A stretch of 64,000 nucleotides of DNA from Sphingopyxis sp. (GTDB lineage: Bacteria; Pseudomonadota; Alphaproteobacteria; Sphingomonadales; Sphingomonadaceae). Where the stretch lies: NCBI GenBank assembly GCA_016793775.1, contig JAEULK010000034.1, positions 1 to 64,000 on the forward strand, written 5' to 3'. Each line of letters begins with the position of its first letter. Position 1 is the stretch's first letter. The notes under the pieces were generated by a model. That model was not told the origin of the DNA and made no database searches. It was given only the letters and a program-made list of their open reading frames with translations. The translations under genes and the position numbers were made by a program. Of this stretch, positions 1 to 64,000 are shown piece by piece.

Positions 1-2
1 AC

Positions 3-128
3 GTCATCGAACGCGCGTTCTGCCGCTTCAAGGACTGGCGTCGGGTCGCCACACGCTTCGACCGCAACATCAAAACCTTCATGGCAACCATCGCAATCGC
101 CGCTACCGTCATCTGGTGGCTCAAATGA
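3..128 (+). mobile_element. IS5-type transposase, 3' end only
   Basis: The first 128 bases encode the last 41 residues of a DDE transposase and its TGA stop. The piece has the IS4/IS5-family C-terminal pattern: an ERAFCRFKDWRRVATRFDR-like segment holding the last catalytic Glu and the basic helix, then a hydrophobic tail. The rest of the element lies outside the window. The element must end between the stop codon and the tyrA stop at 138, where a GC-rich stretch (GTCCGGACCC, 130-139) could be part of its terminal inverted repeat. Whether the copy is intact cannot be judged here. Confidence 0.7.
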
Positions 129-137
129 GTCCGGACC

Positions 138-1052
138 CTAATGTTTCCGCCCGAAATCGGGCGCGGCATCGTCCTGCCCCTGTTCGATGATCGACCGCCT
201 TATCGCCCGCGTGCGCGTGAACCAGTCCTCGAGCTTGGCGCCGTCGCCGCGGCGGATCGCCTGTTGCAGCACGGTCAGATCCTCGTTGAAACGCTGCAAG
301 GTCGCGAGCACCGCATCCTTGTTCGCCAAAAACACGTCGCGCCACATCACCGGGTCGCTCGCCGCGATGCGCGTGAAGTCGCGGAAACCGCCCGCCGAAT
401 ATTTGATCACCTCGCTCTCGGTGACCTCTTCGAGCTCGCTGGCGGTGCCGACGATCGTGTAAGCGATAAGGTGCGGCAGATGGCTCGTCACCGCGAGCAC
501 CATATCATGATGCGCGGCGTCCATGACATCGACCTTGGCGCCGAGCGCCTCCCAAAAGCCGGCGAGCGTCGCGAGCGCACCGTCGGACGCGCCCGCTCCG
601 GGGGTGACGATGCACCAGCGTCCGTCGAACAGGCTCGCAAAGCCCGCCCCCGGCCCGCTGTTCTCGGTCCCTGCGACCGGATGCGCCGGAATGACTTCAT
701 GACCGGGCAGCGCCTTGGCCAGCGCCTCGGCGACGCTGCTCTTCGACGAACCGACGTCCGAAATGATCGCGTCGGGCTTCAGCCCCGGCGCCATCGCGGT
801 CGCGGCATCGGCCATGCGCCCGACCGGCACCGCCAGGATCACCAGATCGGCCCCGGCGACCGCTTCGGCGGCATTATCGACAATCGCATCGCACAGCCCC
901 AGCGCCCGCGCCTCGCCGCGCACATCGGCGCTGGCGTCATGCCCCGTCACCGTCACATCGGGCAATCGCTCGGCGATCGCGCGCGCCAGCGACGAGCCGA
1001 TCAGCCCGAGCCCGACGATCGCGACCTTTTCGACGCCCGACGTTTCCGGCAT
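138..1052 (-). CDS. tyrA: prephenate/arogenate dehydrogenase
   Basis: This 304-residue cytoplasmic enzyme performs the NAD(P)-dependent oxidative decarboxylation of prephenate or arogenate in tyrosine synthesis. A Rossmann nucleotide-binding motif GLGLIGSS lies at residues 14-21. The family signatures HPVAGTE and TSHLPHL, which hold catalytic and substrate-contacting histidines, follow in order. Length is normal for a monofunctional alphaproteobacterial enzyme without chorismate mutase or ACT domain. The start codon shares one base with the hisC stop (TGATG), so the two are translationally coupled. Its stop lies only about 10 bases from the transposase remnant, but the C-terminus looks complete. 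Prephenate versus arogenate preference cannot be read from the sequence. Confidence 0.9.
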   Translation of the reverse strand: MPETSGVEKVAIVGLGLIGSSLARAIAERLPDVTVTGHDASADVRGEARALGLCDAIVDNAAEAVAGADLVILAVPVGRMADAATAMAPGLKPDAIISDVGSSKSSVAEALAKALPGHEVIPAHPVAGTENSGPGAGFASLFDGRWCIVTPGAGASDGALATLAGFWEALGAKVDVMDAAHHDMVLAVTSHLPHLIAYTIVGTASELEEVTESEVIKYSAGGFRDFTRIAASDPVMWRDVFLANKDAVLATLQRFNEDLTVLQQAIRRGDGAKLEDWFTRTRAIRRSIIEQGQDDAAPDFGRKH

Positions 1053-2167
1053 CAGGCTTCGACCGCCGCGCGGAGCGCCGCCGCCAGCCCGCGCGTTTCG
1101 TCTTCGGTGCCGATCGTCATGCGCAGCGCACCCGGCAATCCCTGCCCCGGCAGCCAGCGCACGATATAACCCGCGTCCATCAGCCGGTTATAGACGGTCT
1201 CGGCGCTCACCGCGCCCTCGAACAGCACCAGCAGGAAATTGCACGCCGACGGCACGACGCGCAGGCCATGATTGCCCAGGCTCTCGATCTCGCCCGCCAG
1301 CCAGGCGCGCCACTCCGCATTATGCGCGCGGCTGTGCGCGACGAAATCCTCGTCGCCGAGCGCCGCGACCGCCGCCGCCTGCCCCGCCCGCGTGACGTTG
1401 AACGGCAGGCGGATGCGGTGCAGCGCCGCGATCACGTCGGCGCTCGCATAACCCCAGCCGATCCGCTCGGCGGCAAGGCCATGGATCTTCGAGAAGGTCC
1501 GCGTGATGAAGACATTGGCCTCGTTCTTCGCGAGTTCCAGCCCGCCGTCGTCCTCGGCCTCCGACAGATATTCCGAATAGGCCTGGTCGATCACGAACAG
1601 CACGTCCTTGGGCAGCCCCGCATAGAGCCGCGCGACCTCTTCGCGCGTCGCGAGCGTGCCCGTGGGATTGTTGGGATTGGCGAGATAGACGACGCGCGTC
1701 TTGTCGGTCACCGCCGCGAGCAGGGCATCGACGTCGGTCGCATAGTCGCGGTCGTCGGCCTCGACCGGCACCGCGCCGACGCGCCGCGCCGCGATCTCGT
1801 AGACGGCGAAGCCATAACGCACATAAAGGATCTCGTCGCCCGCACCCGCATAGGTGCCCGCCGCAAGGTGGAGCAACTCGTCCGACCCGTTGCCGCAGAT
1901 GATGCGCGCCGGATCGAGCCCGAACTTCGCCGCGATCGCGCCGCGCAGCTCGTTCGACCCCGGATCGGGATAGCGCGACAGCGCATCCGCCGCGCCCTGC
2001 GCCGCCGCGAACGCCGCGCGCGCCTTCGCGCCCGTGCCGAGGGCATTTTCGTTGGCGCTGAGCTTGATCAGCGGGCGCCCGTCGGCCCCCGCCGACTTGC
2101 CCGGAACATAAGGCGCGATGCCGCTGATCCACGGCTTGGGGGTGAGGGTCGGGGTCGTGTCGGTCAT
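1052..2167 (-). CDS. hisC: histidinol-phosphate / aromatic aminotransferase
   Basis: This 371-residue, fold-type I, PLP-dependent aminotransferase belongs to the HisC subgroup. Visible motifs are SANENALG near residue 39, the NPNNPTGT loop near 165, and TFSKIHGLA with the Schiff-base lysine near 228. The enzyme transaminates histidinol phosphate and often also aromatic 2-oxo acids. Its coupling to tyrA downstream suggests it supplies the last transamination in tyrosine or phenylalanine synthesis. A second, dedicated hisC elsewhere in the genome is possible. The gene is divergent from metX across a repeat-filled intergenic region. Confidence 0.9.
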
Positions 2168-2220
2168 GCGGCGGCGTTTAACGGCTCGCTCCGGCGAGTC
2201 CAGTTTGTTCGATCAAGAGA

Positions 2221-2420
2221 TTCGCGCAGAGGCGCAGAGGACGCCGAGAAAAACGAAATTGTTCACGCGGAGCTGCGGAGCCGCGGAGAAGAAGATTGGC
2301 GGCGTCGCCGCTCTTTTCCCTTTCTCTTCTCTGCGCCCTCTGCGCCTCTGCGCGGAACATTTTCTTACCCAACGCCGGCACCCCGAAACCCTCCGCGTCT
2401 CCGCGTCTCCGCGTGAACCC
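2221..2420. repeat. interleaved inverted-repeat element, copy A
   Basis: This element fills most of the 316-base gap between hisC and metX; nothing else was recognised there. Arm a (2221-2250, tandem GCGCAGAG-like octamers) pairs with a' (2327-2357). Arm b (2262-2290, CGCGGAG-like units) pairs with b' (2391-2417). A small GGCGGC/GCCGCC hairpin sits between b and a' (about 2297-2311). The order a-b-hairpin-a'-b' makes the two pairs cross rather than nest. Copy B at 12437-12620 has the same layout. Confidence 0.8.
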
Positions 2421-2483
2421 AATAGAAGGCGCCCCGCCCTATCGTTGACAGCCCCCGCGCGCCCGCTTAGCCCCGCGCGCATC

Positions 2484-3605
2484 ATGGCGAGCGCGCTCCA
2501 CCAGATATCGCACCACAGCGTGACGATCCCGACCCCGCTGGCGCTCGACAGCGGCCAGTCGCTGCCGTCGGTGACGATCGCCTGGCAAAGCTATGGCGCG
2601 CTCAACGCCGACAGGTCGAACGCGGTCCTGCTCTGCCACGCGCTGACCGGCGACCAATATGTCGCGAGCGACCATCCGGCGACGGGCAAACCCGGCTGGT
2701 GGGCACGCATGGTCGGCCCTGGCAAGCCGATCGACACCGACCGCTTCCACGTGATCTGCGCCAATGTGCTGGGCAGCTGCATGGGGTCGAGCGGCCCGGC
2801 GAGCCCCGATCCGGTTACCGGCGCCCCGCTCGGCATGGCGTTCCCGGTGATCACGATCGGCGACATGGTGCGCGCGCAGGCGATGCTGCTCGATCATCTC
2901 GGTATCGCGCGGCTGCACGCGGTGGTCGGCGGCTCGATGGGCGGCATGCAGGCGCTCGCCTGGACCGTCAACTATCCCGAACGGCTGGGCTCGGCGCTGG
3001 TGATCGCCAGCGCGGCGCGCCATTCGGCGCAGAATATCGCGTTCCACGAGGTCGGGCGCCAGGCGATCATGGCCGATCCCGACTGGCAGGACGGCAATTA
3101 TTACGACAAATATTGCATGCCGACCAAGGGCCTCGCGGTCGCCCGCATGGCCGCGCACATCACCTATCTCTCCGAGGCCGGGCTGACCGAGAAATTCGGC
3201 CGCCGCCTCCAGGCGCGCGACATCAAGAGCTTCGGTTTCGACGCCGATTTCCAGATCGAATCCTATCTGCGGCACCAGGGGCTGGCCTTCACCGACCGCT
3301 TCGACGCCAACGCCTATCTCTACATCACCCGCGCGATGGACTATTTCGACCTTGCCGATCCGCACGACGGCCGCCTCGCGGGCGCCTTCGCCAAGGCCAA
3401 GGACGTGCGCTTCACCCTCGTCAGCTTCGACACCGACTGGCTCTATCCGACCGCCGAATCGCGCCGAATCGTCCAGGCGCTGCAAAGCGTCGGCGCCGCG
3501 GCAAGCTTCGTCGAGCTGTCGGCGCCCTATGGCCATGACTCGTTCCTGCTCGACGTCCCCGCGCTCGACCGGCTCGTCGCGGGCGCTTTGGGATCGGGCT
3601 TCTGA
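2484..3605 (+). CDS. metX: homoserine O-acetyltransferase (MetX family)
   Basis: This 373-residue alpha/beta hydrolase-fold acyltransferase activates homoserine for methionine synthesis. The nucleophile elbow GGSMGGMQ is near residue 150, the catalytic Asp lies in SFDTDW near 314 and the His in YGHDSF near 349. The open frame extends upstream into the repeat element, but homology begins at ATG 2484 ([13 protein letters not shown]), so that start was chosen. The metW start overlaps its stop (TGATG). This metX-metW pairing is classical for alphaproteobacteria. Some MetX enzymes use succinyl-CoA, and acyl specificity was not determined. No SAM riboswitch was recognised in the short leader. Confidence 0.93.
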
Positions 3606-4189
3606 TGGCGCTGCGCCGCGACCTCGCGATCATCGCCGACGCCGTGCCGTCATCGGCGCGCGTGCTCGACGTCGGCTGCGGCGACGGCGAATTGATGGAA
3701 GCCTTGCGCGCCAAGGGCGTCGATGCGCGCGGGCTGGAGATCGACCCGGCGAACGTCACCGCCGCGATCGCGCGCGGCCAGTCGGTGGTGCAGGGCGACG
3801 CCAACCGCGACCTCATCGACTATCCCGACGACGCTTTCGATTATGCGATCTTGTCGCAGACGCTCCAGACGACCGAACGCCCGGACCGCGTCGTCGACGA
3901 GCTGCTGCGCATCGCGCCGCGCGCCTTCGTCAGCTTCCCCAATTTCGCGCATTGGCGCATCCGGCTCGCGCTGCTCTGGGGCGGGCGGATGCCGGTGACG
4001 CGGCTGCTGCCCGTCGCCTGGTACGAGACGCCGAACATCCACCATGTCACGGTCAGCGACTTCCGCGACCTGATCGGCGCCAGGGGCATCCAGGTCGAGC
4101 GCGTCTGGCACCTGTCGGGCGACAAGCCGACGAGCGACGCCGCCGCCAGCTGGCGCGCCGAACATGCGATCTTCCTGATTCGACGCTAG
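3605..4189 (+). CDS. metW: methionine biosynthesis protein MetW
   Basis: A 194-residue class I SAM-methyltransferase-fold protein. The glycine-rich SAM loop DVGCGDGE is at about residues 21-28, and a SQTLQ motif follows in the middle. MetW works with MetX: in proteobacteria with MetX, the pair is needed for full homoserine acylation and methionine prototrophy. The gene directly follows metX with a one-base TGATG overlap, so the two should be cotranscribed. Its stop lies nine bases from the convergent TetR gene, with no visible terminator between them. Confidence 0.92.
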   Translation: MALRRDLAIIADAVPSSARVLDVGCGDGELMEALRAKGVDARGLEIDPANVTAAIARGQSVVQGDANRDLIDYPDDAFDYAILSQTLQTTERPDRVVDELLRIAPRAFVSFPNFAHWRIRLALLWGGRMPVTRLLPVAWYETPNIHHVTVSDFRDLIGARGIQVERVWHLSGDKPTSDAAASWRAEHAIFLIRR

Positions 4190-4198
4190 GGTCGGGCG

Positions 4199-4840
4199 CT
4201 AGCCTTCGTCCTTCTTCGCCAGCCCGTTCGCGAGCAGGTCGTTGGCGATGCGCGCGATCTCTTCGATATCGGCGCCCTCGTCCCACAGGCCGTAACGCAT
4301 GCCCAGAAACACGTTCATGCCGCCGATAGCCCAGGCGTGGACCTCACCGACGTCGGCGCGCAATTCGCCGCGCGCCGCCCCCGCCTCGAGCCGCTGGCGG
4401 ACGCGCGCCACCGTCGTCTCATAATGGCGGCGATAGCTCGCGTAATCGACGAATTCGGCCTCGTCGATGATGCGATAGATTTCCTTATGCTCGCGCACGA
4501 AGCGCAGGAAGGATTCGAGTCCGATGCGCTCGGCGGCGATGCCGTCGGGCGCCGCCTGCACCACCGGCGTCACATAATCGCGCAATTGCTCGCTCATATA
4601 GCGGACGAGCGCCTGGAAGATTTCGTCCTTCGAATCGAAATAGGTGTAAAAACTGCCGAGCGCGGTGCCGGCGCGGCGGGTGATCGCGCTGATCGAGGCT
4701 TCGTGGAAGCCGCGCTCGCCGAACTCGATCGCCGCGGCGTCGAGCAATTTGCGCAGCGTCCGCCGCCCGCGCTCGGTGCGCGGGGTCTTGTCGCGCGCCC
4801 CGCCCTCGTCGGAAGCCCCTGCTGATCGCGGCTGGTCCAT
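4199..4840 (-). CDS. TetR/AcrR-family transcriptional regulator
   Basis: A 213-residue regulator. The N-terminal helix-turn-helix spans about residues 25-70; the recognition-helix region resembles AITRRAGTALGSFYTYF, a typical TetR signature. The rest is a helical ligand-binding domain. The frame is open further upstream, but the ATG at 4840 precedes the HTH by the usual distance and earlier codons do not resemble the family. It is transcribed away from a TonB-dependent receptor at 5049. A near-palindrome between the two genes (4933-4948) is a candidate operator, so it may control itself and the receptor. The ligand is unknown. Confidence 0.88.
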   Translation of the reverse strand: MDQPRSAGASDEGGARDKTPRTERGRRTLRKLLDAAAIEFGERGFHEASISAITRRAGTALGSFYTYFDSKDEIFQALVRYMSEQLRDYVTPVVQAAPDGIAAERIGLESFLRFVREHKEIYRIIDEAEFVDYASYRRHYETTVARVRQRLEAGAARGELRADVGEVHAWAIGGMNVFLGMRYGLWDEGADIEEIARIANDLLANGLAKKDEG

Positions 4841-4932
4841 CACTGCACTTTCCGTCCCCCATGACGTCGGGTTCCGCCTGCATCGTGGCTTTTCCGCACC
4901 AGTGGCAAGCAAAAAAACGACATCCTCATATT

Positions 4933-4948
4933 CCAAGTTGAAACTTGG
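4933..4948. promoter_or_regulatory. candidate TetR operator (CCAAGT-N4-ACTTGG)
   Basis: CCAAGTTGAAACTTGG is an inverted repeat with perfect 6-bp arms around TGAA. It sits in the 208-base gap between the divergent TetR gene and the TonB-dependent receptor. The following GAAAC...GTTTC pair (4940-4958) overlaps it. Size and position fit a TetR-family operator. Binding is inferred only. Confidence 0.45.
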
Positions 4949-5048
4949 TTCATGTTTCACTATTGGATAGCACGCGGCTTGGCAAGCACCGGGCCCAAGA
5001 AAAACTGCCGGGCGGCGAGGGGCCGCCCGCGACATGGGAGAGACAATC

Positions 5049-7397
5049 ATGCGTCCGTTCGCTCGCCGCTTTCGCCGTGCCGTCTGCGCCACCAGCGCCC
5101 TCGGCCTGCTCGCCTTCGCCCCAACCGCCTTTGCGCAGGAGGAAGGCGCCAGCGCCGACGACGGCGGCGACGAGATCGTCGTCACCGCGCGCCGCCGCGA
5201 CGAACGGCTGATCGACGTGCCGATCGCGGTCACCGCTTACTCGGGCGAGGCGCTCGAAAAGGTCGGCGCGATCGACATCACCGAAATCGGCCAGACCACC
5301 CCCAACACCACGCTCGAAGTGTCGCGCGGCTCGAACTCGACGCTGACCGCCTTCATCCGCGGCGTCGGCCAGCAGGATCCGGTGTCGGGTTTCGAACAGG
5401 GCGTCGGCCTCTATCTCGACGACGTCTATCTCAACCGCCCGCAGGCCGCGGTGCTCGACATCTACGACGTCGAGCGCATCGAAATCCTGCGCGGGCCGCA
5501 GGGCACGCTCTACGGCCGCAACACCATCGGCGGCGCGGTCAAATATGTGACGAAGCAGCTTCCCCAGGACCTCTCGTTCAAGATCAAGGGCACTTACGGC
5601 ACCTATGACCAGGCCGACCTGATCGTCAGCGCCAGCGCGCCGGTCGGCGACCTGCTCCGCATCGGCGGTTCGGTCGCGCGGCTGTCGCGCGGCGGGTTCG
5701 GCGACAATCTCACCACCGGCCTCGAAAACTACAACAAGGACGTCTGGGCGGCGCGCGGCACCGTCGAACTCGGCGGTTATGGCGAACCGGTGCTGATCCG
5801 CATCTCGGGCGATTACAGCAAGGACAAGAGCGACCCGCGCGGCGGCCACCGCCTGATCCCCAGCCTCGCGACCAAGGCCCCGGTCCTCGACAGCGTCTAT
5901 GACAGCCGCGGCGGCCTCGTCGATCCGAAGCAGGAGATTGAGGCCTATGGGCTCGCGATGAACGTCGCCGCCAACCTCAGCGACACGGTGACGCTGCGCT
6001 CGATCAGCGCCTGGCGCAAGGACAAGTCGGCGACCCCGATCGATTTCGACGCGCTGCCCGCGGTCGACGTCGACGTCCCCGGCTTCTATTTCAACGAACA
6101 GATCAGCCAGGAATTCCAGCTGCTCTATGAAGGCGACAAACTGAAGGGCCTGCTCGGCTTCTATTATCTCGACGCGACCGCCGACACCTTGTTCGACGTG
6201 CGCATCTTCAACACCTTCGCCGGCCTGACCGCCTTCACCGAGGCCGATGTCGACACGACGACGCTCGCGGTGTTCGGCGACGCGACCTATGATTTCACCG
6301 ATCAGCTCAGCCTGTCGGTCGGCGGCCGCTATACCTGGGACAAGCGCGAAGCGTCGATCCTGCGCCAGAATTATCTCGGCGGCGGCTCGCCGGTGTTCGG
6401 CGGCGCGGGCCTCCCCTTCGGCGCCCCCGGCACCGATTTCGAGGGCAGCCGCAAGTTCAACAAATTCACCCCGCGCGCCTCGCTGACCTTCAAGCCGACC
6501 CCCGATCACACACTCTACGCCAGCTATTCGCAGGGCTTCAAGGGCGGCGGCTTCGACCCGCGCGGCGTCGGCGCCAACGCCCCCGACCTCGACGGCAATG
6601 GCGTGCGCAGCGACGCCGAAATCGCATCCTTCCTCAGCTTCCGTCCCGAACAGGTCGAAAGCTATGAACTGGGGTACAAGGGCAGCCTGTTCGACGGCGG
6701 TCTGAACGTCGCGCTCGCCGCCTTCTATGCCGATTATACCGACGTCCAGATCCCCGGCTCGGTCGCCTGCCGCGTCGGTAACCTGCCCAGCTTCTGCGGC
6801 ATCGTGTCGAACGCCGGCAAGGCGACCTTCAAGGGTCTGGAATTCGAGGGCCGCGCCCGGCTGGGCGAAGATCTGGCGGCGGCGGGCGACCGGCTGACGC
6901 TGTCGACCGCGCTCGGCTATATCGATGCGCAATATAAGCAGTTCATCAGCAACATCGGCGGCGTGCCGACCGATGTCGCCGATTTCCGCAAGGTGCAGAA
7001 CACCCCGAAATGGACCGCGAGCGGCACGCTCGCTTATGCCACCCCGATCGGCGACGGCGACCTCAGCTTCGGCACCACCCTGTCGTACCGCAGCAAGACC
7101 AACCAGTTCGAAATCCCCAACCCCTATATCGACCAAAAGGGGTTTGCGCTGTGGGACGCCAGCCTCGTCTATACCGCGCCCGAGGGCCGCTGGAGCCTCG
7201 GCGTGTTCGGCAAGAATCTGACCGACAAACACTACAAGACGTCGGGCTATACCTTCATCAACATCAACCCCGTCACCGGCGTGCCGGTCCTCGGCGCCAA
7301 CGGCCTGCCGACCTCGGCGCTGGGCACCGAAGGCACGCTGACCGCCTTCTACGGCAATCCGCGCCAGGTGTTCGTGACCGGCACGGTCAAATTCTGA
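5049..7397 (+). CDS. TonB-dependent outer-membrane receptor
   Basis: A 782-residue energy-coupled outer-membrane transporter. It has a basic, hydrophobic signal peptide ending about AFA-QEE (residue 34), a TonB-box-like segment EIVVTARRR near residue 45, a plug domain (RGPQGTLYGRNTIGG motif) and a long beta-barrel ending in phenylalanine (TVKF). ATG 5049 was chosen over an upstream start because it begins the signal peptide and follows GGGAGAG at proper spacing. It resembles the large sphingomonad OAR/sugar-type receptor group; the substrate is unknown. The divergent TetR gene may regulate it. A bidirectional terminator follows. Confidence 0.9.
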   Translation: MRPFARRFRRAVCATSALGLLAFAPTAFAQEEGASADDGGDEIVVTARRRDERLIDVPIAVTAYSGEALEKVGAIDITEIGQTTPNTTLEVSRGSNSTLTAFIRGVGQQDPVSGFEQGVGLYLDDVYLNRPQAAVLDIYDVERIEILRGPQGTLYGRNTIGGAVKYVTKQLPQDLSFKIKGTYGTYDQADLIVSASAPVGDLLRIGGSVARLSRGGFGDNLTTGLENYNKDVWAARGTVELGGYGEPVLIRISGDYSKDKSDPRGGHRLIPSLATKAPVLDSVYDSRGGLVDPKQEIEAYGLAMNVAANLSDTVTLRSISAWRKDKSATPIDFDALPAVDVDVPGFYFNEQISQEFQLLYEGDKLKGLLGFYYLDATADTLFDVRIFNTFAGLTAFTEADVDTTTLAVFGDATYDFTDQLSLSVGGRYTWDKREASILRQNYLGGGSPVFGGAGLPFGAPGTDFEGSRKFNKFTPRASLTFKPTPDHTLYASYSQGFKGGGFDPRGVGANAPDLDGNGVRSDAEIASFLSFRPEQVESYELGYKGSLFDGGLNVALAAFYADYTDVQIPGSVACRVGNLPSFCGIVSNAGKATFKGLEFEGRARLGEDLAAAGDRLTLSTALGYIDAQYKQFISNIGGVPTDVADFRKVQNTPKWTASGTLAYATPIGDGDLSFGTTLSYRSKTNQFEIPNPYIDQKGFALWDASLVYTAPEGRWSLGVFGKNLTDKHYKTSGYTFININPVTGVPVLGANGLPTSALGTEGTLTAFYGNPRQVFVTGTVKF

Positions 7398-7419
7398 CCC
7401 CAGACGCTGAAAAAGGGGG

Positions 7420-7449
7420 AAAGGGGCGCTGGCAACGGCGCCCCTTTTT
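7420..7449. terminator. bidirectional intrinsic terminator
   Basis: AAGGGGCGC (7421-7429) pairs with GCGCCCCTT (7438-7446), flanked by a T-run on one side and an A-run on the other. It lies between the convergent receptor gene and the CoA-transferase gene and can serve both. The leftward gene's TGA stop abuts the T-run. Confidence 0.75.
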
Positions 7450-8585
7450 CATTCGGCCAGCGGCGGCGCTCCGCCCGGCGCCACCATGCGTTCGCCGTCG
7501 ATGACGATCGGGCTCGCCAGCCCGTCGACGCAGGCGCCCTTGGGCCGGAAGCGCATGCCGCGCGCGATGACCTGCGGGTCGGCGAACACCCCGGCAAGGT
7601 CGTTGATCGGCCCTGCGGGCACATCCTCGGCTTCGAGCGCCAGCGACAAGGGCTGCGCGTCCCACGCCGCGATCTTCGCCGCGAGCCGCGGGATCAGTTC
7701 GCCGCGGTTCGCCAGCCGCGCCGCATTGGTGGCGAAGCGCGGGTCGTCGGCCCAGTCCGGCTCGCCCAGCACCTTGCACAGCTTGCGATATTGGCCGTCG
7801 TTGCCGACCGCGATCACCAGCTGCCCGTCGGCGGTCGCAAAGGCCTGATAGGGCACGACATTGGCATGGCCGTTGCCCATGCGGCGCGGCGCGACCCCGC
7901 TCGCCAGATAATTGCCCGCCTGGTTGGCGAGCACCGCGACCTGGCAATCGAGCAACGCCATGTCGATATGCGCGCCCGCCCCCGTGACGTCACGCCGTCG
8001 CAGCGCGGCAAGGATCGCGACGGTCGCATACATGCCGGTGAACAGGTCGGCATAGGCGACCCCCGATTTCTGCGGCGCGCCGTCGGGCTCGCCGGTCAGC
8101 GACATCGCGCCGCCCATCGCCTGGATGATGAAATCATAGCCCGCGCGGTGCGCATAGGGTCCGGTCTGGCCGAAGCCGGTGATCGAACAGACGATCAGCC
8201 GCGGGAAATCGGCGCAGAGCGTCGCGGGATCGAGCCCATATTTGGCCAGCCCGCCGAGCTTGTAATTCTCGATGACGACGTCGGCATCGGCGAGCAGCGC
8301 GCGCACCGCGGCCTGCCCCTCGGGCGTCGCGATGTCGATCGCCACCCCCGATTTGCCGCGGTTGCTGCTGTGATAATAGGCCGCGCCCAGATTCTCGCCG
8401 TCGGCGCCCGCGACGAAGGGCGGCCCCCAAAGCCGCGTATCGTCGCCAACCCCCGGCCGCTCGACCTTGACCACCTCGGCGCCGAGGTCGGCGAGCAATT
8501 GCCCGCACCACGGCCCCGCGAGCACCCGCGCCAGTTCGACGACACGGATGCCCCCCAAAGGTTTTAAGCCCTGCGGTTTAGGCAA
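7449..8585 (-). CDS. CaiB/BaiF (class III) CoA-transferase, probable glutarate CoA-transferase
   Basis: This 378-residue protein is a class III CoA-transferase: N-terminal [11 protein letters not shown], a GYD-type segment, and YADLFTGM with the catalytic aspartate near residue 170. It starts inside the end of the glutaryl-CoA dehydrogenase gene (8-base overlap), so the two are one operon. In mammals the homologous pair is SUGCT (succinyl-CoA:glutarate CoA-transferase) and GCDH. The inferred role is therefore activation of glutarate to glutaryl-CoA in lysine, tryptophan or dicarboxylate catabolism. Class III members also act on formyl-, carnitine- and mesaconyl-CoA, so the substrate rests on context. 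Confidence 0.82.
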
Positions 8586-9780
8586 AGGCGCTGATGCCCG
8601 TGATCGCGCGGCCCAAAATCAGCGCATGGACGTCGTGCGTGCCCTCATAGGTGTTGACCGTCTCCAGGTTCACCGCGTGGCGGATGACATGATAATCGGC
8701 CGAAATACCGTTACCGCCGTGCATGTCGCGCGCGACGCGGGCGATATCGAGCGCCTTGCCGCAATTGTTGCGCTTCAGCAGACTGATCATGTCGGGGGCG
8801 ACATGCCCCTCGTCGATCAACCGGCCGACGCGCAGCGCGGTCTGGAGGCCCAGCGCGATTTCGGTGAGCATGTTGGCGAGTTTCAGCTGCACGATCTGGT
8901 TCGCCGCGAGCGGTCGCCCGAACTGCTTGCGCTCGCCGGTATAAGTGCGCGCCGCCTCGTAGCAAAATTCGGCCGCCCCCATCGCGCCCCAGCCGATGCC
9001 GTAGCGCGCCCGGTTGAGGCAGCCGAACGGCCCCTTCAGCCCCGACACATGCGGCAACAGCGCATCCTCGCCGACCTCGACCCCGTCCATCACGATCTCG
9101 CCGGTGATCGAGGCGCGCAGGCTCACCTTGCCCTCGATCTTCGGCGCCGACAGCCCCTTCATGCCCTTTTCGAGCACGAAGCCGCGGATCGCGCCGTCGT
9201 GCGCGTCGGATTTTGCCCACACGACGAAGACGTCGGCGATCGGCGAATTGGTGATCCACATCTTCGCGCCCTTCAGCCGGTATCCGCCCGCGATCTTTTC
9301 GGCGCGGGTGCGCATGCCGCCGGGGTCGCTGCCCGCATCGGGCTCGGTCAGCCCGAAACAGCCGACCAGCTCGCCCGAGGTCAGCCCGGGCAGATATTTG
9401 CGCTTCTGCTCCTCGCTGCCATAGGCGTTGATCGGGTGGATCACGAGGCTGCTCTGCACCGAACAGGCCGAGCGGTATCCCGAATCGATGCGCTCGACCT
9501 CGCGCGCGATCAGCCCGTAGCTGACATAGCTGAGGCCCGCGCCGCCATATTCCGGGTCGATCGTCGCGCCCAGCAGCCCGAGCGCGCCCATCTCGGACAT
9601 GATCTCGCGGTCGAACCGCTCGTCCAGAAACGCCGAGGTCACGCGCGGCAACAATTCGCCTTCCGCATAGGCGCGCGCGGTATCGCGCACCATCCGCTCT
9701 TCGTCGCTCAGCTGGGCGTCGAGCATCAGGGGGTCGAGCGGGTCGAGCGCGACGACGCGCTGCGGATCGGCGAGGGCCAT
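8578..9780 (-). CDS. gcdH: glutaryl-CoA dehydrogenase
   Basis: A 400-residue acyl-CoA dehydrogenase that oxidatively decarboxylates glutaryl-CoA to crotonyl-CoA with FAD and electron-transfer flavoprotein. Subgroup signatures are clear: SVQSSLV in the N-terminal half, [16 protein letters not shown] at the flavin site, and [18 protein letters not shown] at the C-terminus with the catalytic base Glu379. Length matches the bacterial and mitochondrial enzymes. It is first in a two-gene operon with the CoA-transferase. Confidence 0.92.
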
Positions 9781-9826
9781 GGTCCGGGCTTTCTCTTGAC
9801 GCGAACGCCCCGCTTCGGAGCGCGCG

Positions 9827-10741
9827 CTAGGGGGTGGTTGCGGCCGGCGTCTTTCCGGCCACCGCGGCGACGGGGCCGCCGCGCGGTTCCAATATCGCCG
9901 CGGTCTCGATCAGGTCAAGCGCGCGCCGCGCTTCGTGATAGCGGCGTGCATCGATCAGCCATTCGTTCGCCGCCGCCGCGCCCGGCATCGCCTCGACCTC
10001 GGCGATCGCCTTGTCGGCCATACCGCCGGCGAGGTAGCGGCGCGCACGCTCGAGGCGCTCGGTGGCGCGCGCCGAGGGGGTGCCCGCGGCGCGCACGACG
10101 AACAACTCACTCACTTCGCGGCGGATTCCGGTCCACAGATTGCCGCTGTCGCCGCTGCGCCCGACGAGCTGCGGCGCCACCGCGTCGAGTTCGGCGCGCA
10201 ATTGTTCGATGGTCACCGGATCGCGCGAGGTTTCGATGATCGTCTTGACCGCATTGGGCTGGTCGTCGCCGAAACGCAGCCGCAGCTGCGCGTCGAGATA
10301 ACCGAGCGACAGCCCGCGATCGAGCGCGCGGCGCACCGCGAAGGCGACGAGCAGCCCTTCGGCGCGCGAAGCATTGCCCGACGCCGACGCGGCCTCGAGC
10401 GTGATCCGCGACAGCCTTTGTTCGAGTTCGGCGACCCGCGCCGCGAGCGCATCGGCGCTGTCGGCGGGGCTCGGCGCCGCCAGCGGCTGCGCGGGTGCGA
10501 CGGGGGCGGGCGCTTCGCCGGCGCCGGCCACCGCGACCGTGCCGCCCGGCGTCGCGGTTTCGATCACCTTGCTCAGCGGCGTTCCGTCGTCGGCGAGCAG
10601 CCGGTTCATCGCCCAGCCGCCGCCGATGATTCCGATCACCAGAACCACCAGCGCGGCAATAGCCAAGTTCCGGAAAGATGGCCCTTTGCGCGGTCGCTCC
10701 TCGCCGAGATCGACGGGCGTTTCGCTGCTTTCGATTGCCAT
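9827..10741 (-). CDS. Mic60/mitofilin-like membrane protein in the heme gene cluster
   Basis: A 304-residue protein. A proline- and charge-rich cytoplasmic N-terminus is followed by one transmembrane helix (about residues 26-46), a Pro/Ala linker, a helical segment with coiled-coil character ([16 protein letters not shown]) and a helical C-terminal domain. The C-terminus ([22 protein letters not shown], then [20 protein letters not shown]) resembles the mitofilin signature domain. Alphaproteobacterial Mic60 homologues are known next to heme genes, and this gene lies 19 bases after hemD. Mic60 bends membranes and makes contacts with outer-membrane complexes. The assignment rests on layout and pattern, and the protein is shorter than mitochondrial Mic60. 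Confidence 0.62.
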
Positions 10742-10760
10742 ATACCTCTTTCAGACGACC

Positions 10761-11444
10761 CTATTTTTCGCCCTTTTTGCACAGATCGACCGCCGCTGTC
10801 ACCATCGCCGCGTCGTCGGGACGCTCCGTAACGGTAACAGAGGCCCAGCCGCTGCCCGCCGCGCGCGCCGCCGCCGCGCTGATCGCGACCAGCGCCAGCG
10901 CGTCGCGCCGATCCTCGGTCAGCGCCGCGATCCGCGCCGCGCCGCGCGCCGAATGGGCGAGCAGGATCGCGGGTCCGGCGACCAGCCGCTCCCAATCGGC
11001 GGGCGGATCGACCGGATCGACCGTGTAGCAGGGCAAAGGCGACAGCCGCGCGCCGCGCGCCTCCAGGTCCGACCGGTCGCGCCCGCAAAGCCATAATATC
11101 CTTGGATTTTCCGAGGACGTCATGGCGTCGATCACGCGTTGCGCATCGCCGGCGCCGGCGGCGACGACGGTCAGCCCGGCCGCCTCGGCGGCGGCGGCGG
11201 TCGCGGCGCCGACGGCATGGACGGGCAGCGAAACGAGTCTGGCGAGGTCGGGACCCGCGAGCCGCACCGCCTGCGCGCTGGTCAACAACAGGGCGTCATG
11301 GTCGCCGGGATCGGGCGCCGTCCAGGGCAGCGGCGTCGCCGCAAACAGCGGCATCGCCCGCGCCGCGATCCCCAGCGCCGCGAACCGTGCCACCGTCGCC
11401 GCCTTGCCCGGTTCGGGGCGCGTGACGATGACCGGCAGGCTCAT
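10761..11444 (-). CDS. hemD: uroporphyrinogen-III synthase
   Basis: A 227-residue cytoplasmic enzyme that cyclises hydroxymethylbilane to uroporphyrinogen III with inversion of ring D. It starts with the family pattern PVIVTRPEPG and keeps LLLTSAQAVR and an LLAHSARGAA segment typical of HemD. The open frame continues upstream, but ATG 11444 is chosen because it overlaps the hemC stop as ATGA and begins at the homologous N-terminus. HemD sequences are weakly conserved, so position after hemC is part of the evidence. Confidence 0.88.
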   Translation of the reverse strand: MSLPVIVTRPEPGKAATVARFAALGIAARAMPLFAATPLPWTAPDPGDHDALLLTSAQAVRLAGPDLARLVSLPVHAVGAATAAAAEAAGLTVVAAGAGDAQRVIDAMTSSENPRILWLCGRDRSDLEARGARLSPLPCYTVDPVDPPADWERLVAGPAILLAHSARGAARIAALTEDRRDALALVAISAAAARAAGSGWASVTVTERPDDAAMVTAAVDLCKKGEK

Positions 11445-12391
11445 GCGAAAAGGCGGCGCACCGCATCGGGCGCCCGCCCGAGCAGGTCGTGCGCCAACGC
11501 GGCGGGAGCATCGGCGTCCGTAACCTCGACGGCGCCGACGACATGCTTGGCGCCATCCTCCGAATAGAGTTCGGCCCCGAGCCGCAGCGCGCCATCCGGC
11601 TGAAACTGCGCAAAGGCGGCAACCGGCGAGCGGCAATCGCCGCCCAGCGCCGCCAGAAACGCCCTTTCGGCCGCGACCGCACGGTGCGTCGGTACATGGT
11701 CGATCACCGCCAGCAGGGCGCGCACCGCGTCATTGTCGCTGCGGCACTCGATCCCGATCGCCCCCTGCGAGGCAGCCGGCAACAAGATGTCGATGTCCTG
11801 CACCGTGCCGATGTCGAACATTGCCAGCCGGTCGAGCCCCGCCGCCGCCAACAAAGTCGCATCGACATCGCCCGCGGCGAGCTTCGCCAGCCGCGTCTGG
11901 ACATTGCCGCGCAGCAGCAGCGTCTCGATATCGCTGCGTTGCCTTTTCACTTGCGCCGCGCGGCGCGGGCTGCTCGTGCCCAGCCGCGCGCCCGTCGGCA
12001 GCGCCGAGATCGTCGTCGCCATGATCCCGTCGCGCACCACCAGCCGATCGCGCGGATCGGCGCGTTCGAGCATGGCGCCGAGGAAGAAGCGCGGATCGCG
12101 CAAAGTTTCGACATCTTTCAGGCTGTGCACCGCGATGTCGATCGTCCCCGCGTCGAGCGCCGCGTCGAGCTCGCGCGTCCACAACGCCTTGCCCCCGACT
12201 TCGGCGAGCGCGCGGTCCTGGATCCGGTCGCCGGTCGCGGTCATCGGTACGATTTCGAGCGCCGCAGGGTCGATACCATGGGCGCGCACGAGCGCTGCGG
12301 CCGCCATATCGGCCTGCGCGCGCGCCAGCGGCGACGCGCGCGTGCCAATGCGCAGCGGACGGTCGGGGGTCGGAAGCGGGATCGAAGCCAT
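11441..12391 (-). CDS. hemC: hydroxymethylbilane synthase (porphobilinogen deaminase)
   Basis: A 316-residue enzyme that polymerises four porphobilinogens to hydroxymethylbilane. It begins RIGTRASPLARAQA, followed by VHSLKDVET and GTSSPRRAAQ (substrate-binding arginines). GGDCRSP near residue 250 holds the dipyrromethane-cofactor cysteine. It leads the hemC-hemD-mic60-like operon. It is divergent from tsaD across repeat element B, so its promoter must lie in or beside that element. Confidence 0.95.
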   Translation of the reverse strand: MASIPLPTPDRPLRIGTRASPLARAQADMAAAALVRAHGIDPAALEIVPMTATGDRIQDRALAEVGGKALWTRELDAALDAGTIDIAVHSLKDVETLRDPRFFLGAMLERADPRDRLVVRDGIMATTISALPTGARLGTSSPRRAAQVKRQRSDIETLLLRGNVQTRLAKLAAGDVDATLLAAAGLDRLAMFDIGTVQDIDILLPAASQGAIGIECRSDNDAVRALLAVIDHVPTHRAVAAERAFLAALGGDCRSPVAAFAQFQPDGALRLGAELYSEDGAKHVVGAVEVTDADAPAALAHDLLGRAPDAVRRLFA

Positions 12392-12436
12392 GCGGTGCTG
12401 CTAAGGCTTCGAAAGCCGAAAGGGAAGAAGAAGGGA

Positions 12437-12620
12437 TTCGCGCAGAGACGCAGAGGGCGCAGAGATTCCTGTTCACGCGGAGACGCGGAGGCGCGAAGGA
12501 CGAGATTGGCGGCTTTGCCGCCTTTCCTGTTTCTCTGCGTCCTCTGCGCCTCTGCGCGCATTTTATGAAGCGCAAGCTCGAACGCCAAAAATCTCCGCGT
12601 CTCCGCGTCTCCGCGTGAAC
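12437..12620. repeat. interleaved inverted-repeat element, copy B
   Basis: Second copy of the layout at 2221-2420, between divergent hemC and tsaD. Arm a (12437-12464) pairs with a' (12531-12558), and b (12472-12500) pairs with b' (12592-12619). The GGCGGC-TTT-GCCGCC hairpin (about 12507-12522) lies between b and a'. Octamer units (CGCAGAGG in a, CGCGGAGA in b) match copy A, while the sequence between arms differs. Confidence 0.8.
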
Positions 12621-12664
12621 CCCTTTCAACCCCGGCGTTGCGGGACTAAGAGGCGCGCAACAAT

Positions 12665-13699
12665 ATGACTCTGATCCTCGGCCTCGAATCGAGCTGCGAC
12701 GAAACCGCGGCAGCGCTCGTCGACAGCGACCGGCGCATCCTCGCGCACCGCGTCGCGGGGCAGGAGGCCGATCATGCGCCCTATGGCGGGGTCGTTCCCG
12801 AGATCGCGGCGCGCGCGCATGTCGACCGGCTGGCACCCATCGTCGAACGCACACTCGCCGATGCCGGAAAGACGCTCGCCGACGTCGATGCGATCGCCGC
12901 GACCGCCGGGCCGGGGCTGATCGGCGGCGTCATGGTCGGGCTCGTCACCGGCAAGGCGCTCGCGCATGCCGCAGGCAAGCCGCTGATCGCGGTGAACCAT
13001 CTCGAAGGCCATGCGCTCAGCCCGCGCCTCGCCGACCCGAGCCTCGAATTCCCCTATCTGCTGCTGCTCGTCTCGGGCGGCCATTGCCAGCTGCTGCTGG
13101 TGCGGGGCGTCGGCGCCTATCGCCGACTCGCCACCACGATCGACGATGCCGCCGGCGAAGCCTTCGACAAGACCGCGAAACTGCTCGGTCTCGGCTACCC
13201 CGGCGGCCCGGCGGTCGAGCGCATCGCCAGCGAGGGCGCCGCCAAGGCGGTGCCGCTCCCCCGCCCGCTCGTCGGCAGCGCCGAACCCCATTTCTCCTTC
13301 GCCGGCCTCAAGAGCGCGGTCGCCCGGGCCGCCGCTTCGGGGCAGCACAGCGTCCCCGACCTCGCCGCCTCCTTCCAGCAGGCCGTCGTCGATTGCCTGG
13401 TAGACCGCAGCCGCATCGCGCTCGCCGCCTGCCCCGAAGCCACCGCCTTCGTCGTCGCGGGCGGGGTCGCCGCCAATGGCGCGATCCGCACCGCGCTCAC
13501 CGACCTTGCGGCGCGCCACGACAGGCCTTTCGTCGCGCCGCCGCTATGGCTGTGCACCGACAATGGCGCGATGATCGCCTGGGCGGGCGCCGAGCGGTTC
13601 GCCGCAGGCCTCACCGATCCGCTCGACGTCCCCGCGCGCCCGCGCTGGCCGCTCGACCCCGCGGCGGAGGCGGTGCGCGGCGCCGGAGTCAAAGCATGA
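12665..13699 (+). CDS. tsaD: tRNA t(6)A37 threonylcarbamoyltransferase subunit TsaD
   Basis: A 344-residue ASKHA-fold protein that transfers the threonylcarbamoyl group to A37 of ANN-decoding tRNAs together with TsaB and TsaE. The N-terminus [16 protein letters not shown] is diagnostic. Metal- and nucleotide-site features follow: [41 protein letters not shown] and a late [12 protein letters not shown]. Length is normal. The gpsA start overlaps its stop (ATGA), a pairing common in alphaproteobacteria. Confidence 0.95.
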
Positions 13700-14697
13700 C
13701 CCGTGAAAGCATGACGTCGCGCTTCGGCATCGTCGGCGGCGGCGCCTGGGGCACCGCGCTCGCGCAATTGCTCGCCGCAGACGGCGCTCCGGTCCGACTT
13801 TGGGCGCGCGAGGCCGAGGTCGTCGCGGCGATCAACATCGAACGTCGCAACACGCTGTTCCTGCCCGGCGCGGCGCTGTCGCCGTCGCTCACCGCCACCG
13901 GCACCCTCGCCGACATGGCGGCCTGCGACGCGCTCCTCATCGTCGTCCCCGTACCCTTCCTGCGCGCCGTGCTCGCCGAGCTGCCGCCGGGCGAGGCGCC
14001 GCTGATCCTGTGCAGCAAGGGCATGGAGGCGGGCAGCTTCGCCTTCCCCGTCGATATCGCGCGCGCCGTCGCACCGACCCGCCCGGTCGCGATACTGTCG
14101 GGCCCGACCTTCGCGCACGAAGTCGCCGCCGGCCTGCCCACCGCGATCACCCTCGCTGCCGCCGACCCGGCGATCGCCGACCGCCTCGCCGCCGCGCTCG
14201 CACGCCCGCATTTCCGCCCCTATGTCAGCACCGATGTGATCGGCGCCGAGATCGGCGGCGCGGTGAAGAATATCCTCGCCATCGCCTGCGGCATCGTCGA
14301 CGGCGCCGGGCTCGGGCTCAACGCGCGCGCCGCGCTGATCAGCCGCGGTTTTGCCGAAATGACGCGCTTCGGCCTGTCGCGCGGCGCCGAAGCCGAAACG
14401 CTCGCGGGACTCGCCGGACTCGGTGACCTTGTGCTCACCTGCACCTCGAGCAATTCGCGCAACTTCTCGCTCGGCCAGGGCCTCGGGCGCGGCGAGGATG
14501 CCGCGAGCCTGATGGCCGACCGCCGCACCGTCGCCGAAGGCGCGTTCAGCGCCCCCGTTGTGGCCGCCGCGGCGCGCGCCGACGGCATCGACATGCCGAT
14601 CACCGACGCCGTCGCGCGCCTCGTCGCGGGCGAGATCCGCGCGAGCGAGGCCATTCAGGCATTGCTCAGCCGTCCGCTGCGACGCGAAGGGCGATGA
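13696..14697 (+). CDS. gpsA: NAD(P)-dependent glycerol-3-phosphate dehydrogenase
   Basis: A 333-residue cytoplasmic enzyme that reduces dihydroxyacetone phosphate to sn-glycerol 3-phosphate for phospholipid synthesis. It has the [10 protein letters not shown] dinucleotide loop, [13 protein letters not shown], and [11 protein letters not shown] with the catalytic lysine, followed by [10 protein letters not shown]. Start: ATG 13696 overlaps the tsaD stop as ATGA; a second ATG at 13711 is a possible alternative five codons in. Confidence 0.94.
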
Positions 14698-14773
14698 TCG
14701 GGCACCATGATTTGCCACTCCACCCCCGCCGCGCTACTAAGCGGCAGGGCGAGGAGCAAGGGGGACCGCCGGT

Positions 14774-16315
14774 TTGACCCAGACGGACAGCGCGGCCGCG
14801 CCCGCCTCCCCCGCATCGCCCGGCGACGAGCCCCCGCGCGATGCCGACACCGCCGCGCTCGCCAAGGGCGGCCGCACCAATTTTTTCGGTTTCATCCTCC
14901 GCCTCGTCGCGCGCCTGCCCTTCCTCTATGTCGCGGGCCGCTGGTACGGGCCCGAGGCGGTCGGGCGCTTCGCCTTCGCGGTGCTCGTCATCGAACTGGT
15001 CGCGCAGCTGTCGACTCTCGGGCTCAAGCGCGGCCTCGCCGAGCAGTTGAGCGCGCCCGGCGCCGACCACCGCATGGTCGTGTGGGATGGCATGTTCGTC
15101 GCGCTGCTCGCCTCGACCGCCGGCTCGCTGCTGCTGCTCGCCTTTCCGCAGCTCATGTTCCCCGCCGGCGGCATCGACAGCACCGACCGCTGGATGGCGC
15201 TGCTCGTCTTCGCGATCGCGGGGACCGAGGTCGCGCTCGCCGCCTGCGCCTATAAATTCGACATCGGCGCGACGGTACGCGCGCGCGCCGTCGTCGAACC
15301 CTGGGTGATCAGCCTCGGCGCGGCGGTCTTCTGGTATGTGTCGGTGCGCGACGGGCTGATGCTCTCCTACGCCGCGGCGATGATCGGCGCCTTCCTGACC
15401 GCGCTCATCCCGATGATCGGCCATTATGGCGGTCCGCGCGGATGGCAGCCGCATCCGGTGCATCTGATGACGGTCGCGCGCCGCAACGCGCCGCTCGCCG
15501 CCGCCGACGCGATCGAATGGGGCACCCGCCGCCTCGACCTCTTCATCCTCGGCCAGTTCACCTCGCCGACGATCTACGGCATCTATTATATGGCGCAGCA
15601 GGTCGCCTCGCTGCCGCAGAAACTGAAGACCAGTTTCGAGCCGATCCTCGGCCCCGTCATCACCCGCAATCTGGCCGAGAAAAAGCTTTCGGCCGTCGCG
15701 GCGCAGGTCAGCCAGGTCGGGTTCTGGATCATCGCGGCGCAGGCCGGCGTCGCGCTTGCGCTCGGTATTCCGGGCGAGGCGGTGATGGGCCTCGTCGGCC
15801 CCGAATTCGTCGGCGGCACCGCCGCGCTCGCCTTCCTGCTCGCCGCCGAGGTCGTCGCCGCGACCGCCGTCGTCAGCGAGGCGGCGCTCGTTTACGTCGC
15901 GCGCCACCGCAATCTGCTCATCAGCCTCGCGACGCTCGCGCTGCAGGCGGCGCTCAGCGTGATCTTCATCAAGATCGCCGAAGCGATGGGATGGCCGCCG
16001 CTACTTTATGCCGCGGCGGTCGCGCTCGCGTTGATGCTCGCGCTCGGCTTCGCCTCGGTGACCAAGGCCTGGCTGCTCGGCCGCATCCTCGGCACCCCGG
16101 TCAACAGCCTGCGCTGGGCGCTCGTCTGGGCGACCGCCGGCGCGGCGGTGCTCGGCTGGGGCGCGACGCGGCTCCCCGAATGGGCCGAGCTGCTGATCGG
16201 CGTGCCGGTGATCCTGGGAATCTACGGCTGGCTGATCTGGACCCGCGGTTTCGGCCCCGCCGACCGCGCCTTGTTCAAGAAACATCCCGAACCGGCGGCG
16301 ACCGAGGCGGCCTAA
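14774..16315 (+). CDS. polysaccharide/lipid-linked oligosaccharide flippase-like protein (MOP superfamily)
   Basis: A 513-residue integral membrane protein with about 12-14 hydrophobic helices after a Pro/Ala-rich, hydrophilic N-terminus of roughly 35 residues. Features such as LPFLYVAGRWYGPEAVGRFAF and EWGTRRLDLFILGQF fit the Wzx/polysaccharide-export branch of the MOP superfamily, which flips lipid-linked glycans across the inner membrane. It starts at TTG 14774 behind a strong AAGGGGG site; no better start was seen. It follows gpsA by 76 bases and may be cotranscribed. The substrate is unknown and no glycosyltransferase lies beside it. Confidence 0.78.
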   Translation: MTQTDSAAAPASPASPGDEPPRDADTAALAKGGRTNFFGFILRLVARLPFLYVAGRWYGPEAVGRFAFAVLVIELVAQLSTLGLKRGLAEQLSAPGADHRMVVWDGMFVALLASTAGSLLLLAFPQLMFPAGGIDSTDRWMALLVFAIAGTEVALAACAYKFDIGATVRARAVVEPWVISLGAAVFWYVSVRDGLMLSYAAAMIGAFLTALIPMIGHYGGPRGWQPHPVHLMTVARRNAPLAAADAIEWGTRRLDLFILGQFTSPTIYGIYYMAQQVASLPQKLKTSFEPILGPVITRNLAEKKLSAVAAQVSQVGFWIIAAQAGVALALGIPGEAVMGLVGPEFVGGTAALAFLLAAEVVAATAVVSEAALVYVARHRNLLISLATLALQAALSVIFIKIAEAMGWPPLLYAAAVALALMLALGFASVTKAWLLGRILGTPVNSLRWALVWATAGAAVLGWGATRLPEWAELLIGVPVILGIYGWLIWTRGFGPADRALFKKHPEPAATEAA

Positions 16316-16322
16316 CCCGTTC

Positions 16323-16398
16323 CGTCATCCGGGCGCAGGCCGGGATCGCGACCTCGCATCATGATGCCGCGGTGAGCCCGGCCTTCGCTGGGGTGACG
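16323..16398. repeat. REP-like imperfect inverted repeat
   Basis: CGTCATCCGGGCGCAGGCC (from 16323) is mirrored imperfectly by a sequence ending GGGGTGACG (to 16398). It lies between the convergent flippase gene and the small membrane-protein gene. It belongs to the GTCATCCGGGC...GGGTGACG class of dispersed palindromes and may act as a terminator. Confidence 0.6.
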
Positions 16399-16407
16399 AT
16401 AAGTATA

Positions 16408-16665
16408 TTATTCGACCGCCTTCTGCGCCGCGTCGCCGACATCCTGCGCGGCGTCGCCGACCTTTTGCGCCGCCTCGGTGATCGCGCCGGTCTCGGCCTT
16501 TTCATTGCCGAGGAACTGGAAGGCGAAAAAGCCCGCGACGACCACGATGATCAGCAACACGATCATGCCGATCCCGCCGCCGCCGCGCCGCGGTTCGCGG
16601 TCGATCACGGTCGTGGTGTGCGTCGTCCCGTCGGGATCGCGCGTGGTGTGAATTTCATCGGCCAT
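16408..16665 (-). CDS. small single-span membrane protein, hypothetical
   Basis: An 85-residue protein. A polar, Thr-rich N-terminus (DPDGTTHTTTVIDREPRRGGGG) precedes one hydrophobic helix at about residues 33-53. A C-terminal amphipathic tail carries the near-repeats EAAQKVGDAAQ and DVGDAAQKAVE. A GGAGGC-like site precedes the ATG. No named family was recognised. The Ala-rich tail resembles YtxH-like or LEA-like helices, but that is only a resemblance. Confidence 0.7.
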   Translation of the reverse strand: MADEIHTTRDPDGTTHTTTVIDREPRRGGGGIGMIVLLIIVVVAGFFAFQFLGNEKAETGAITEAAQKVGDAAQDVGDAAQKAVE

Positions 16666-16720
16666 GGAAGCCTCCTGTACCTGTGATGGGGCATAGGACG
16701 CTTCAACGGCGCCGAAGTTC

Positions 16721-17719
16721 CTAGCCGAGGCGCGCCGCGACCTTGGCCTTGAGGTCGGTCTGCGCGCGCGGACCGACCTGCGCGATGATTTCGCGCGCGC
16801 ACACCGCGCCCATCGTCAGGCAGTCGGCCATGCTGCGCCCTTCGGCGAGGCCCGACAGGAATCCGGCCGCGAACAGGTCGCCCGCGCCGGTCGTATCGAC
16901 CACCGTGTCGATCGGCTCGGCGGCGACTTCGGTGCGCGTCCCGTCCGCCATCGCCACCGCGCCATGTTCGCCGCGCGTCGCGACGAGCAGCGGCACTTCG
17001 GCGGCGACCTTCGCCAGCGCGGTCTCGAAATCGCTCTCCTGCGCCAGTTCGAGCAGCTCCGCCTCATTGGCGAACAGAATATCGATCTCGCGCGCCGCCA
17101 TCATGCGGCGGAAGTCCTCGCCATGACCCGCGACGACGAAGGTGTCGGACAGGGTGAAAGCCACACGGCGACCCGCCGCCTTGGCCAGCCCGATCGCCTC
17201 GGCCATCGCCGCGCGCGACGCGTCGGCATTCCACAAATAGCCTTCGAGATAGAGGATGTCGCCGTCGGCGATCAGGCCTGCGTCGAGCGCGTCATGCCCC
17301 AGATTCTGCGAGGCGCCGAGGAAGGTGTTCATCGTCCGCTGCCCATCGGGGGTGACGAGGATCAGACAGCGCGCGGTCGGCGCGCCGCCGTCCTGCGCCG
17401 GGGTGTCGAAGGCGACGCCGAGCGAGGTCAGGTCGTGGGTGAATACCTGCCCCAGCTGGTCCTTCGCGACCTGGCCGATGAAGCCGCAATTGCGCCCGAG
17501 CGCGGCCATGCCCGCCAGCGTGTTCGCCGCGCTGCCGCCCGACATTTCGACCGCCGGACCCATCGCCGCGTAAAGCCGCGTCGCCTCGTCGGCGTCGATC
17601 AGCCGCATCGATCCCTTGACCAGCTTTTCGCTTTCGATCAGCGCGTCGTCCGCGCGGGCAAGGACGTCGACGATCGCATTGCCGATGGCAACGACGTCGA
17701 AACGGGCGGTGGAGGCCAT
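16721..17719 (-). CDS. PfkB-family sugar/nucleoside kinase (adenosine-kinase-like)
   Basis: A 332-residue ribokinase-fold kinase. It opens FDVVAIGNAIVDVLA, has MSGGSAANTLAGMA (substrate-site loop) near residue 60, and VDTTGAGDLFAAGFL near residue 285 with the anion hole and catalytic Asp. The N-terminal pattern and FIGQVAKDQLG are typical of the group annotated as adenosine kinase in alphaproteobacteria, so phosphorylation of adenosine or a related nucleoside is likely. ATG 17719 was taken because the family begins there, although the frame stays open upstream. It is divergent from the EI24-like gene. Confidence 0.85.
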   Translation of the reverse strand: MASTARFDVVAIGNAIVDVLARADDALIESEKLVKGSMRLIDADEATRLYAAMGPAVEMSGGSAANTLAGMAALGRNCGFIGQVAKDQLGQVFTHDLTSLGVAFDTPAQDGGAPTARCLILVTPDGQRTMNTFLGASQNLGHDALDAGLIADGDILYLEGYLWNADASRAAMAEAIGLAKAAGRRVAFTLSDTFVVAGHGEDFRRMMAAREIDILFANEAELLELAQESDFETALAKVAAEVPLLVATRGEHGAVAMADGTRTEVAAEPIDTVVDTTGAGDLFAAGFLSGLAEGRSMADCLTMGAVCAREIIAQVGPRAQTDLKAKVAARLG

Positions 17720-17828
17720 AAAATTCCTGTCGATGATGGGAAAGATTGCGCGCGGCTTTAGGGATGGCGGCGCGCGAGCGCAAGCGCGACGCTTGACGCT
17801 CCGCCGCCCGCGTCCCATCCCGTGTCCC

Positions 17829-18509
17829 ATGGCCCGCGCGCTCCACGCCCTGATGCTCGCTTTGCAGGACCTGCCGCGCCGCCCGGTGCTCGTCATCCTC
17901 GCGCAAAGCCTCGCGCTCACCCTGCTGATCTTCGTCGCCACCGGCGCCGCAGTCTTCTTCGCCGCGCGCTGGGCGCTCTACCGCTGGCAATGGCTCGGCG
18001 AGGTCGAGGTCGACATGGCGGGCATCTTGCTCATCCTTGCGCTTCTGGGCGCGAGCTGGCTGTTGTTCCGCGCCGTCGCGATCGCGGTCATCGGCCTGTT
18101 CGGCGACGCGATCGTCGCCGATGTCGAGGGGCGCCGCTATCCCGAGGCGGCGGCGCGCGCGGTGCCGGTCAGCTTCGCCAAGAGCCTGCGCCTCGGCCTG
18201 ATCTCGGTCACGCGCCTCGTCGCGGTCAATCTGATCGCGCTGCCCGTCTATATCCCCCTGTTGTTCACCGCGATCGGCGCACCTTTGCTGGCTTTCGCGA
18301 TCAACGCCGCGCTGCTCGGCCGCGACCTCGAGGCGATGGTGCTGGCGCGCCACCCCGCCCGGCCGCGCCTGACCCGCGGCGCGCGCTGGGGGCTCGGCGC
18401 TCTGTCCGCCGCGGCTTTCCTGGTGCCCGTCGTCAACCTGTTGGCGCCTGTTCTGGGCGCGGCTATGGCCGTCCACCTGATCCATTTGCGAAACAGGGAC
18501 ACCGAATGA
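17829..18509 (+). CDS. EI24-domain integral membrane protein
   Basis: A 226-residue polytopic membrane protein with about four hydrophobic segments (near residues 20-45, 65-90, 130-160 and 190-215) and the conserved FGDAIVADVEGRRYP region. It matches the EI24/CysZ-like family (COG2981). CysZ proteins move sulfate, but alphaproteobacterial paralogues have no proven role, so none is claimed. ATG 17829 is the first Met at the family N-terminus. The following lipoprotein gene overlaps by ATGA. Confidence 0.78.
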   Translation: MARALHALMLALQDLPRRPVLVILAQSLALTLLIFVATGAAVFFAARWALYRWQWLGEVEVDMAGILLILALLGASWLLFRAVAIAVIGLFGDAIVADVEGRRYPEAAARAVPVSFAKSLRLGLISVTRLVAVNLIALPVYIPLLFTAIGAPLLAFAINAALLGRDLEAMVLARHPARPRLTRGARWGLGALSAAAFLVPVVNLLAPVLGAAMAVHLIHLRNRDTE

Positions 18510-18871
18510 ACCGCCTTCTGGCCGCCGCGCCGATCCTTTTGCTCGGCGCCTGCTCCGCCGCCGTCCCGCCGCCGCGCAGCACCCCGCCGCCGGTCGCCGC
18601 GCCCGCGCCGACCGTCGTCCGGCCGGTGCAGAGCAACAGCCTGATCGGGCAGAGCGCCGACGCCGTCGGGCGGCTGTTCGGCAAGCCGCGCCTCGACGTC
18701 ACCGAAGGCGCGGCGCGCAAATTGCAATATGAGGGGCCGGCGTGCGTGATCGACATTTATTTCTATGCCCCGCGCGCCGGCGCGCCGCCGGTCGCGACGC
18801 ATGTCGACAGCCGCACCCCCGACGGCCGCAACGCCGAACTCACCAGCTGCGTCGAGGCGCTGCGCCGCTAG
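18506..18871 (+). CDS. small lipoprotein, hypothetical
   Basis: A 121-residue protein with a type II signal peptide: MNRLLAAAPILLLGACSA, lipobox LGAC with Cys17. A Pro/Ala linker of about 30 residues follows, then a compact domain (NSLIGQSADAVGRLFGKP...LQYEGPACVIDIYFY) that resembles an SmpA/BamE-like fold, in which a short helix pair packs on a small sheet. It is coupled by ATGA to the EI24-like gene. The function is unknown and the BamE-like resemblance is inference. Confidence 0.75.
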   Translation: MNRLLAAAPILLLGACSAAVPPPRSTPPPVAAPAPTVVRPVQSNSLIGQSADAVGRLFGKPRLDVTEGAARKLQYEGPACVIDIYFYAPRAGAPPVATHVDSRTPDGRNAELTSCVEALRR

Positions 18872-18878
18872 GCTGACG

Positions 18879-19943
18879 TCATAACGCCAGCTCGGCCAGC
18901 GCCCAGGCCGCCGCCTCCGCCACCACCGGCGAATCGTCGCTTTTCAGCCGTTCGAGCGCCGGCTTGAAGCGCGCATCGCCGCTGTTGCCCGCCGCGATCG
19001 CGGCGTTGCGCACCATACGGTCGCGCCCGATGCGCTTGATCGGCGAGCCTGCGAACACCTGCCGGAACGCGGCATCGTCCAGCGCCAGCAAATCGCCGAG
19101 CGATGGCGCGACCAGCTCGGCGCGCGGCAGGAAAGCACGGTGGCGCGCCGCCGTATCGGCGAATTTGTTCCACGGACACACCGCGAGGCAATCGTCGCAG
19201 CCATAGATGCGGTTGCCCAGCGCGCGGCGAAACGCGACCGGGATCGGCCCGGCATGCTCGATCGTGAGATAGGAGATACAGCGCCGCGCATCGAGCCGGT
19301 AGGGCGCGGGAAAGGCCTGCGTCGGGCACGCCTCCTGGCACGCCTGACAGCTGCCGCATGTATCGCGCCCCGGCACCGCGGGCATAAGGTCGAGCGTCGT
19401 ATAGATCGCCCCCAGGAACAGCCAACTGCCGTGTTGACGACTCACCAAATTGGTGTGCTTGCCCTGCCACCCCAGCCCCGCCGCCGCCGACAGCGGCTTT
19501 TCCATCACCGGCGCGGTGTCGACGAACACCTTGACCTCGGCGTCCGCCGCCTCGGTCACCAGCCAGCGCGCGACATGCTTCAGCGCCTTTTTGACGACGT
19601 CATGATAGTCGGCGCCCTGCGCATAGACCGAAATCCGCCCGCGCTCCGGATGCGCGGCGAGCGCCAGCGGATCGACGTCGGGCGCATAGCTCATCCCGAG
19701 CGCGATCACCGATTGGACCGCGGGCCACAGCCCCCGCGGCGACCCGCGTTGTGCGGCGCGGCTCTCCATCCAGATCATCTCGCCATGGCTGCCGTCGGCG
19801 AGCCATTGGTCCAACCGCGCCGCCGTCAAAGGCGCCGCATCGGCACGCGCGATCCCGAACGCGACGAAGCCATGGTCGCGCGCCACGGCTTCCAGCCGCT
19901 GTTCCATCGTCGTGTCCGGGGAAGGCAAGGTTTGGGCAACCAT
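18879..19943 (-). CDS. queG: epoxyqueuosine reductase QueG
   Basis: A cobalamin-dependent iron-sulfur enzyme that reduces epoxyqueuosine to queuosine in tRNA. Two ferredoxin-type [4Fe-4S] motifs are visible, [12 protein letters not shown] and CDDCLAVCP, preceded by MSYAPD and [22 protein letters not shown], which line the cobalamin and substrate sites. A HEAT-like tail ([18 protein letters not shown]) ends the protein. ATG 19943 gives 354 residues. ATGs at 19973 and 19907 are also possible, and none has a good ribosome site. It is divergent from the ABC exporter. Confidence 0.92.
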
Positions 19944-20011
19944 ATGCGCGCTATACGCGAGCCGCCTTTGCATGTCATAGGGGCGGCAGAGACATTTCGC
20001 AGGACCCGCTT

Positions 20012-20974
20012 TTGACCGATCTCGCCGTCGAGGCTCTTGGCCTCACCAAATATTTCGAGACCTTCAAGGCGGTCGACGATGTCAGCCTTCAGGTGCCGAC
20101 GGGCAGCATCTATGGCGTGCTCGGCCCCAATGGCGCCGGCAAGACGACCAGCCTTCGCATGACATTGGGCATCATCGACCCCGACGAGGGATCGAGCCGG
20201 CTGCTCGGCGGCCACAAACCGCAAAGCGTGCGCCACCGCATCGGCTATCTCCCCGAGGAACGCGGCCTCTATCCCGGCATGAAGGCGCGCGAGGCGATCG
20301 CCTTCATGGGCGCGCTGCGCGGGCTCGACTGGTCCGAAGGACGCCGCCGCGCCGCGACCTTCATGATCGAACTCGGGCTCGAACGCGTCATCGACGAAAA
20401 GATCCGCAAGATGTCGAAGGGCATGGCGCAGATGATCCAGCTGATCGGCTCGATCGTCCACGCCCCCGACCTCATCGTGCTCGACGAGCCCTTCTCGGGG
20501 CTCGACCCGGTCAACCAGGAACGGCTCGAAATGCTCGTCCGGCGCGAGCGCGACCGCGGCGCGACGATCCTTTTCTCGACCCATGTCATGGCGCATGCCG
20601 AGCGGCTCTGCGACCGGCTCGCGATCATCGCGCGCTCGCAGCGCCGCTTCGAAGGCACGGTCGACGACGCGCGCGCGCTGCTGCCGATGCAGGTCCGCTA
20701 CACCCCGCGCGCCGAAGTCGCCGCCGATGCGGTCGCGGCCTTGCTCCCCCCCGGCGCCGAATTGCGCGGCGAGGCCTGGCATTTCGCGATCGAGGACAGC
20801 GACGTCGAACCCCTGCTGTCGCGCATCACCGCGAGCCATTTCGGCGTCACCGGCCTGTCGATCAGCCGCCCGGCGCTCCACGACGCCTTTGTCCATATCG
20901 TGCGCCAGGTCGATGCGGGCTTCGACGCCGACGCCGACGCCGCGGTCGAATCGGCCGAGGAGGCCGCGGCATGA
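20012..20974 (+). CDS. ABC transporter ATP-binding protein (NatA-like)
   Basis: A 320-residue ATPase with Walker A GPNGAGKT at 38-45, Walker [13 protein letters not shown] and an H-loop STHVMAH. The signature [11 protein letters not shown] departs from LSGGQ, as is usual in the NatA subgroup. The C-terminal 90 residues form a regulatory extension. Start: TTG 20012, seven bases after AGGA, at the homologous N-terminus ([15 protein letters not shown]); the open frame upstream is antisense to queG and rejected. The permease overlaps by ATGA. The pair probably exports a small molecule or ion; substrate unknown. Confidence 0.9.
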
Positions 20975-22215
20975 ACGCCTTCCTCAGAAATATGCTCGTC
21001 GTCGCGCGGCGCGATTTCCTCGCCATCGTCGCCACCCCGACCTTCCTGCTCTTTCTGCTCGCACCGCTGTTCATGGTCGGCATGGGGCTCGCGGGCGGCA
21101 TGGGCGCCTCGCAGCTCGCCGACAGCGCGCGCGGCGCCGGGCGCCTCGTCGTCGTCGCGCACGCCGCCGATATCGAGGATTTCCGCGCCGCCGACGCGCG
21201 GCTGCGCGCCGCTTTGCCGCGCGAACCTGCGATGCTCGTCGTCCGCCTTGCCACCCCCGCGACCGCCGATCCCGTCGCCATCGCGCGCGAAAAGGGCAGC
21301 GACACCTATGCGGTGCTCAGCGGCCCGCCGGCATCCCCGCGCATCGTCGAAATCGAAAAGGACAGCAGCTCGGGCCGCTATCTCGCGCTGCTCGCGGGCG
21401 AGGTGCTGCGCGCCCGCGCCGCCGGGCCGCTACCCCCGGTCGTCCCGCAATATGAAAGCCTGTCGAACGGCGGCACCAGCATCGCGGTCCAGCAATCGCT
21501 CGGTTTCGGCGCGGTCTTCGTCATCTTCCTGCTCACCCTGCTGCTCGCGGGCCAGACGGTGAGCTCGCTCGCCGAGGAAAAGGGCAACAAGGTCATCGAG
21601 ATCCTCGCCGCCGCAGTCCCGCTCGAAAGCGTCTTCCTCGGCAAGTTGCTCGGCTTCCTGGGGGTCGCGGTGCTGTTCATCGCCTTCTGGATGGGCATGG
21701 CGGTGGTCGGCGGGCTGGTCGCGGCGACGCAGATGGACCCCGCGGCGATCGCCGCGGCGGGCGGCGCGAACAAGGCGATGGCCGCCTTCGCCGCCGCGCC
21801 CGCGGTCGGCTGGCCCTTCTTCATCGGCATCGGCTTCGCCTATTTCGTGATGTCCTTCCTGCTGCTCGGCGCGGTCTTCCTCGGCGTCGGCGCACAGGCG
21901 GCGACGGTGCGCGAAATCCAGATGCTCAGCCTGCCGATCACCATCTTCCAGGTCGGCATGTTCAGCCTGTGCGCCGCCTCGGCGAGCGCCCCGGGCAGCA
22001 GCCTCGCGACCTTCGCGCAAATCTTCCCCTTCTCCTCGCCGCTCGCAATGGCCGCGCGCGCCGCGACCGACGATGCGATCGGCATCCACCTGCTCGCGCT
22101 CGGCTGGCAAGCGATCTGGGTCGCGCTCGTCATTTATGTCTCGGTCCGCCTCTTCCGCGCCGGCGTGCTCAGCGGCCGCAGCGACTGGCGATTCTGGCGG
22201 CGCAAGCGGGCGTAA
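20971..22215 (+). CDS. ABC-2 type transporter permease (NatB-like)
   Basis: A 414-residue membrane subunit. One N-terminal helix (FLLFLLAPLFMVGMGLAGG), a large periplasmic domain of about 150 residues, then five or six helices beginning FGAVFVIFLLTLLLAGQTV. The conserved EEKGNKVIEILAA motif after the periplasmic domain is typical of NatB/ABC-2 permeases and contacts the ATPase. It is coupled by ATGA to the ATP-binding gene and forms the exporter with it. Confidence 0.9.
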   Translation: MNAFLRNMLVVARRDFLAIVATPTFLLFLLAPLFMVGMGLAGGMGASQLADSARGAGRLVVVAHAADIEDFRAADARLRAALPREPAMLVVRLATPATADPVAIAREKGSDTYAVLSGPPASPRIVEIEKDSSSGRYLALLAGEVLRARAAGPLPPVVPQYESLSNGGTSIAVQQSLGFGAVFVIFLLTLLLAGQTVSSLAEEKGNKVIEILAAAVPLESVFLGKLLGFLGVAVLFIAFWMGMAVVGGLVAATQMDPAAIAAAGGANKAMAAFAAAPAVGWPFFIGIGFAYFVMSFLLLGAVFLGVGAQAATVREIQMLSLPITIFQVGMFSLCAASASAPGSSLATFAQIFPFSSPLAMAARAATDDAIGIHLLALGWQAIWVALVIYVSVRLFRAGVLSGRSDWRFWRRKRA

Positions 22216-22268
22216 GATCGACACCTCCAAATGTCCACCAATGGGCGAAAGGCGACGTTTCGTTTCCC

Positions 22269-22356
22269 GTCACCCCGGGCTTGACCCGGGGCCCGCCTTT
22301 TCTTCGATCCGACGTCGCAAGAAGGAAAGCGGGTCCCGGGTCAAGCCCGGGATGAC
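22269..22356. repeat. REP-like inverted repeat, CCCGGGCTTGACCCGGG type
   Basis: Two arms of about 32 bases (22269-22300 and 22325-22356) are mirror images apart from about five mismatches; both contain CCCGGGCTTGACCCGGG in opposite orientation. The element lies after the ABC permease and before the P450 gene and is the main feature of that 263-base gap. It can fold as one long hairpin. Confidence 0.8.
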
Positions 22357-22478
22357 GATGAACGAGGCGTCCGCTCCCCACTCCAAAGTGGCCGTCCACC
22401 CCACATTGACAAAGCTGTAAATAGTGGCATTCTGCAACTGAATCGGCCGCGCCAGACGGCCCTCCAGAGGAGCAGCCC

Positions 22479-23735
22479 ATGGCCACCCAAGTCCGTATCG
22501 CCCCCGAAATCGCCAACCCGCTCGACGTCAGCCGCGCCGAATTGTGGAGCGAGGATCGCTGGCAGGACCCGATGCGCCAACTGCGCGCCGAATCGCCCAT
22601 CTATCGCTGCGAGGATTCGAAATTCGGCCCCTATTGGTCGGTCACCACCTACAAGCCGATCCAGCATATCGAGGCGCTGCCGAAAATCTTCTCCTCCAGC
22701 TGGGAATATGGCGGCATCACCGTCGCCGGCGACGGGGTCGAGCATCTGAAACCCGGCGAAATCCCGATGCCGATGTTCATCGCGATGGACCCGCCGCAGC
22801 ACACCGCGCAGCGCCGCACCGTCGCCCCCGCCTTCGGCCCCAGCGAGATCGAGCGCATGCGCGCCGACACCCAGGCCCGCACCGCGGCGCTGATCGACAC
22901 CCTGCCGGTCGGCGAGACGTTCGACTGGGTCGAGCGGCTGTCGATCGAGCTCACCACCGACATGCTCGCGATCCTGTTCGATTTCCCGTGGGACGAGCGG
23001 CACAAGCTCACGGCCTGGTCCGACGCGCTCGGCGACATCGAAAGCTTCGACACCGACGAAAAACGCCATGCGCGCACCGCGATCGCGTTCGAAATGGGTG
23101 CTTCGTTCAAGGAATTGTGGGACCGAAAGGCGCTGAATCCGGGCACCCACGACCTCATCTCGATCATGCTCCAGTCCGACGCGATGAAGCATATGAGCGA
23201 GCATGAGTTCATGGGGAACCTCATCCTGCTGATCGTCGGCGGCAACGACACGACGCGCAACTCGATGTCGGCCTATGCCTATGGCCTCCACAGCTTCCCC
23301 GAGGAGCGCGCCAAGCTCGAGCGCGATCACAGCCCCGACCTCGCGGTCAATGCGATGCACGAAATCCTGCGCTGGCAGACCCCGCTCGCGCATATGCGCC
23401 GCACCGCCACCGAGGATACCGAGCTGTTCGGCCACCAGATCAAGGCGCGCGACAAGATCGCGCTCTGGTACGCCTCGGCGAACCGCGACGAGAGCGTATT
23501 CCCCGACGGCGACCGCATCATCGTCGACCGCGAGAATGCCCGCCGCCACCTCGCCTTCGGCTATGGCATCCACCGCTGCGTCGGCGCCCGCGTCGCCGAG
23601 CTCCAGCTCACCACGCTGATTTCGGAAATGCAGAAGCGCCGCCTGCGCGTGAATGTGCTCGCCGAACCCGAGCGCGTCCACGCCAGCTTCGTCCACGGCT
23701 ATCGCCACCTGCCGGTGCAACTCGAAAAATATTGA
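22479..23735 (+). CDS. cytochrome P450, CYP153-like
   Basis: A 418-residue soluble bacterial P450. The I-helix oxygen-activation motif GGNDTTRNS is near residue 253, the EILRW ExxR-type motif near 302, and the heme loop AFGYGIHRCVG has the axial ligand Cys367. The GGNDTTRNS and HLAFGYGIHRCVGARVAELQ patterns are those of the CYP153 family (terminal alkane and fatty-acid hydroxylases), so a medium-chain alkane or terpene substrate is plausible. AGAGGAG precedes the ATG. No ferredoxin or reductase gene lies alongside, so electrons must come from partners encoded elsewhere. Confidence 0.88.
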   Translation: MATQVRIAPEIANPLDVSRAELWSEDRWQDPMRQLRAESPIYRCEDSKFGPYWSVTTYKPIQHIEALPKIFSSSWEYGGITVAGDGVEHLKPGEIPMPMFIAMDPPQHTAQRRTVAPAFGPSEIERMRADTQARTAALIDTLPVGETFDWVERLSIELTTDMLAILFDFPWDERHKLTAWSDALGDIESFDTDEKRHARTAIAFEMGASFKELWDRKALNPGTHDLISIMLQSDAMKHMSEHEFMGNLILLIVGGNDTTRNSMSAYAYGLHSFPEERAKLERDHSPDLAVNAMHEILRWQTPLAHMRRTATEDTELFGHQIKARDKIALWYASANRDESVFPDGDRIIVDRENARRHLAFGYGIHRCVGARVAELQLTTLISEMQKRRLRVNVLAEPERVHASFVHGYRHLPVQLEKY

Positions 23736-23789
23736 TGCGCGCGTGAAACCGGCCGATCATGCCGTGCGAACCGGCATGAGGAGGTCATC

Positions 23790-24284
23790 ATGATCGAACG
23801 ACGTTATCTTATCGGCGGCCTCGCGCTCGGCGGCGCGCTCATCGGCGCGCCGATGCTCTTCGCCAAATCCTCGTCGCGCCCGAAAGGCGAGCCGGGCTGG
23901 CAGTTGAGCGAGGCCGAGTGGAAACGGCGGCTGACCCCGTTCCAGTACAAGATATTGCGCGAGGCGGGCACCGAACGCCCCTTCACCAGCGCGCTCAACA
24001 ACGAACATCGCCCCGGCATTTTTTCCTGCGCCGGCTGCGCGCTGCCGCTCTATTCGAGCAAGACCAAATATGACAGCAAGACCGGCTGGCCGAGCTTCTG
24101 GTCGCCGCTGAAGGGCGCGATCGCGACGATGACCGATTATGAGATCGGAGTGCCGCGCACCGAGGTGCATTGCCGCCGCTGCGGCGGCCACCTCGGCCAT
24201 GTCTTCAACGACGGGCCCAAACCGACGGGCAAGCGCTATTGCATGAACGGCGCCGCGATGACCTTCCGCGCCGGCGCCGCCTGA
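23790..24284 (+). CDS. msrB: exported peptide-methionine (R)-S-oxide reductase
   Basis: A 164-residue MsrB that repairs methionine-R-sulfoxide. Two zinc-binding CxxC pairs (CAGC and CRRC), TGWPSFWSP, GHLGHVFNDGP and RYCMNG with the catalytic Cys are all present. The N-terminus ERRYLIGGLALGGALIG has two arginines before a hydrophobic stretch, a Tat-like or signal-anchor segment, so the enzyme probably acts in the periplasm. GAGGAG precedes the ATG. It follows the P450 gene but is not overlapped with it. Confidence 0.92.
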   Translation: MIERRYLIGGLALGGALIGAPMLFAKSSSRPKGEPGWQLSEAEWKRRLTPFQYKILREAGTERPFTSALNNEHRPGIFSCAGCALPLYSSKTKYDSKTGWPSFWSPLKGAIATMTDYEIGVPRTEVHCRRCGGHLGHVFNDGPKPTGKRYCMNGAAMTFRAGAA

Positions 24285-24288
24285 CGCG

Positions 24289-26067
24289 TCAGTCGACGAC
24301 GCGATAGATGCGCAGGCGATCGCGCGACAGCTTGGCGTCATAGGCCAGCCAGGCGATGGGTTCGCCGCGGGCCAGCCGCGCCGCCAGCGCGTGCGGATTG
24401 GCGCGCGCCTGATTCTCGCTCTCGGGCAGCTTTTCGCAAAAGGCCAGATAGCTTGCGCCGCTGGCGCGGACGATCGGTTCCGAAACCGCGGGATCGGACA
24501 GATAGGCGGCGATCACCCGGTTCATCGCGGCGTGATTGCGGTGATGCCCCGTTGCGACGACGCTATGCGGGGTGCGTATCAGGATCGACGGCCCGATATC
24601 GATCGGCGCAAAGATCGTCGCGGCGGGCGCCGCGGCGAGCGGCGCCTGGACGTCGCGCGTCATGCAGTTGCCCTCGCCGTCGGTATTCGCCGCCAGCTTC
24701 TTGTCGGGGAACACCCGCTGCGCGATGCGCTGGGCGACCATCGCATCGACCGCCGGGATCGCCCCCAGCACCAGCAACGCCGCGCCGACGCGCCCGAGGA
24801 CCGACGGCCGCGCACGGCTCCAGTCCCACAGCGCCACGATCATCGCGGCGAAGGCGGGCACGAGATAGGCCTGCGTCGCCGCGCCGGTGCGGAACACCAG
24901 CATCGACAACAGGCCGCTGCACAGCAGCACGAACAGCAGCCGGTCCCAGTTCGCCGCGCGGTCGGTGCCGCGCGCGCGGCGCCAGGCCCACAGCGCGGCA
25001 CCGAGCCCGACAAGCGTCGGGGTGAAGAACAGCGCCGCCGTGTCGGCATCCTGTTTCCACACCGGGCGCCCCTCCATCACCTGGTCGTACCAGAAACGCC
25101 GCACCAGCGGTTCGAGCTCGCCGAACGGCCCGGCGAGGCACGCCCCGCCAAAGGCCAGGAAAGCCCCCGCGCCAGCGGCGCCGGCGAGGCCGAGCACGAC
25201 GAGGCGGCGCGGCCAGCTCGCGGCAACCGCCGGCACGCGCAGCGCGACGACCAGCACCAGCGCCGCCGTCGCCGCGCCGACCGCATAGGGCGGCGACAGC
25301 GCATCGCAGCGGATCGCGGTGAAGGCGTCCCAGCCGCGAAACAGAAGCAGCCACAGCGCCGGAAAGATGACCAGCCCCATCGCGAAGCCCGCCAGCCGCG
25401 GCGCGGCCCTGGGGTCGCGCAGCCATTCGAGCGCGAACAGCGCGCCGAAGAGGACGAGATAGGGAAAGGCCTCGAGCGAGACTTCGAGATGCACGCCCAT
25501 CACCGCCGCCGCCGCCAGTCCGCGCGCGAACCGCGGCTCGCCGAGCGCGAGCCACAGCATCGCGACCGACAGCAGCAGTTGCCAATTATGATGATCGATG
25601 CGCAGCGGCGCGAAATAATGGAGGAAAGTCACCGCGCTCGCCGCGATCAGCAGCCCGGCGATCGCCTGCCGCCGGTCGCCGAGATGGGCGAGGATGCGCG
25701 CGAACAGCAGGAACAGGGGCAGGATCAGCAATAGCGGATAGAGCGCCACCGCCCAGCGTTCGGCCGCGTCGGGCGACAGGACCAGGCGCAGCAGCGCGAT
25801 CAGCGCGGCGATCTGCAGGTCGATGAAGCGCGACCAGTGCATCAACCCGCCGCCGCCCGCGGGATTGATGCGATATTGGGTGACGTCGAACCAGCTCTGC
25901 CCGGCCATCAGGTCGCGGACCTGCGCCAGCCGCATGAAATCGTCGGTGTCGAGCAACCCGAGCGTCGCGATCGCGTCGCGATAGGCGACCAGCGAGACCG
26001 TGGCGACGACGAGCCAGAGCAGCAGCGCGAGGCCGCCGAGGCTCAGCCGTTCGAACCATAAGCGCAT
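24289..26067 (-). CDS. GT-C-fold membrane glycosyltransferase candidate (STT3-like topology)
   Basis: A 592-residue protein. An N-terminal helix leads into a first periplasmic loop with the acidic motif DTDD (residues 40-43) and MRLAQVRDLMAGQSWFDVTQYR. About ten more helices and a soluble C-terminal domain of roughly 130 residues follow. The first-loop DxD and overall topology match GT-C glycosyltransferases that use lipid-linked donors, such as STT3/PglB and ArnT types. The acceptor is unknown; I did not see the STT3 WWDYG motif, so oligosaccharyltransferase activity is not claimed. It ends the cluster UGM-like oxidoreductase, gtrA, this gene. ATG 26067 begins at the first transmembrane helix. 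Confidence 0.7.
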   Translation of the reverse strand: MRLWFERLSLGGLALLLWLVVATVSLVAYRDAIATLGLLDTDDFMRLAQVRDLMAGQSWFDVTQYRINPAGGGGLMHWSRFIDLQIAALIALLRLVLSPDAAERWAVALYPLLLILPLFLLFARILAHLGDRRQAIAGLLIAASAVTFLHYFAPLRIDHHNWQLLLSVAMLWLALGEPRFARGLAAAAVMGVHLEVSLEAFPYLVLFGALFALEWLRDPRAAPRLAGFAMGLVIFPALWLLLFRGWDAFTAIRCDALSPPYAVGAATAALVLVVALRVPAVAASWPRRLVVLGLAGAAGAGAFLAFGGACLAGPFGELEPLVRRFWYDQVMEGRPVWKQDADTAALFFTPTLVGLGAALWAWRRARGTDRAANWDRLLFVLLCSGLLSMLVFRTGAATQAYLVPAFAAMIVALWDWSRARPSVLGRVGAALLVLGAIPAVDAMVAQRIAQRVFPDKKLAANTDGEGNCMTRDVQAPLAAAPAATIFAPIDIGPSILIRTPHSVVATGHHRNHAAMNRVIAAYLSDPAVSEPIVRASGASYLAFCEKLPESENQARANPHALAARLARGEPIAWLAYDAKLSRDRLRIYRVVD

Positions 26068-26078
26068 CGTCCGGGTCC

Positions 26079-26510
26079 TCAGTCGGCCGCGAACACGAGC
26101 GTCTTGCGCAGCACATAGGTCGCGACGAACGAGACGCCGATCGCGGCGAGCTTCGCCAGATTGGCGTCCATCCCCGCGCTGTCGCCCGCCCAGACGATCG
26201 CCACCGTCAGGCCCAGCCCGACGAAGGCCGAGCCGAGGAACAGCCCCTTCTGCCGCACCCGGTCGCGCCCCGCGGTACGCGCGCCGTCGACGAAGACGAG
26301 CCGCGAGCTGATCAGCCAGTGGATCACGATCCCCGCGGCATAGCTCGCCGCCGCCGCCGCCGCGGGCAGCCAGCCCGCCAGAAGGAATAGGTTGAACAAT
26401 CCCATGTCGCCGGCGAGCGCGAAGGCGCTGGCGCCGACATAGCGCAGGAAGGTGACCCGCATCATCTTCTGCGCAAAGGCGGGAAGCGGGATCGCCATCA
26501 CCGGCGTCAC
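26079..26510 (-). CDS. GtrA-family membrane protein
   Basis: A 143-residue protein with four hydrophobic helices in the GtrA arrangement: FLRYVGASAFALAGDMGLFNLFL, then AAAAASYAAGIVIHWLISSRLVF, and two C-terminal helices. GtrA proteins help move polyprenyl-phosphate-linked sugars across the inner membrane or assist glycosyltransferases. Its ATG overlaps the oxidoreductase stop (ATGA), and the GT-C gene follows by 11 bases. It probably supplies or handles lipid-linked sugar for that enzyme. Confidence 0.85.
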   Translation of the reverse strand: MTPVMAIPLPAFAQKMMRVTFLRYVGASAFALAGDMGLFNLFLLAGWLPAAAAAASYAAGIVIHWLISSRLVFVDGARTAGRDRVRQKGLFLGSAFVGLGLTVAIVWAGDSAGMDANLAKLAAIGVSFVATYVLRKTLVFAAD

Positions 26511-28036
26511 GCCGCCTTCGAGACGCGCGCGGGCACGTCGCGGACCGACGCCAGCGCCGCCTGCTCGCCCTCGCTGCCGCTTTCATGATATTCGGCGTCC
26601 TCGTTAACGCCCCAGATGTCATAGACCCGTTCGCCGGCGACGATGTTGCGCACCGTCAGCATCGCGGTCATCATCGCATGATCCTGGTTGTTGTAGCGGT
26701 GCATGCCGTTGCGCCCGACCATGTGCAGCGTCGGATAACGCGCCTCCAGCTCGTCGCGCATCGTCGCGACATGGGCGGCATAATCGTCGTCATAGACCGG
26801 ATAGGCCTTTTCCTGCCGCACCACCGCGCCGCCGACCACGTCCTTGGGGTCGCACAGGCCGAGAATCGCCATTTCCTTGGTCGCCAGCTTGACGAGGTCG
26901 TCGTCGCTCGACGCCCACAGCCCGTCGCCCTCGAAACAGAAATATTCGAGGCCGACGCAGGCGATCGCCGGATCGGGCACCATTTCGGGCGACCAGCTGC
27001 GGAAATTCTGCACCCGGCCGACCTGCACCTGGCTGTCGTGGATATAGATCCAGTTATCGGGGAACAGATCCTCCGACCGGATCTTGAGCGCGACGGTCAG
27101 AAAGTCGCGATATTTGAGGTTCGGGGCCGCGCCCAGCGCGCACGCCGGCAACGGGTGGATACGCGCCGCCAGCTCGCGCATCGGTGCCGAGCTGATGACA
27201 TGCCCCGCGTCGATCACAACATCGCCGTCGGGCCCGCTCGCGGTCAGCCGCCAGCGGCCGCTCACCTGGTCCTGCGTCAGCTGCTTGAAACTGTGGCCCA
27301 TCAGCACATGGTTGCCGCCGGCTTCGACCTTGTCGCGCGCCGCATCCCACATCATGCCCGGCCCCAGCCGCGGATAGCGGAAGGTTTCGAGCAACGTCTT
27401 GGTCGCCATGCCGTCATTGGGGCGCTTGTTCAGCCCCAGGCTGCGCTTCAGCCCGTCGACCACCGCGCCGCCCAGGCTCAGGCCCTTGATGCGCTGCGCC
27501 GCCCAGTCGGCCGACATTTCATCGCACGGCATGCCCCACACCTTCTCGGTATAGGTCTTGAAAAAGATCGAATAGAGCTTTCGCCCGAACTGGTTGATCG
27601 TCCAGTCCTCGAAACTGCGCACCTTCCTGTTCGGAAACAGCTTCGCCTGCGCATAGCTTATCATGCACAGGGTCGAGCGGAAAACCCCCAGATTCCACAG
27701 CGCCTCGAACGCCCGCAGCGGATAGGAATAGAATTTGCCCTCATAATAGATGCGGCTCATCCGCGGGCGCTGGATGAAGTCGTCGGGCAGGATCTCGTTC
27801 CACAGATCGACGACCTCCTGCGCTTTCGAGAAGAAGCGGTGCCCGCCGATGTCGAAGCGAAATCCCTCATGCTCGACCGTGCGGCTGATCCCGCCGACAT
27901 AGACGGGGTCCTTTTCGATCACGGTGACCGAATAGCCTTCCTTGGTCAGCAGATAGGCGGCGGTCAGCCCCGCCGGCCCCGCGCCGATGATCGCGACATC
28001 GGCACTGGTCGGACGGCGGTTCGAAACTTCGGACAT
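26507..28036 (-). CDS. FAD/NAD(P)-binding oxidoreductase, UDP-galactopyranose-mutase-like
   Basis: A 509-residue flavoprotein. The dinucleotide-binding motif GAGPAG is at 18-23, followed by GGISRTVEHEGFRFDIGGHRFFS. Late motifs (YPVYDDDYAAH, then GRNGMHRYNNQDHAMMTA) form the flavin and substrate site in the COG1232 group related to UDP-galactopyranose mutase and protoporphyrinogen oxidase. It leads a cluster with gtrA and a GT-C enzyme, so a nucleotide-sugar or polyprenyl-sugar substrate is likelier than heme. ATG 28036 is the family start; a frame 15 codons longer is possible. Confidence 0.78.
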   Translation of the reverse strand: MSEVSNRRPTSADVAIIGAGPAGLTAAYLLTKEGYSVTVIEKDPVYVGGISRTVEHEGFRFDIGGHRFFSKAQEVVDLWNEILPDDFIQRPRMSRIYYEGKFYSYPLRAFEALWNLGVFRSTLCMISYAQAKLFPNRKVRSFEDWTINQFGRKLYSIFFKTYTEKVWGMPCDEMSADWAAQRIKGLSLGGAVVDGLKRSLGLNKRPNDGMATKTLLETFRYPRLGPGMMWDAARDKVEAGGNHVLMGHSFKQLTQDQVSGRWRLTASGPDGDVVIDAGHVISSAPMRELAARIHPLPACALGAAPNLKYRDFLTVALKIRSEDLFPDNWIYIHDSQVQVGRVQNFRSWSPEMVPDPAIACVGLEYFCFEGDGLWASSDDDLVKLATKEMAILGLCDPKDVVGGAVVRQEKAYPVYDDDYAAHVATMRDELEARYPTLHMVGRNGMHRYNNQDHAMMTAMLTVRNIVAGERVYDIWGVNEDAEYHESGSEGEQAALASVRDVPARVSKAA

Positions 28037-28135
28037 AGACGGATTCCCCACGCGGTCATTGCTCGCAACCGCTCTGGGCAATCATGGCTAAAAATCGGTT
28101 AACATCGCCGCGAAAACCGGCTTCGCACAAAGCAA

Positions 28136-28163
28136 GTGCGCCGGCCCCCGGGGACCGGCGCAC
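28136..28163 (-). terminator. GC-rich hairpin after the PRC-barrel gene
   Basis: GTGCGCCGG (28136-28144) and CCGGCGCAC (28155-28163) form a perfect 9-bp stem around a 10-base loop. It lies just downstream of the leftward gene ending at 28189. No T-run follows, so it may stabilise the mRNA end rather than terminate alone. Confidence 0.5.
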
Positions 28164-28188
28164 CGTTGAGCCCATAGGGTCAACAGGC

Positions 28189-29118
28189 TCAATTCTCGCG
28201 GACGCCGCTCCGCTCGCCGCTGTCGTTGGACCCGCGGCTCCGCTCGGGGGCCGCCACCGCGGGCGCGCCATCCGCTTCCTGCTCCTTGGCCGCATCCTTC
28301 AGCTGGCCCTTGGTCATGCCGGTGACCAGCACGTCGCCCGAACCCGCGAATTGCGCCGCGGGCAGGGTCGCGAAGCGATCGCCGACCTCGACGGTCACCG
28401 CCTGCACCACCCCGCGCCCGGTCTGACGTACGTCCTGGACATAGCCGATCAGCTTGCCGCGCGCGTCGGTCACCGCCATGCCGGGCTCGACCGCGAACAT
28501 GCCGTTGCCGTTCGCGGCGCCGCTGCCCGCCGCGGCGAGCTGGCCGAGGCTGCCCTGAAAGCTGCCCGCCGCCGACCCGGCGCCGCTCGCGGTTCCCGAG
28601 ACGCCCGACAGCGCGCCGCCGGCCCGATTGCGCGCATTGCCGCCCGCGCCATTGGCGGTCCCGGCCGCCGTCGCCGCCGCGCCGCGCACGCCGTCGACCG
28701 CGCCGCGCCCGGTCTGGCCGACGAAGTCGGTGCCCACCGCCTGCACATCGAGCGCGCCCTGTCCCGCAGCACTTCCCCCGCCCGCGGCCTGGCCGCCCAT
28801 GCCGTTCCCGAGCAGTTGGCCGTCGGCATTGGCCGAACGCTTGCCGCGCACCTCGCCCTGGCCCTGCCCCTGGACGCGGCCCGATTTACGATCGATCTGC
28901 GTATCGCCGCGGCCCGATCCGGTCAGGTCGCCCGCCGAACCGAGCGTACCGCCGATCGGCCCCGCCGGCCCGCCCAGCGTGCCGCCGAGGCTGCCGCCCA
29001 AGCCGCCGGTCAGTCCGCCACCGCCGCCGCCGCCGAGCAACTGCGCCGAGGCGGGCGCCGCCAGTGCCATCGCCGAAGCGGCGAGCGCGAGCGTCGAAAT
29101 GAGGAAACGCTGGGCCAT
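28189..29118 (-). CDS. exported glycine-rich protein with C-terminal PRC-barrel-like domain
   Basis: A 309-residue protein. The signal peptide (FLISTLALAASAMALAAPASAQ) is cleaved near residue 26. Next come about 35 residues of glycine-rich repeats (GGLTGGLGGSLGGTLGG), an Ala/Gly/Asn-rich low-complexity middle, and a compact domain near residue 215 (GMAVTDARGKLIGYVQDV...VTVEVGDRFATLPAAQF) that fits a PRC-barrel-like fold. The tail is acidic and polar. It follows the subtilase gene on the same strand by 105 bases. Low complexity with one folded domain suggests an envelope or matrix role; the function is unknown. Confidence 0.72.
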   Translation of the reverse strand: MAQRFLISTLALAASAMALAAPASAQLLGGGGGGGLTGGLGGSLGGTLGGPAGPIGGTLGSAGDLTGSGRGDTQIDRKSGRVQGQGQGEVRGKRSANADGQLLGNGMGGQAAGGGSAAGQGALDVQAVGTDFVGQTGRGAVDGVRGAAATAAGTANGAGGNARNRAGGALSGVSGTASGAGSAAGSFQGSLGQLAAAGSGAANGNGMFAVEPGMAVTDARGKLIGYVQDVRQTGRGVVQAVTVEVGDRFATLPAAQFAGSGDVLVTGMTKGQLKDAAKEQEADGAPAVAAPERSRGSNDSGERSGVREN

Positions 29119-29223
29119 GATCTTTCTCCTGAAATCGCGGCCCGCAATCCGGGCCTGGCAGGAGAACGATGCCGCCCCCGATTTTCTTCCCGATTTTCTT
29201 CCCGAAAAATTCCGCGTCGCGCG

Positions 29224-30489
29224 TCAGCGCCCGCAATCGGCGCAGATCAGGCCCTCGCCATAGATCGCGTCGCGGCCCTTCTTGCCCAGGTCGCGCGCCT
29301 CGCCGACCAGCGCGGTCACCGCGCCCTCGATCCGCCCCACCACCGGCGCCGGATAAAGCCGCGCGAGCCGTCCGGCGACGAGCGGCGCGGCAAAGGAGGT
29401 GCCGCGCAGCCGCTCGGCCTTCGCCGCCCCGGTCGCGGCGAGCACGCCGTCGCCCGGCGCCGCAAAATCGACCGGCGTCTTGCGCCCCGCCTCGGGCAGC
29501 GCGCGGCCCTTGGCATCGACTGCGGTCACCCCCAATACCCCCGGATAGGCGGCGGGATAGGCGGGGGGCGCCGCCGGTCCGTCATTGCCCACCGCGGCGA
29601 CGATCAGCACGCCGCGCTGCTGCGCGCGCGACACCGCGGTGCGGAGCAATGCATTGTCGGGGCCGACCAGGCTGATCACCGTCACCGCGACCCCGCCCTC
29701 GGCGAGCCAACCGAGCCCGCGCACGATCGCGCTGGCATTGCCGCCCGCCGGGTCGCTGCCATAGACGTCGGCGGCGCGCAGCCTTTGCCCCGGCGCCGCG
29801 CCGCGCACGCTGCCGCTGCCGACCAGCAGCGACGCGACCGCGGTGCCATGCCGGCTCGCCATCGGCGCGCCCCTGGCAAAACCGCGCTGCTCGACGCGCC
29901 CGGCGACCGACGGATGCGCCGCGACCCCGCCGTCGATCAGCCCGAGCGGCGCCGCACCCGGCGCCCCCGCAACCGCAAGCGCCACCGCGGGCAAGGCCCC
30001 GACCGATGCCGCCGCCCCGCTCGCGAAATAGAGATGATCGGCATCGATCGCGGCCCCGGGCAGCAATTGGGCGAGCTGTTTCTGCGCGCGCGCCAGGCCG
30101 CGCCCCCCGGGCACCGCAAAACGCACCAGCTCGAGATCGAGACCTTCGATGCGCTCGCGATCGATCACCGCAAAACCCTTGTCCGCCGCCAGCGCGATCA
30201 TCGCCGCATCGACTCCCGTCGCCACCAGCACCCCGCGCAGCGCGGGTTCGCCGTTGCGGTCGGCCTCGACCCGGTCGCGCTGGTCGCGCAGCAGCCCGGC
30301 GATCCGGTCGAGCCGCCGCTGCGCCAGCGTCCCGGCCTTTGTCACCAGCGGATCGATATCGAGCGACGGCAGCGGCGGGACCACCCGCCCGACGTCGGGC
30401 AGCGGCACGCCGGGCAGCGCGACCTGCGCCTGCCCCAAGCCCGCGGGCAGCATCGCGATCAGCATCAAAAGGCTCGCCGGCACGCGCAT
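29224..30489 (-). CDS. secreted S8 (subtilisin-family) serine peptidase
   Basis: A 421-residue protease with a signal peptide (LLMLIAMLPAGLGQAQ), an N-terminal region of about 170 residues that may be a prodomain, and a subtilase domain. The triad is visible: Asp in LGLIDGG, His in SRHGTAVAS, Ser in RGTSFAAPLVAG, with oxyanion Asn in AAVGNDG. It ends in CADCGR, a CxxC pair. ATG 30489 starts the signal peptide; the longer upstream frame was rejected. It is divergent from an ECF sigma/anti-sigma pair that probably controls it. Confidence 0.88.
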   Translation of the reverse strand: MRVPASLLMLIAMLPAGLGQAQVALPGVPLPDVGRVVPPLPSLDIDPLVTKAGTLAQRRLDRIAGLLRDQRDRVEADRNGEPALRGVLVATGVDAAMIALAADKGFAVIDRERIEGLDLELVRFAVPGGRGLARAQKQLAQLLPGAAIDADHLYFASGAAASVGALPAVALAVAGAPGAAPLGLIDGGVAAHPSVAGRVEQRGFARGAPMASRHGTAVASLLVGSGSVRGAAPGQRLRAADVYGSDPAGGNASAIVRGLGWLAEGGVAVTVISLVGPDNALLRTAVSRAQQRGVLIVAAVGNDGPAAPPAYPAAYPGVLGVTAVDAKGRALPEAGRKTPVDFAAPGDGVLAATGAAKAERLRGTSFAAPLVAGRLARLYPAPVVGRIEGAVTALVGEARDLGKKGRDAIYGEGLICADCGR

Positions 30490-30547
30490 GTCCGTCCTCG
30501 TCAAACTCCCGAAAATCCTGCCCCGCGCAATTATTTTAGCAGGATGC

Positions 30548-30579
30548 GGAAGAAACGATAGAAGGGGGACGTTTCTTCC
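30548..30579. promoter_or_regulatory. inverted repeats between subtilase and ECF sigma genes
   Basis: GGAAGAAACG (30548-30557) and CGTTTCTTCC (30570-30579) are perfect 10-bp arms 12 bases apart, just upstream of the sigma-factor start. A second pair, ATCCTGC/GCAGGAT, lies next to it at 30515-30545. Both sit in the 112-base divergent promoter region, so they are candidate operators or mRNA-leader hairpins. Confidence 0.45.
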
Positions 30580-30601
30580 CTGCACGGGCGAAAAGGCGAA
30601 T

Positions 30602-31090
30602 ATGCGGTTCGAGGAACAATTGATCGAGATCCTGCCCCGCCTCCGCCGGTTCGCGCGGGGGCTGGCGCAGAGCGCCGCCGACGCCGACGATCTGTGTCAG
30701 GCCGCGCTCGAACGCGCACTGAAATCGCAAGGGCAATGGCAACAGGGAACGAGACTGGACAGTTGGATGTACCGCATCACCCGCAATCTCTGGATCGACG
30801 AGCGCCGCGCCAGCGGCCGCCGCGGCCCGCACGACCCGATCGACGACGCCGTCGTCCAGATCGCCGGCGACGGCGCCGACCATGTCGAGGCCGGCACGCT
30901 GCGCGGCGACATCGACGGCGCGATGGCGCGCCTGCCCGACGAACAGCGCGAGGTGGTGATCCTCGTCCTCGTCGAAGGCTATGCCTATCGCGAGGCCGCC
31001 GAAATATTGGAGGTGCCGATCGGCACCGTCACCTCGCGGCTCGCGCGCGGGCGCGAAACGCTGATGTCTTTGCTGGGAGAGGCGGCATGA
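30602..31090 (+). CDS. ECF-type RNA polymerase sigma factor
   Basis: A 162-residue group IV sigma factor containing only regions 2 and 4. Region 2 spans about residues 10-75 (DADDLCQAALERAL, LDSWMYRITRNLWIDERR), and sigma4_2 is near residues 115-160 (LPDEQREVVILV...YREAAEILEVPIGTVTSRLARGR). ATG 30602 follows an AAGG-like site. The anti-sigma gene overlaps by ATGA, so the two are made together. It is divergent from a secreted subtilase. The subgroup was not assigned. Confidence 0.9.
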   Translation: MRFEEQLIEILPRLRRFARGLAQSAADADDLCQAALERALKSQGQWQQGTRLDSWMYRITRNLWIDERRASGRRGPHDPIDDAVVQIAGDGADHVEAGTLRGDIDGAMARLPDEQREVVILVLVEGYAYREAAEILEVPIGTVTSRLARGRETLMSLLGEAA

Positions 31091-31797
31091 GTTTCGATTC
31101 CGCGACCATCGCGGCCTTCGTCGATGGCGAACTCGACGACCTCACCGCGCGCCGGATCGAGCGCGAGGCGGCGACCGACCCCGCGCTCGCCGCCGAGATC
31201 GCGCGCTACCGCGCGCTCACCGCCCGGTTGCAGCGCCACTACGGCCCCGTCGTCGACGAGACCATCCCCGACGACTTTCTGAAACTGCTGGGCCGGGCCG
31301 ATGCCGACGCGCCCGCCGTCGACACCAGCCTCGCCGCGCGACGCGACGCGAAACGCGCGCGCTTCGCGCCGATGCACTGGGGCGCGATCGCCGCCGCGCT
31401 CGTCCTTGGCCTGACGCTCGGCACCCGGCCATGGCAAGGCCAGCCCGATATCGCGAGCAGCGGCGGCACGCTGATCGCCGCGGGCGGCCTCGAAACCGCG
31501 CTCGATACGCAATTGGCCTCGAACCAGGGGGCCGACGCGCCGGTCCGCATCGGACTCAGCTTTCGCGACACGCAAGGCCGCTATTGCCGCAGCTTCAGCA
31601 GCAGCGGCACCGATGGCATCGGCTGCCGCAACGGCGCCGACTGGCAGATCGAACGCACATTACCCGGCGCGAAAGCCAGCGACTATCGCCAGGCCGCCTC
31701 GGGCGAACTCGCCGCCGCCGCCGCCGCGATGATGGCCGGCGATCCGCTCGACGAGGCAGCCGAGCGCGACGCGCGCGACGCGGGCTGGAGGCGCTGA
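31087..31797 (+). CDS. membrane anti-sigma factor partner of the ECF sigma
   Basis: A 236-residue protein. The N-terminal anti-sigma helices (TIAAFVDGELDDLTARRIEREAATDP) lie at residues 7-55, with a single transmembrane helix at about 98-115 (WGAIAAALVLGLTLGT) and a periplasmic domain of about 120 residues with two cysteines (YCRSFSSSG, GIGCRNG). No HxxxCxxC zinc motif is present in the cytoplasmic part. It is coupled to the sigma gene by ATGA. It should hold the sigma at the membrane until an envelope signal releases it; the two periplasmic Cys could sense redox state. Confidence 0.85.
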   Translation: MSFDSATIAAFVDGELDDLTARRIEREAATDPALAAEIARYRALTARLQRHYGPVVDETIPDDFLKLLGRADADAPAVDTSLAARRDAKRARFAPMHWGAIAAALVLGLTLGTRPWQGQPDIASSGGTLIAAGGLETALDTQLASNQGADAPVRIGLSFRDTQGRYCRSFSSSGTDGIGCRNGADWQIERTLPGAKASDYRQAASGELAAAAAAMMAGDPLDEAAERDARDAGWRR

Positions 31798-31821
31798 ACG
31801 GGGCGGATCAATTCTCTTCTG

Positions 31822-31845
31822 GGGAAGACTATTCTTCCCTATAAT
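31822..31845 (+). promoter_or_regulatory. candidate leaderless promoter overlapped by an inverted repeat
   Basis: A perfect TATAAT (31840-31845) ends five bases before ATG 31851, so transcription would start at or next to the start codon. GGGAAGA-CTAT-TCTTCCC (31822-31839) is a 7-bp inverted repeat directly upstream. It could be an operator for the following gene or a terminator for the anti-sigma operon. No convincing -35 box was seen. Confidence 0.45.
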
Positions 31846-31850
31846 ACCGC

Positions 31851-32921
31851 ATGAAAAAAATTTGGAACAACCCTGCTCAATCATCGTCCCCGCTGCTTGG
31901 GGTGATGTCCGCCGTAATATCCTTACTCATCTTGGCGATGATTGGATACCTCAGTGGCCAAGGGATGACTGATCCACTCCCTTCGGGCCAAGTCTTCATC
32001 AGGACTTTTGGCGTTGTTCTCGTATTTATCGTAGCTTGGATTTTTGGCCGGAGAATTTTGAAATTTTCGGAATCCGGGTTCGCACCATGGTGGGATGTCG
32101 GCAAAAAACGCGACAGCCCGGATTGGAACGAGGTTCGCCGAATGACATTGGGAAAGCTGCGCTACGATCCGCTACAGTACGAACCCACGCAGCAGTCACC
32201 TATTATCGTGACCGGTCAAATGATCGTTGCTTTTCTACTGCTTGGTTGCTTCGCAATCGTGGTGCTATCGATCATCGCGGAAAACCGCATTTTACCGTTC
32301 CTGTTGACTGACTATGCAGACGATCGAAACCCATCGAATGCCGGCGCCAATGTCATTCTGAATCTGAGTGCCAATCTGACCGCCTTCTTAGCACTCATCG
32401 CCGCGGCTGTTTCGATCATCTTCACGCATCGACAATTGCAGGCAAAGGTCAAGGCCGACAGCCGGCAAGCATGGATTGACAAACTGCGAGCGCTGACGGC
32501 CCGTTTTGTCGCCCTGGCCGATGTCGTAAACACTCACCCCATACGGGGCTGGGATCCACTTTCTCGCCAAGACCGCCATAAATATTACATCGAGCTCACG
32601 GATTGCCGCCTTGAGATGGAATTGATGCTCAATCCCTCCGAAAAGGATCACCGTTTGCTCATGTATCTAACGATGAAGCTATCCTTCTTTCAATTTGACC
32701 CATCAGATTTTGAGAGCATCGACGACGTCAACAATATCTTGAAAGCGATAAGACGATCCAACAAGTATCGGGAAGTGCAATGGCACCCGCTGCTTAAGCC
32801 CATACCGGAAAAGGGAGCGGTCGATCGGGACGCCGAGTTCAGCAAACTGATCGGCTATACGATGCGGCTCGCCCATATCGTGCTGAAACGCGAGTGGGAG
32901 CGAGTTAAGGCGACCCGCTGA
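31851..32921 (+). CDS. orphan membrane protein of unknown function, atypical composition
   Basis: A 356-residue protein. Two N-terminal helices (about residues 18-35 and 48-66), two more near 118-140 and 170-198, and a long C-terminal cytoplasmic part beginning THRQLQAKVKADSRQAWIDK. That HRQL...RQxWIDKLR pattern follows the last helix in several uncharacterised bacterial membrane proteins. The gene is clearly more AT-rich, with different codon use, than its neighbours. Its 3' end overlaps the convergent usher gene by 17 bases. It looks recently acquired; no function is assigned. Confidence 0.8.
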   Translation: MKKIWNNPAQSSSPLLGVMSAVISLLILAMIGYLSGQGMTDPLPSGQVFIRTFGVVLVFIVAWIFGRRILKFSESGFAPWWDVGKKRDSPDWNEVRRMTLGKLRYDPLQYEPTQQSPIIVTGQMIVAFLLLGCFAIVVLSIIAENRILPFLLTDYADDRNPSNAGANVILNLSANLTAFLALIAAAVSIIFTHRQLQAKVKADSRQAWIDKLRALTARFVALADVVNTHPIRGWDPLSRQDRHKYYIELTDCRLEMELMLNPSEKDHRLLMYLTMKLSFFQFDPSDFESIDDVNNILKAIRRSNKYREVQWHPLLKPIPEKGAVDRDAEFSKLIGYTMRLAHIVLKREWERVKATR

Positions 32922-35685
32922 CATCCCCTGGCGGCCCCCGCGCGCTGTTGCCATCGCCGGTCGCCGCCGCGTCCGACACCGCCAGATCGCGCCGCACCGG
33001 CTTCAGCGCCAGCGTGCCCAGCCGGATGCGCGGGGTCGCCTTGCCCGGCGACGCGCCGATCGCAAAGGCGCTGTCGAGGCGCAGCAACTGCGCCGATGCC
33101 TTGGCCGGGCGCACCGTGTAGCGGCCGTAAGCGACGCTTTCGAAAAGGAAATATCCATCGAATTCGGTCAGCGTCGTCGCGCGCACCCGGCCCTCGACAT
33201 CGACCAGTTCCAGCGTCATGCCCTCGATCGCATTGCCGCCGTCGCGGATGATCACGCCCTCGATCTCACCCGCTGCGGTCATCGGCAGCATCACCTTTGT
33301 CGCGACGCCGGGCCGCGGGGTGACGACGACGCCGGGCAGCGCCGGCTGGACATAGGGGTCGGGCAGGCTGCCCGCATCGATGCCGATCATCACCGGACGG
33401 AAGGGTTCGAGCCCATCGACCGTCGCGCGCCCGCCCTTGTCGGTCGCGGCATCGACAAAGGCGTTGCCCGCGGTGATCGGCACGTCGGGCAGCGCCGCCT
33501 CGCCGCTCTGGCGCACGCCGTCGCCATTGTCGTCCATCCACACCTCGGCCATCACCTGGCCGCGGCTCGCGAGCTTCTCGCTCGACATGCGCCAGCCGCC
33601 GGCGCTTCCGTCCCTTTTGGCGGGCTTCGGCCCGAAGCTGAAGGCGAGCGACAGCGACGCGGCGACCGAGCCGTCGCTCGCCACTTCGCCGAAGCCGGTC
33701 AGCTGCAACTTGTTGAAACGGCGTGTATAACCCAGGCCTGCGCGCGCGCGGTCGAGTCCCTTGTCATAGCCGAGTTCGGCGCGCCACTCGCTGTCGCCCT
33801 TCCCGGCCCATTCGGCGATCACCGTCGCGCGCGAATCGGTGCGCGCGCCCGACAGCGCAAAGCGCGCCTCGCCGCGGAGACGCACGCGCCCGATGCGCGC
33901 GTTGGCCAGCAAGGTCGCGCTCAGATTGTCGGGCGGATCGGGACCGATCGGCACCTTGGTACGCATCCAGTCGAGCTGACCGGTAAAGGTCATCGCGCGA
34001 AAACTTGCCGAGGCGCGCGCCGACGCTTCGAGGCTCTGCACCCCCGAGGTGCGATCGACCTGCCGCAGTTCGAGGTGCAGCGGCAATATCGTCCGCCCCA
34101 GCTTGACCGACTGGTCGAGCGAAATCTGGTAGAGTCCGTTGATATTGTTGATGAAACGGTCCGACACGAAACCGCCGAAGCCGCGCATCGCATCGGCGCG
34201 GACATAGGTCTCGCCGAACGCCGCGAGCCAGCTTGCACGCACCGCCCCGCCCCCATCATCGGCATAGGCGCCCGACATTTCGAGCAGGGTCGGCCCGATC
34301 GAGCGGCGCAGCGCGACTTCGCCATAGTTGCGCCGGATATTCTCGATCATCAGGCTGTGGGCATAACCCGCAATCGACGTACGCGTGTCGAGCCCGCGCT
34401 CGATCCCGATCGTGCCGCGCCAGCCGCGGCGGAAGGTCTGGCGCCGGTCGCCGAATTCGATCAGATCGGCATTTTCCTGCGCGAAGCCAGCCCAATAATA
34501 GGTCTGCTGCGGCGGGATCGAGTCGATGCCCACCTGCAACTGCTTGATCTCGCGCCGGATCTGCCCCTGTGGCCCGTAAAGCACGATCTCGAAGCGGTTC
34601 GATCCATATTGCAGCGGCACGTCGAGAAATTCATAGCGGCCGTCGCCATTGGGGCTGGTGAAGGCGAGCAATTGCCCGTTGCGATAGAGTTCGGCGTCCC
34701 ACCCCGCGGGCAGATCGCCGCGAAAATCGGTCTTGTCGAAGGCGTCGGGGCGTTCGACCGGGCGGTTGGTCAGCACCGCGCCACGCCCCGGGGCCGACCC
34801 CGCGACGATTCCGGTCGAGAGCAGGCTGACATCGCCGACCGCATAATGGGTCGCCTTCAGCGGCCCGAGCAATTTGCCCTGCGGATCGGTGCGATAGAGC
34901 CGCATGCGCAGACTGTCGGGCACGCCCTCGTTATCCGACGACAGCCGCGCGTCGAAACTCTGCCCCAGCACCTCGCCCGCGGCAAAAACCTCGTAACGCG
35001 CCCGGACATAGGATCCGCCGCGCTTGTCGTTGACCAAACCCGCCGAGGCGACGACATCGACCGAGGGCGTCGCCCAATTTTGGTAGGGCCGCACCGCCTG
35101 CGGCAGGCTCGCGAGGTCGAAACTCTCTTGCGGGCGCAGCCCCGCGCCGCGCGCACGCCGTTCGGCGGCGAGCTGGAAGGGCAGTTTTTCCTTTGAATCG
35201 ATGCGCAGCACCGCGTTCGACAGGTCGGGAACGAGCGGCAGCTCCAACCAGGTCGCCAGGCTCTTCACATCGACGCACCAGCCCGCCGCGGTATCGCGGA
35301 TCGCGCCCGCGCCGATGCCGTAGCTGCGGCTGCCCAGCCGCACCTCGCCCGCATCGCGGTCGATCGTCAGGCTGCGGCGCTCGTCGAACACCCAGCCGGT
35401 TGCGCGGCGCAACTTCTTGTCGACGCGGATCGGCAGGTCGAGCGCGAGCACCATGTCGGCCAGGTCGACGCACACGCCCGTCGGCGTCTGATAGCCGCGA
35501 ATTCCGTCGCCGAGCCGATATTGCCCAGACCGCAGATCGAACAGCCAGCTGTCGTCCTCACTGGGTTTCCAGCCGTCCGAAACTTCCGCTTGTTCAGCGG
35601 CATGGGCGCCGGGGGGGACCAGCCCCACCAGCGCCAGCCCGGCCGCGAGGACCGGGACAATATGTTTGAGGGCCGCGCGAAGCAT
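32905..35685 (-). CDS. usher-like outer-membrane protein of a chaperone-usher locus
   Basis: A 926-residue exported protein. Signal peptide to about residue 29 (VPPGAHAA), then an N-terminal region with two Cys (TGVCVDLADMVLALDLPIRVD and GWCVDVKSLATWLELP). A long beta-strand-rich middle contains PPQQTYYWAGFAQE and NGLYQISLDQSVKLG, as expected for an outer-membrane barrel with plug. Near residue 730, AEVWMDDNGDGVRQSGE resembles an SdrD-B/EF-like calcium site, and a carboxypeptidase-regulatory-like module follows. It is the third gene after a pilin and a chaperone and is inferred to export pilus subunits. It is divergent from the PapC type, so the assignment leans on gene order. Confidence 0.75.
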   Translation of the reverse strand: MLRAALKHIVPVLAAGLALVGLVPPGAHAAEQAEVSDGWKPSEDDSWLFDLRSGQYRLGDGIRGYQTPTGVCVDLADMVLALDLPIRVDKKLRRATGWVFDERRSLTIDRDAGEVRLGSRSYGIGAGAIRDTAAGWCVDVKSLATWLELPLVPDLSNAVLRIDSKEKLPFQLAAERRARGAGLRPQESFDLASLPQAVRPYQNWATPSVDVVASAGLVNDKRGGSYVRARYEVFAAGEVLGQSFDARLSSDNEGVPDSLRMRLYRTDPQGKLLGPLKATHYAVGDVSLLSTGIVAGSAPGRGAVLTNRPVERPDAFDKTDFRGDLPAGWDAELYRNGQLLAFTSPNGDGRYEFLDVPLQYGSNRFEIVLYGPQGQIRREIKQLQVGIDSIPPQQTYYWAGFAQENADLIEFGDRRQTFRRGWRGTIGIERGLDTRTSIAGYAHSLMIENIRRNYGEVALRRSIGPTLLEMSGAYADDGGGAVRASWLAAFGETYVRADAMRGFGGFVSDRFINNINGLYQISLDQSVKLGRTILPLHLELRQVDRTSGVQSLEASARASASFRAMTFTGQLDWMRTKVPIGPDPPDNLSATLLANARIGRVRLRGEARFALSGARTDSRATVIAEWAGKGDSEWRAELGYDKGLDRARAGLGYTRRFNKLQLTGFGEVASDGSVAASLSLAFSFGPKPAKRDGSAGGWRMSSEKLASRGQVMAEVWMDDNGDGVRQSGEAALPDVPITAGNAFVDAATDKGGRATVDGLEPFRPVMIGIDAGSLPDPYVQPALPGVVVTPRPGVATKVMLPMTAAGEIEGVIIRDGGNAIEGMTLELVDVEGRVRATTLTEFDGYFLFESVAYGRYTVRPAKASAQLLRLDSAFAIGASPGKATPRIRLGTLALKPVRRDLAVSDAAATGDGNSARGPPGDVSGSP

Positions 35686-35717
35686 CGCTGCTTCCCGCTC
35701 TGCGCGTCCGCCCTAGC

Positions 35718-36545
35718 TCATTTCACGACCCGATCGGCCTCGTCGATCGTGCCGCCGCCGACCTCGCGGTCCTCGGTGTAGCGGATGCGCACCGGACCTT
35801 TCAGCTTCGCGGCTAGCTCGGCGGGCACGCGCAGCTGCACCTGGCGCTGCCCGACCTCGGGATAGACCGCGATGCCGCGCGCGAGCAGCAGCGGCTCGGC
35901 GACACCCGGCCGCGTCACCTCGATATCGCCATAGACCGAGCGATTGCCGCTGCGCGCCAGGTCGAAGGCGAAGGCGGGGCCGTCGACGGTATCGACCACG
36001 CGCGCCTCGCCGATGCTGGCTTCGGCACCCAGATCGCCGACGCGAACGATCACCGGGATGGTGATGCCATAGATCGGGGTCAGCGCGATCGACACGCCGC
36101 CGGTGTTGGCGGGCTTCGCGGGGTCGGCCGGGGCTGCGGCGCCGGGCACCGCGCGGAACAGCATATGCGCGCGATATTCGCCCGGCGCCGCCCCCTCGGG
36201 CACGCGCACCCCGACGCGGATCACCTGCGGCTGATTGGGCGGCAGGGTGACGCGGCGCGGTGAAAAGCTGATCATCGCCAGCGCGGCCTTCTCCGCCTCA
36301 TTGGCGTCGCTCTCCTCGATCTCGTCGAGCCCGCCGAGCGCGGTCATGCGCTTGATCTCGAGGCTGATGCGATAGGTCGCGGGTTCGGAGCCGATATTGT
36401 TCAGCACCACCTCGGTGCCGCGCGAGCCGTCGAGCACGACGCGCGTCGGCGCCACGAGCAGGTCGCCCGCGGCTTGGGCGGGCATCGCGGTCGCACCGAT
36501 GGCAACCGCCGAAAACAGGGCGAAGCCCTTGAAAAATCGCAACAT
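35718..36545 (-). CDS. periplasmic pilus-assembly chaperone
   Basis: A 275-residue exported protein. Signal peptide ends near AQAA (residue 25). A PapD-like immunoglobulin domain follows: LLVAPTRVVLDGSRGTEVVLNNIGSEPATYRISL, then ISFSPRRVTLPPNQPQVIRVGVR, whose G1-type strand carries alternating hydrophobic residues, and IPVIVRVG before a second domain. It caps pilin subunits by donor-strand complementation and delivers them to the usher. The ATG at 36545 was chosen because it starts the signal peptide behind GGTGGGGA; the upstream open frame includes the terminator and was rejected. Confidence 0.85.
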   Translation of the reverse strand: MLRFFKGFALFSAVAIGATAMPAQAAGDLLVAPTRVVLDGSRGTEVVLNNIGSEPATYRISLEIKRMTALGGLDEIEESDANEAEKAALAMISFSPRRVTLPPNQPQVIRVGVRVPEGAAPGEYRAHMLFRAVPGAAAPADPAKPANTGGVSIALTPIYGITIPVIVRVGDLGAEASIGEARVVDTVDGPAFAFDLARSGNRSVYGDIEVTRPGVAEPLLLARGIAVYPEVGQRQVQLRVPAELAAKLKGPVRIRYTEDREVGGGTIDEADRVVK

Positions 36546-36742
36546 GAAATGGTCCCCACCATTTGTGAAAACCGCACGGCCCACACCGCGCGATGAACCT
36601 CCCTGTTGCGCCAACATGGTTGATATTTCGCTAACCATGCCGGGTTCGGAACCTCTACGGGCAAGCCGTCTTTCAAATCCCGCTTGTGTCGAGAAACTGT
36701 AGGTGCCCTGAAATCGAGCGGGAGCAGGTCCCATCAACATAC

Positions 36743-36781
36743 AAAAGGGCCGCCGGGGGCTGGTACCCCGACGACCCTTTT
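36743..36781 (-). terminator. hairpin terminator/attenuator between pilin and chaperone genes
   Basis: Read leftward, AAAAGGGTCGTCGGGG pairs with CCCCGGCGGCCCTTTT around a short loop. The two imperfect positions become G-U pairs only in the leftward transcript, which supports function on that strand. It ends in a T-run. It should keep pilin transcripts in excess over chaperone and usher. Confidence 0.7.
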
Positions 36782-36828
36782 GCGGCCGGCGGACGCGAAC
36801 GCCCGCCGTACCCCCCACCGATAGAAGA

Positions 36829-37326
36829 TTATTGGTAGTTGGCGGTGACGTTGAACGTCCCCGAATAATCGCCCGCCGTCTGGTTGGCGCCGACGCTCAG
36901 CGTGCCGCCGACCTGGAAGCTGCCGCCGGTCGCGCTCAGCGTGACGTTGGTCGCCGAATAGGTCAGCGACGAGGTCATCGTGCCGCCGAGCGAGCCGTTC
37001 AGCGTCACCGACGAATCGCCACCGACAAGCACCACCGCACCCGAGGTGCCGGCGATGTTGAAGTTGGCGGCCGTGGTGGTGCCGGTGCAGGTCAGGCCCG
37101 CGCCGCAGGTCGCGGCACCGGCGGTCGACACCGCGACGGTTGAAGCGGTCGCGCCGCTGATGACCGTGGCATACTGCAGGTCGCTGGTGTTGGTGAGCGT
37201 GATCTGGCGCAGGATCTTGGCCTTCGCCGTACCCGTGGCCGACGCCGCATTCGCCGCCGAAGCATTCATGGCGAGAGCGGCAATAGCGGCGCCCATGAGG
37301 GCGCGCTTCAGAACGATGTTGCGCAT
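36829..37326 (-). CDS. DUF4402-like major pilin subunit
   Basis: A 165-residue exported protein. Signal peptide (RALMGAAIAALAMNASAANA) to about residue 25, then an all-beta, Thr/Ser/Gly-rich domain typical of DUF4402: KAKILRQITLTNTSDLQYATV near the start, one Cys pair (TCGAGLTC), GTLSVGANQTAGDYSGTFNV at the end. The C-terminal GxYxGTFxVTANYQ pattern is characteristic. Start ATG 37326 follows AAGGGACC. First gene of pilin-chaperone-usher; the strong hairpin after it fits a highly expressed structural subunit. Confidence 0.82.
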   Translation of the reverse strand: MRNIVLKRALMGAAIAALAMNASAANAASATGTAKAKILRQITLTNTSDLQYATVISGATASTVAVSTAGAATCGAGLTCTGTTTAANFNIAGTSGAVVLVGGDSSVTLNGSLGGTMTSSLTYSATNVTLSATGGSFQVGGTLSVGANQTAGDYSGTFNVTANYQ

Positions 37327-37598
37327 AATTTTGGTCCCTTGAACAAACTGAAGCGATTGGAAATCCCACCCCATCGCTGTCGCCCTTCTACCGACGACCG
37401 GTTCAGCTTTTGCCCAACAACCATGGTAAACGGCGCATTAGGAATTGGCCCGCCTTTCGCAAGGAAAGCAGGCTGAATCAGGGCTTTAGTGCCAGAAAGC
37501 GGATGATGTGGGGACCGCTCCGTCTCTCTTAACGGCCCGATGCGGCACAGATTAAGCGCCCTGCGACGACATGATTCGCCGCCGGGGCACGCCGCGAA

Positions 37599-38558
37599 TC
37601 AGATCGATTCGCCGCTCAATCGCTGGCAGATCATGTCGAGCTGGTCGAGCGAGGCGAATTTCAGCGTCAGCGCGCCCTTGCCCCCGCCGGCATAATGGAT
37701 CGCGACGCCGATCCCCAGCAGTTCGGACAGATGCCGCTCGACCGCGACGATGTCGGGGTCGCGCCCGCCGTCCAGGCTCTTATACTCGAGCGGCGCCTTG
37801 CGCCCGCCGCCCTTTTCGGCGCGCACCAGCGCCTCGACCGCGCGCACCGACAGGCCTTCCTTGACGATCTTGCGCGCCAGCCCCTCGGCGCCCTCGGCCC
37901 CGATCAGCGCGCGCGCATGCCCCATCGCCAGCGACCCGTCGCCGACCAGCGCCTGCACGCTCGCGGGCAGCTCGAGCAGCCGCATCAGGTTCGCGACATG
38001 GCTGCGCGACTTGCCGACCAGCTTGGCCAGCGCCTCCTGGCCATGCCCGAAATCGTCGATCAGCTTGCGATACGCCCCCGCCTCTTCGATCGCGTTCAGG
38101 TCCTGGCGCTGGATATTCTCGACCAGCGCGATCTCATAGGTCGCCGCATCGTCGAGCGCGCGCACGAGCGCGGGAATCTGATGCAGCCCGGCGCGCTGCG
38201 CCGCCCGCCACCGCCGCTCGCCCGCCACCAGCTGATACCCCGCGCCATCCGGCGCCGCGCGCACGATGATCGGCTGGAGCAGGCCCCTCGCGGCGATCGA
38301 ATCGGCCAGCTCGGCGATCGCGCCCTCGTCGAAATGGCGGCGCGGCTGGCCGGGCAGCGGGCGGATCGCGCTCACCGCGACATGCTGCACCGAATCGCCA
38401 CTCGCCGGCGCGGGCGAGGCCCCGCCGGGCGACGCCAGCACCGGCGCCTCGACCGCGGCATCGCCGAACAGCGCGTTCAGCCCGCGTCCCAGTCCCGAAG
38501 GCCGCTTCTTCGCCGGAATCGCCGCCGAAGCGCCAGTTTCTTCTTTATTATCCGTCAT
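37599..38558 (-). CDS. parB: chromosome-partitioning protein ParB
   Basis: A 319-residue CTP-dependent DNA clamp that loads at parS. The N-terminal CTPase region has GERRWRAAQRAGL and LVENIQRQDLNAIEEA. The central helix-turn-helix (KLVGKSRSHVANLMRLLELP) binds parS and the C-terminus is the dimerisation domain. It begins immediately after the parA stop. Three parS sequences lie 0.9-4.4 kb away. ParB also loads SMC and guides ori segregation. Confidence 0.95.
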   Translation of the reverse strand: MTDNKEETGASAAIPAKKRPSGLGRGLNALFGDAAVEAPVLASPGGASPAPASGDSVQHVAVSAIRPLPGQPRRHFDEGAIAELADSIAARGLLQPIIVRAAPDGAGYQLVAGERRWRAAQRAGLHQIPALVRALDDAATYEIALVENIQRQDLNAIEEAGAYRKLIDDFGHGQEALAKLVGKSRSHVANLMRLLELPASVQALVGDGSLAMGHARALIGAEGAEGLARKIVKEGLSVRAVEALVRAEKGGGRKAPLEYKSLDGGRDPDIVAVERHLSELLGIGVAIHYAGGGKGALTLKFASLDQLDMICQRLSGESI

Positions 38559-39344
38559 TTAAGCTGCCTTGCGGATGTTGGGCAAGCGGTCGATCAGTTC
38601 GCGTGCCAGCGCGATATAGGCCGCCGACCCGGCGCAGCGATGATCGTAGATCAGCGCCGGCAGGCCGTGGCTCGGCGCCTCGGACAGCCGCACATTGCGC
38701 GGGATCACCGTCTCGAACACCACCGGGCCCAGCACCTCGCGCACATCGTCGGAGACCTGGTCGGTCAGCCGGTTGCGGCGATCGAACATGGTCAGCGCGA
38801 CGCCCAGGATCGACAGCCGCTGGTTGAACTTGCCGCGCACGCGCTCGACCGTGGTCAGCAACTGGCTCAGCCCTTCGAGCGCGAAAAATTCGCATTGCAG
38901 CGGCACGATCAGCGATTCGGCGGCGATCAGCGCGTTGAGCGTCAGCATGCCCAGCGACGGCGGGCAATCGATCAGGCAGATGTCCCACTGCCCCGCCTGC
39001 GCGTCGGTCATCGCCTGCTGCAACTTGTGCAGCCGATCCTTATATTCGATCAGCTCGATCTCGGCGCCCGACAGGTCGACCGTCGCGGTGACGATGTCGA
39101 GCCGCGGCACCGCGGTCGGAATCGCGCATTCGGCCAGCGTCGCCTCGCCGCGCAGCAAATCGTAGCTCGACAAGATACGCTGCGCCTGTCCGATGCCCAG
39201 CCCGGTCGAGGCGTTGCCCTGCGGGTCGAGGTCGACGATCAGCGTGCGCCAGCCCGTCGCCGCAAGCGCGGTCGCCAGGTTGATCGCGGTCGTCGTCTTG
39301 CCGACCCCGCCCTTCTGGTTCGCCACCGCGATACGGATCATCAT
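38559..39344 (-). CDS. parA: chromosome-partitioning ATPase ParA
   Basis: A 261-residue Walker-type ATPase with the deviant Walker A motif KGGVGKTTT at 11-19, switch DLDPQGNAST and Walker B-like CLIDCPPSLG. It binds DNA nonspecifically with ATP and moves ParB-parS complexes. Two consecutive ATGs exist (39344 and 39341). The first overlaps the rsmG stop as ATGA; the second is better spaced from AGGA. The rsmG-parA-parB order is that of the alphaproteobacterial origin region. Confidence 0.95.
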   Translation of the reverse strand: MMIRIAVANQKGGVGKTTTAINLATALAATGWRTLIVDLDPQGNASTGLGIGQAQRILSSYDLLRGEATLAECAIPTAVPRLDIVTATVDLSGAEIELIEYKDRLHKLQQAMTDAQAGQWDICLIDCPPSLGMLTLNALIAAESLIVPLQCEFFALEGLSQLLTTVERVRGKFNQRLSILGVALTMFDRRNRLTDQVSDDVREVLGPVVFETVIPRNVRLSEAPSHGLPALIYDHRCAGSAAYIALARELIDRLPNIRKAA

Positions 39345-39997
39345 TTTCCTCGCTGCTTTGTCGCGATTTTTCCGACGCCGACCAAAATCTGGCTTGTCGC
39401 GTCGGTGCGGCTCTGTTCCACGTGAAACATTCTCTGCCATGTCGGCGGCAGCAACGCCAGTTCCTTAACCGCATTTCGCCCCTTTGGCAGCAGCCAGCGC
39501 GTCGATTCGGTGGAAAAACGCGCGGATAAGTCGATCAGCCGGTCGAGCGGCGCAAAGGCCCGCGCGCTGATTGTCCCCGCCGGCCGTGTCGATACCCGCT
39601 CCAATGGCGCCTCGGCCACCTCGACATGCCCCAGCCCCAGTTCGCCCGCGACATCGCGCAAGAATTCGCACCGCCGCTTGCGCGATTCGACGAGCAACAT
39701 CGGCCGCTCCGACAGGATCGCGACCACCAGCCCCGGCAACCCCGGCCCGCTCCCCAGATCGACCCAAAGCCCTTCGCCGTCTGTATCGAGCGCGAGCAAT
39801 TGCGCGCTGTCGGCGATATGCCGCACCCAAAGCGTCGGGATCGTCGACGCCGCAATCAGATTCTGCCGGTCATTCTCGGCAACGAGCATCGCCGCAAACC
39901 GCTCGAGCCGCGCCCATTGCTCGGCCGTCGGCGCAAATGCCTGCATCAGCCAGTCGCGCGCAGCGCCTTCATCTTCCAATAGTTCGGTTGCCGCCAC
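39341..39997 (-). CDS. rsmG: 16S rRNA (guanine-527-N7)-methyltransferase RsmG (GidB)
   Basis: A 218-residue SAM-dependent methyltransferase that makes m7G527 in 16S rRNA; its loss gives low-level streptomycin resistance in other bacteria. SAM loop DLGSGPGLPGLVVAIL, then LVESRKRRCEFLRDV and SARAFAPLDRLIDL. GTG 39997 is the only start giving the usual length. A parS site falls inside the gene and encodes MFHVEQ near the C-terminus, a peptide often seen in RsmG for that reason. parA follows by overlap. Confidence 0.92.
   Translation of the reverse strand: MAATELLEDEGAARDWLMQAFAPTAEQWARLERFAAMLVAENDRQNLIAASTIPTLWVRHIADSAQLLALDTDGEGLWVDLGSGPGLPGLVVAILSERPMLLVESRKRRCEFLRDVAGELGLGHVEVAEAPLERVSTRPAGTISARAFAPLDRLIDLSARFSTESTRWLLPKGRNAVKELALLPPTWQRMFHVEQSRTDATSQILVGVGKIATKQRGK
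39414..39429. promoter_or_regulatory. parS site 1 (in rsmG)
   Basis: TGTTCCACGTGAAACA matches the bacterial parS consensus TGTTNCACGTGAAACA exactly. It is embedded in rsmG codons, as in other species. Confidence 0.92.
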
Positions 39998-40037
39998 GTC
40001 GCTCTTTCACCTTCCCCGCGCAGCGGGCTTATCCTTC

Positions 40038-40149
40038 TTCGTGCCTTTGCGCCTTTGCGTGAGATTTTGAAAGCCTCACGCAAAGGCGCAAAGGCACGAA
40101 AGGGCTTCCGACCGCTGTCCTTCAAATTTCTCACACAAAGACACAAGGA
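40038..40149. repeat. octamer-built palindrome, copy C
   Basis: Arms 40038-40063 and 40075-40100 are perfect 26-base inverted repeats with an 11-base loop, built from CCTTTGCG units. A third, related stretch (CTCACACAAAGACACAAGG, 40129-40148) follows without a mirror partner. The element lies in the 259-base gap between rsmG and the membrane-protein gene at 40257; nothing else was recognised there. Confidence 0.85.
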
Positions 40150-40256
40150 TGGCTGCGGATGGAACGCGCCGAGCGCACTCGTCCTCCGATTCCTTTCAGA
40201 CATTGCCTCCGCGGACACGATGACCGATAATTGGAAACTGTGAGGGGGACGAGCTT

Positions 40257-40796
40257 ATGTTGACTGCAAAGCTAAGAGACGTCGGCGGAATGGCTGCCGG
40301 ATTCCTTTTGATGCTCGCGTTTCTCGCGATACCGATTATTTTTCTAATGGGCGCCGCGGAGTTCAGCATTTGGGCGCTGGATTGGATTCCCGGCGCTATC
40401 GGAATTGCTATGCTGGCCTGCTTAGCCGTCTTGCCCCTGGCAATTATCCCCGCGACGAGAGGCCTTTCTTCCAGCTTGTTTGGCCTGATCTCATTGGTGT
40501 TCGGTGCTTGCCTGTGGCTTTATGCGTTGGCGTTCACCTACTTGAAGTGGGGAATGCTGGGTGTCGTGATCGGCATCATGATTTTCGGCGTGGGCGTAGT
40601 ATTTACCGGAACGCTTGCGGCGCTGATTTCAGCGACGTGGGTTGTGCTTGGCAATCTCGCGTTTCTCTTTGCCTTATTCGTTGCTACCCGCATCTTGAGC
40701 ATTTGGTTAGCTCACTTGGCTGACCAGCGTACGGTACGCCAGCAAATGCGCGATACACCCTCAAGGGTCATTATTACTCAGGATCCAGACACCTGA
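40257..40796 (+). CDS. small polytopic membrane protein, hypothetical
   Basis: A 179-residue protein with four or five hydrophobic helices (about residues 12-34, 42-64, 70-92, 98-122 and 126-150) and a short polar tail (DQRTVRQQMRDTPSRVIITQDPDT). A clear AGGGGGA site precedes ATG 40257. Base composition is less GC-rich than the flanking par and mnm genes. It is the only rightward gene in the leftward par/mnm block. No family was recognised; it may be a horizontally gained insertion. Confidence 0.75.
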   Translation: MLTAKLRDVGGMAAGFLLMLAFLAIPIIFLMGAAEFSIWALDWIPGAIGIAMLACLAVLPLAIIPATRGLSSSLFGLISLVFGACLWLYALAFTYLKWGMLGVVIGIMIFGVGVVFTGTLAALISATWVVLGNLAFLFALFVATRILSIWLAHLADQRTVRQQMRDTPSRVIITQDPDT

Positions 40797-40877
40797 TTGG
40801 GAAGTATGATGCTGGCGTAAGAATCGGGCCGGACCCTCCAATTTTCAGCTGCTCCCGAACGAAGTGGGGCGTCAGCC

Positions 40878-42749
40878 TTAAGCCGCACGCCGCTTGCTGT
40901 GCACCAGGATCGCGGTCAGCGCCGCGGGGGTTACCCCGTCGATCCGCCCCGCCTGTCCCAGCGTCTCGGGCCGCGCGCGGGTCAGCCGCTCGACCATCTC
41001 GCGCGATAGCCCGCCGATTGCGGCATAGTCGAGCGCCGGGTCGAGCAGGATCGCCTCGTTCGCCGCGAGCGAGCGCAGCTCGGCCTCCTGCCGCGCGATA
41101 TAGGGCGCATAATGCGCGTCCTCGGCCAATTCGGCGAGGATCGTCTCGTCGATCGCGGCGAGTTCGGGCTCGAGTAGCGCCAGCGTCGCCAATGTCACCC
41201 CGGCGTATCGCAGCAGGTCGATCCGCCGCCGTGCCGCGCCGTCACCCGGCAGCGCCAGCCCGATCGCGGCATAATCGGCACTCGTCACCGGCACCTCGAG
41301 CAAAGCCGCCGCCCGCGCCCGCTCGGCCAGACGCGCGTCGAACAGCGCGGCGGTCGCCGGCCGTACGAGTCCCAGCGCGATCCCCTTGGGGGTCAGCCGC
41401 GTCGCGGCATTGTCGGCGCGCAGCCGCAGCCGGTACTCGGCGCGCGCGGTGAGCATCCGGTACGGCTCGCTCACCCCCTGCAGCACCAGATCGTCGACCA
41501 TCACCCCGATATAGGATATGGACCGGTCGAGGATCAGCGGATCGCGCCCCTGCACCGCGAGCGCCGCATTCGCCCCCGCGACCAGCCCCTGCGCCGCCGC
41601 CTCCTCATAGCCGGTGGTGCCGTTGATCTGCCCCGCGCACCACAGCCCGCCGAGCGCGCGCACCTGCAACGTCCGGTCGAGCGCGCGCGGGTCGATATGG
41701 TCATATTCGACCGCATAGCCCGGCACCACCATCTCGACCGTCTCAAGCCCTTCCATCGTGCGCAACATGCTCAGCTGCACATCGGCGGGGAGCGAGGTCG
41801 AAATGCCGTTCGGATAGACGAGCACCGAATCGAGCCCCTCGGGCTCGAGAAACACCTGATGCCCGTCGCGGTCGGCGAAGCGGTGGATTTTGTCCTCGAT
41901 CGACGGGCAGTAGCGCGGCCCCGCCGCGCCGATCGCCCCGGTGAACAAGGGCGAGCGGTCGAGATTCGCTGCGATGATCGCGTGGCTCTCGCTATTGGTG
42001 CGCGTAATCGCGCAGAAAATCTGCGGTACCGTCCGTGCATTGTTCCACGTGGAACAGGTCCAGCTTGCGCCTTCGGCGCTGTCCGACGGCTGCTCGGCGA
42101 GCCGCGCCCAGTCGATCGTGCGCCCGTCGAGCCGCGGCGGCGTCCCGGTCTTGAGCCGCGCCATCGGCAGGTCGGCGGCGCGCAACTGCTCGGCCAGCCG
42201 ATGCGCCCCGGCCTCGCCGATGCGCCCGCCCTCCATCCGTTCCTCGCCGCGGAACAGCCGCCCGCCGAGAAAGGTGCCCGTCGCGAGCACGACGGCACCG
42301 GCGGTCAGCTTGGTGCCATCGCCAAGCTCCAGCCCCGCAACGCGCGAACCGTCCTCCGACAGGATCAGCGCCGCGGCCTCACCCTCGACGACGGTGATGC
42401 CCTCTTCGGCGGCGAGCAGGTCCTGGATCGCCTGCCGATAGAGTTTCCGGTCGGCCTGGATGCGCGGGCCCTGCACCGCCGCGCCCTTCGATGCGTTGAG
42501 CATCCGGTAGTGTATTGCCGCGCTATCGGCCGCGCGCGCCATCCACCCGTCGAGCGCATCGACCTCGCGCATCAGATGCCCCTTGCCCAGCCCCCCGATC
42601 GCCGGGTTGCACGACATCGTCCCGATCAGCGCCGGGTCGAAACTGACCAGCGCAACCGACGCGCCGAGCCGCGCCGCAGCCGCGGCCGCCTCGGTCCCGG
42701 CATGCCCACCGCCGACGACGATGACATCATATGTTGCGCTGCTGTGCAT
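40878..42749 (-). CDS. mnmG: tRNA uridine-5-carboxymethylaminomethyl modification enzyme MnmG (GidA)
   Basis: A 623-residue flavoprotein that, with MnmE, builds the cmnm5 group on wobble U34 of certain tRNAs. FAD motif [15 protein letters not shown] at residues 8-22, then [41 protein letters not shown] and [19 protein letters not shown] 42749 is the canonical start. A parS site inside the gene encodes CSTWN. A parS and a palindrome separate it from mnmE. Confidence 0.95.
42041..42056. promoter_or_regulatory. parS site 2 (in mnmG)
   Basis: TGTTCCACGTGGAACA is a perfectly palindromic parS-type sequence inside mnmG. It differs from site 1 by one base. Confidence 0.9.
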
Positions 42750-42812
42750 GATTGTGGCGGCGCATAGCCGAAACCAACGCTCGAATCCATCCGCGCGTAG
42801 CGCCCAAAAAAA

Positions 42813-42884
42813 TCTCACACAAAGGCACAAAGGCACGAAGACGAACGCCGATTCTTCTTCGTGCCTTTGTGCCTTTGTGTGAGA
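42813..42884. repeat. octamer-built perfect palindrome, copy D
   Basis: Arms 42813-42840 and 42857-42884 are perfect 28-base inverted repeats with a 16-base loop, made of CACAAAGG units. It is related to copy C, with the GCGCAAAGG unit replaced by CACAAAGG. It lies between mnmG and parS site 3. Confidence 0.88.
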
Positions 42885-42918
42885 AAAAAGGGGCTACGCC
42901 CAACCTCGCCAAAATCGC

Positions 42919-42934
42919 TGTTCCACGTGGAACA
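42919..42934. promoter_or_regulatory. parS site 3 (after mnmE)
   Basis: TGTTCCACGTGGAACA, identical to site 2, ends exactly where the mnmE stop codon begins. Confidence 0.9.
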
Positions 42935-44266
42935 TCATTTCCCGATGCAGAATCGTCCGAACAGCGTATCGAGCATTTCCTCGACCCCCGCCCGTCCCGT
43001 GATCCGGTCGAGCGCCCCGCCCGCGAGCCGCAGCCGTTCGGCGAGCAGAATCAAATCCCCCGCCTCGCGCGATCCTGCCTCGACCGTCAGCCAGCCCTTC
43101 GCCTCGGCTAGCGCCTCGCGCTGCCGCCGCCGCAGCGCCGCCTCGCCCTCGCGCGGCAACAGGGTGTGCGCCAACTCGACGATCATGCGGTGCAGCCTGT
43201 CCATCCCCTCGCCGGTCGCCGCCGACAGCGCCAGGTCGCAGCGTGCAGCCTCGGCCTCCACCGCCGTATCGCCCGCCCAGCGATCGGCCTGCGCCGCGAT
43301 CAATATCGCACGCGGGTGCTCAGGAGCCTCCTTCGGCGGCCCCAGCCACAGCAATATGTCCGCCGCCTCGACCGCCGCCTTGGCGCGGTCGATCCCGATC
43401 ATTTCGATCGCATCGGCACTTTCGGCGCGCAATCCTGCCGTGTCCGAAAAGCGCATCGCGATCCCGTCGAGCGCCAGCGCCGTCTCGATCACATCGCGCG
43501 TCGTCCCCGCCACCGGCGACACGATCGCCAGCTCGCTCTTCGCTAAAGCATTGATAAGGGTGGATTTCCCGGCATTGGGCGGTCCCGCGATGACGACCGA
43601 CAGCCCCTCGGCAATCACCTCCGCCGCCGGCCGCGCCAGCCACGCGTCCATCTCCCCCGCCAGCGCCCCCATCCCATCGCGCAACCGCTGCGCGACACTT
43701 TCGCCAACTTCCACATCATCCTCATCGGCGAAATTCAACTCCGCCTCCGCCCCCGCCATCAGCGTCAGCAGCTGCTCCTGCCACGCTTCGACCACGCGCG
43801 ACACATGCCCGCTCGCCATGCCCAGCGCCTGCTTCCGCTGGCCTTCGGTCTCGGCCGCGAGCAGATCGGCGAGCCCCTCCGCTTCGGCCAGGTCGATCCG
43901 CCCATGGTCGAAAGCGCGCCGCGTAAACTCCCCCGCCTCGGCGCGCCGCAATCGCGGCAGCGCCTCCAGCACCGCCTCGACCGCCGCCACGACGGCGCGC
44001 CCGCCGTGCAGATGCAGCTCGGCCAGATCCTCACCGGTCGCGGTCGCCGGCCCAGGAAACCACAGAATCAGCGCCCGATCGAGCGGCGCTCCCTCGGCAT
44101 CTGTCAATTCCGCCAGCACCGCCCGCCGCGGCTCGGGCAGTCGCCCCGCCAGCGCCTCCAGCGCCACCCCTGCCTGCGGCCCACTCACGCGCACGACGCC
44201 GATCGCCGCCGGCGGCATCCCGCTCGACAGCGCGAAGATCGTGTCGCTGCTTTCGTCTTGGTTCAG
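42935..44266 (-). CDS. mnmE: tRNA modification GTPase MnmE (TrmE), probable CTG start
   Basis: A potassium-activated GTPase that partners MnmG in wobble-uridine modification. Folate-binding N-domain (PPAAIGVVRVSG...LAELHLHGG), G domain with AGPPNAGKSTLINAL, TTRD and DTAGL (switch II), and the C-terminal FCIGK with the family's essential Cys. The first ATG (44218) would remove DTIFALSSG, which is near-invariant at MnmE N-termini and is encoded in frame just upstream. No ATG, GTG or TTG exists there. CTG 44266 overlaps the upstream stop as CTGA, like the ATGA joins elsewhere, and gives 443 residues; it is taken as the likely start. Confidence 0.85.
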   Translation of the reverse strand: MNQDESSDTIFALSSGMPPAAIGVVRVSGPQAGVALEALAGRLPEPRRAVLAELTDAEGAPLDRALILWFPGPATATGEDLAELHLHGGRAVVAAVEAVLEALPRLRRAEAGEFTRRAFDHGRIDLAEAEGLADLLAAETEGQRKQALGMASGHVSRVVEAWQEQLLTLMAGAEAELNFADEDDVEVGESVAQRLRDGMGALAGEMDAWLARPAAEVIAEGLSVVIAGPPNAGKSTLINALAKSELAIVSPVAGTTRDVIETALALDGIAMRFSDTAGLRAESADAIEMIGIDRAKAAVEAADILLWLGPPKEAPEHPRAILIAAQADRWAGDTAVEAEAARCDLALSAATGEGMDRLHRMIVELAHTLLPREGEAALRRRQREALAEAKGWLTVEAGSREAGDLILLAERLRLAGGALDRITGRAGVEEMLDTLFGRFCIGK

Positions 44267-44553
44267 CTCTTGCGCCCCCGCGCCGGTTTATCGTCGCCGT
44301 CGCCGCTCTTGCTCGCGCCGCCCATCAGCCCGCCGCCGAACTGGCCCATCAGCGACTGGATCAGCCCCAGCCCGCTTTCGCCCATCGGCACCCAGCTCTT
44401 GACCATCGTCTGCACCATGTCGGGGGTGATGCCCTTGGCCATCAATTCCTTGACGCGCGCGAGATAGATTTCGTGAAGCGGCTCGAGGTCGGGCAGGCCG
44501 ACCAGCCGCCGCGCTTCCTCGGGGGTGCAATCGATCTCGATATTGAATTTCAT
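44263..44553 (-). CDS. DUF6489-like small protein
   Basis: A 96-residue protein. It opens MKFNIEIDCTPEEARRLVGLPDL, followed by an amphipathic helical part (MVQTMVKSWVPMGESGLGLIQSLM) and a Gly-rich, basic tail. It matches a small alphaproteobacterial family often found beside mnmE; the PEEARRxxGLPDxxPLH pattern is typical. It is first in the leftward mnmE operon, overlapping it by four bases. Function unknown. Confidence 0.8.
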   Translation of the reverse strand: MKFNIEIDCTPEEARRLVGLPDLEPLHEIYLARVKELMAKGITPDMVQTMVKSWVPMGESGLGLIQSLMGQFGGGLMGGASKSGDGDDKPARGRKS

Positions 44554-44651
44554 CGCCTGTCTCCGCCCCTTATCGCCGCTTGAGCCGCGCCGCTGCGCCC
44601 GCTAGCTTCGCGCTTTCACCGCCAAGAAGCAAGAGTCAGGAGAGCCCCCTC

Positions 44652-45350
44652 ATGTCCGCGACCAACACGACCATCCCCGCGCTCGACGGCGAGGGGGCGA
44701 TTCCCGCCTATGTCGCGCGACCCGACGCCGACGGCTCACGCGCGATCATCGTGATCCCCGAAATCTTCGGGGTCAACGCCGGCATCCGCGAGAAATGCGA
44801 GGATTGGGCGGCCGAGGGCTATCTGGCGATCGCGCCCGACATCTTCTGGCGCTTCGCCCCGGGGGTCGAGCTCGACCCCGATGTCGAGGCCGAATTGCAG
44901 CAGGCCTTCGGCTATTTCGGCCAATATGATGCCGACCTCGGCGTCCAGGACATCGAAGCCGCGATCCGCTGGCTGCACGGCCAGGGCGCCACGAAAGTGG
45001 GCTGCGTCGGTTTCTGCCTTGGCGGCCGCTTGGCCTATATGGCCGCGACGCGCACCGACGTGAACGCATCGGTCGGCTATTATGGCGTCATGATCGACCA
45101 GATGCTGAACGAAAGCCACGCGATCGCGCATCCGCTGATGCTCCATATCCCCACCGCCGATCATTTCGTCGGCCCCGAGGCGCAGGCGAAGATGCACAAA
45201 GGGCTAGATCCGCTCCCCAAGGTCACGCTCCACGATTATGTGGGGCTCGACCATGGTTTCGCCGCAACGCATGGCGATCGCCGCGACGATGCGGGCGCCG
45301 AACTCGCCGACGGTCGCACCCGCGCCTTTTTCGCCGAGCATCTCGCATGA
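44652..45350 (+). CDS. dienelactone hydrolase family protein
   Basis: A 232-residue alpha/beta hydrolase of the DLH family. Nucleophile elbow GFCLGG with catalytic Cys near residue 123, Asp in TADHF near 171, His in LDHGFAA near 202. The early motif VIPEIFGVNAGIREKCEDWA is characteristic. It is soluble, with no signal peptide. The substrate is uncertain: classical members open dienelactones, others hydrolyse assorted esters. ATG 44652 fits the family start. The SnoaL-like gene overlaps by ATGA. Confidence 0.88.
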   Translation: MSATNTTIPALDGEGAIPAYVARPDADGSRAIIVIPEIFGVNAGIREKCEDWAAEGYLAIAPDIFWRFAPGVELDPDVEAELQQAFGYFGQYDADLGVQDIEAAIRWLHGQGATKVGCVGFCLGGRLAYMAATRTDVNASVGYYGVMIDQMLNESHAIAHPLMLHIPTADHFVGPEAQAKMHKGLDPLPKVTLHDYVGLDHGFAATHGDRRDDAGAELADGRTRAFFAEHLA

Positions 45351-45757
45351 GCGCGCCAACAACGGCCCATGCCGGCGTCGCCGCCTGGCACGCCTATATG
45401 ACGGGCGGCGGTGATCCGCAGGCGCTGCGCGATATGCTCGCCGAGGATGCGGTGTTCCATTCACCCGTCGTGCACACCCCGCAGGAGGGGCGCGACAAGG
45501 TCTTCGCCTATCTCTACGCCGCGAGCCACGCGCTCGGCGGCGACGATTTCCGGTATCTGCGCGAGATCGTCGACGGCAATCAGGCGATGCTCGAGTTCGC
45601 TACCACCCTCGACGATATCCGGATCAACGGCGTCGACATCATCCGTTGGAACGACGACGGAAAGATCGTCGATTTCAAGGTGATGGTCCGGCCGCTGAAG
45701 GCGATCAACAAGGTTTGGGAGAAAATGGCCGCGATGCTCGCCGCGCAGGCGGGCTGA
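45347..45757 (+). CDS. SnoaL/NTF2-like fold protein
   Basis: A 136-residue protein with the cone-like NTF2 fold signature: AWHAYMTGGGDPQALRDMLAEDAVFHSPVVHTPQEGRDKV near the start and GVDIIRWNDDGKIVDFKVMVRPLKAI at the end. Members act as small isomerases, cyclases or ligand-binding proteins. It is coupled to the dienelactone hydrolase gene by ATGA, suggesting a joint catabolic step, but no substrate can be named. Confidence 0.82.
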   Translation: MSAPTTAHAGVAAWHAYMTGGGDPQALRDMLAEDAVFHSPVVHTPQEGRDKVFAYLYAASHALGGDDFRYLREIVDGNQAMLEFATTLDDIRINGVDIIRWNDDGKIVDFKVMVRPLKAINKVWEKMAAMLAAQAG

Positions 45758-45761
45758 CGCC

Positions 45762-47348
45762 ATGGTGCACATCCCGCGCTGGATCGCCATCCCGGTCCTG
45801 ATCGCCGCGATCATCCTTGCCGGGTGGTGGGCACCGGCGCGCTGGACCCTGCTCCTCTGGGTGCCGCTGCTGCTGATCGCTTTCTACGATGCGCTCCAGC
45901 GCCGCCATTCGCTACGCCGCAACTATCCGCTGATCGCCCGCATGCGCTGGCTGTTCGAGGCGCTACGCCCCTTCCTCTACGCCTATGTCGTCGAAAGCCC
46001 GCTCGACGGGCGACCCTTCGCGCGCACCGAACGCGACCTCGTCTATGCGCGCGCCAAGGGCGACCTCGACGCGCACCCCTTCGGCACCGAACTCGACGTC
46101 TATTCGGACGAATATGAGTGGATGAGCCATAGCATGGCGCCGACCCCGCATGGCGACCGCGGCGCGCGCGTCACCGTCGGTACCGCGCAATGTTCGAAAC
46201 CCTATCAGGCGGCGCTGCTCAACATCTCGGCGATGAGTTTCGGTTCGCTCAGCGCCAATGCGATTGAGGCGTTGAACCTCGGCGCCAAAATGGGCGGCTT
46301 CTATCACGACACCGGCGAGGGTGGGCTCAGCCCCTATCATCGCAAACATGGCGGCGACATCGTGTGGGAACTCGGCAGCGGCTATTTCGGCTGCCGCGAC
46401 CGTGCCGGCCATTTCGACCCCGCGCGCTTCGCCGACGTCGCGCAGGCCGATCAGGTCAAGATGATCGAAATCAAGCTCAGCCAGGGCGCCAAGCCCGGCC
46501 ATGGCGGCGTCCTGCCCGGGCCAAAGGTCAGCGCCGAAATTGCCGCGACGCGCGGCGTGCCCGAAGGCCAGGACTGTATCTCGCCCGCCGCCCATTCGGC
46601 CTTTGCGACCCCGGTCGGGATGCTGGTCTGGGCCGCGAAGCTGCGCGAGTTGTCGGGGGGCAAGCCGGTCGGCATCAAATTCTGCGTCGGCCAGCCGCAC
46701 GAAGTCTATGCGGTGATGAAGGCGATGATCGAGACCGGCATCCGGCTCGACTATATCGTCGTCGACGGCGCCGAGGGCGGCACCGGCGCGGCGCCAGTCG
46801 AATTTTCGAACAGCCTCGGCATGCCCCTGCGCGAAGGGCTGATCTTCGTGCGCAACGCGCTCGTCGGCTGCGGGCTGAAGGAAGAGGTGCGCCTCGCCGC
46901 CTCGGGCAAGGTCCATTCGGGCGCCGGCCTCGCGATCAACGCCGCGCTCGGCGCCGACTGGTCGAACGCCGCGCGCGCCTTCATGTTCTCGCTCGGCTGC
47001 GTCCAGTCGCTGCAATGCCACACCGACAAATGCCCGACCGGGGTTGCGACGCAGGATCCCGGCCGCCAGCGCGGCCTGGCCGTCGAGGACAAGGCCGCGC
47101 GCGTCCGCCGTTTCCAGGCGGCGACGGTGAATGCGCTCTGGGACATCAGCGGCGCGATGGGGCTCGAAACGCCCTGGCAGATCATGCCGCATCACCTTCA
47201 CGAACGGCTCAATTCGGCGCGATCCGACTCGATCGACCGCATCTATAAATTCTACGAACGCGGCGTGCTGCTCGACGATCCCGGATCGGTGGCGAGCGCG
47301 CGCTACTGGGCGATGGCCCGCGCCGACAGCTTCCGCGCGGCGGCCTAG
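45762..47348 (+). CDS. FMN-binding glutamate-synthase-family protein
   Basis: A 528-residue protein. Two N-terminal hydrophobic segments (about residues 7-20 and 23-40) anchor it in the membrane. A glutamate-synthase FMN domain follows: ALLNISAMSFGSLS, KMGGFYHDTGEGGLSPYH, IEIKLSQGAKPGHGG, DYIVVDGAEGGTGAAP. A C-x5-C-x4-C cluster (CVQSLQCHTDKCPTG) resembles the [3Fe-4S] site of GltB. It lacks the glutaminase and C-terminal domains, so it is not a complete glutamate synthase; the reaction is unknown. It ends in a CTAG overlap with the convergent DUF1489 gene. Confidence 0.85.
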   Translation: MVHIPRWIAIPVLIAAIILAGWWAPARWTLLLWVPLLLIAFYDALQRRHSLRRNYPLIARMRWLFEALRPFLYAYVVESPLDGRPFARTERDLVYARAKGDLDAHPFGTELDVYSDEYEWMSHSMAPTPHGDRGARVTVGTAQCSKPYQAALLNISAMSFGSLSANAIEALNLGAKMGGFYHDTGEGGLSPYHRKHGGDIVWELGSGYFGCRDRAGHFDPARFADVAQADQVKMIEIKLSQGAKPGHGGVLPGPKVSAEIAATRGVPEGQDCISPAAHSAFATPVGMLVWAAKLRELSGGKPVGIKFCVGQPHEVYAVMKAMIETGIRLDYIVVDGAEGGTGAAPVEFSNSLGMPLREGLIFVRNALVGCGLKEEVRLAASGKVHSGAGLAINAALGADWSNAARAFMFSLGCVQSLQCHTDKCPTGVATQDPGRQRGLAVEDKAARVRRFQAATVNALWDISGAMGLETPWQIMPHHLHERLNSARSDSIDRIYKFYERGVLLDDPGSVASARYWAMARADSFRAAA

Positions 47349-47746
47349 ATCAGACTGAGTTCGGCGAGTTCGCGATAAAGTTCTGGCGGCAGCGTGCCGA
47401 TCCCGTCGCCTTCATCGACACCCCTGGGCGCATCGGCTTCCGTCAGATAGCGCCACCCCTGATGTGCGCGCTTCGGCTGCGGGTGAATGCGCTCAAGCAG
47501 CGCAACGCAAACGATGTCTATCCGCCCGTCGTCGCGATCCTCGAACCGCAGGATTTCGACCCGCCCCACCAGCGTATGTTTCACGATGAAATACAGCTTG
47601 CCGCCGATCAATTCGTCGGCACGTTTCGGCTTGAATCGCGTCGTGAAACGCACCTCGCCGCCTTCAGCCCGCATCGCAATACGCGATACCAGCGAAGAAT
47701 AGTCGGGACAGCCGACGGCGACGCGGGTCATGTGAAGAGCAGTCAT
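47345..47746 (-). CDS. DUF1489 family protein
   Basis: A 133-residue protein of the alphaproteobacterial DUF1489 family: MTRVAVGCPDYSSL opening, FTTRFKPKRADELIGGKLYFIVKHTLVGRVEIL core, HQGWRYLTEADAP end. The family is conserved but unexplained. Its stop shares CTAG with the convergent glutamate-synthase-like gene. Start 47746 is assumed; the second Met at 47731 fits the family equally well. Confidence 0.85.
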   Translation of the reverse strand: MTALHMTRVAVGCPDYSSLVSRIAMRAEGGEVRFTTRFKPKRADELIGGKLYFIVKHTLVGRVEILRFEDRDDGRIDIVCVALLERIHPQPKRAHQGWRYLTEADAPRGVDEGDGIGTLPPELYRELAELSLI

Positions 47747-47809
47747 ATTCGAAAAATAGGAAGCAGATACGCCCAGCCAAGATCGGCAGGCAAAATCTCG
47801 CAGGATAGC

Positions 47810-48301
47810 CTAGCCAACAGCTGGAAAGGCAAACTCCGGCTGCTCCACGACCTTCAATCCCATGTCTCCACGCAGTTCAGTATGAAGGTTATCCAAATCT
47901 ATAATGAACGAGAAGGTGAGTTGGCCGCTTTTACACATATCAATCAATATGTTGGGGTCCTTCTTAAGGTAGACGGAGTCCCCGCTAACGACGAGATATC
48001 TCACCACGCCTTCCTTGTCCTCTAGCGACGTTTCATCTGCGGACCATTTCATCTTCTGAAAATTTGATAGAGACTTCTTAAGGTTAGCGACCGAAGCACC
48101 GGAATCTAGAAGCCGCTTTATCGCCTTAAGAACAAGAATGTCTCGAAAATCATATCTGCGCTTCTTTCCACGACGCTTTCCGTCCTTTCGTGACGCAACA
48201 AACACTCCTGATCGTTGGAGATAATCGAGCATCGCGACAGATTTGAACCCCGCAAGTTTGGCGGCCACCTTTGCTTCGCAGGGAACAATAATAATAGTCA
48301 T
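47810..48301 (-). CDS. MerR-like helix-turn-helix protein on an AT-richer islet
   Basis: A 163-residue protein. The N-terminal half contains a winged-HTH-like pattern: FKSVAMLDYLQRSGVFVASRKDGKRRGKKRRYDFRDILVL, then AIKRLLDSGASVANLKKSL. This is the MerR arrangement of HTH, basic wing and second helix pair. The C-terminal 60 residues are unlike known effector domains. Base composition and codon use are more AT-rich than the flanking genes. The start lacks an obvious ribosome site. A regulator of unknown target is likely. Confidence 0.7.
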   Translation of the reverse strand: MTIIIVPCEAKVAAKLAGFKSVAMLDYLQRSGVFVASRKDGKRRGKKRRYDFRDILVLKAIKRLLDSGASVANLKKSLSNFQKMKWSADETSLEDKEGVVRYLVVSGDSVYLKKDPNILIDMCKSGQLTFSFIIDLDNLHTELRGDMGLKVVEQPEFAFPAVG

Positions 48302-48455
48302 GCTCAGAACTATGATTTGGAATTATTTAAAATCCAACAAGATTCACAAAAATTGGCCCGGCACCGTACAAATTGTGGTTACCGCTTATTTGACATACAA
48401 GATGTTGTTGGGGAATAAGGTGCGCGCAACTTCGCTAGGAAGGAGGAATAAGCCG

Positions 48456-48623
48456 ATGTACTTCGAAAAATATCAGCAAGCTGGCCAATGGCGCTGGCGA
48501 TTGAAAGGCGCCAATCACGAGATCGTCGCCTCGGGCGAGTCATACATTTACGAGCGTGACTGCGACCATGCGATCGATCTCGTGAAGGGTACCAACAGCA
48601 ACACGCCGGTCTACCGACGCTAA
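48456..48623 (+). CDS. YegP/DUF1508 domain protein
   Basis: A 55-residue protein consisting of one DUF1508 (YegP) unit: MYFEKYQQAGQWRWRLKG, ANHEIVASGESYIYERDCDHAI, then VKGTNSNTPVYRR. The fold is a small beta-beta-alpha module of unknown function. Start ATG 48456 follows GGAGGAATAAGCC; upstream in-frame codons (48243-48455) lack such a signal and were not included. A terminator follows. Confidence 0.85.
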   Translation: MYFEKYQQAGQWRWRLKGANHEIVASGESYIYERDCDHAIDLVKGTNSNTPVYRR

Positions 48624-48648
48624 CGCGTACAGATCGAACATAAACAAA

Positions 48649-48683
48649 GGGCCGGGGGATTCAACATCTCCCGGCCCATTTTT
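48649..48683 (+). terminator. intrinsic terminator after yegP-like gene
   Basis: GGGCCGGGGGAT (48649-48660) pairs with ATCTCCCGGCCC (48666-48677) apart from one mismatch, followed by TTTTT. It ends rightward transcripts. Confidence 0.8.
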
Positions 48684-48705
48684 AGTCGTTTAACCTATCA
48701 GGCAT

Positions 48706-49431
48706 TCAGCCGAACAGCGTCCCGACCCCGACGCTCGGATCGATCCAGCCTTCGTAGATCATCTTGACCGCGACATAGACGATCACCGCCAGGCCGACAT
48801 AGGCGATCCAGCGGTACCGCTCGATATATTTGGCGATGATGTTCGCCGCGAGGCCCATCAGCGCGACGGCAAAGATCAACCCGACAATCAGGATTCCCGG
48901 ATGCTCACGCGCCGCACCGGCGACCGCGAGCACATTGTCGAGGCTCATGCTGACATCGGCGACCGCGACCGCCCAGGCCGCACCGGCGAAGCTCTTGGCG
49001 GGCTTCAGGCCCGATTGCTCGTCGCCTTCGATTTCGGGCGATCCGTGCGATTGGCCGACATGGCGCAGTTCGCGCCACATTTTCCAGGCCACCCAGATCA
49101 ACAGCAATCCGCCGACGAAGATCAGCCCGACGATCTGCATCAACTGGGTTACGACGAGCGCGAAGGCGATGCGCAGCACCAGCGCCGCCAGCACGCCGAT
49201 CAGTATCACCTTCTTGCGCTGTTCGGCGGGCAGGCCCGCAGCAAGCGCGCCGACGACGATCGCATTGTCGCCGGCGAGCACGAGGTCGATCATCAGCACC
49301 TGCAGAAAGGCCGCGAAAGCCGCCGGCTCAGTGATGTTCGAGAAATCCTTGACGATCGCGTCCCAGATTCCAGCCGGGCCGCCAAATCCGCCCGCAGCGG
49401 CGCCAGCATGGGCAATCAGGTCAAAAATCAC
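48706..49431 (-). CDS. TerC-family integral membrane protein
   Basis: A 241-residue membrane protein with about seven helices. Diagnostic acidic motifs are LVLAGDNAIVVG in helix two and VSMSLDNVLAVAG in a later helix, the paired Asp residues of TerC proteins thought to bind metal ions. TerC relatives take part in tellurite resistance or manganese export. Here it is a lone gene, so metal handling is inferred. GTG 49431 overlaps the ABM-domain stop (GTGA). Confidence 0.88.
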   Translation of the reverse strand: MIFDLIAHAGAAAGGFGGPAGIWDAIVKDFSNITEPAAFAAFLQVLMIDLVLAGDNAIVVGALAAGLPAEQRKKVILIGVLAALVLRIAFALVVTQLMQIVGLIFVGGLLLIWVAWKMWRELRHVGQSHGSPEIEGDEQSGLKPAKSFAGAAWAVAVADVSMSLDNVLAVAGAAREHPGILIVGLIFAVALMGLAANIIAKYIERYRWIAYVGLAVIVYVAVKMIYEGWIDPSVGVGTLFG

Positions 49432-49721
49432 AGCGGGTCTCCGAAATAGCCGACCGTTGGAATCGGGTCATAAAAGGGGTGCAACAGCGCGCGCCACTGT
49501 TGATAGCGATCCGATCCGCGAAATCCATCCCGATGATCTTCGACCGACCGCCATCGCGCCAACAGCAGATAAGGTTGTCCGCTGGCTGTCGGGCGGCGAA
49601 TTTCGAGCGAAATAAATCCGGGCGAGGCCTCGATCAGTGGCCTTGCCTTCGCGACCGCCGCCTCGAACGCCGCTTGGCTGCCCGCACGCACGGGAAGCAA
49701 GGCATGTTCGAGCAGGGCCAT
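49428..49721 (-). CDS. antibiotic-biosynthesis-monooxygenase-fold protein
   Basis: A 97-residue protein of the ABM dimeric alpha/beta barrel family: EHALLPVRAGSQAAFEAAVAKARPLIEASPGFISLEIRRP, then YLLLARWRSVEDHRDGFRGS. Many homologues are small heme-degrading or quinol monooxygenases; the catalytic type here is not clear. It lies between terC (GTGA overlap) and rho. Confidence 0.82.
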   Translation of the reverse strand: MALLEHALLPVRAGSQAAFEAAVAKARPLIEASPGFISLEIRRPTASGQPYLLLARWRSVEDHRDGFRGSDRYQQWRALLHPFYDPIPTVGYFGDPL

Positions 49722-49730
49722 CGCGGCAGT

Positions 49731-50987
<1,257 letters not shown>

Positions 50988-51180
50988 GGATGGATTCCAG
51001 GTAGAAATTCAGGGAGTTATTGGGACTAAGTTCGTTGCACCGGCTGGTGCCTATCCGGCCGTGGGACGACCGTTCAAGATAGCTCGACGCGAAGGCGCGC
51101 CGCCCGCTTGGAAGCGGGGTTGACCGGCCCCTATAACCGGCGGTCGGCCAAGTCAATCGCGGCTGCGCCCAGCCGAAGCG

Positions 51181-51630
51181 TCAGAAGGGGCGGACGACGA
51201 CGAGGATCACGATGATCGCCGCGGCGACCCCGGGGACCTCGTTGAGCATGCGGAGCCGTTTCTCACTCATCGGGCGCTCGCCCTTGGCAAGCTTCTTCGC
51301 ATAGCCGGCCATCCAGCCATGATAGCCCGACAGGCCGATCACGAGCAGGAATTTGACGAGGAACCAAGGCTCGCCCCAAGTATCGCCGTTGAAGGCGAGC
51401 GCGAGACCGAGGATCCAGACGATGGTCAGCGAGGGATCGAGGATGATGCGGAGCAATCGCCTCTCGCGATCGATCCATTGCTTGTCCTCGTCCGATCCGA
51501 CGACGCATTGATGATGATAGACGAAAAAGCGCGGCAGCATGAACAGGCCGGCCATCAGGAAGATCACGAAGATGATGTGGGCGGCTTTCACCCACAAGGT
51601 CGCCGACCCAAGGAAACCCGCCAGTTCCAT
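51181..51630 (-). CDS. hemJ: protoporphyrinogen oxidase HemJ
   Basis: A 149-residue four-helix membrane protein of the HemJ/UPF0093 family, which oxidises protoporphyrinogen IX in many proteobacteria. Helix one has VKAAHIIFVIFLMAGLFMLPRFFVYH with the conserved heme-related His. WFLVKFLLVIGLSGYHGWMAGY has a second conserved His, and the C-terminus is RMLNEVPGVAAAIIVILVVVRPF. ATG 51630 was taken because it begins the first helix. It follows hemE by two bases, consistent with an operon. Confidence 0.92.
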   Translation of the reverse strand: MELAGFLGSATLWVKAAHIIFVIFLMAGLFMLPRFFVYHHQCVVGSDEDKQWIDRERRLLRIILDPSLTIVWILGLALAFNGDTWGEPWFLVKFLLVIGLSGYHGWMAGYAKKLAKGERPMSEKRLRMLNEVPGVAAAIIVILVVVRPF

Positions 51631-51632
51631 GC

Positions 51633-52655
51633 CTATCCCCGCACACGTTTGATCAGTTGCTCGACATGCGCGATCGGGGTGTCGGGCACGATGCCATGGC
51701 CAAGATTGAAGATATGGGGACGCGAGGGGAAGGCCGCAAGGATGCGGGTGATCGCGGCATCGAGCGCCTCGCCCCCCGCAACGAGCGCGAGCGGGTCGAG
51801 ATTGCCCTGGACCGGCAGATGCGCTGGCAGATTGGCATCGGCCCACGCCGGATCGACGGTCTCGTCGAGCCCGATCGCATCGGCGCCGACTTCATTCGCA
51901 TAGGCGGGCAATTTGCCACCGGCGCCTTTAGGAAAGCCGATGATCGGTGTGTCCGGATGCAGGGTCTTAAGGCGGCGGACGATCTCGGCATTGGGGGCGA
52001 TCACCCAACGCTCGAATTGTGCGGGTGACAGGCTTCCCGCCCAGCTGTCGAACAATTGCACCGCCTCGACGCCGTTTTCGATCTGCCCCGACAAATAGGT
52101 GACGCTGAGATCGACGATCGCATCGATGATCGCCTGGAAGGCCGCCGGATCGCCGAACGCCATCCGCCGTGCCGCGGCCTGGTCCTTCGACCCCGCACCT
52201 GCGATCATATAGGTGGCAACCGTCCACGGGCTTCCTGCAAAGCCCAGGAAGGTCGTCTCGCCCGGTAGCGCGCCCGCGACGCGCGCCACGGTGGCATAGA
52301 CGGGGTCGAGCCGCTGCGGTGCCGCCGCGAGCGAGGCCAGCGCGCTGTCGACCAGCGGCGGCGCGAGCCGCGGCCCTTCGCCGGCCTCGAACCACAGATC
52401 CTGCCCCAGCGCATGTGGGATGACGAGGATGTCGGAAAAGAGGATCGCGCCGTCGAAACCGAAACGGCGGATCGGCTGCAACGTCACCTCGGCGGCCGCC
52501 TCGGGATCGTAGCACAGCTCGAGGAACCCGCCCTTGGTTTCGCGGAGGGCGCGGTATTCGGGAAGGTAGCGCCCGGCCTGACGCATCAGCCATAGCGACG
52601 GTCGCTCCTGCCGCACCCCGCGCAGCGTCGCGAGCAGGCTCTTGTGTGACGCCAT
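51633..52655 (-). CDS. hemE: uroporphyrinogen decarboxylase
   Basis: A 340-residue enzyme that removes four acetate carboxyls from uroporphyrinogen III to give coproporphyrinogen III. Signature LWLMRQAGRYLPEYR near residue 21 holds the substrate-binding Arg. AILFSDILVIPHALG carries the catalytic Asp, and GFAGSPWTVATY and VQLFDSWAGSLSPAQFE follow. It is the leftmost gene next to oriC, as in Caulobacter. Its start lies about 24 bases from an AT-rich stretch. Confidence 0.96.
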   Translation of the reverse strand: MASHKSLLATLRGVRQERPSLWLMRQAGRYLPEYRALRETKGGFLELCYDPEAAAEVTLQPIRRFGFDGAILFSDILVIPHALGQDLWFEAGEGPRLAPPLVDSALASLAAAPQRLDPVYATVARVAGALPGETTFLGFAGSPWTVATYMIAGAGSKDQAAARRMAFGDPAAFQAIIDAIVDLSVTYLSGQIENGVEAVQLFDSWAGSLSPAQFERWVIAPNAEIVRRLKTLHPDTPIIGFPKGAGGKLPAYANEVGADAIGLDETVDPAWADANLPAHLPVQGNLDPLALVAGGEALDAAITRILAAFPSRPHIFNLGHGIVPDTPIAHVEQLIKRVRG

Positions 52656-52678
52656 GGCGCGGTCCCTCTTTCTCTTCC

Positions 52679-52697
52679 ATTATAAATATAAGAATAT
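52679..52697. other. AT-rich candidate DNA-unwinding element
   Basis: ATTATAAATATAAGAATAT is the most AT-rich stretch of the oriC region. It lies 24 bases upstream of hemE, so it may be the unwinding element, the hemE promoter, or both. Confidence 0.5.
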
Positions 52698-52824
52698 GGT
52701 GGTGGTTTGTTGGCGGGCGAAGAAGGCGGCTTTAGGCAGCGCCGCCGCCTTTGCCAACAGCTTGACTCGCCGCCGCACCATCTTTGCTGCGGAGTCGGAA
52801 GGAGCATCCCCATTCTTCACAGCC

Positions 52825-52833
52825 TGTGGATAA
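52825..52833 (-). promoter_or_regulatory. DnaA box (exact)
   Basis: TGTGGATAA, the reverse complement of TTATCCACA, lies in the middle of the oriC region. Confidence 0.85.
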
Positions 52834-52844
52834 AGCTGCGCCGC

Positions 52845-52853
52845 TGTGGACAA
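52845..52853 (-). promoter_or_regulatory. DnaA box (near-consensus)
   Basis: TGTGGACAA, i.e. TTGTCCACA on the other strand, twelve bases after the first box and in the same orientation. Confidence 0.7.
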
Positions 52854-52925
52854 GCCATGGGGCGGAATCGACGCGACCGGGGATGAATCCACAGTCCCGA
52901 TTACCCCCCGCGCTTGTCCGGAACC

Positions 52926-52934
52926 TTATCCACA
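52926..52934 (+). promoter_or_regulatory. DnaA box (exact, opposite orientation)
   Basis: TTATCCACA, facing the boxes at 52825 and 52845. A weaker GAATCCACA lies at 52885-52893. Confidence 0.85.
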
Positions 52935-53078
52935 GCCCCCAAGATCGTCGCCCCCGCGAAGGCGGGGACCGCCATCGGTTTAGACAACGCCGCTGAGTAA
53001 AGTGGCCAGCGGCCCCCCGCCTTCGCGGGGGCGACGGTTGCTGTTGCCTTTTCACGCGTTGCATCGGAAAGCTGGGCC

Positions 53079-53891
53079 ATGGGCCGGCTCCACTTGCACC
53101 TCATATCCGATTCCACGGGCGAAACGCTCGAAAATATCGCCAAGGCCGCGATCGCGCAGTTCGACGATGTCGAGGTGGTGCGCCATTTCTGGCCGATGGT
53201 GCGCTCGGAATCGCATCTCGACCGGATCATGGCCGAGGTCGAGGCGAGCCCCGGCATGATCCTCTTCACCCTCGTCAACGGCGACCTGCGCGTCAGCCTC
53301 GAGCGCCGCGCCCGCGCGCGCGACCTGCCGCTCGTCGCGGCGCTCGACGCGGTGACCGATGCGCTGTCGACGATGCTCGGACAGGAAGCCAAGGCGCGCC
53401 CCGGCCGCCAGCACCAGCTCGACGCCGCCTATTTCGCGCGGGTCGAGGCGATCCAGTTCACCGTCGCGCACGACGACGGGATCGGCTGGGAAAATTGGGA
53501 ACAGGCCGACATCGTCCTGGCCGGCGTGTCGCGCACCTCGAAGACCCCGACGAGCATCTATCTCGCCAACCGTGGCTTCAAGACCGCGAATATCCCGATC
53601 GTCCCCGAATCGCCGCCGCCGCCGGCGCTCTATAATCTGAAAAAGCCGCTTGTGGTCGGGCTGACCACCGGGCTCGACCGGCTGGTGCAGGTGCGCCGCA
53701 ACCGGCTGCTGTCGCTCAACCAGGCGCCCGAGACCGCCTATGTCGATGATGATAAGGTCAAGGCCGAACTGGCTTATGCGCGGCGGATGTTTGCCGACAA
53801 TGGCTGGCCGGTGATCGACGTGACGCGCCGCTCGATCGAGGAAACCGCCGCAGCGGTGATCAAGCTGGTCGAGGACCGTAGCGCGGCATGA
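53079..53891 (+). CDS. pyruvate,phosphate dikinase / PEP synthase regulatory protein (DUF299)
   Basis: A 270-residue bifunctional kinase/phosphotransferase that inactivates and reactivates PPDK or PEP synthase by ADP-dependent Thr phosphorylation. LHLISDSTGETLENIAKAA opens it. ADIVLAGVSRTSKTPTSIYLANRG contains the P-loop-like nucleotide site, and PLVVGLTTGLDRLVQVRRNRL follows. It is the first gene right of oriC, the Caulobacter position (RP001). The maf start overlaps its stop by ATGA. Target, PPDK or PEP synthase, is not shown here. Confidence 0.92.
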   Translation: MGRLHLHLISDSTGETLENIAKAAIAQFDDVEVVRHFWPMVRSESHLDRIMAEVEASPGMILFTLVNGDLRVSLERRARARDLPLVAALDAVTDALSTMLGQEAKARPGRQHQLDAAYFARVEAIQFTVAHDDGIGWENWEQADIVLAGVSRTSKTPTSIYLANRGFKTANIPIVPESPPPPALYNLKKPLVVGLTTGLDRLVQVRRNRLLSLNQAPETAYVDDDKVKAELAYARRMFADNGWPVIDVTRRSIEETAAAVIKLVEDRSAA

Positions 53892-54484
53892 CCCTGCTCC
53901 TCGCTTCGCAAAGCAGCGGCCGCGCCGCCATGCTCCGCGCCGCCGGGCTGAGCTTCGAGACCAGCGCCGCGCATGTCGACGAAGAGGGGCTTACCGCCGC
54001 GCTCCACGCCGCCGGCCAGAGCGCGCGCAACATCGCCGACGCGCTCGCCGAGGCGAAGGCGATCAAGATTTCGTCGCGGCTGCCGGGCGTCACCGTGCTC
54101 GGCGCCGATTCGACGCTGGCGCTCGACGACGGCGGCATGTTGAGCAAGCCGGCCGATCCGGAAGAGGCCGCGTCGCACCTCCGCCGCATGGCGGGCACCC
54201 GCCACCGCCTGTTCAGCGCGGTGGTCGCGGCGCGCGACGGCGCGCCCATCTGGCGTGCGATCGGCGAAGCGAAGCTGTGGATGCGCCCCTTGTCGGACGC
54301 CTTCATCGCCGACTATGTCGCGCGCGAATGGGACAGCATCCGCTGGACCGTCGGCTGTTACGAGATCGAGGGGGCAGGGGTGCAATTGTTCGACCGGGTC
54401 GAGGGCGATCCCTGGACCATCATCGGCATGCCGATGCTGCCGTTGCTGGCGTGGCTGCGTGCGACGGGGCTGGCACCGTCATGA
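53888..54484 (+). CDS. maf: Maf-family nucleoside triphosphate pyrophosphatase
   Basis: A 198-residue Maf/YceF-type enzyme that hydrolyses non-canonical or modified NTPs to NMP. It begins LLLASQSSGRAAMLRAAGLSFE, and LGADSTLALDDGGMLSKPADPEEA includes the catalytic Asp. It is overlapped by ATGA on both sides, with the PPDK regulator and aroE, giving one oriC-proximal operon. Nucleotide preference is unknown. Confidence 0.92.
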   Translation: MTLLLASQSSGRAAMLRAAGLSFETSAAHVDEEGLTAALHAAGQSARNIADALAEAKAIKISSRLPGVTVLGADSTLALDDGGMLSKPADPEEAASHLRRMAGTRHRLFSAVVAARDGAPIWRAIGEAKLWMRPLSDAFIADYVAREWDSIRWTVGCYEIEGAGVQLFDRVEGDPWTIIGMPMLPLLAWLRATGLAPS

Positions 54485-55293
54485 GCGCGCCTTATGCCGA
54501 AGTGATCGGCGACCCGATCAAGCACAGCAAATCGCCGCTGATCCATGGCTTCTGGCTGAAGGCGCTGGGCCTTAGCGGCGATTATCGGCGCACGCATGTG
54601 AAGCCCGACGATCTGGGCGCCTTCATCGCCGAACGCCGCGATGACGCGAACTGGCGCGGCTGCAACGTCACCATCCCGCACAAACTCGCGGTGATGGAGC
54701 ATGTCGAGGATCCCGGCGACGTGCGCGGCACGATCGGCGCGATGAACACCGTCGTCCTCCAGCCGGACGGTACGCTGATCGGCACCAATACCGACGCCGC
54801 CGGCTTTTACGCGCCGCTCGCCGAACTCGATCTCGAAGGCGCGCCGGTCGTCGTGGTCGGCGCCGGCGGTGCGGCGCGCGCGGTGCTGTTCGCGCTTGCG
54901 CGCGCCAAAATCGGCCCGGTGACGATCCTGGGCCGCAGCCCGCTGAAAGCGATGGGCCTGCTCGCGACCTTCGGGCTCAAGGGCGATGTCGTCGCGCTCG
55001 ACGCGCCGCTGCCGCCCGCCGCGCTGCTCGTCAATGCGAGCAGCCTCGGCATGACCGGCCAGCCGCCGCTCGATCTCGACCTGTCGCCGCTGGCGGACGA
55101 TGCGATCGTCTATGATCTCGTCTATGCGCCGCTCCGCACCGGCCTGCTCGCCGCTGCCGAGTCGCGCGGACTCGATACCGTCGATGGGCTCGACATGCTG
55201 ATCGGCCAGGCCGCGCTCGCCTTCGAACTCTTCTTCGGCAAGACCCCGCCCGAGGGGCGCGACGAGGAATTGCGCGCGCTGCTGACCGCATGA
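54481..55293 (+). CDS. aroE: shikimate 5-dehydrogenase
   Basis: A 270-residue NADP-dependent enzyme reducing 3-dehydroshikimate to shikimate. AEVIGDPIKHSKSPLIHGFW at the N-terminus binds shikimate; NVTIPHK holds the catalytic Lys; VVVGAGGAARAVLFAL is the nucleotide-binding loop; GLDMLIGQAALAFELFFG ends it. Both ends have ATGA overlaps, with maf and coaE. Confidence 0.95.
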   Translation: MSAPYAEVIGDPIKHSKSPLIHGFWLKALGLSGDYRRTHVKPDDLGAFIAERRDDANWRGCNVTIPHKLAVMEHVEDPGDVRGTIGAMNTVVLQPDGTLIGTNTDAAGFYAPLAELDLEGAPVVVVGAGGAARAVLFALARAKIGPVTILGRSPLKAMGLLATFGLKGDVVALDAPLPPAALLVNASSLGMTGQPPLDLDLSPLADDAIVYDLVYAPLRTGLLAAAESRGLDTVDGLDMLIGQAALAFELFFGKTPPEGRDEELRALLTA

Positions 55294-55913
55294 GCCATTA
55301 CAAGCCCCCCGCCTCGCGGCTCCGCCGTCCCTTCCTGCTCGGCCTCACCGGGTCGATCGGCATGGGCAAGTCGACCGCGGCGAAGATGTTCGTTGCCGAG
55401 GGGATACCGGTGTTCGACGCCGATGCCGAGGTGCACCGGCTGCAGGGTCCCGGCGGCGCGCTCGTCCCGGCGATCGAGGCGCGTTTTCCCGGCACGACGG
55501 GGCCGAAGGGCGTCGATCGCCAGAAACTGGGTGCGCAAGTGCTTGGCAACACCCACGAACTTGCGGCGCTCGAGGCCATCGTCCACCCCGCGGTCGGCCG
55601 CGCACAGAAACGCTTCCTCGCCAAACACCGCGCCCGCGACGTCGTCGTGCTCGACATTCCCCTGCTCTTTGAAAAGGGCGGCTGGCGCCGCGTCGGTGCC
55701 ATCGCGGTCGTCTCGGCGCCCGCCTGGATGCAGCGCAAGCGCGTGATGCGGCGGCCGGGGATGACGCTCGCCAAGCTTCGCGCGATCCGACGCCTCCAGG
55801 TCCCCGACCGGGTCAAGCGCGCGCGCGCCGATTTCATCATCGAAACGGGCCGCCCCAAAAGCGCGACGCGCCGCCAGATTCGCGCCATCGCCTCTTGTTT
55901 CCGCGCGCAATAG
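55290..55913 (+). CDS. coaE: dephospho-CoA kinase
   Basis: A 207-residue P-loop kinase for the last step of CoA synthesis. GLTGSIGMGKSTAAKMF is the P-loop; FDADAEVHRLQGPGGALVPAIEARFPG, VVLDIPLLFEKGG and RPGMTLAKLRAIRRLQ form the lid and acceptor sites. It overlaps aroE by ATGA. Confidence 0.94.
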   Translation: MSHYKPPASRLRRPFLLGLTGSIGMGKSTAAKMFVAEGIPVFDADAEVHRLQGPGGALVPAIEARFPGTTGPKGVDRQKLGAQVLGNTHELAALEAIVHPAVGRAQKRFLAKHRARDVVVLDIPLLFEKGGWRRVGAIAVVSAPAWMQRKRVMRRPGMTLAKLRAIRRLQVPDRVKRARADFIIETGRPKSATRRQIRAIASCFRAQ

Positions 55914-55932
55914 GGTCAATATTGATCGTTCG

Positions 55933-56631
55933 ATGCGTGAAATTATCTTCGATACGGAAACCACGGGGTTCGACCCCAAAGCCGGGGACAGGCTGGTCGA
56001 AATCGGGTGCGTCGAACTGATCGACCGCCGCGAAACCGGGGTCACGTTCCACGCCTATTTCAACCCCGAGCGCGACATGCCCGCCGCCGCCGAGGCGGTG
56101 CATGGGCTGTCGATCCAGTTCCTCTCGGACAAACCGCTCTTCGCGACGCGCGTCGACGAGCTGATCGCGTTTCTGGGCGATGCGCCGCTTGTCGCGCATA
56201 ATGCCGCCTTCGACTTCGGTTTCGTCAACGCCGAATTCGCGCGCGCCGGACGCCCGGCGCTCGACATGACGCGCATGTGCTGCACGGTGCAGATGGCGCG
56301 CAAGCTCCATCCCGGCGCGAAACACAGCCTCGACGCGCTGTGTACGCGCTACGGCATCGACCGCAGCCACCGCGTCAAGCATGGCGCTTTGCTCGACGCC
56401 GAGCTGCTCGCGCATCTCTATATCGAAATGACCGGCGGGCGGCAGATCGGCCTCGGTCTCGCCGCCAATACGGGCACCGCCGCATCGCCGTCGGCGTCGT
56501 CGGCGCCGACCCACGCCCCCGACCGACCATGGCGCGAACCGCGCCCGCATATGGCGTCGGCCGCCGAACTGGCGCGCCACGCCCAATTTGTCGCAGCGCT
56601 GAACCAGCCGCTGTGGCTCGATACGGTGTGA
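55933..56631 (+). CDS. dnaQ: DNA polymerase III epsilon subunit (proofreading exonuclease)
   Basis: A 232-residue DEDDh 3'-5' exonuclease. IIFDTETTGFDPKAGDRLVEIGCVE has the first Asp-Glu pair, LVAHNAAFDFGFVNAEF the second Asp, and HRVKHGALLDAELLAHLY the His and last Asp. A Pro/Ala linker after residue 180 ends in a short segment that would bind the alpha subunit. It closes the coaE operon, 20 bases downstream, the usual oriC-proximal place for dnaQ. Confidence 0.95.
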   Translation: MREIIFDTETTGFDPKAGDRLVEIGCVELIDRRETGVTFHAYFNPERDMPAAAEAVHGLSIQFLSDKPLFATRVDELIAFLGDAPLVAHNAAFDFGFVNAEFARAGRPALDMTRMCCTVQMARKLHPGAKHSLDALCTRYGIDRSHRVKHGALLDAELLAHLYIEMTGGRQIGLGLAANTGTAASPSASSAPTHAPDRPWREPRPHMASAAELARHAQFVAALNQPLWLDTV

Positions 56632-56674
56632 TGGCCTCTCCCTGACCATCGCCCGGCCTTGAAGGAGAAGAAAA

Positions 56675-57247
56675 ATGGAAATCCGCGTCTCTGGCCACCA
56701 GATCGAAACCGGCGAAGCGCTGCAGTCGCATGTGTCGGATCGGATGAACGCGATTGCCGACAAATATTTCTCCCGCGCGATCGGCGCCCACGCGACCTTC
56801 GGCAAGGGGCCGCACGACAGTTTCCAATGCGACATCGTCGCGCATGTGATGCAGGGCCTGGTGCTCAAGGGCCATGGCCAGGCGCAGGACGCGCATGTCG
56901 CGTTCGAGGGCGCCGCCGAACGCATCGAAAAACAGCTGCGCCGCTACATGCGCCGTCTGAAGGACCGCAACGGGTCGGGCGCGCCGTCGCCGACGGTCGA
57001 CGAGATCCAGGACAATGCCGCCTATATCGTTTTCGACAGCGGCAGCGAGGAAGAGGATGCGGGCGACGCCCCGGCGATCATCGCCGAAACCCGCGTCGAT
57101 ATCCCCAGCAGCAGCGTGTCCGACGCGGTGATGATGCTCGACCTCAGGAACACCAATGCTTTGCTCTTTGTGAACAGCAAGACCGGCGCGCATAACATGG
57201 TCTATCGCCGGACCGACGGGACCATCGGCTGGGTCGAACCGCAATAG
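56675..57247 (+). CDS. hpf: ribosome hibernation promoting factor, long form
   Basis: A 190-residue long HPF. Residues 1-100 are the S30AE domain (EIRVSGHQIETGEALQSHVSDRMNAIADKYF) that blocks the decoding centre. A linker of about 30 residues precedes the C-terminal dimerisation domain (SVSDAVMMLDLRNTNALLFVNSKTGAHNMVYRR) that links two 70S ribosomes into 100S. GAAGGAGAAG precedes the ATG. ptsN follows, but rpoN, the usual neighbour, does not precede it. Confidence 0.95.
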   Translation: MEIRVSGHQIETGEALQSHVSDRMNAIADKYFSRAIGAHATFGKGPHDSFQCDIVAHVMQGLVLKGHGQAQDAHVAFEGAAERIEKQLRRYMRRLKDRNGSGAPSPTVDEIQDNAAYIVFDSGSEEEDAGDAPAIIAETRVDIPSSSVSDAVMMLDLRNTNALLFVNSKTGAHNMVYRRTDGTIGWVEPQ

Positions 57248-57407
57248 GACTGGATTTTCTCCGCCATCCGGCATAAGGGCCGCGCCCAACGATACACCCG
57301 CGATACCCAGGGCCGCGATGGCGGGGGCACCAGACCGATCCGCGAGCGATTGCCATTGGGGCGCGCTCGGCCGCGGGCCCGGGGTTGTTTGAGATTTGAC
57401 CAGAGCG

Positions 57408-57872
57408 ATGAACCTATCTTCCCTCCTTTATCCGGCGACCGTGCGCGCGCATGTTCAGCTCGATTCGAAAAAGGCGCTGTTCCCCTTCGTCGGCGACCTG
57501 GCGGCGCGCTCGCTCGGGCTCGATTCGGGCGAAGTCAGCGAGGCTTTGCTCGAACGCGAGCGGCTCGGCTCGACGGGCTTCGGGCGCGGCATCGCGCTGC
57601 CGCACGCCAAGTTGGCGGACCTCACCGGGGTGCGCGGGCTGTTCCTGCAATTGTCGCGGCCGATCGATTTCCAGGCGATCGACGGCCTGCCCGTCGATCT
57701 GCTGTTCGTGCTGCTGTCGCCGCTCGACGCCGGCGCCGACCATCTGAAGGCGCTTGCGGGCGTCTCACGGATGCTGCGCAACGAGGCGATCGCCGACCGG
57801 CTGCGCGGCGCCAAGAGCGACGAGGCGCTTTATGCGCTGCTCGCCGACAGCGAAACGCGTGACGCGGCCTGA
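57408..57872 (+). CDS. ptsN: PTS IIA-like nitrogen regulatory protein
   Basis: A 154-residue EIIA-Ntr. GFGRGIALPHAKL around residue 66 carries the phosphorylated His; FQAIDGLPVDLLFVLLSPLDAG is typical. It receives phosphate through EI-Ntr and NPr and modulates potassium and nitrogen physiology. ATG 57408 was preferred to an in-frame TTG 12 bases upstream. The hpf-ptsN order is widely conserved. Confidence 0.92.
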   Translation: MNLSSLLYPATVRAHVQLDSKKALFPFVGDLAARSLGLDSGEVSEALLERERLGSTGFGRGIALPHAKLADLTGVRGLFLQLSRPIDFQAIDGLPVDLLFVLLSPLDAGADHLKALAGVSRMLRNEAIADRLRGAKSDEALYALLADSETRDAA

Positions 57873-57935
57873 CCTTTTTTCCACTGACGTGGTGCCGCTT
57901 CGTTTCAGCGTAGCTGAAACCGCCAACCGACTCCG

Positions 57936-58274
57936 ATGACGCGGCTCACCAGCCGCTTCCTCATCGACCTGCTCTGCCGCCGCACCGACGCGGCCGGGGG
58001 CTTTGCAACGATCATCGCGTCGGGCGACGCGCAATCGGGGGTGATTCTCATCCAGTGCGGCGATCGCGGGGTTGCGGGACCGCTGCTCGAGCGGCGGTTT
58101 TCGACGACCGGCGATTATGTCTGGGAGGATATCGGCGCGGCAGTCGGCGGGGATGAATCGGGGCGCGCATCCTATCTCGACCGGCGCAAAAAGGCCGATC
58201 CCGACCTGTGGATCGTCGAACTGGACATCGCGAATGCGCCACAACTCGTCGCCGAGTGGGCACAGCTTGCTTGA
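57936..58274 (+). CDS. DUF1491 family protein
   Basis: A 112-residue protein of the alphaproteobacterial DUF1491 family: LTSRFLIDLLCRRTDAAGGFATIIASGDAQSGVILI opening, YLDRRKKADPDLWIVELDIANA near the end. Function unknown; it commonly lies near ptsN. A terminator follows. Confidence 0.85.
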   Translation: MTRLTSRFLIDLLCRRTDAAGGFATIIASGDAQSGVILIQCGDRGVAGPLLERRFSTTGDYVWEDIGAAVGGDESGRASYLDRRKKADPDLWIVELDIANAPQLVAEWAQLA

Positions 58275-58395
58275 CATTGTTGCGCCGCACAATAGGTGGC
58301 GCTCACAAATTAACGCGTAGGTCGTCCCGCGGGTTGCATCGATTTCGGTCGAGACACCCGGCAAACGGTTCGGACACGCAGTCGGATGACAGCCG

Positions 58396-58435
58396 CAGGC
58401 GGGTACAGAAATAAGTCCCCCGCCTGATTTCTTTT
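58396..58435 (+). terminator. intrinsic terminator after DUF1491
   Basis: CAGGCGGG (58396-58403) pairs with CCCGCCTG (58419-58426), followed by ATTTCTTTT. It should separate the hpf-ptsN-DUF1491 genes from the cell-wall hydrolase. Confidence 0.65.
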
Positions 58436-58465
58436 GGCCGGTCAGCCGCCCTTTTGACGGATTTC

Positions 58466-59125
58466 ATGAGTCGCATTTTGAACGTCGCCAGCGTGGCTGC
58501 CGTCGGTATGACAGTCGCCACCATGCTGGTCATGGCGGAACCCGGTTTCGCCACCGATCTGGCCGCGCAGGCCAGCCTGCCCGTGACGGGCATCGCGAGC
58601 GCCGACGCGCCCGAACTGCTCCAGAAGGCGGATCTTTCGACCGAAACGACGGTCGAGACCCCTCAGATCGTCGAAGATCGGCCGGCCGATCCCGCCCCCG
58701 CCCCGGTCACCGCCGAATCGCTCGCCGCGCTCGTCGCCGCGACCCCGGCTCCGGCGACGCTTGATCCCGAACTGCGCTGCCTGGCCGGTGCGGTCTATTT
58801 CGAAGCGCGCGGCGAATCGCTTACCGGCCAGCTCGCGGTCGCGCATGTCGTCATCAACCGCGCCGAATCGGGCCGCTTCCCGACCAGCCTGTGCGGCGTC
58901 GTCCATCAGCCGAGCCAGTTCAGCTTCGTGCGCGGCGGCAAGATGCCCGCGATCCGCGAATCCTCGACCCTGTGGTCGAACGCCGTCGCCATCGCGCAAA
59001 TCGCGCGCAACGACAGCTGGAAGAACCAGGCGCCCGGCGCGCTCTTCTTCCACGCGCGTTCGGTGTCGCCCGGCTGGCGCAAGACGCGCGTCGCGCAGAT
59101 CGACAATCACATCTTCTATCGCTGA
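58466..59125 (+). CDS. cell-wall hydrolase of the SleB family
   Basis: A 219-residue exported protein. N-terminal hydrophobic signal segment (VASVAAVGMTVATMLVMAEPGFA), a linker of about 70 Pro/Ala/Thr-rich residues, then the SleB (Hydrolase_2) domain: LRCLAGAVYFEARGESLTGQLAVAHVVINRA with the catalytic Glu, FSFVRGGKMP, and GALFFHARSVSPGWRKTRVAQI. It probably cleaves peptidoglycan as a lytic transglycosylase or amidase. ATG 58466 was chosen over an upstream TTG. Confidence 0.9.
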   Translation: MSRILNVASVAAVGMTVATMLVMAEPGFATDLAAQASLPVTGIASADAPELLQKADLSTETTVETPQIVEDRPADPAPAPVTAESLAALVAATPAPATLDPELRCLAGAVYFEARGESLTGQLAVAHVVINRAESGRFPTSLCGVVHQPSQFSFVRGGKMPAIRESSTLWSNAVAIAQIARNDSWKNQAPGALFFHARSVSPGWRKTRVAQIDNHIFYR

Positions 59126-59194
59126 GCATGACGCGGGATGCGTGCCGCATCCCGTTCATTGCCAAGCCATATTTGTTGGCGCATGATGCAGCGC

Positions 59195-59806
59195 ATGAAG
59201 CTTCATCATAATGTCGCCCTGCTTTGCGCAGCGGCGCTGACGCTCGGCGGTTGTGCCACCGCGGTTCCTCCCGTCGAGGTCACGCGTTTTCACAATGCCG
59301 TCCCCGGCTGGGCGCCGGGCACCCGCTATGCGATCGCGACCGCGCCGCTCGATGGTCCGGGCGCGGGCATGCCGTCGATCGAATGGAACAGCTATCGCAA
59401 TGCGGTCGATCAGCAGTTGCAGCGCCAGGGACTCGTCGCCGCCGGCTCGGGCGAGCGCGCGCCCTTGCTGGTGCGCATCGATTTCGACCGCAGCGAACGG
59501 GTCAGCGGCGGCGGCAATTCGCCGGTGTCGGTCGGTGTCGGCGGTTCGACCGGCGGCTATCGCTCGGGCGTCGGACTCGGTATCGGCTTCAGCCTCGGCG
59601 GCGGACCGCGCCGGATCTACGACATGATTTTGTCGGTGCGCATCGACGATGCCGCCAGCGGCAACGCGCTTTGGGAGGGCCGCGCCACCGCGGCGGTCCC
59701 GGCGAAGGCGCCCGCCGCACAGCCGTCGCTCGCCGCGGCAAAATTGGCCGAGGCCTTATTCAAGGACTTCCCCGGCGAATCGGGACGCACTATCAGCGTC
59801 CCATGA
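59195..59806 (+). CDS. DUF4136 lipoprotein
   Basis: A 203-residue protein with a type II signal peptide ([19 protein letters not shown]; lipobox LGGC). A DUF4136-type domain follows, with [34 protein letters not shown] and a Gly-rich strand pair ([22 protein letters not shown]). Function unknown; probably outer-membrane-anchored. ATG 59195 begins the signal peptide; ATGs at 59183 and 59186 are alternatives. It overlaps the M14 gene by ATGA. Confidence 0.82.
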
Positions 59807-60924
59807 CCATCAGCATCGACGCCGCTTTCGACAGCGGCAATATCGTCGTGGAGTCGCTCGCCGGCACCACCGCCCGGCTCTCGATCCGCAAGGACCGCGA
59901 ATCCGACTTCTTCCAATGGTTCCACTTTCGCGTCGGCTGCGCCGTCGGCGACGCGCTGGAGCTGGCGATCACAGGGCTTGCCTCCTCGGCCTATCCCGAC
60001 GGATGGCCCGATTATGCGGTCTGCGCCAGCACCGACCGCGACCATTGGTTCCGGCTCGACACGCGCTATGACGCCGAAGTCGACGGCGGCTCGCTGATCG
60101 TCCAGCACACCGCCGAAAGCCCGATCCTGTGGGTCGCCTATTTCGCGCCCTATTCGATGGAGCGCCACCACGACCTCATCGCCTCGGTCGCCGAATGCGA
60201 GGGCGTCACCTATCGCTGCCTCGGCCACAGCCTCGAAGGCCAGCCGATCGACTGCCTCGAAATGGGCGGGGGCGATACGCAGGTCTGGCTCTATGCGCGC
60301 CAGCATCCGGGCGAGAGCATGGCCGAATGGTGGATGGAGGGCGCGCTCGAAAAGCTCACCGACCCTGCCGACCCGCATGCGCGCTCGCTGCTTGCCAAAT
60401 GCCGCTTCCATATCGTGCCCAACATGAATCCCGACGGCTCGCGCCGTGGCCATCTGCGCACCAATTTTGCGGGCGTGAATCTCAACCGCGAATGGCACGA
60501 GCCGACCCCCGAGCGCAGCCCCGAGGTCCTCTGCGTGCGCAACGCGATGGACGAAACCGGCGTCGACTGGGCGATGGACGTCCATGGCGACGAGGCGATT
60601 CCGGCGGTCTTCTTCGCGGGCTTCGAGGGCATCCCCTCGCTCAAGCCCGAACAGACCGACAAATATAAGAAGTTCCAGGCCGCGCTCGCCGCTGCGACGC
60701 CCGATTTCCAGGTCGATCTGGGCTATGTCGAATCGGCGCCGGGCAAGGCCAACCTCACCATGTCGACGACCCAGCTTGCCGAACGTTATGGCGCGGTGTC
60801 GATGACGCTCGAAATGCCGTTCAAGGACAATCGCGACCTGCCCGACCCGGTGCAGGGTTGGTCGCCCGAACGCTCGAAGCTGCTCGCCCACGCCTGCCTC
60901 GCAACGTTGGACGGCATTTTGTGA
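59803..60924 (+). CDS. M14 zinc carboxypeptidase, cytosolic (CCP/AGBL-like) type
   Basis: A 373-residue metallopeptidase. An N-terminal beta-rich domain of about 120 residues ([19 protein letters not shown]...) precedes the M14 catalytic domain: QHPGES holds the zinc Hxx[25 protein letters not shown] the substrate Arg, DVHGDE the second zinc His, and LEMPF the catalytic Glu. The N-domain plus catalytic layout is that of the cytosolic carboxypeptidases that trim glutamate tails in eukaryotes; the bacterial role is unknown. No signal peptide. The GNAT gene overlaps by GTGA. Confidence 0.88.
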
Positions 60925-61397
60925 GATCCGACGGCGGCACCTGGCATATCGTCGAGAACGATCTGTCGGGCGCCGCCATCCGCGCGCTGCTCGAACGACA
61001 TTTCGCCGGCATGCTCGCCAATTCGCCTGCGGGCAGTTGCCACTTCCTCGACTTCGACGGGCTGCGCGCGGGCGACGTGATCTTCTGGTCGATCCACCGC
61101 GGCGGCGACCTCGCCGGTTGCGGCGCGCTCAAGATGCTCGATCCCGGCCATGGCGAGATCAAGTCGATGCGCACCCACGACGCTTTCCTGCGCCAAGGCG
61201 TCGCGGCGCGGATGCTCGACCATATCATCGCCGAAGCGCGCGGGCGCGGGGCCGGGCGCCTCAGCCTCGAAACCGGCTCGAGCCCCGCCTTCGAACCCGC
61301 GCTCGCGCTCTACCGGCGCTACGGCTTCGAGGATTGCGACCCCTTCGCCGATTACAAGCCCGACCCCTTCAGCCGCTTCATGACGCGCGCGCTGTAG
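60921..61397 (+). CDS. GNAT-family N-acetyltransferase
   Basis: A 158-residue acetyltransferase of the GNAT fold. GCGALKML and [26 protein letters not shown] carry the acetyl-CoA pyrophosphate loop (Q-G-V-A), and [24 protein letters not shown] is the C-terminal part. GTG 60921 overlaps the M14 stop, so the two are cotranslated. It may act on the peptidase's substrate or product, but that is inference. Confidence 0.88.
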
Positions 61398-61405
61398 AAA
61401 CGAAA

Positions 61406-61435
61406 ACGGGGTCCGGAAGGGACTCCGGACCCCGC
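61406..61435 (-). terminator. intrinsic terminator for hsp20
   Basis: CGGGGTCCGGA (61407-61417) and TCCGGACCCCG (61424-61434) form a perfect 11-bp stem with a six-base loop. Read leftward, TTTTCGTTT follows. It lies after the convergent GNAT and hsp20 genes, and may also affect the GNAT transcript. Confidence 0.8.
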
Positions 61436-61472
61436 TCATGGCCCCGCAGGGCCGCGACAATCGGCGCGTGCG

Positions 61473-61928
61473 TTACGCGGCCTTCTTGTCCTCGATCACC
61501 GGCCGCGTGCCGCCGATCGCGATCTTGTGCGGCTTCATCGCCTCGGGCACTTCGCGCACCAGGTCGATCGCGAGCAGCCCGTCGGCGAGGTCGGCCTTGT
61601 CGACGCGCACGAAGTCGGCGAGCTGGAAGCGGCGCTCGAAGGCGCGCGTCGCGATGCCGCTATACAGCAGCTGGCGGCCTTCACCCTCCTGCGCGGGCGC
61701 CTTGCGGCCGCTGACGGTCAGCATATTCTGCTGCGCGGTGATGTCGATTTCGCCCGCCTTGAAACCCGCGACCGCGACGGTGATGCGGAAATGGTCGTCG
61801 GCGACCTTTTCGATGTCGAAGGGCGGATAATTTTCGGCGCTCGAACCGCTTGTTTCGAGGAAATCGAACAGACGGTCGAATCCGACGGTCGAACGGCGAT
61901 AGGGGGTCCAGTCGAAACTGTTACGCAT
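61473..61928 (-). CDS. small heat-shock protein (Hsp20/IbpA family)
   Basis: A 151-residue alpha-crystallin-type holdase. N-terminal arm (MRNSFDWTPYRRSTVGFDRLFDFLE), alpha-crystallin domain from YPPFDIEK to about residue 125 (ITVAVAGFKAGEIDITAQQNMLTVSG, GIATRAFERRFQLADFV), and an IAI/GTRPVIE-like C-terminal anchor. It binds unfolding proteins in the cytosol. A hairpin in the leader covers the ribosome site, suggesting an RNA thermometer, as is usual for this group. Confidence 0.92.
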   Translation of the reverse strand: MRNSFDWTPYRRSTVGFDRLFDFLETSGSSAENYPPFDIEKVADDHFRITVAVAGFKAGEIDITAQQNMLTVSGRKAPAQEGEGRQLLYSGIATRAFERRFQLADFVRVDKADLADGLLAIDLVREVPEAMKPHKIAIGGTRPVIEDKKAA

Positions 61929-61939
61929 GGGTCATTCTT

Positions 61940-61961
61940 CCTTTGATAAGCGAAGCAAAGG
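61940..61961 (-). promoter_or_regulatory. hairpin over the hsp20 ribosome site (ROSE-like RNA thermometer candidate)
   Basis: In the leftward leader, CCUUUG pairs with CAAAGG, whose AAAGGA is the ribosome-binding site 8-11 bases before the start codon. A UUGCU is in the left arm, as in ROSE elements. A GCGGC/GCCGC hairpin lies just upstream (about 61963-61980). Confidence 0.5.
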
Positions 61962-62117
61962 GACCGCGGCATCGCGCCGCGATCGCCAGCCGGCCCCGTA
62001 TCGGCAACCGGATGAAGCGAATCTGGGTGCGGGTGAAACCATTTCAAGAGGGGCCTTGGCCTTTGCGCGAAAGCCGCGCTATGGCGCCCCCGATCACCCT
62101 TTTTGCAAGGACCGTCC

Positions 62118-62804
62118 ATGCCCCAGCTCCTCCTCATCCGTCACGGCCAGTCGCAGTGGAACCTCGAAAATCGCTTCACCGGCTGGTGGGATGTCGATGT
62201 CACCGAAAAAGGCGCGGCGGAGGCATGGGCCGCCGGCGAGTTGATGAAGGAAAAGGGCATCGCGCCCGACACCGCCTTCACCTCGGTCCAGTCGCGCGCG
62301 ATCAAGACGCTGAACCTGGCGCTCGAGGCGATGGGGCGCCTGTGGCTGCCGGTGACCAAGGACTGGCGCCTCAACGAACGCCATTATGGCGGCCTCACCG
62401 GGCTCGACAAGGCCGAGACCGCGGCGAAGCATGGCGACGAGCAGGTCAAGATCTGGCGCCGCAGCTTCGATATCCCGCCGCCGCCGCTCGATGCCGGTTC
62501 GCCCTATGATCTCGCGAGCGACCCGCGCTACGCGGGCATCGCCATCCCCTCGACCGAGAGCCTCAAGGACACGATCGCGCGCGTGCTGCCTTATTATCGG
62601 GTGGCGGTCGAGCCCGAACTCGCGGCGGGCAAGACCGTGCTGATTTCGGCGCATGGCAACAGCCTGCGCGCGCTGGTCAAGCATCTGTCGGGCATTTCGG
62701 ACGCCGACATCACCGGCCTCGAAATCCCGACCGGCCAGCCGATCGTCTACGAGCTGACCGACGATCTGACCGCGCGCGAACGTTATTATCTCAGCGAGAA
62801 ATAA
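62118..62804 (+). CDS. gpmA: 2,3-bisphosphoglycerate-dependent phosphoglycerate mutase
   Basis: A 228-residue glycolytic mutase. [11 protein letters not shown] has the phosphorylated His, [15 protein letters not shown] and [11 protein letters not shown] follow, and [13 protein letters not shown] has the second His. Start ATG 62118 follows AAGGA; five in-frame codons lie upstream and are not homologous. Length is a little under the usual 230-250. Confidence 0.95.
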
Positions 62805-62811
62805 TGAGCCT

Positions 62812-62896
62812 CGTCATGGCGAGGAGCCGAAGGCGATGCGGCAATCGCGCGTAGGCGTAAACCGCCCTGGATTGCTTCGCTCCCCTCGCCATGACG
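62812..62896. repeat. CGTCATGGCGAGG palindrome
   Basis: CGTCATGGCGAGG (62812-62824) and CCTCGCCATGACG (62884-62896) are perfect 13-base arms. The interior has further partly mirrored sequence (GGCGATGCGGCAATC versus GATTGCTTCGCTCC). It occupies part of the 338-base gap between gpmA and the DUF3857 gene; nothing else was recognised there. Confidence 0.75.
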
Positions 62897-63142
62897 GCGT
62901 CCAGATCGGACGATCGCCGCCAGTGATGGCCGATGAAAATAGGCCGACATGATCCCCCTGTCGCGCTGCGATTGAAGACGCAGTCCGCATCTTGCGCGAC
63001 CAGTTCGCAAGAATATTCTGGCACCGGCTTGGCTACCAACGCGCCCCGCGGTTCGACGAGCGTCGCGATGGCGGCGCTTCCGTCATATCTTGCGCCGATC
63101 CAAATTTCCGACCAGATGTTAGGAAATTGCGAGGGGGTCGAG

Positions 63143-64000
63143 GTGCGCATAACCGGGTCGATAGTGCTGGCGCTCATGCTGGCGCATGCTTCGGCGCGTG
63201 CCGGGGACGATCGGGTTCAGCGCGCCCCGGCGCCGGTCTGGGCGGTTCCATCCGAACTGATGGAGGTCCCCGCCGACGCAAGCGGACTGCTTTTCGTCCG
63301 GCGTCAGGATGTCATCGCGCATCTCGATGCGCAGGGACAGGCGGAATATCTCGGCTATCGGATGCGAATTCTGCATGCCAACGCCTTGCAGCTCGGCAAT
63401 ATCTCGATCGCCTGGAACCCCGTTTCGGGGCCACCGGTCGTCCATATGATCAAAGTGCATCGGGGCGGCGAAACGATAGACGTGCTCGCAAAGGCGTCGT
63501 TCGAGATTCTGCGCCGCGAGGATCAGCTCGAAGCCGCCAAACTCGACGGAGTATTGACCGCGGTGCTGCGCGTGCCCGACCTGCGCGTCGGGGACGAGCT
63601 CGAGGTCGCGCTGACGACCCGGTCGAACGACCCCACGCTGGCGAAGCAGGATTCGGGCCTGCTTTTCCTTCTGGCCAACCCGTCGCCCGGACGTTTCCGT
63701 CTGGGGCTCAGCTGGGAAAAGGGGGCGAAGCCCAATGTCAGGATGACTCCGGACATGGCGGCCAAGGCGCAGTCCGGCGAGGGTAGCATCGACTTCCGGT
63801 TCGACAATCCGCCCATGATGGCCCCGCCAAAGGACGCGCCCGCACGCTATCAATGGCAACGGATCGTCGAATATAGCGATTTTGCCGACTGGGCCGGCGT
63901 GTCGCGGCATTTCGCTCCGCTGTTCGCCAAGGCGGCGCACCTGGCGGAGGGATCGCCGCTCAAGGCCGAAGCGCACCGCATCGCTGCGGCGCATGACCGA
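63143..64000 (+). CDS. DUF3857 (transglutaminase-associated) exported protein, 5' part
   Basis: The first 286 codons of a gene that runs off the window. GTG 63143 follows GAGGGGG. A signal peptide (ITGSIVLALMLAHASARAG) is followed by a DUF3857 domain: LFVRRQDVIAHLDAQGQAEYLGYRMRILHANALQLGNISIAW, then LDGVLTAVLRVPDLRVGDELEVAL. Such proteins usually carry a C-terminal transglutaminase-like domain, which would lie outside. Function unknown. Long antisense frames here were disregarded. Confidence 0.75.
   Translation, partial: MRITGSIVLALMLAHASARAGDDRVQRAPAPVWAVPSELMEVPADASGLLFVRRQDVIAHLDAQGQAEYLGYRMRILHANALQLGNISIAWNPVSGPPVVHMIKVHRGGETIDVLAKASFEILRREDQLEAAKLDGVLTAVLRVPDLRVGDELEVALTTRSNDPTLAKQDSGLLFLLANPSPGRFRLGLSWEKGAKPNVRMTPDMAAKAQSGEGSIDFRFDNPPMMAPPKDAPARYQWQRIVEYSDFADWAGVSRHFAPLFAKAAHLAEGSPLKAEAHRIAAAHDR

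Follow-up and report, generated by a model that had tools for sequence, protein, structure and literature searches.

Gene neighborhood of the hemE/PPDK-regulator gap

The window, a stretch of 64,000 nucleotides from a draft Sphingopyxis sp. genome (3,928,115 bases in 106 contigs; the contig of the locus is 72 kb long), contains a gap of 423 bp (positions 52656-53078) between two divergently transcribed genes: hemE on the left (51633..52655, minus strand; Pfam URO-D) and the gene for a PPDK regulator on the right (Kinase-PPPase, PF03618; 53079..53891, plus strand). A preliminary description of this DNA had read the gap as a chromosomal origin set within the gene order rho-hemJ-hemE and PPDK-regulator-maf-aroE-coaE-dnaQ. 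Pfam domains bear out this order, with Rho, UPF0093, and URO-D on the left flank and Kinase-PPPase, Maf, shikimate dehydrogenase, CoaE, and an RNase_T exonuclease on the right. The UPF0093 gene stands at the hemJ position, and we take it to be hemJ. Beside rho, positions 47000-50000 have a lower G+C content (∼0.56) and encode a MerR-type regulator and a TerC-type membrane protein. The dnaA gene is on another contig, outside the window (G000:C53:29067-30395).

We took advantage of the PPDK-regulator protein to pick 80 relatives, the nearest of which are mostly Sphingopyxis with at most 98% identity. All 80 have hemE and the PPDK-regulator gene side by side and divergent, 300 to 970 bp apart. 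A search of 40 genomes from across the order gave 38 matches; among the best 30 loci of these (own included), hemE was divergent in 29, and the record of the thirtieth (L260) starts inside the locus. The comparisons below use 48 Sphingopyxis-group gaps, consisting of the window and L002-L048, some of which are metagenome assemblies or are named only to family or higher, together with 33 loci from other genera.

DnaA boxes and the AT-rich stretch

All three boxes of the preliminary description, two exact and oppositely oriented and one near-match, are present. The exact TTATCCACA boxes lie at 52825..52833 (minus strand) and 52926..52934 (plus strand); each is exact in 40 of the 48 Sphingopyxis gaps and within one mismatch in 47, counted for the plus-strand box at its aligned place. 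The third, TTGTCCACA at 52845..52853 (minus strand), is within one mismatch of TTATCCACA in 44/48. These three are the only strong boxes in the gap, and a weak box-like site, TTCTTCACA, is found at 52813..52821 (plus strand; at most two mismatches to TTATCCACA in 44/48). A further candidate, GAATCCACA at 52886, had at least two mismatches in all 48 gaps; a GANTC site within it is the better reading. The Caulobacter W-box TCCCCA is missing from 29 of the 48 Sphingopyxis gaps and from 10 of the 33 other gaps, and several of the other-genus loci have zero or one box with the same motif.

Exact boxes occur seven times in the 3.93 Mb of the genome, two of them in the gap, and a reversed control pattern occurs 11 times, indicating that clustering, and not abundance, is the signal. 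Across the window, sites within one mismatch of TTATNCACA numbered 15 against 8.0 expected, a count reached in 1 of 100 shuffles. Only four 300-bp windows on the 72-kb contig hold three boxes (at most one mismatch), and these overlap one another and all lie at the gap. The same was seen in PET50, a closed Sphingopyxis sp. chromosome, where the sole 300-bp windows with at least three boxes in 1.875 Mb, scanned piece by piece and hence exclusive of windows spanning the joins, were four overlapping ones at the same gap.

The AT-rich stretch of the preliminary description could also be confirmed. It adjoins hemE at 52667..52698, where 30-bp windows reach 80% A+T (the peak within the gap starts at 52667-52669), and it represents a candidate unwinding element. 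There is one other equally AT-rich spot in the contig (starts 48304-48325). Across genomes, the composition of the stretch is kept while its letters vary.

A fixed core and a variable edge

Measured from the start of hemE to where the last plus-strand box ends, 47 of the 48 Sphingopyxis gaps span 279 to 286 bp and the remaining one (L045) spans 256 bp. This length constancy points to a proposed core origin at 52656..52940, which begins at hemE and closes shortly beyond the last DnaA box, its right edge. The SD of the core length is 4.0 over all 48 genomes, and the remainder up to the PPDK-regulator gene measures 56 to 206 bp with an SD of 35. Insertions are located in this variable edge beyond the last box. 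In the window, the edge holds a 91-bp palindromic repeat (52946..53036) with perfect inverted ends of 22 bp, outside the core. At least 39 further similar places exist in the genome, counted among the best 40 of 158 candidates, and blastn over the 81 gaps showed the repeat family to be common to the window, L016, and L035. By eye, three other gaps (L012, L025, and L036) carry inverted repeats of other kinds at this position. Eleven bases separate the 91-bp repeat from the last DnaA box.

Within the core, the best-kept block reads TTTGCCAACAG..TTGACTC, with TTGACTC present in 48/48 Sphingopyxis; in the window it is TTTGCCAACAGCTTGACTC, at 52750..52768. The form ACAGNTTGAC is found in 41 of the 48 Sphingopyxis gaps and in 26 of the 33 other-genus loci. 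This block could represent an IHF-like site or the -35 element of a leftward hemE promoter. A strict IHF site was found in none of the 48 Sphingopyxis gaps and none of the 33 others; a relaxed form (YAA-N4-TTGAYW) is present in all 48 Sphingopyxis gaps and in 1/33 others. The leftward promoter-like arrangement TTGGCA-N16-18-TAA occurs in 47/48 and 5/33, respectively.

parABS and strand polarity around the gap

The window encodes parB (37599-38558, minus strand; TIGR00180 above cut-off) and a parA-like gene (38559-39440, minus strand), whose ParA/MinD-type matches all fall below cut-off. Three parS-like sites accompany them: one at 39414..39429 with a single mismatch to TGTTTCACGTGAAACA, in parA/rsmG, and two perfect palindromes with two mismatches each, at 42041..42056 and 42919..42934. 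Of these two, one falls within mnmG and one in the interval from mnmG to mnmE. The parB gene, the parA-like gene, and three of the four genomic parS-like sites lie 10 to 15 kb from the gap. In each of three genomes, three of four parS-like sites (at most two mismatches) were 7 to 14 kb from the boxes, and a reversed parS control pattern gave 0, 0, and 1 sites in these genomes.

The preliminary description had predicted a minimum of cumulative GC skew at the locus, and this holds only approximately: the minimum falls near the site in PET50 and in Sphingorhabdus sp. 109, but it is about 50 kb off in PET50, and the window shows no sign change. The skew of the window is mostly slightly negative to the left and right of the gap and makes no turn over the 19 kb that remain of the contig; on the dnaQ side, the local skew is wrong in PET50 as well as in the window. 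For PET50, we used 80 samples of 20 kb covering 42% of the chromosome; the skew curve did not close (net +3525 over the samples), and we therefore detrended it. The minimum sample then ends at 3,297,500, the second lowest at 3,345,000; the box is at 3,350,428. Reading 495 kb in full placed the minimum at 3,300,501, nearly tied by 3,210,501 (50 and 140 kb from the box), and there is another, shallower low around 2.87 Mb. The cumulative count of the FtsK-type octamer GGGNAGGG is lowest at the pieces starting at 3,265,001 and 3,277,501. GC skew and octamers are both lowest 50 to 75 kb from the gap. Forward and reverse octamers number 150/76 on one arm and 81/190 on the other, with the arms split at the origin and at a maximum taken from the same data. 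For Sphingorhabdus sp. 109, sampled at 40 places of 20 kb each, the detrended minimum sample spans 2,610,001-2,630,000 and the box is at 2,598,253, an agreement within the 90-kb sampling step; the undetrended skew is lowest near 0.2 Mb. Its octamers are split 60/14 and 5/56 on the two arms.

The displaced minimum and the missing sign change would fit an alternative in which the array is a DnaA-binding regulatory site for hemE or the PPDK-regulator gene, or a DnaA-titrating site, with the true origin elsewhere, for example near the skew minimum 50 to 140 kb away; the promoter-like arrangement upstream of hemE would also fit a regulatory role. However, the piecewise scan of 1.875 Mb of PET50, including 495 kb about the minimum, gave no other 300-bp window with three boxes apart from those across piece joins, which it did not cover; the parS-like sites adjoin the gap; and in Caulobacter the origin identified by experiment is flanked by these two genes (PMC1914354, as far as its available text goes). 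We consider such a regulatory or titrating site highly improbable.

We conclude that the locus is very probably (roughly 95%) the Sphingopyxis chromosomal origin (oriC), of the alphaproteobacterial hemE/PPDK-regulator type. This reading, which we draw from sequence features, is supported by the adjacent parABS genes and sites, the skew and octamer polarity of the relatives, the unique box cluster, and the strong conservation. What the DNA shows directly is the box array with its rigid layout and uniqueness, the nearby parS-like sites, and a strand polarity that agrees approximately. At such an origin, DnaA would bind the array at 52813-52934, with its boxes in both orientations, and the resulting complex would melt the AT-rich stretch ∼115 bp away, beside hemE. 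Two forks would leave from the melted stretch, and ParB bound to the parS-like sites 10 to 13 kb away may then segregate the new origins.

Comparison with known origins

The hemE/COG1806 boundary and a set of seven origin criteria, most of which we tried here, are given in the available text of PMC1914354. The position of the origin is already known for Sphingopyxis: the accessible part of PMC4741004 places the S. granuli TFA origin close to hemE and describes, for the genus as a whole, putative DnaA boxes that are conserved and a putative unwinding element, in the same place as here. With the location settled for the genus, the origin finding itself is ordinary. What we add is the rigid core, the fixed GANTC sites, and the comparison of CtrA sites; GANTC sites, the contrast between rigid core and variable edge, and the CtrA comparison go beyond the account of Sphingopyxis oriC in that part of PMC4741004. 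Relative to the other Sphingopyxis origins described there, the present genome has the 91-bp repeat beside the last box.

The Caulobacter crescentus origin, Cori, likewise occupies the hemE/COG1806 gap and has an AT-rich part, DnaA boxes, GANTC sites, and parS nearby, within 8 kb as compared with 10 to 13 kb here (PMC1914354, PMC4285127, PMC4468827, PMC3973325, each in its accessible portion). On the same partial sources, it differs in two respects: the box type is TGATCCACA in Cori and TTATCCACA here, and Cori has five CtrA sites as opposed to none of exact form here. Escherichia coli oriC (in part after the available text of PMC3973325) likewise combines DnaA boxes, an AT-rich unwinding region, and methylation sites, but there the methylated site is GATC, with a different methylase.

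CtrA-type sites

The preliminary description had seen no CtrA-type TTAA-N7-TTAA site and suggested that cell-cycle control may differ from that in Caulobacter. The exact motif is indeed absent from all 48 Sphingopyxis origin gaps, that of the window included (best match there 5/8), as well as from the 29 order-wide origin gaps, own included. Yet the motif is rare in the whole genome, with three sites as compared with 14 for a reversed control, and therefore its absence from the gap alone says little. The host genome does encode ctrA (NF045991, 416 bits, above cut-off), and one of the three genomic sites lies ∼130 bp upstream of it, taking the gene start as aligned to NF045991. It is unlikely that CtrA controls the present origin by way of an exact TTAA-N7-TTAA site within it.

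The other genera differed from this pattern. Five of the 33 loci (L049, L061, L062, L063, and L065) carry an exact site in the origin gap; these are the only exact sites in the 634,071 bases of the 33 loci, and each stands just before a fixed GANTC. Nine more of these loci have a 7/8 match within 45 bases from the start of the conserved block. By record title, the 14 loci with CtrA-type sites belong to Sphingorhabdus, Parasphingorhabdus, or genus-less Sphingomonadales/Sphingomonadaceae, a grouping made without a tree. A pattern of a CtrA-type site with CCGATTC after it gave six matches when searched in 396 genomes from the order. Two (L238 and L239) lie in the hemE/PPDK gap, and in the other four, neither hemE nor the PPDK gene is found within loci of ∼3 kb or less.

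CtrA might still control the Sphingopyxis origin through degenerate or half sites. A 7/8 match is present in 16/48 Sphingopyxis gaps, always starting 20 to 39 bases from hemE, in the AT-rich stretch, and ctrA is present in the host genome; moreover, in Sphingomonas melonis, an influence of CtrA on replication has been shown, even as loss of ctrA harmed neither growth nor viability (PMC8116508, in its accessible part). Against this, the best match in the window's gap is 5/8, and at the positions of the near matches AT-rich sequence alone would be expected to produce them. We regard an origin controlled through such sites as doubtful.

GANTC sites

Four GANTC sites, the target of the methylase CcrM, lie in the core. 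Those at 52764..52768 (GACTC) and 52792..52796 (GAGTC, 25 bp past CAGCTTGAC) are present in 48/48 Sphingopyxis gaps, and those at 52865..52869 and 52885..52889 (both GAATC) in 46/48 and 30/48, respectively. The mean per Sphingopyxis core is 4.38 sites against 1.03 expected, and this 4.3-fold excess is the highest ratio among the 16 palindromic pentamers; the 33 other-genus loci average 3.15 sites per gap against 1.26. Every locus having the block, 41/41 in Sphingopyxis and 26/26 elsewhere (67 of 81 loci), has a GANTC 25 or 26 bp past it, and the seven Sphingopyxis gaps that do not contain the full block keep both of the invariant sites. GcrA and the DUF1153 family, presumably SciP, score above cut-off in the host genome. 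A CcrM-like methylase reaches 598 bits to NF050803, below the cut-off of 830, and has a RAMA domain above cut-off.

These sites could make initiation at this origin sensitive to CcrM methylation, with hemimethylation serving as a timer. Such a role would fit the leading enrichment of GANTC, the three positions kept in 46 to 48 of the 48 gaps, the constant spacing past the block, and the presence of GcrA-family and CcrM-like genes. On the other side, for the present sequence alone the GANTC count was reached in 114 of 5000 shuffles. According to the accessible part of PMC3973325, intergenic enrichment of GANTC is general in these bacteria, and Caulobacter lacking CcrM, whose origin contains GANTC, keeps a wild-type-like profile of DNA content, which weighs against a methylation timer. 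We put this forward as a tentative and rather unlikely proposal.

A more far-reaching version would be a swap of gatekeepers within one family. Several genera share ACAGNTTGAC and a GANTC 25 to 26 bp on; a CtrA-type palindrome lies between the two in loci titled Sphingorhabdus, Parasphingorhabdus, or genus-less sphingomonads, and none does in Sphingopyxis, where ctrA keeps one upstream. Under this scheme, timing in Sphingopyxis would depend on CcrM methylation at the fixed GANTC sites and not on CtrA, which we think quite improbable. Literature joining GANTC, hemE, and oriC was not found, and the listed titles or abstract openings on CtrA in Sphingomonadales and on GANTC at oriC do not mention the fixed GANTC or the difference in CtrA sites. 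The value lies in comparing sister genera whose origins otherwise match but which differ, at one spot, in whether a CtrA-type site is present; this would make the gain or loss of replication control by a cell-cycle regulator testable.

L267 and L268 are two loci of one genus whose hemE/PPDK-regulator gaps of 451 bp are identical at 450/451 positions and contain 13 GANTC sites. None of 5000 shuffles of the L268 gap reached 13, the highest count being 8. L264, which has the same genus label, contains two GANTC sites.
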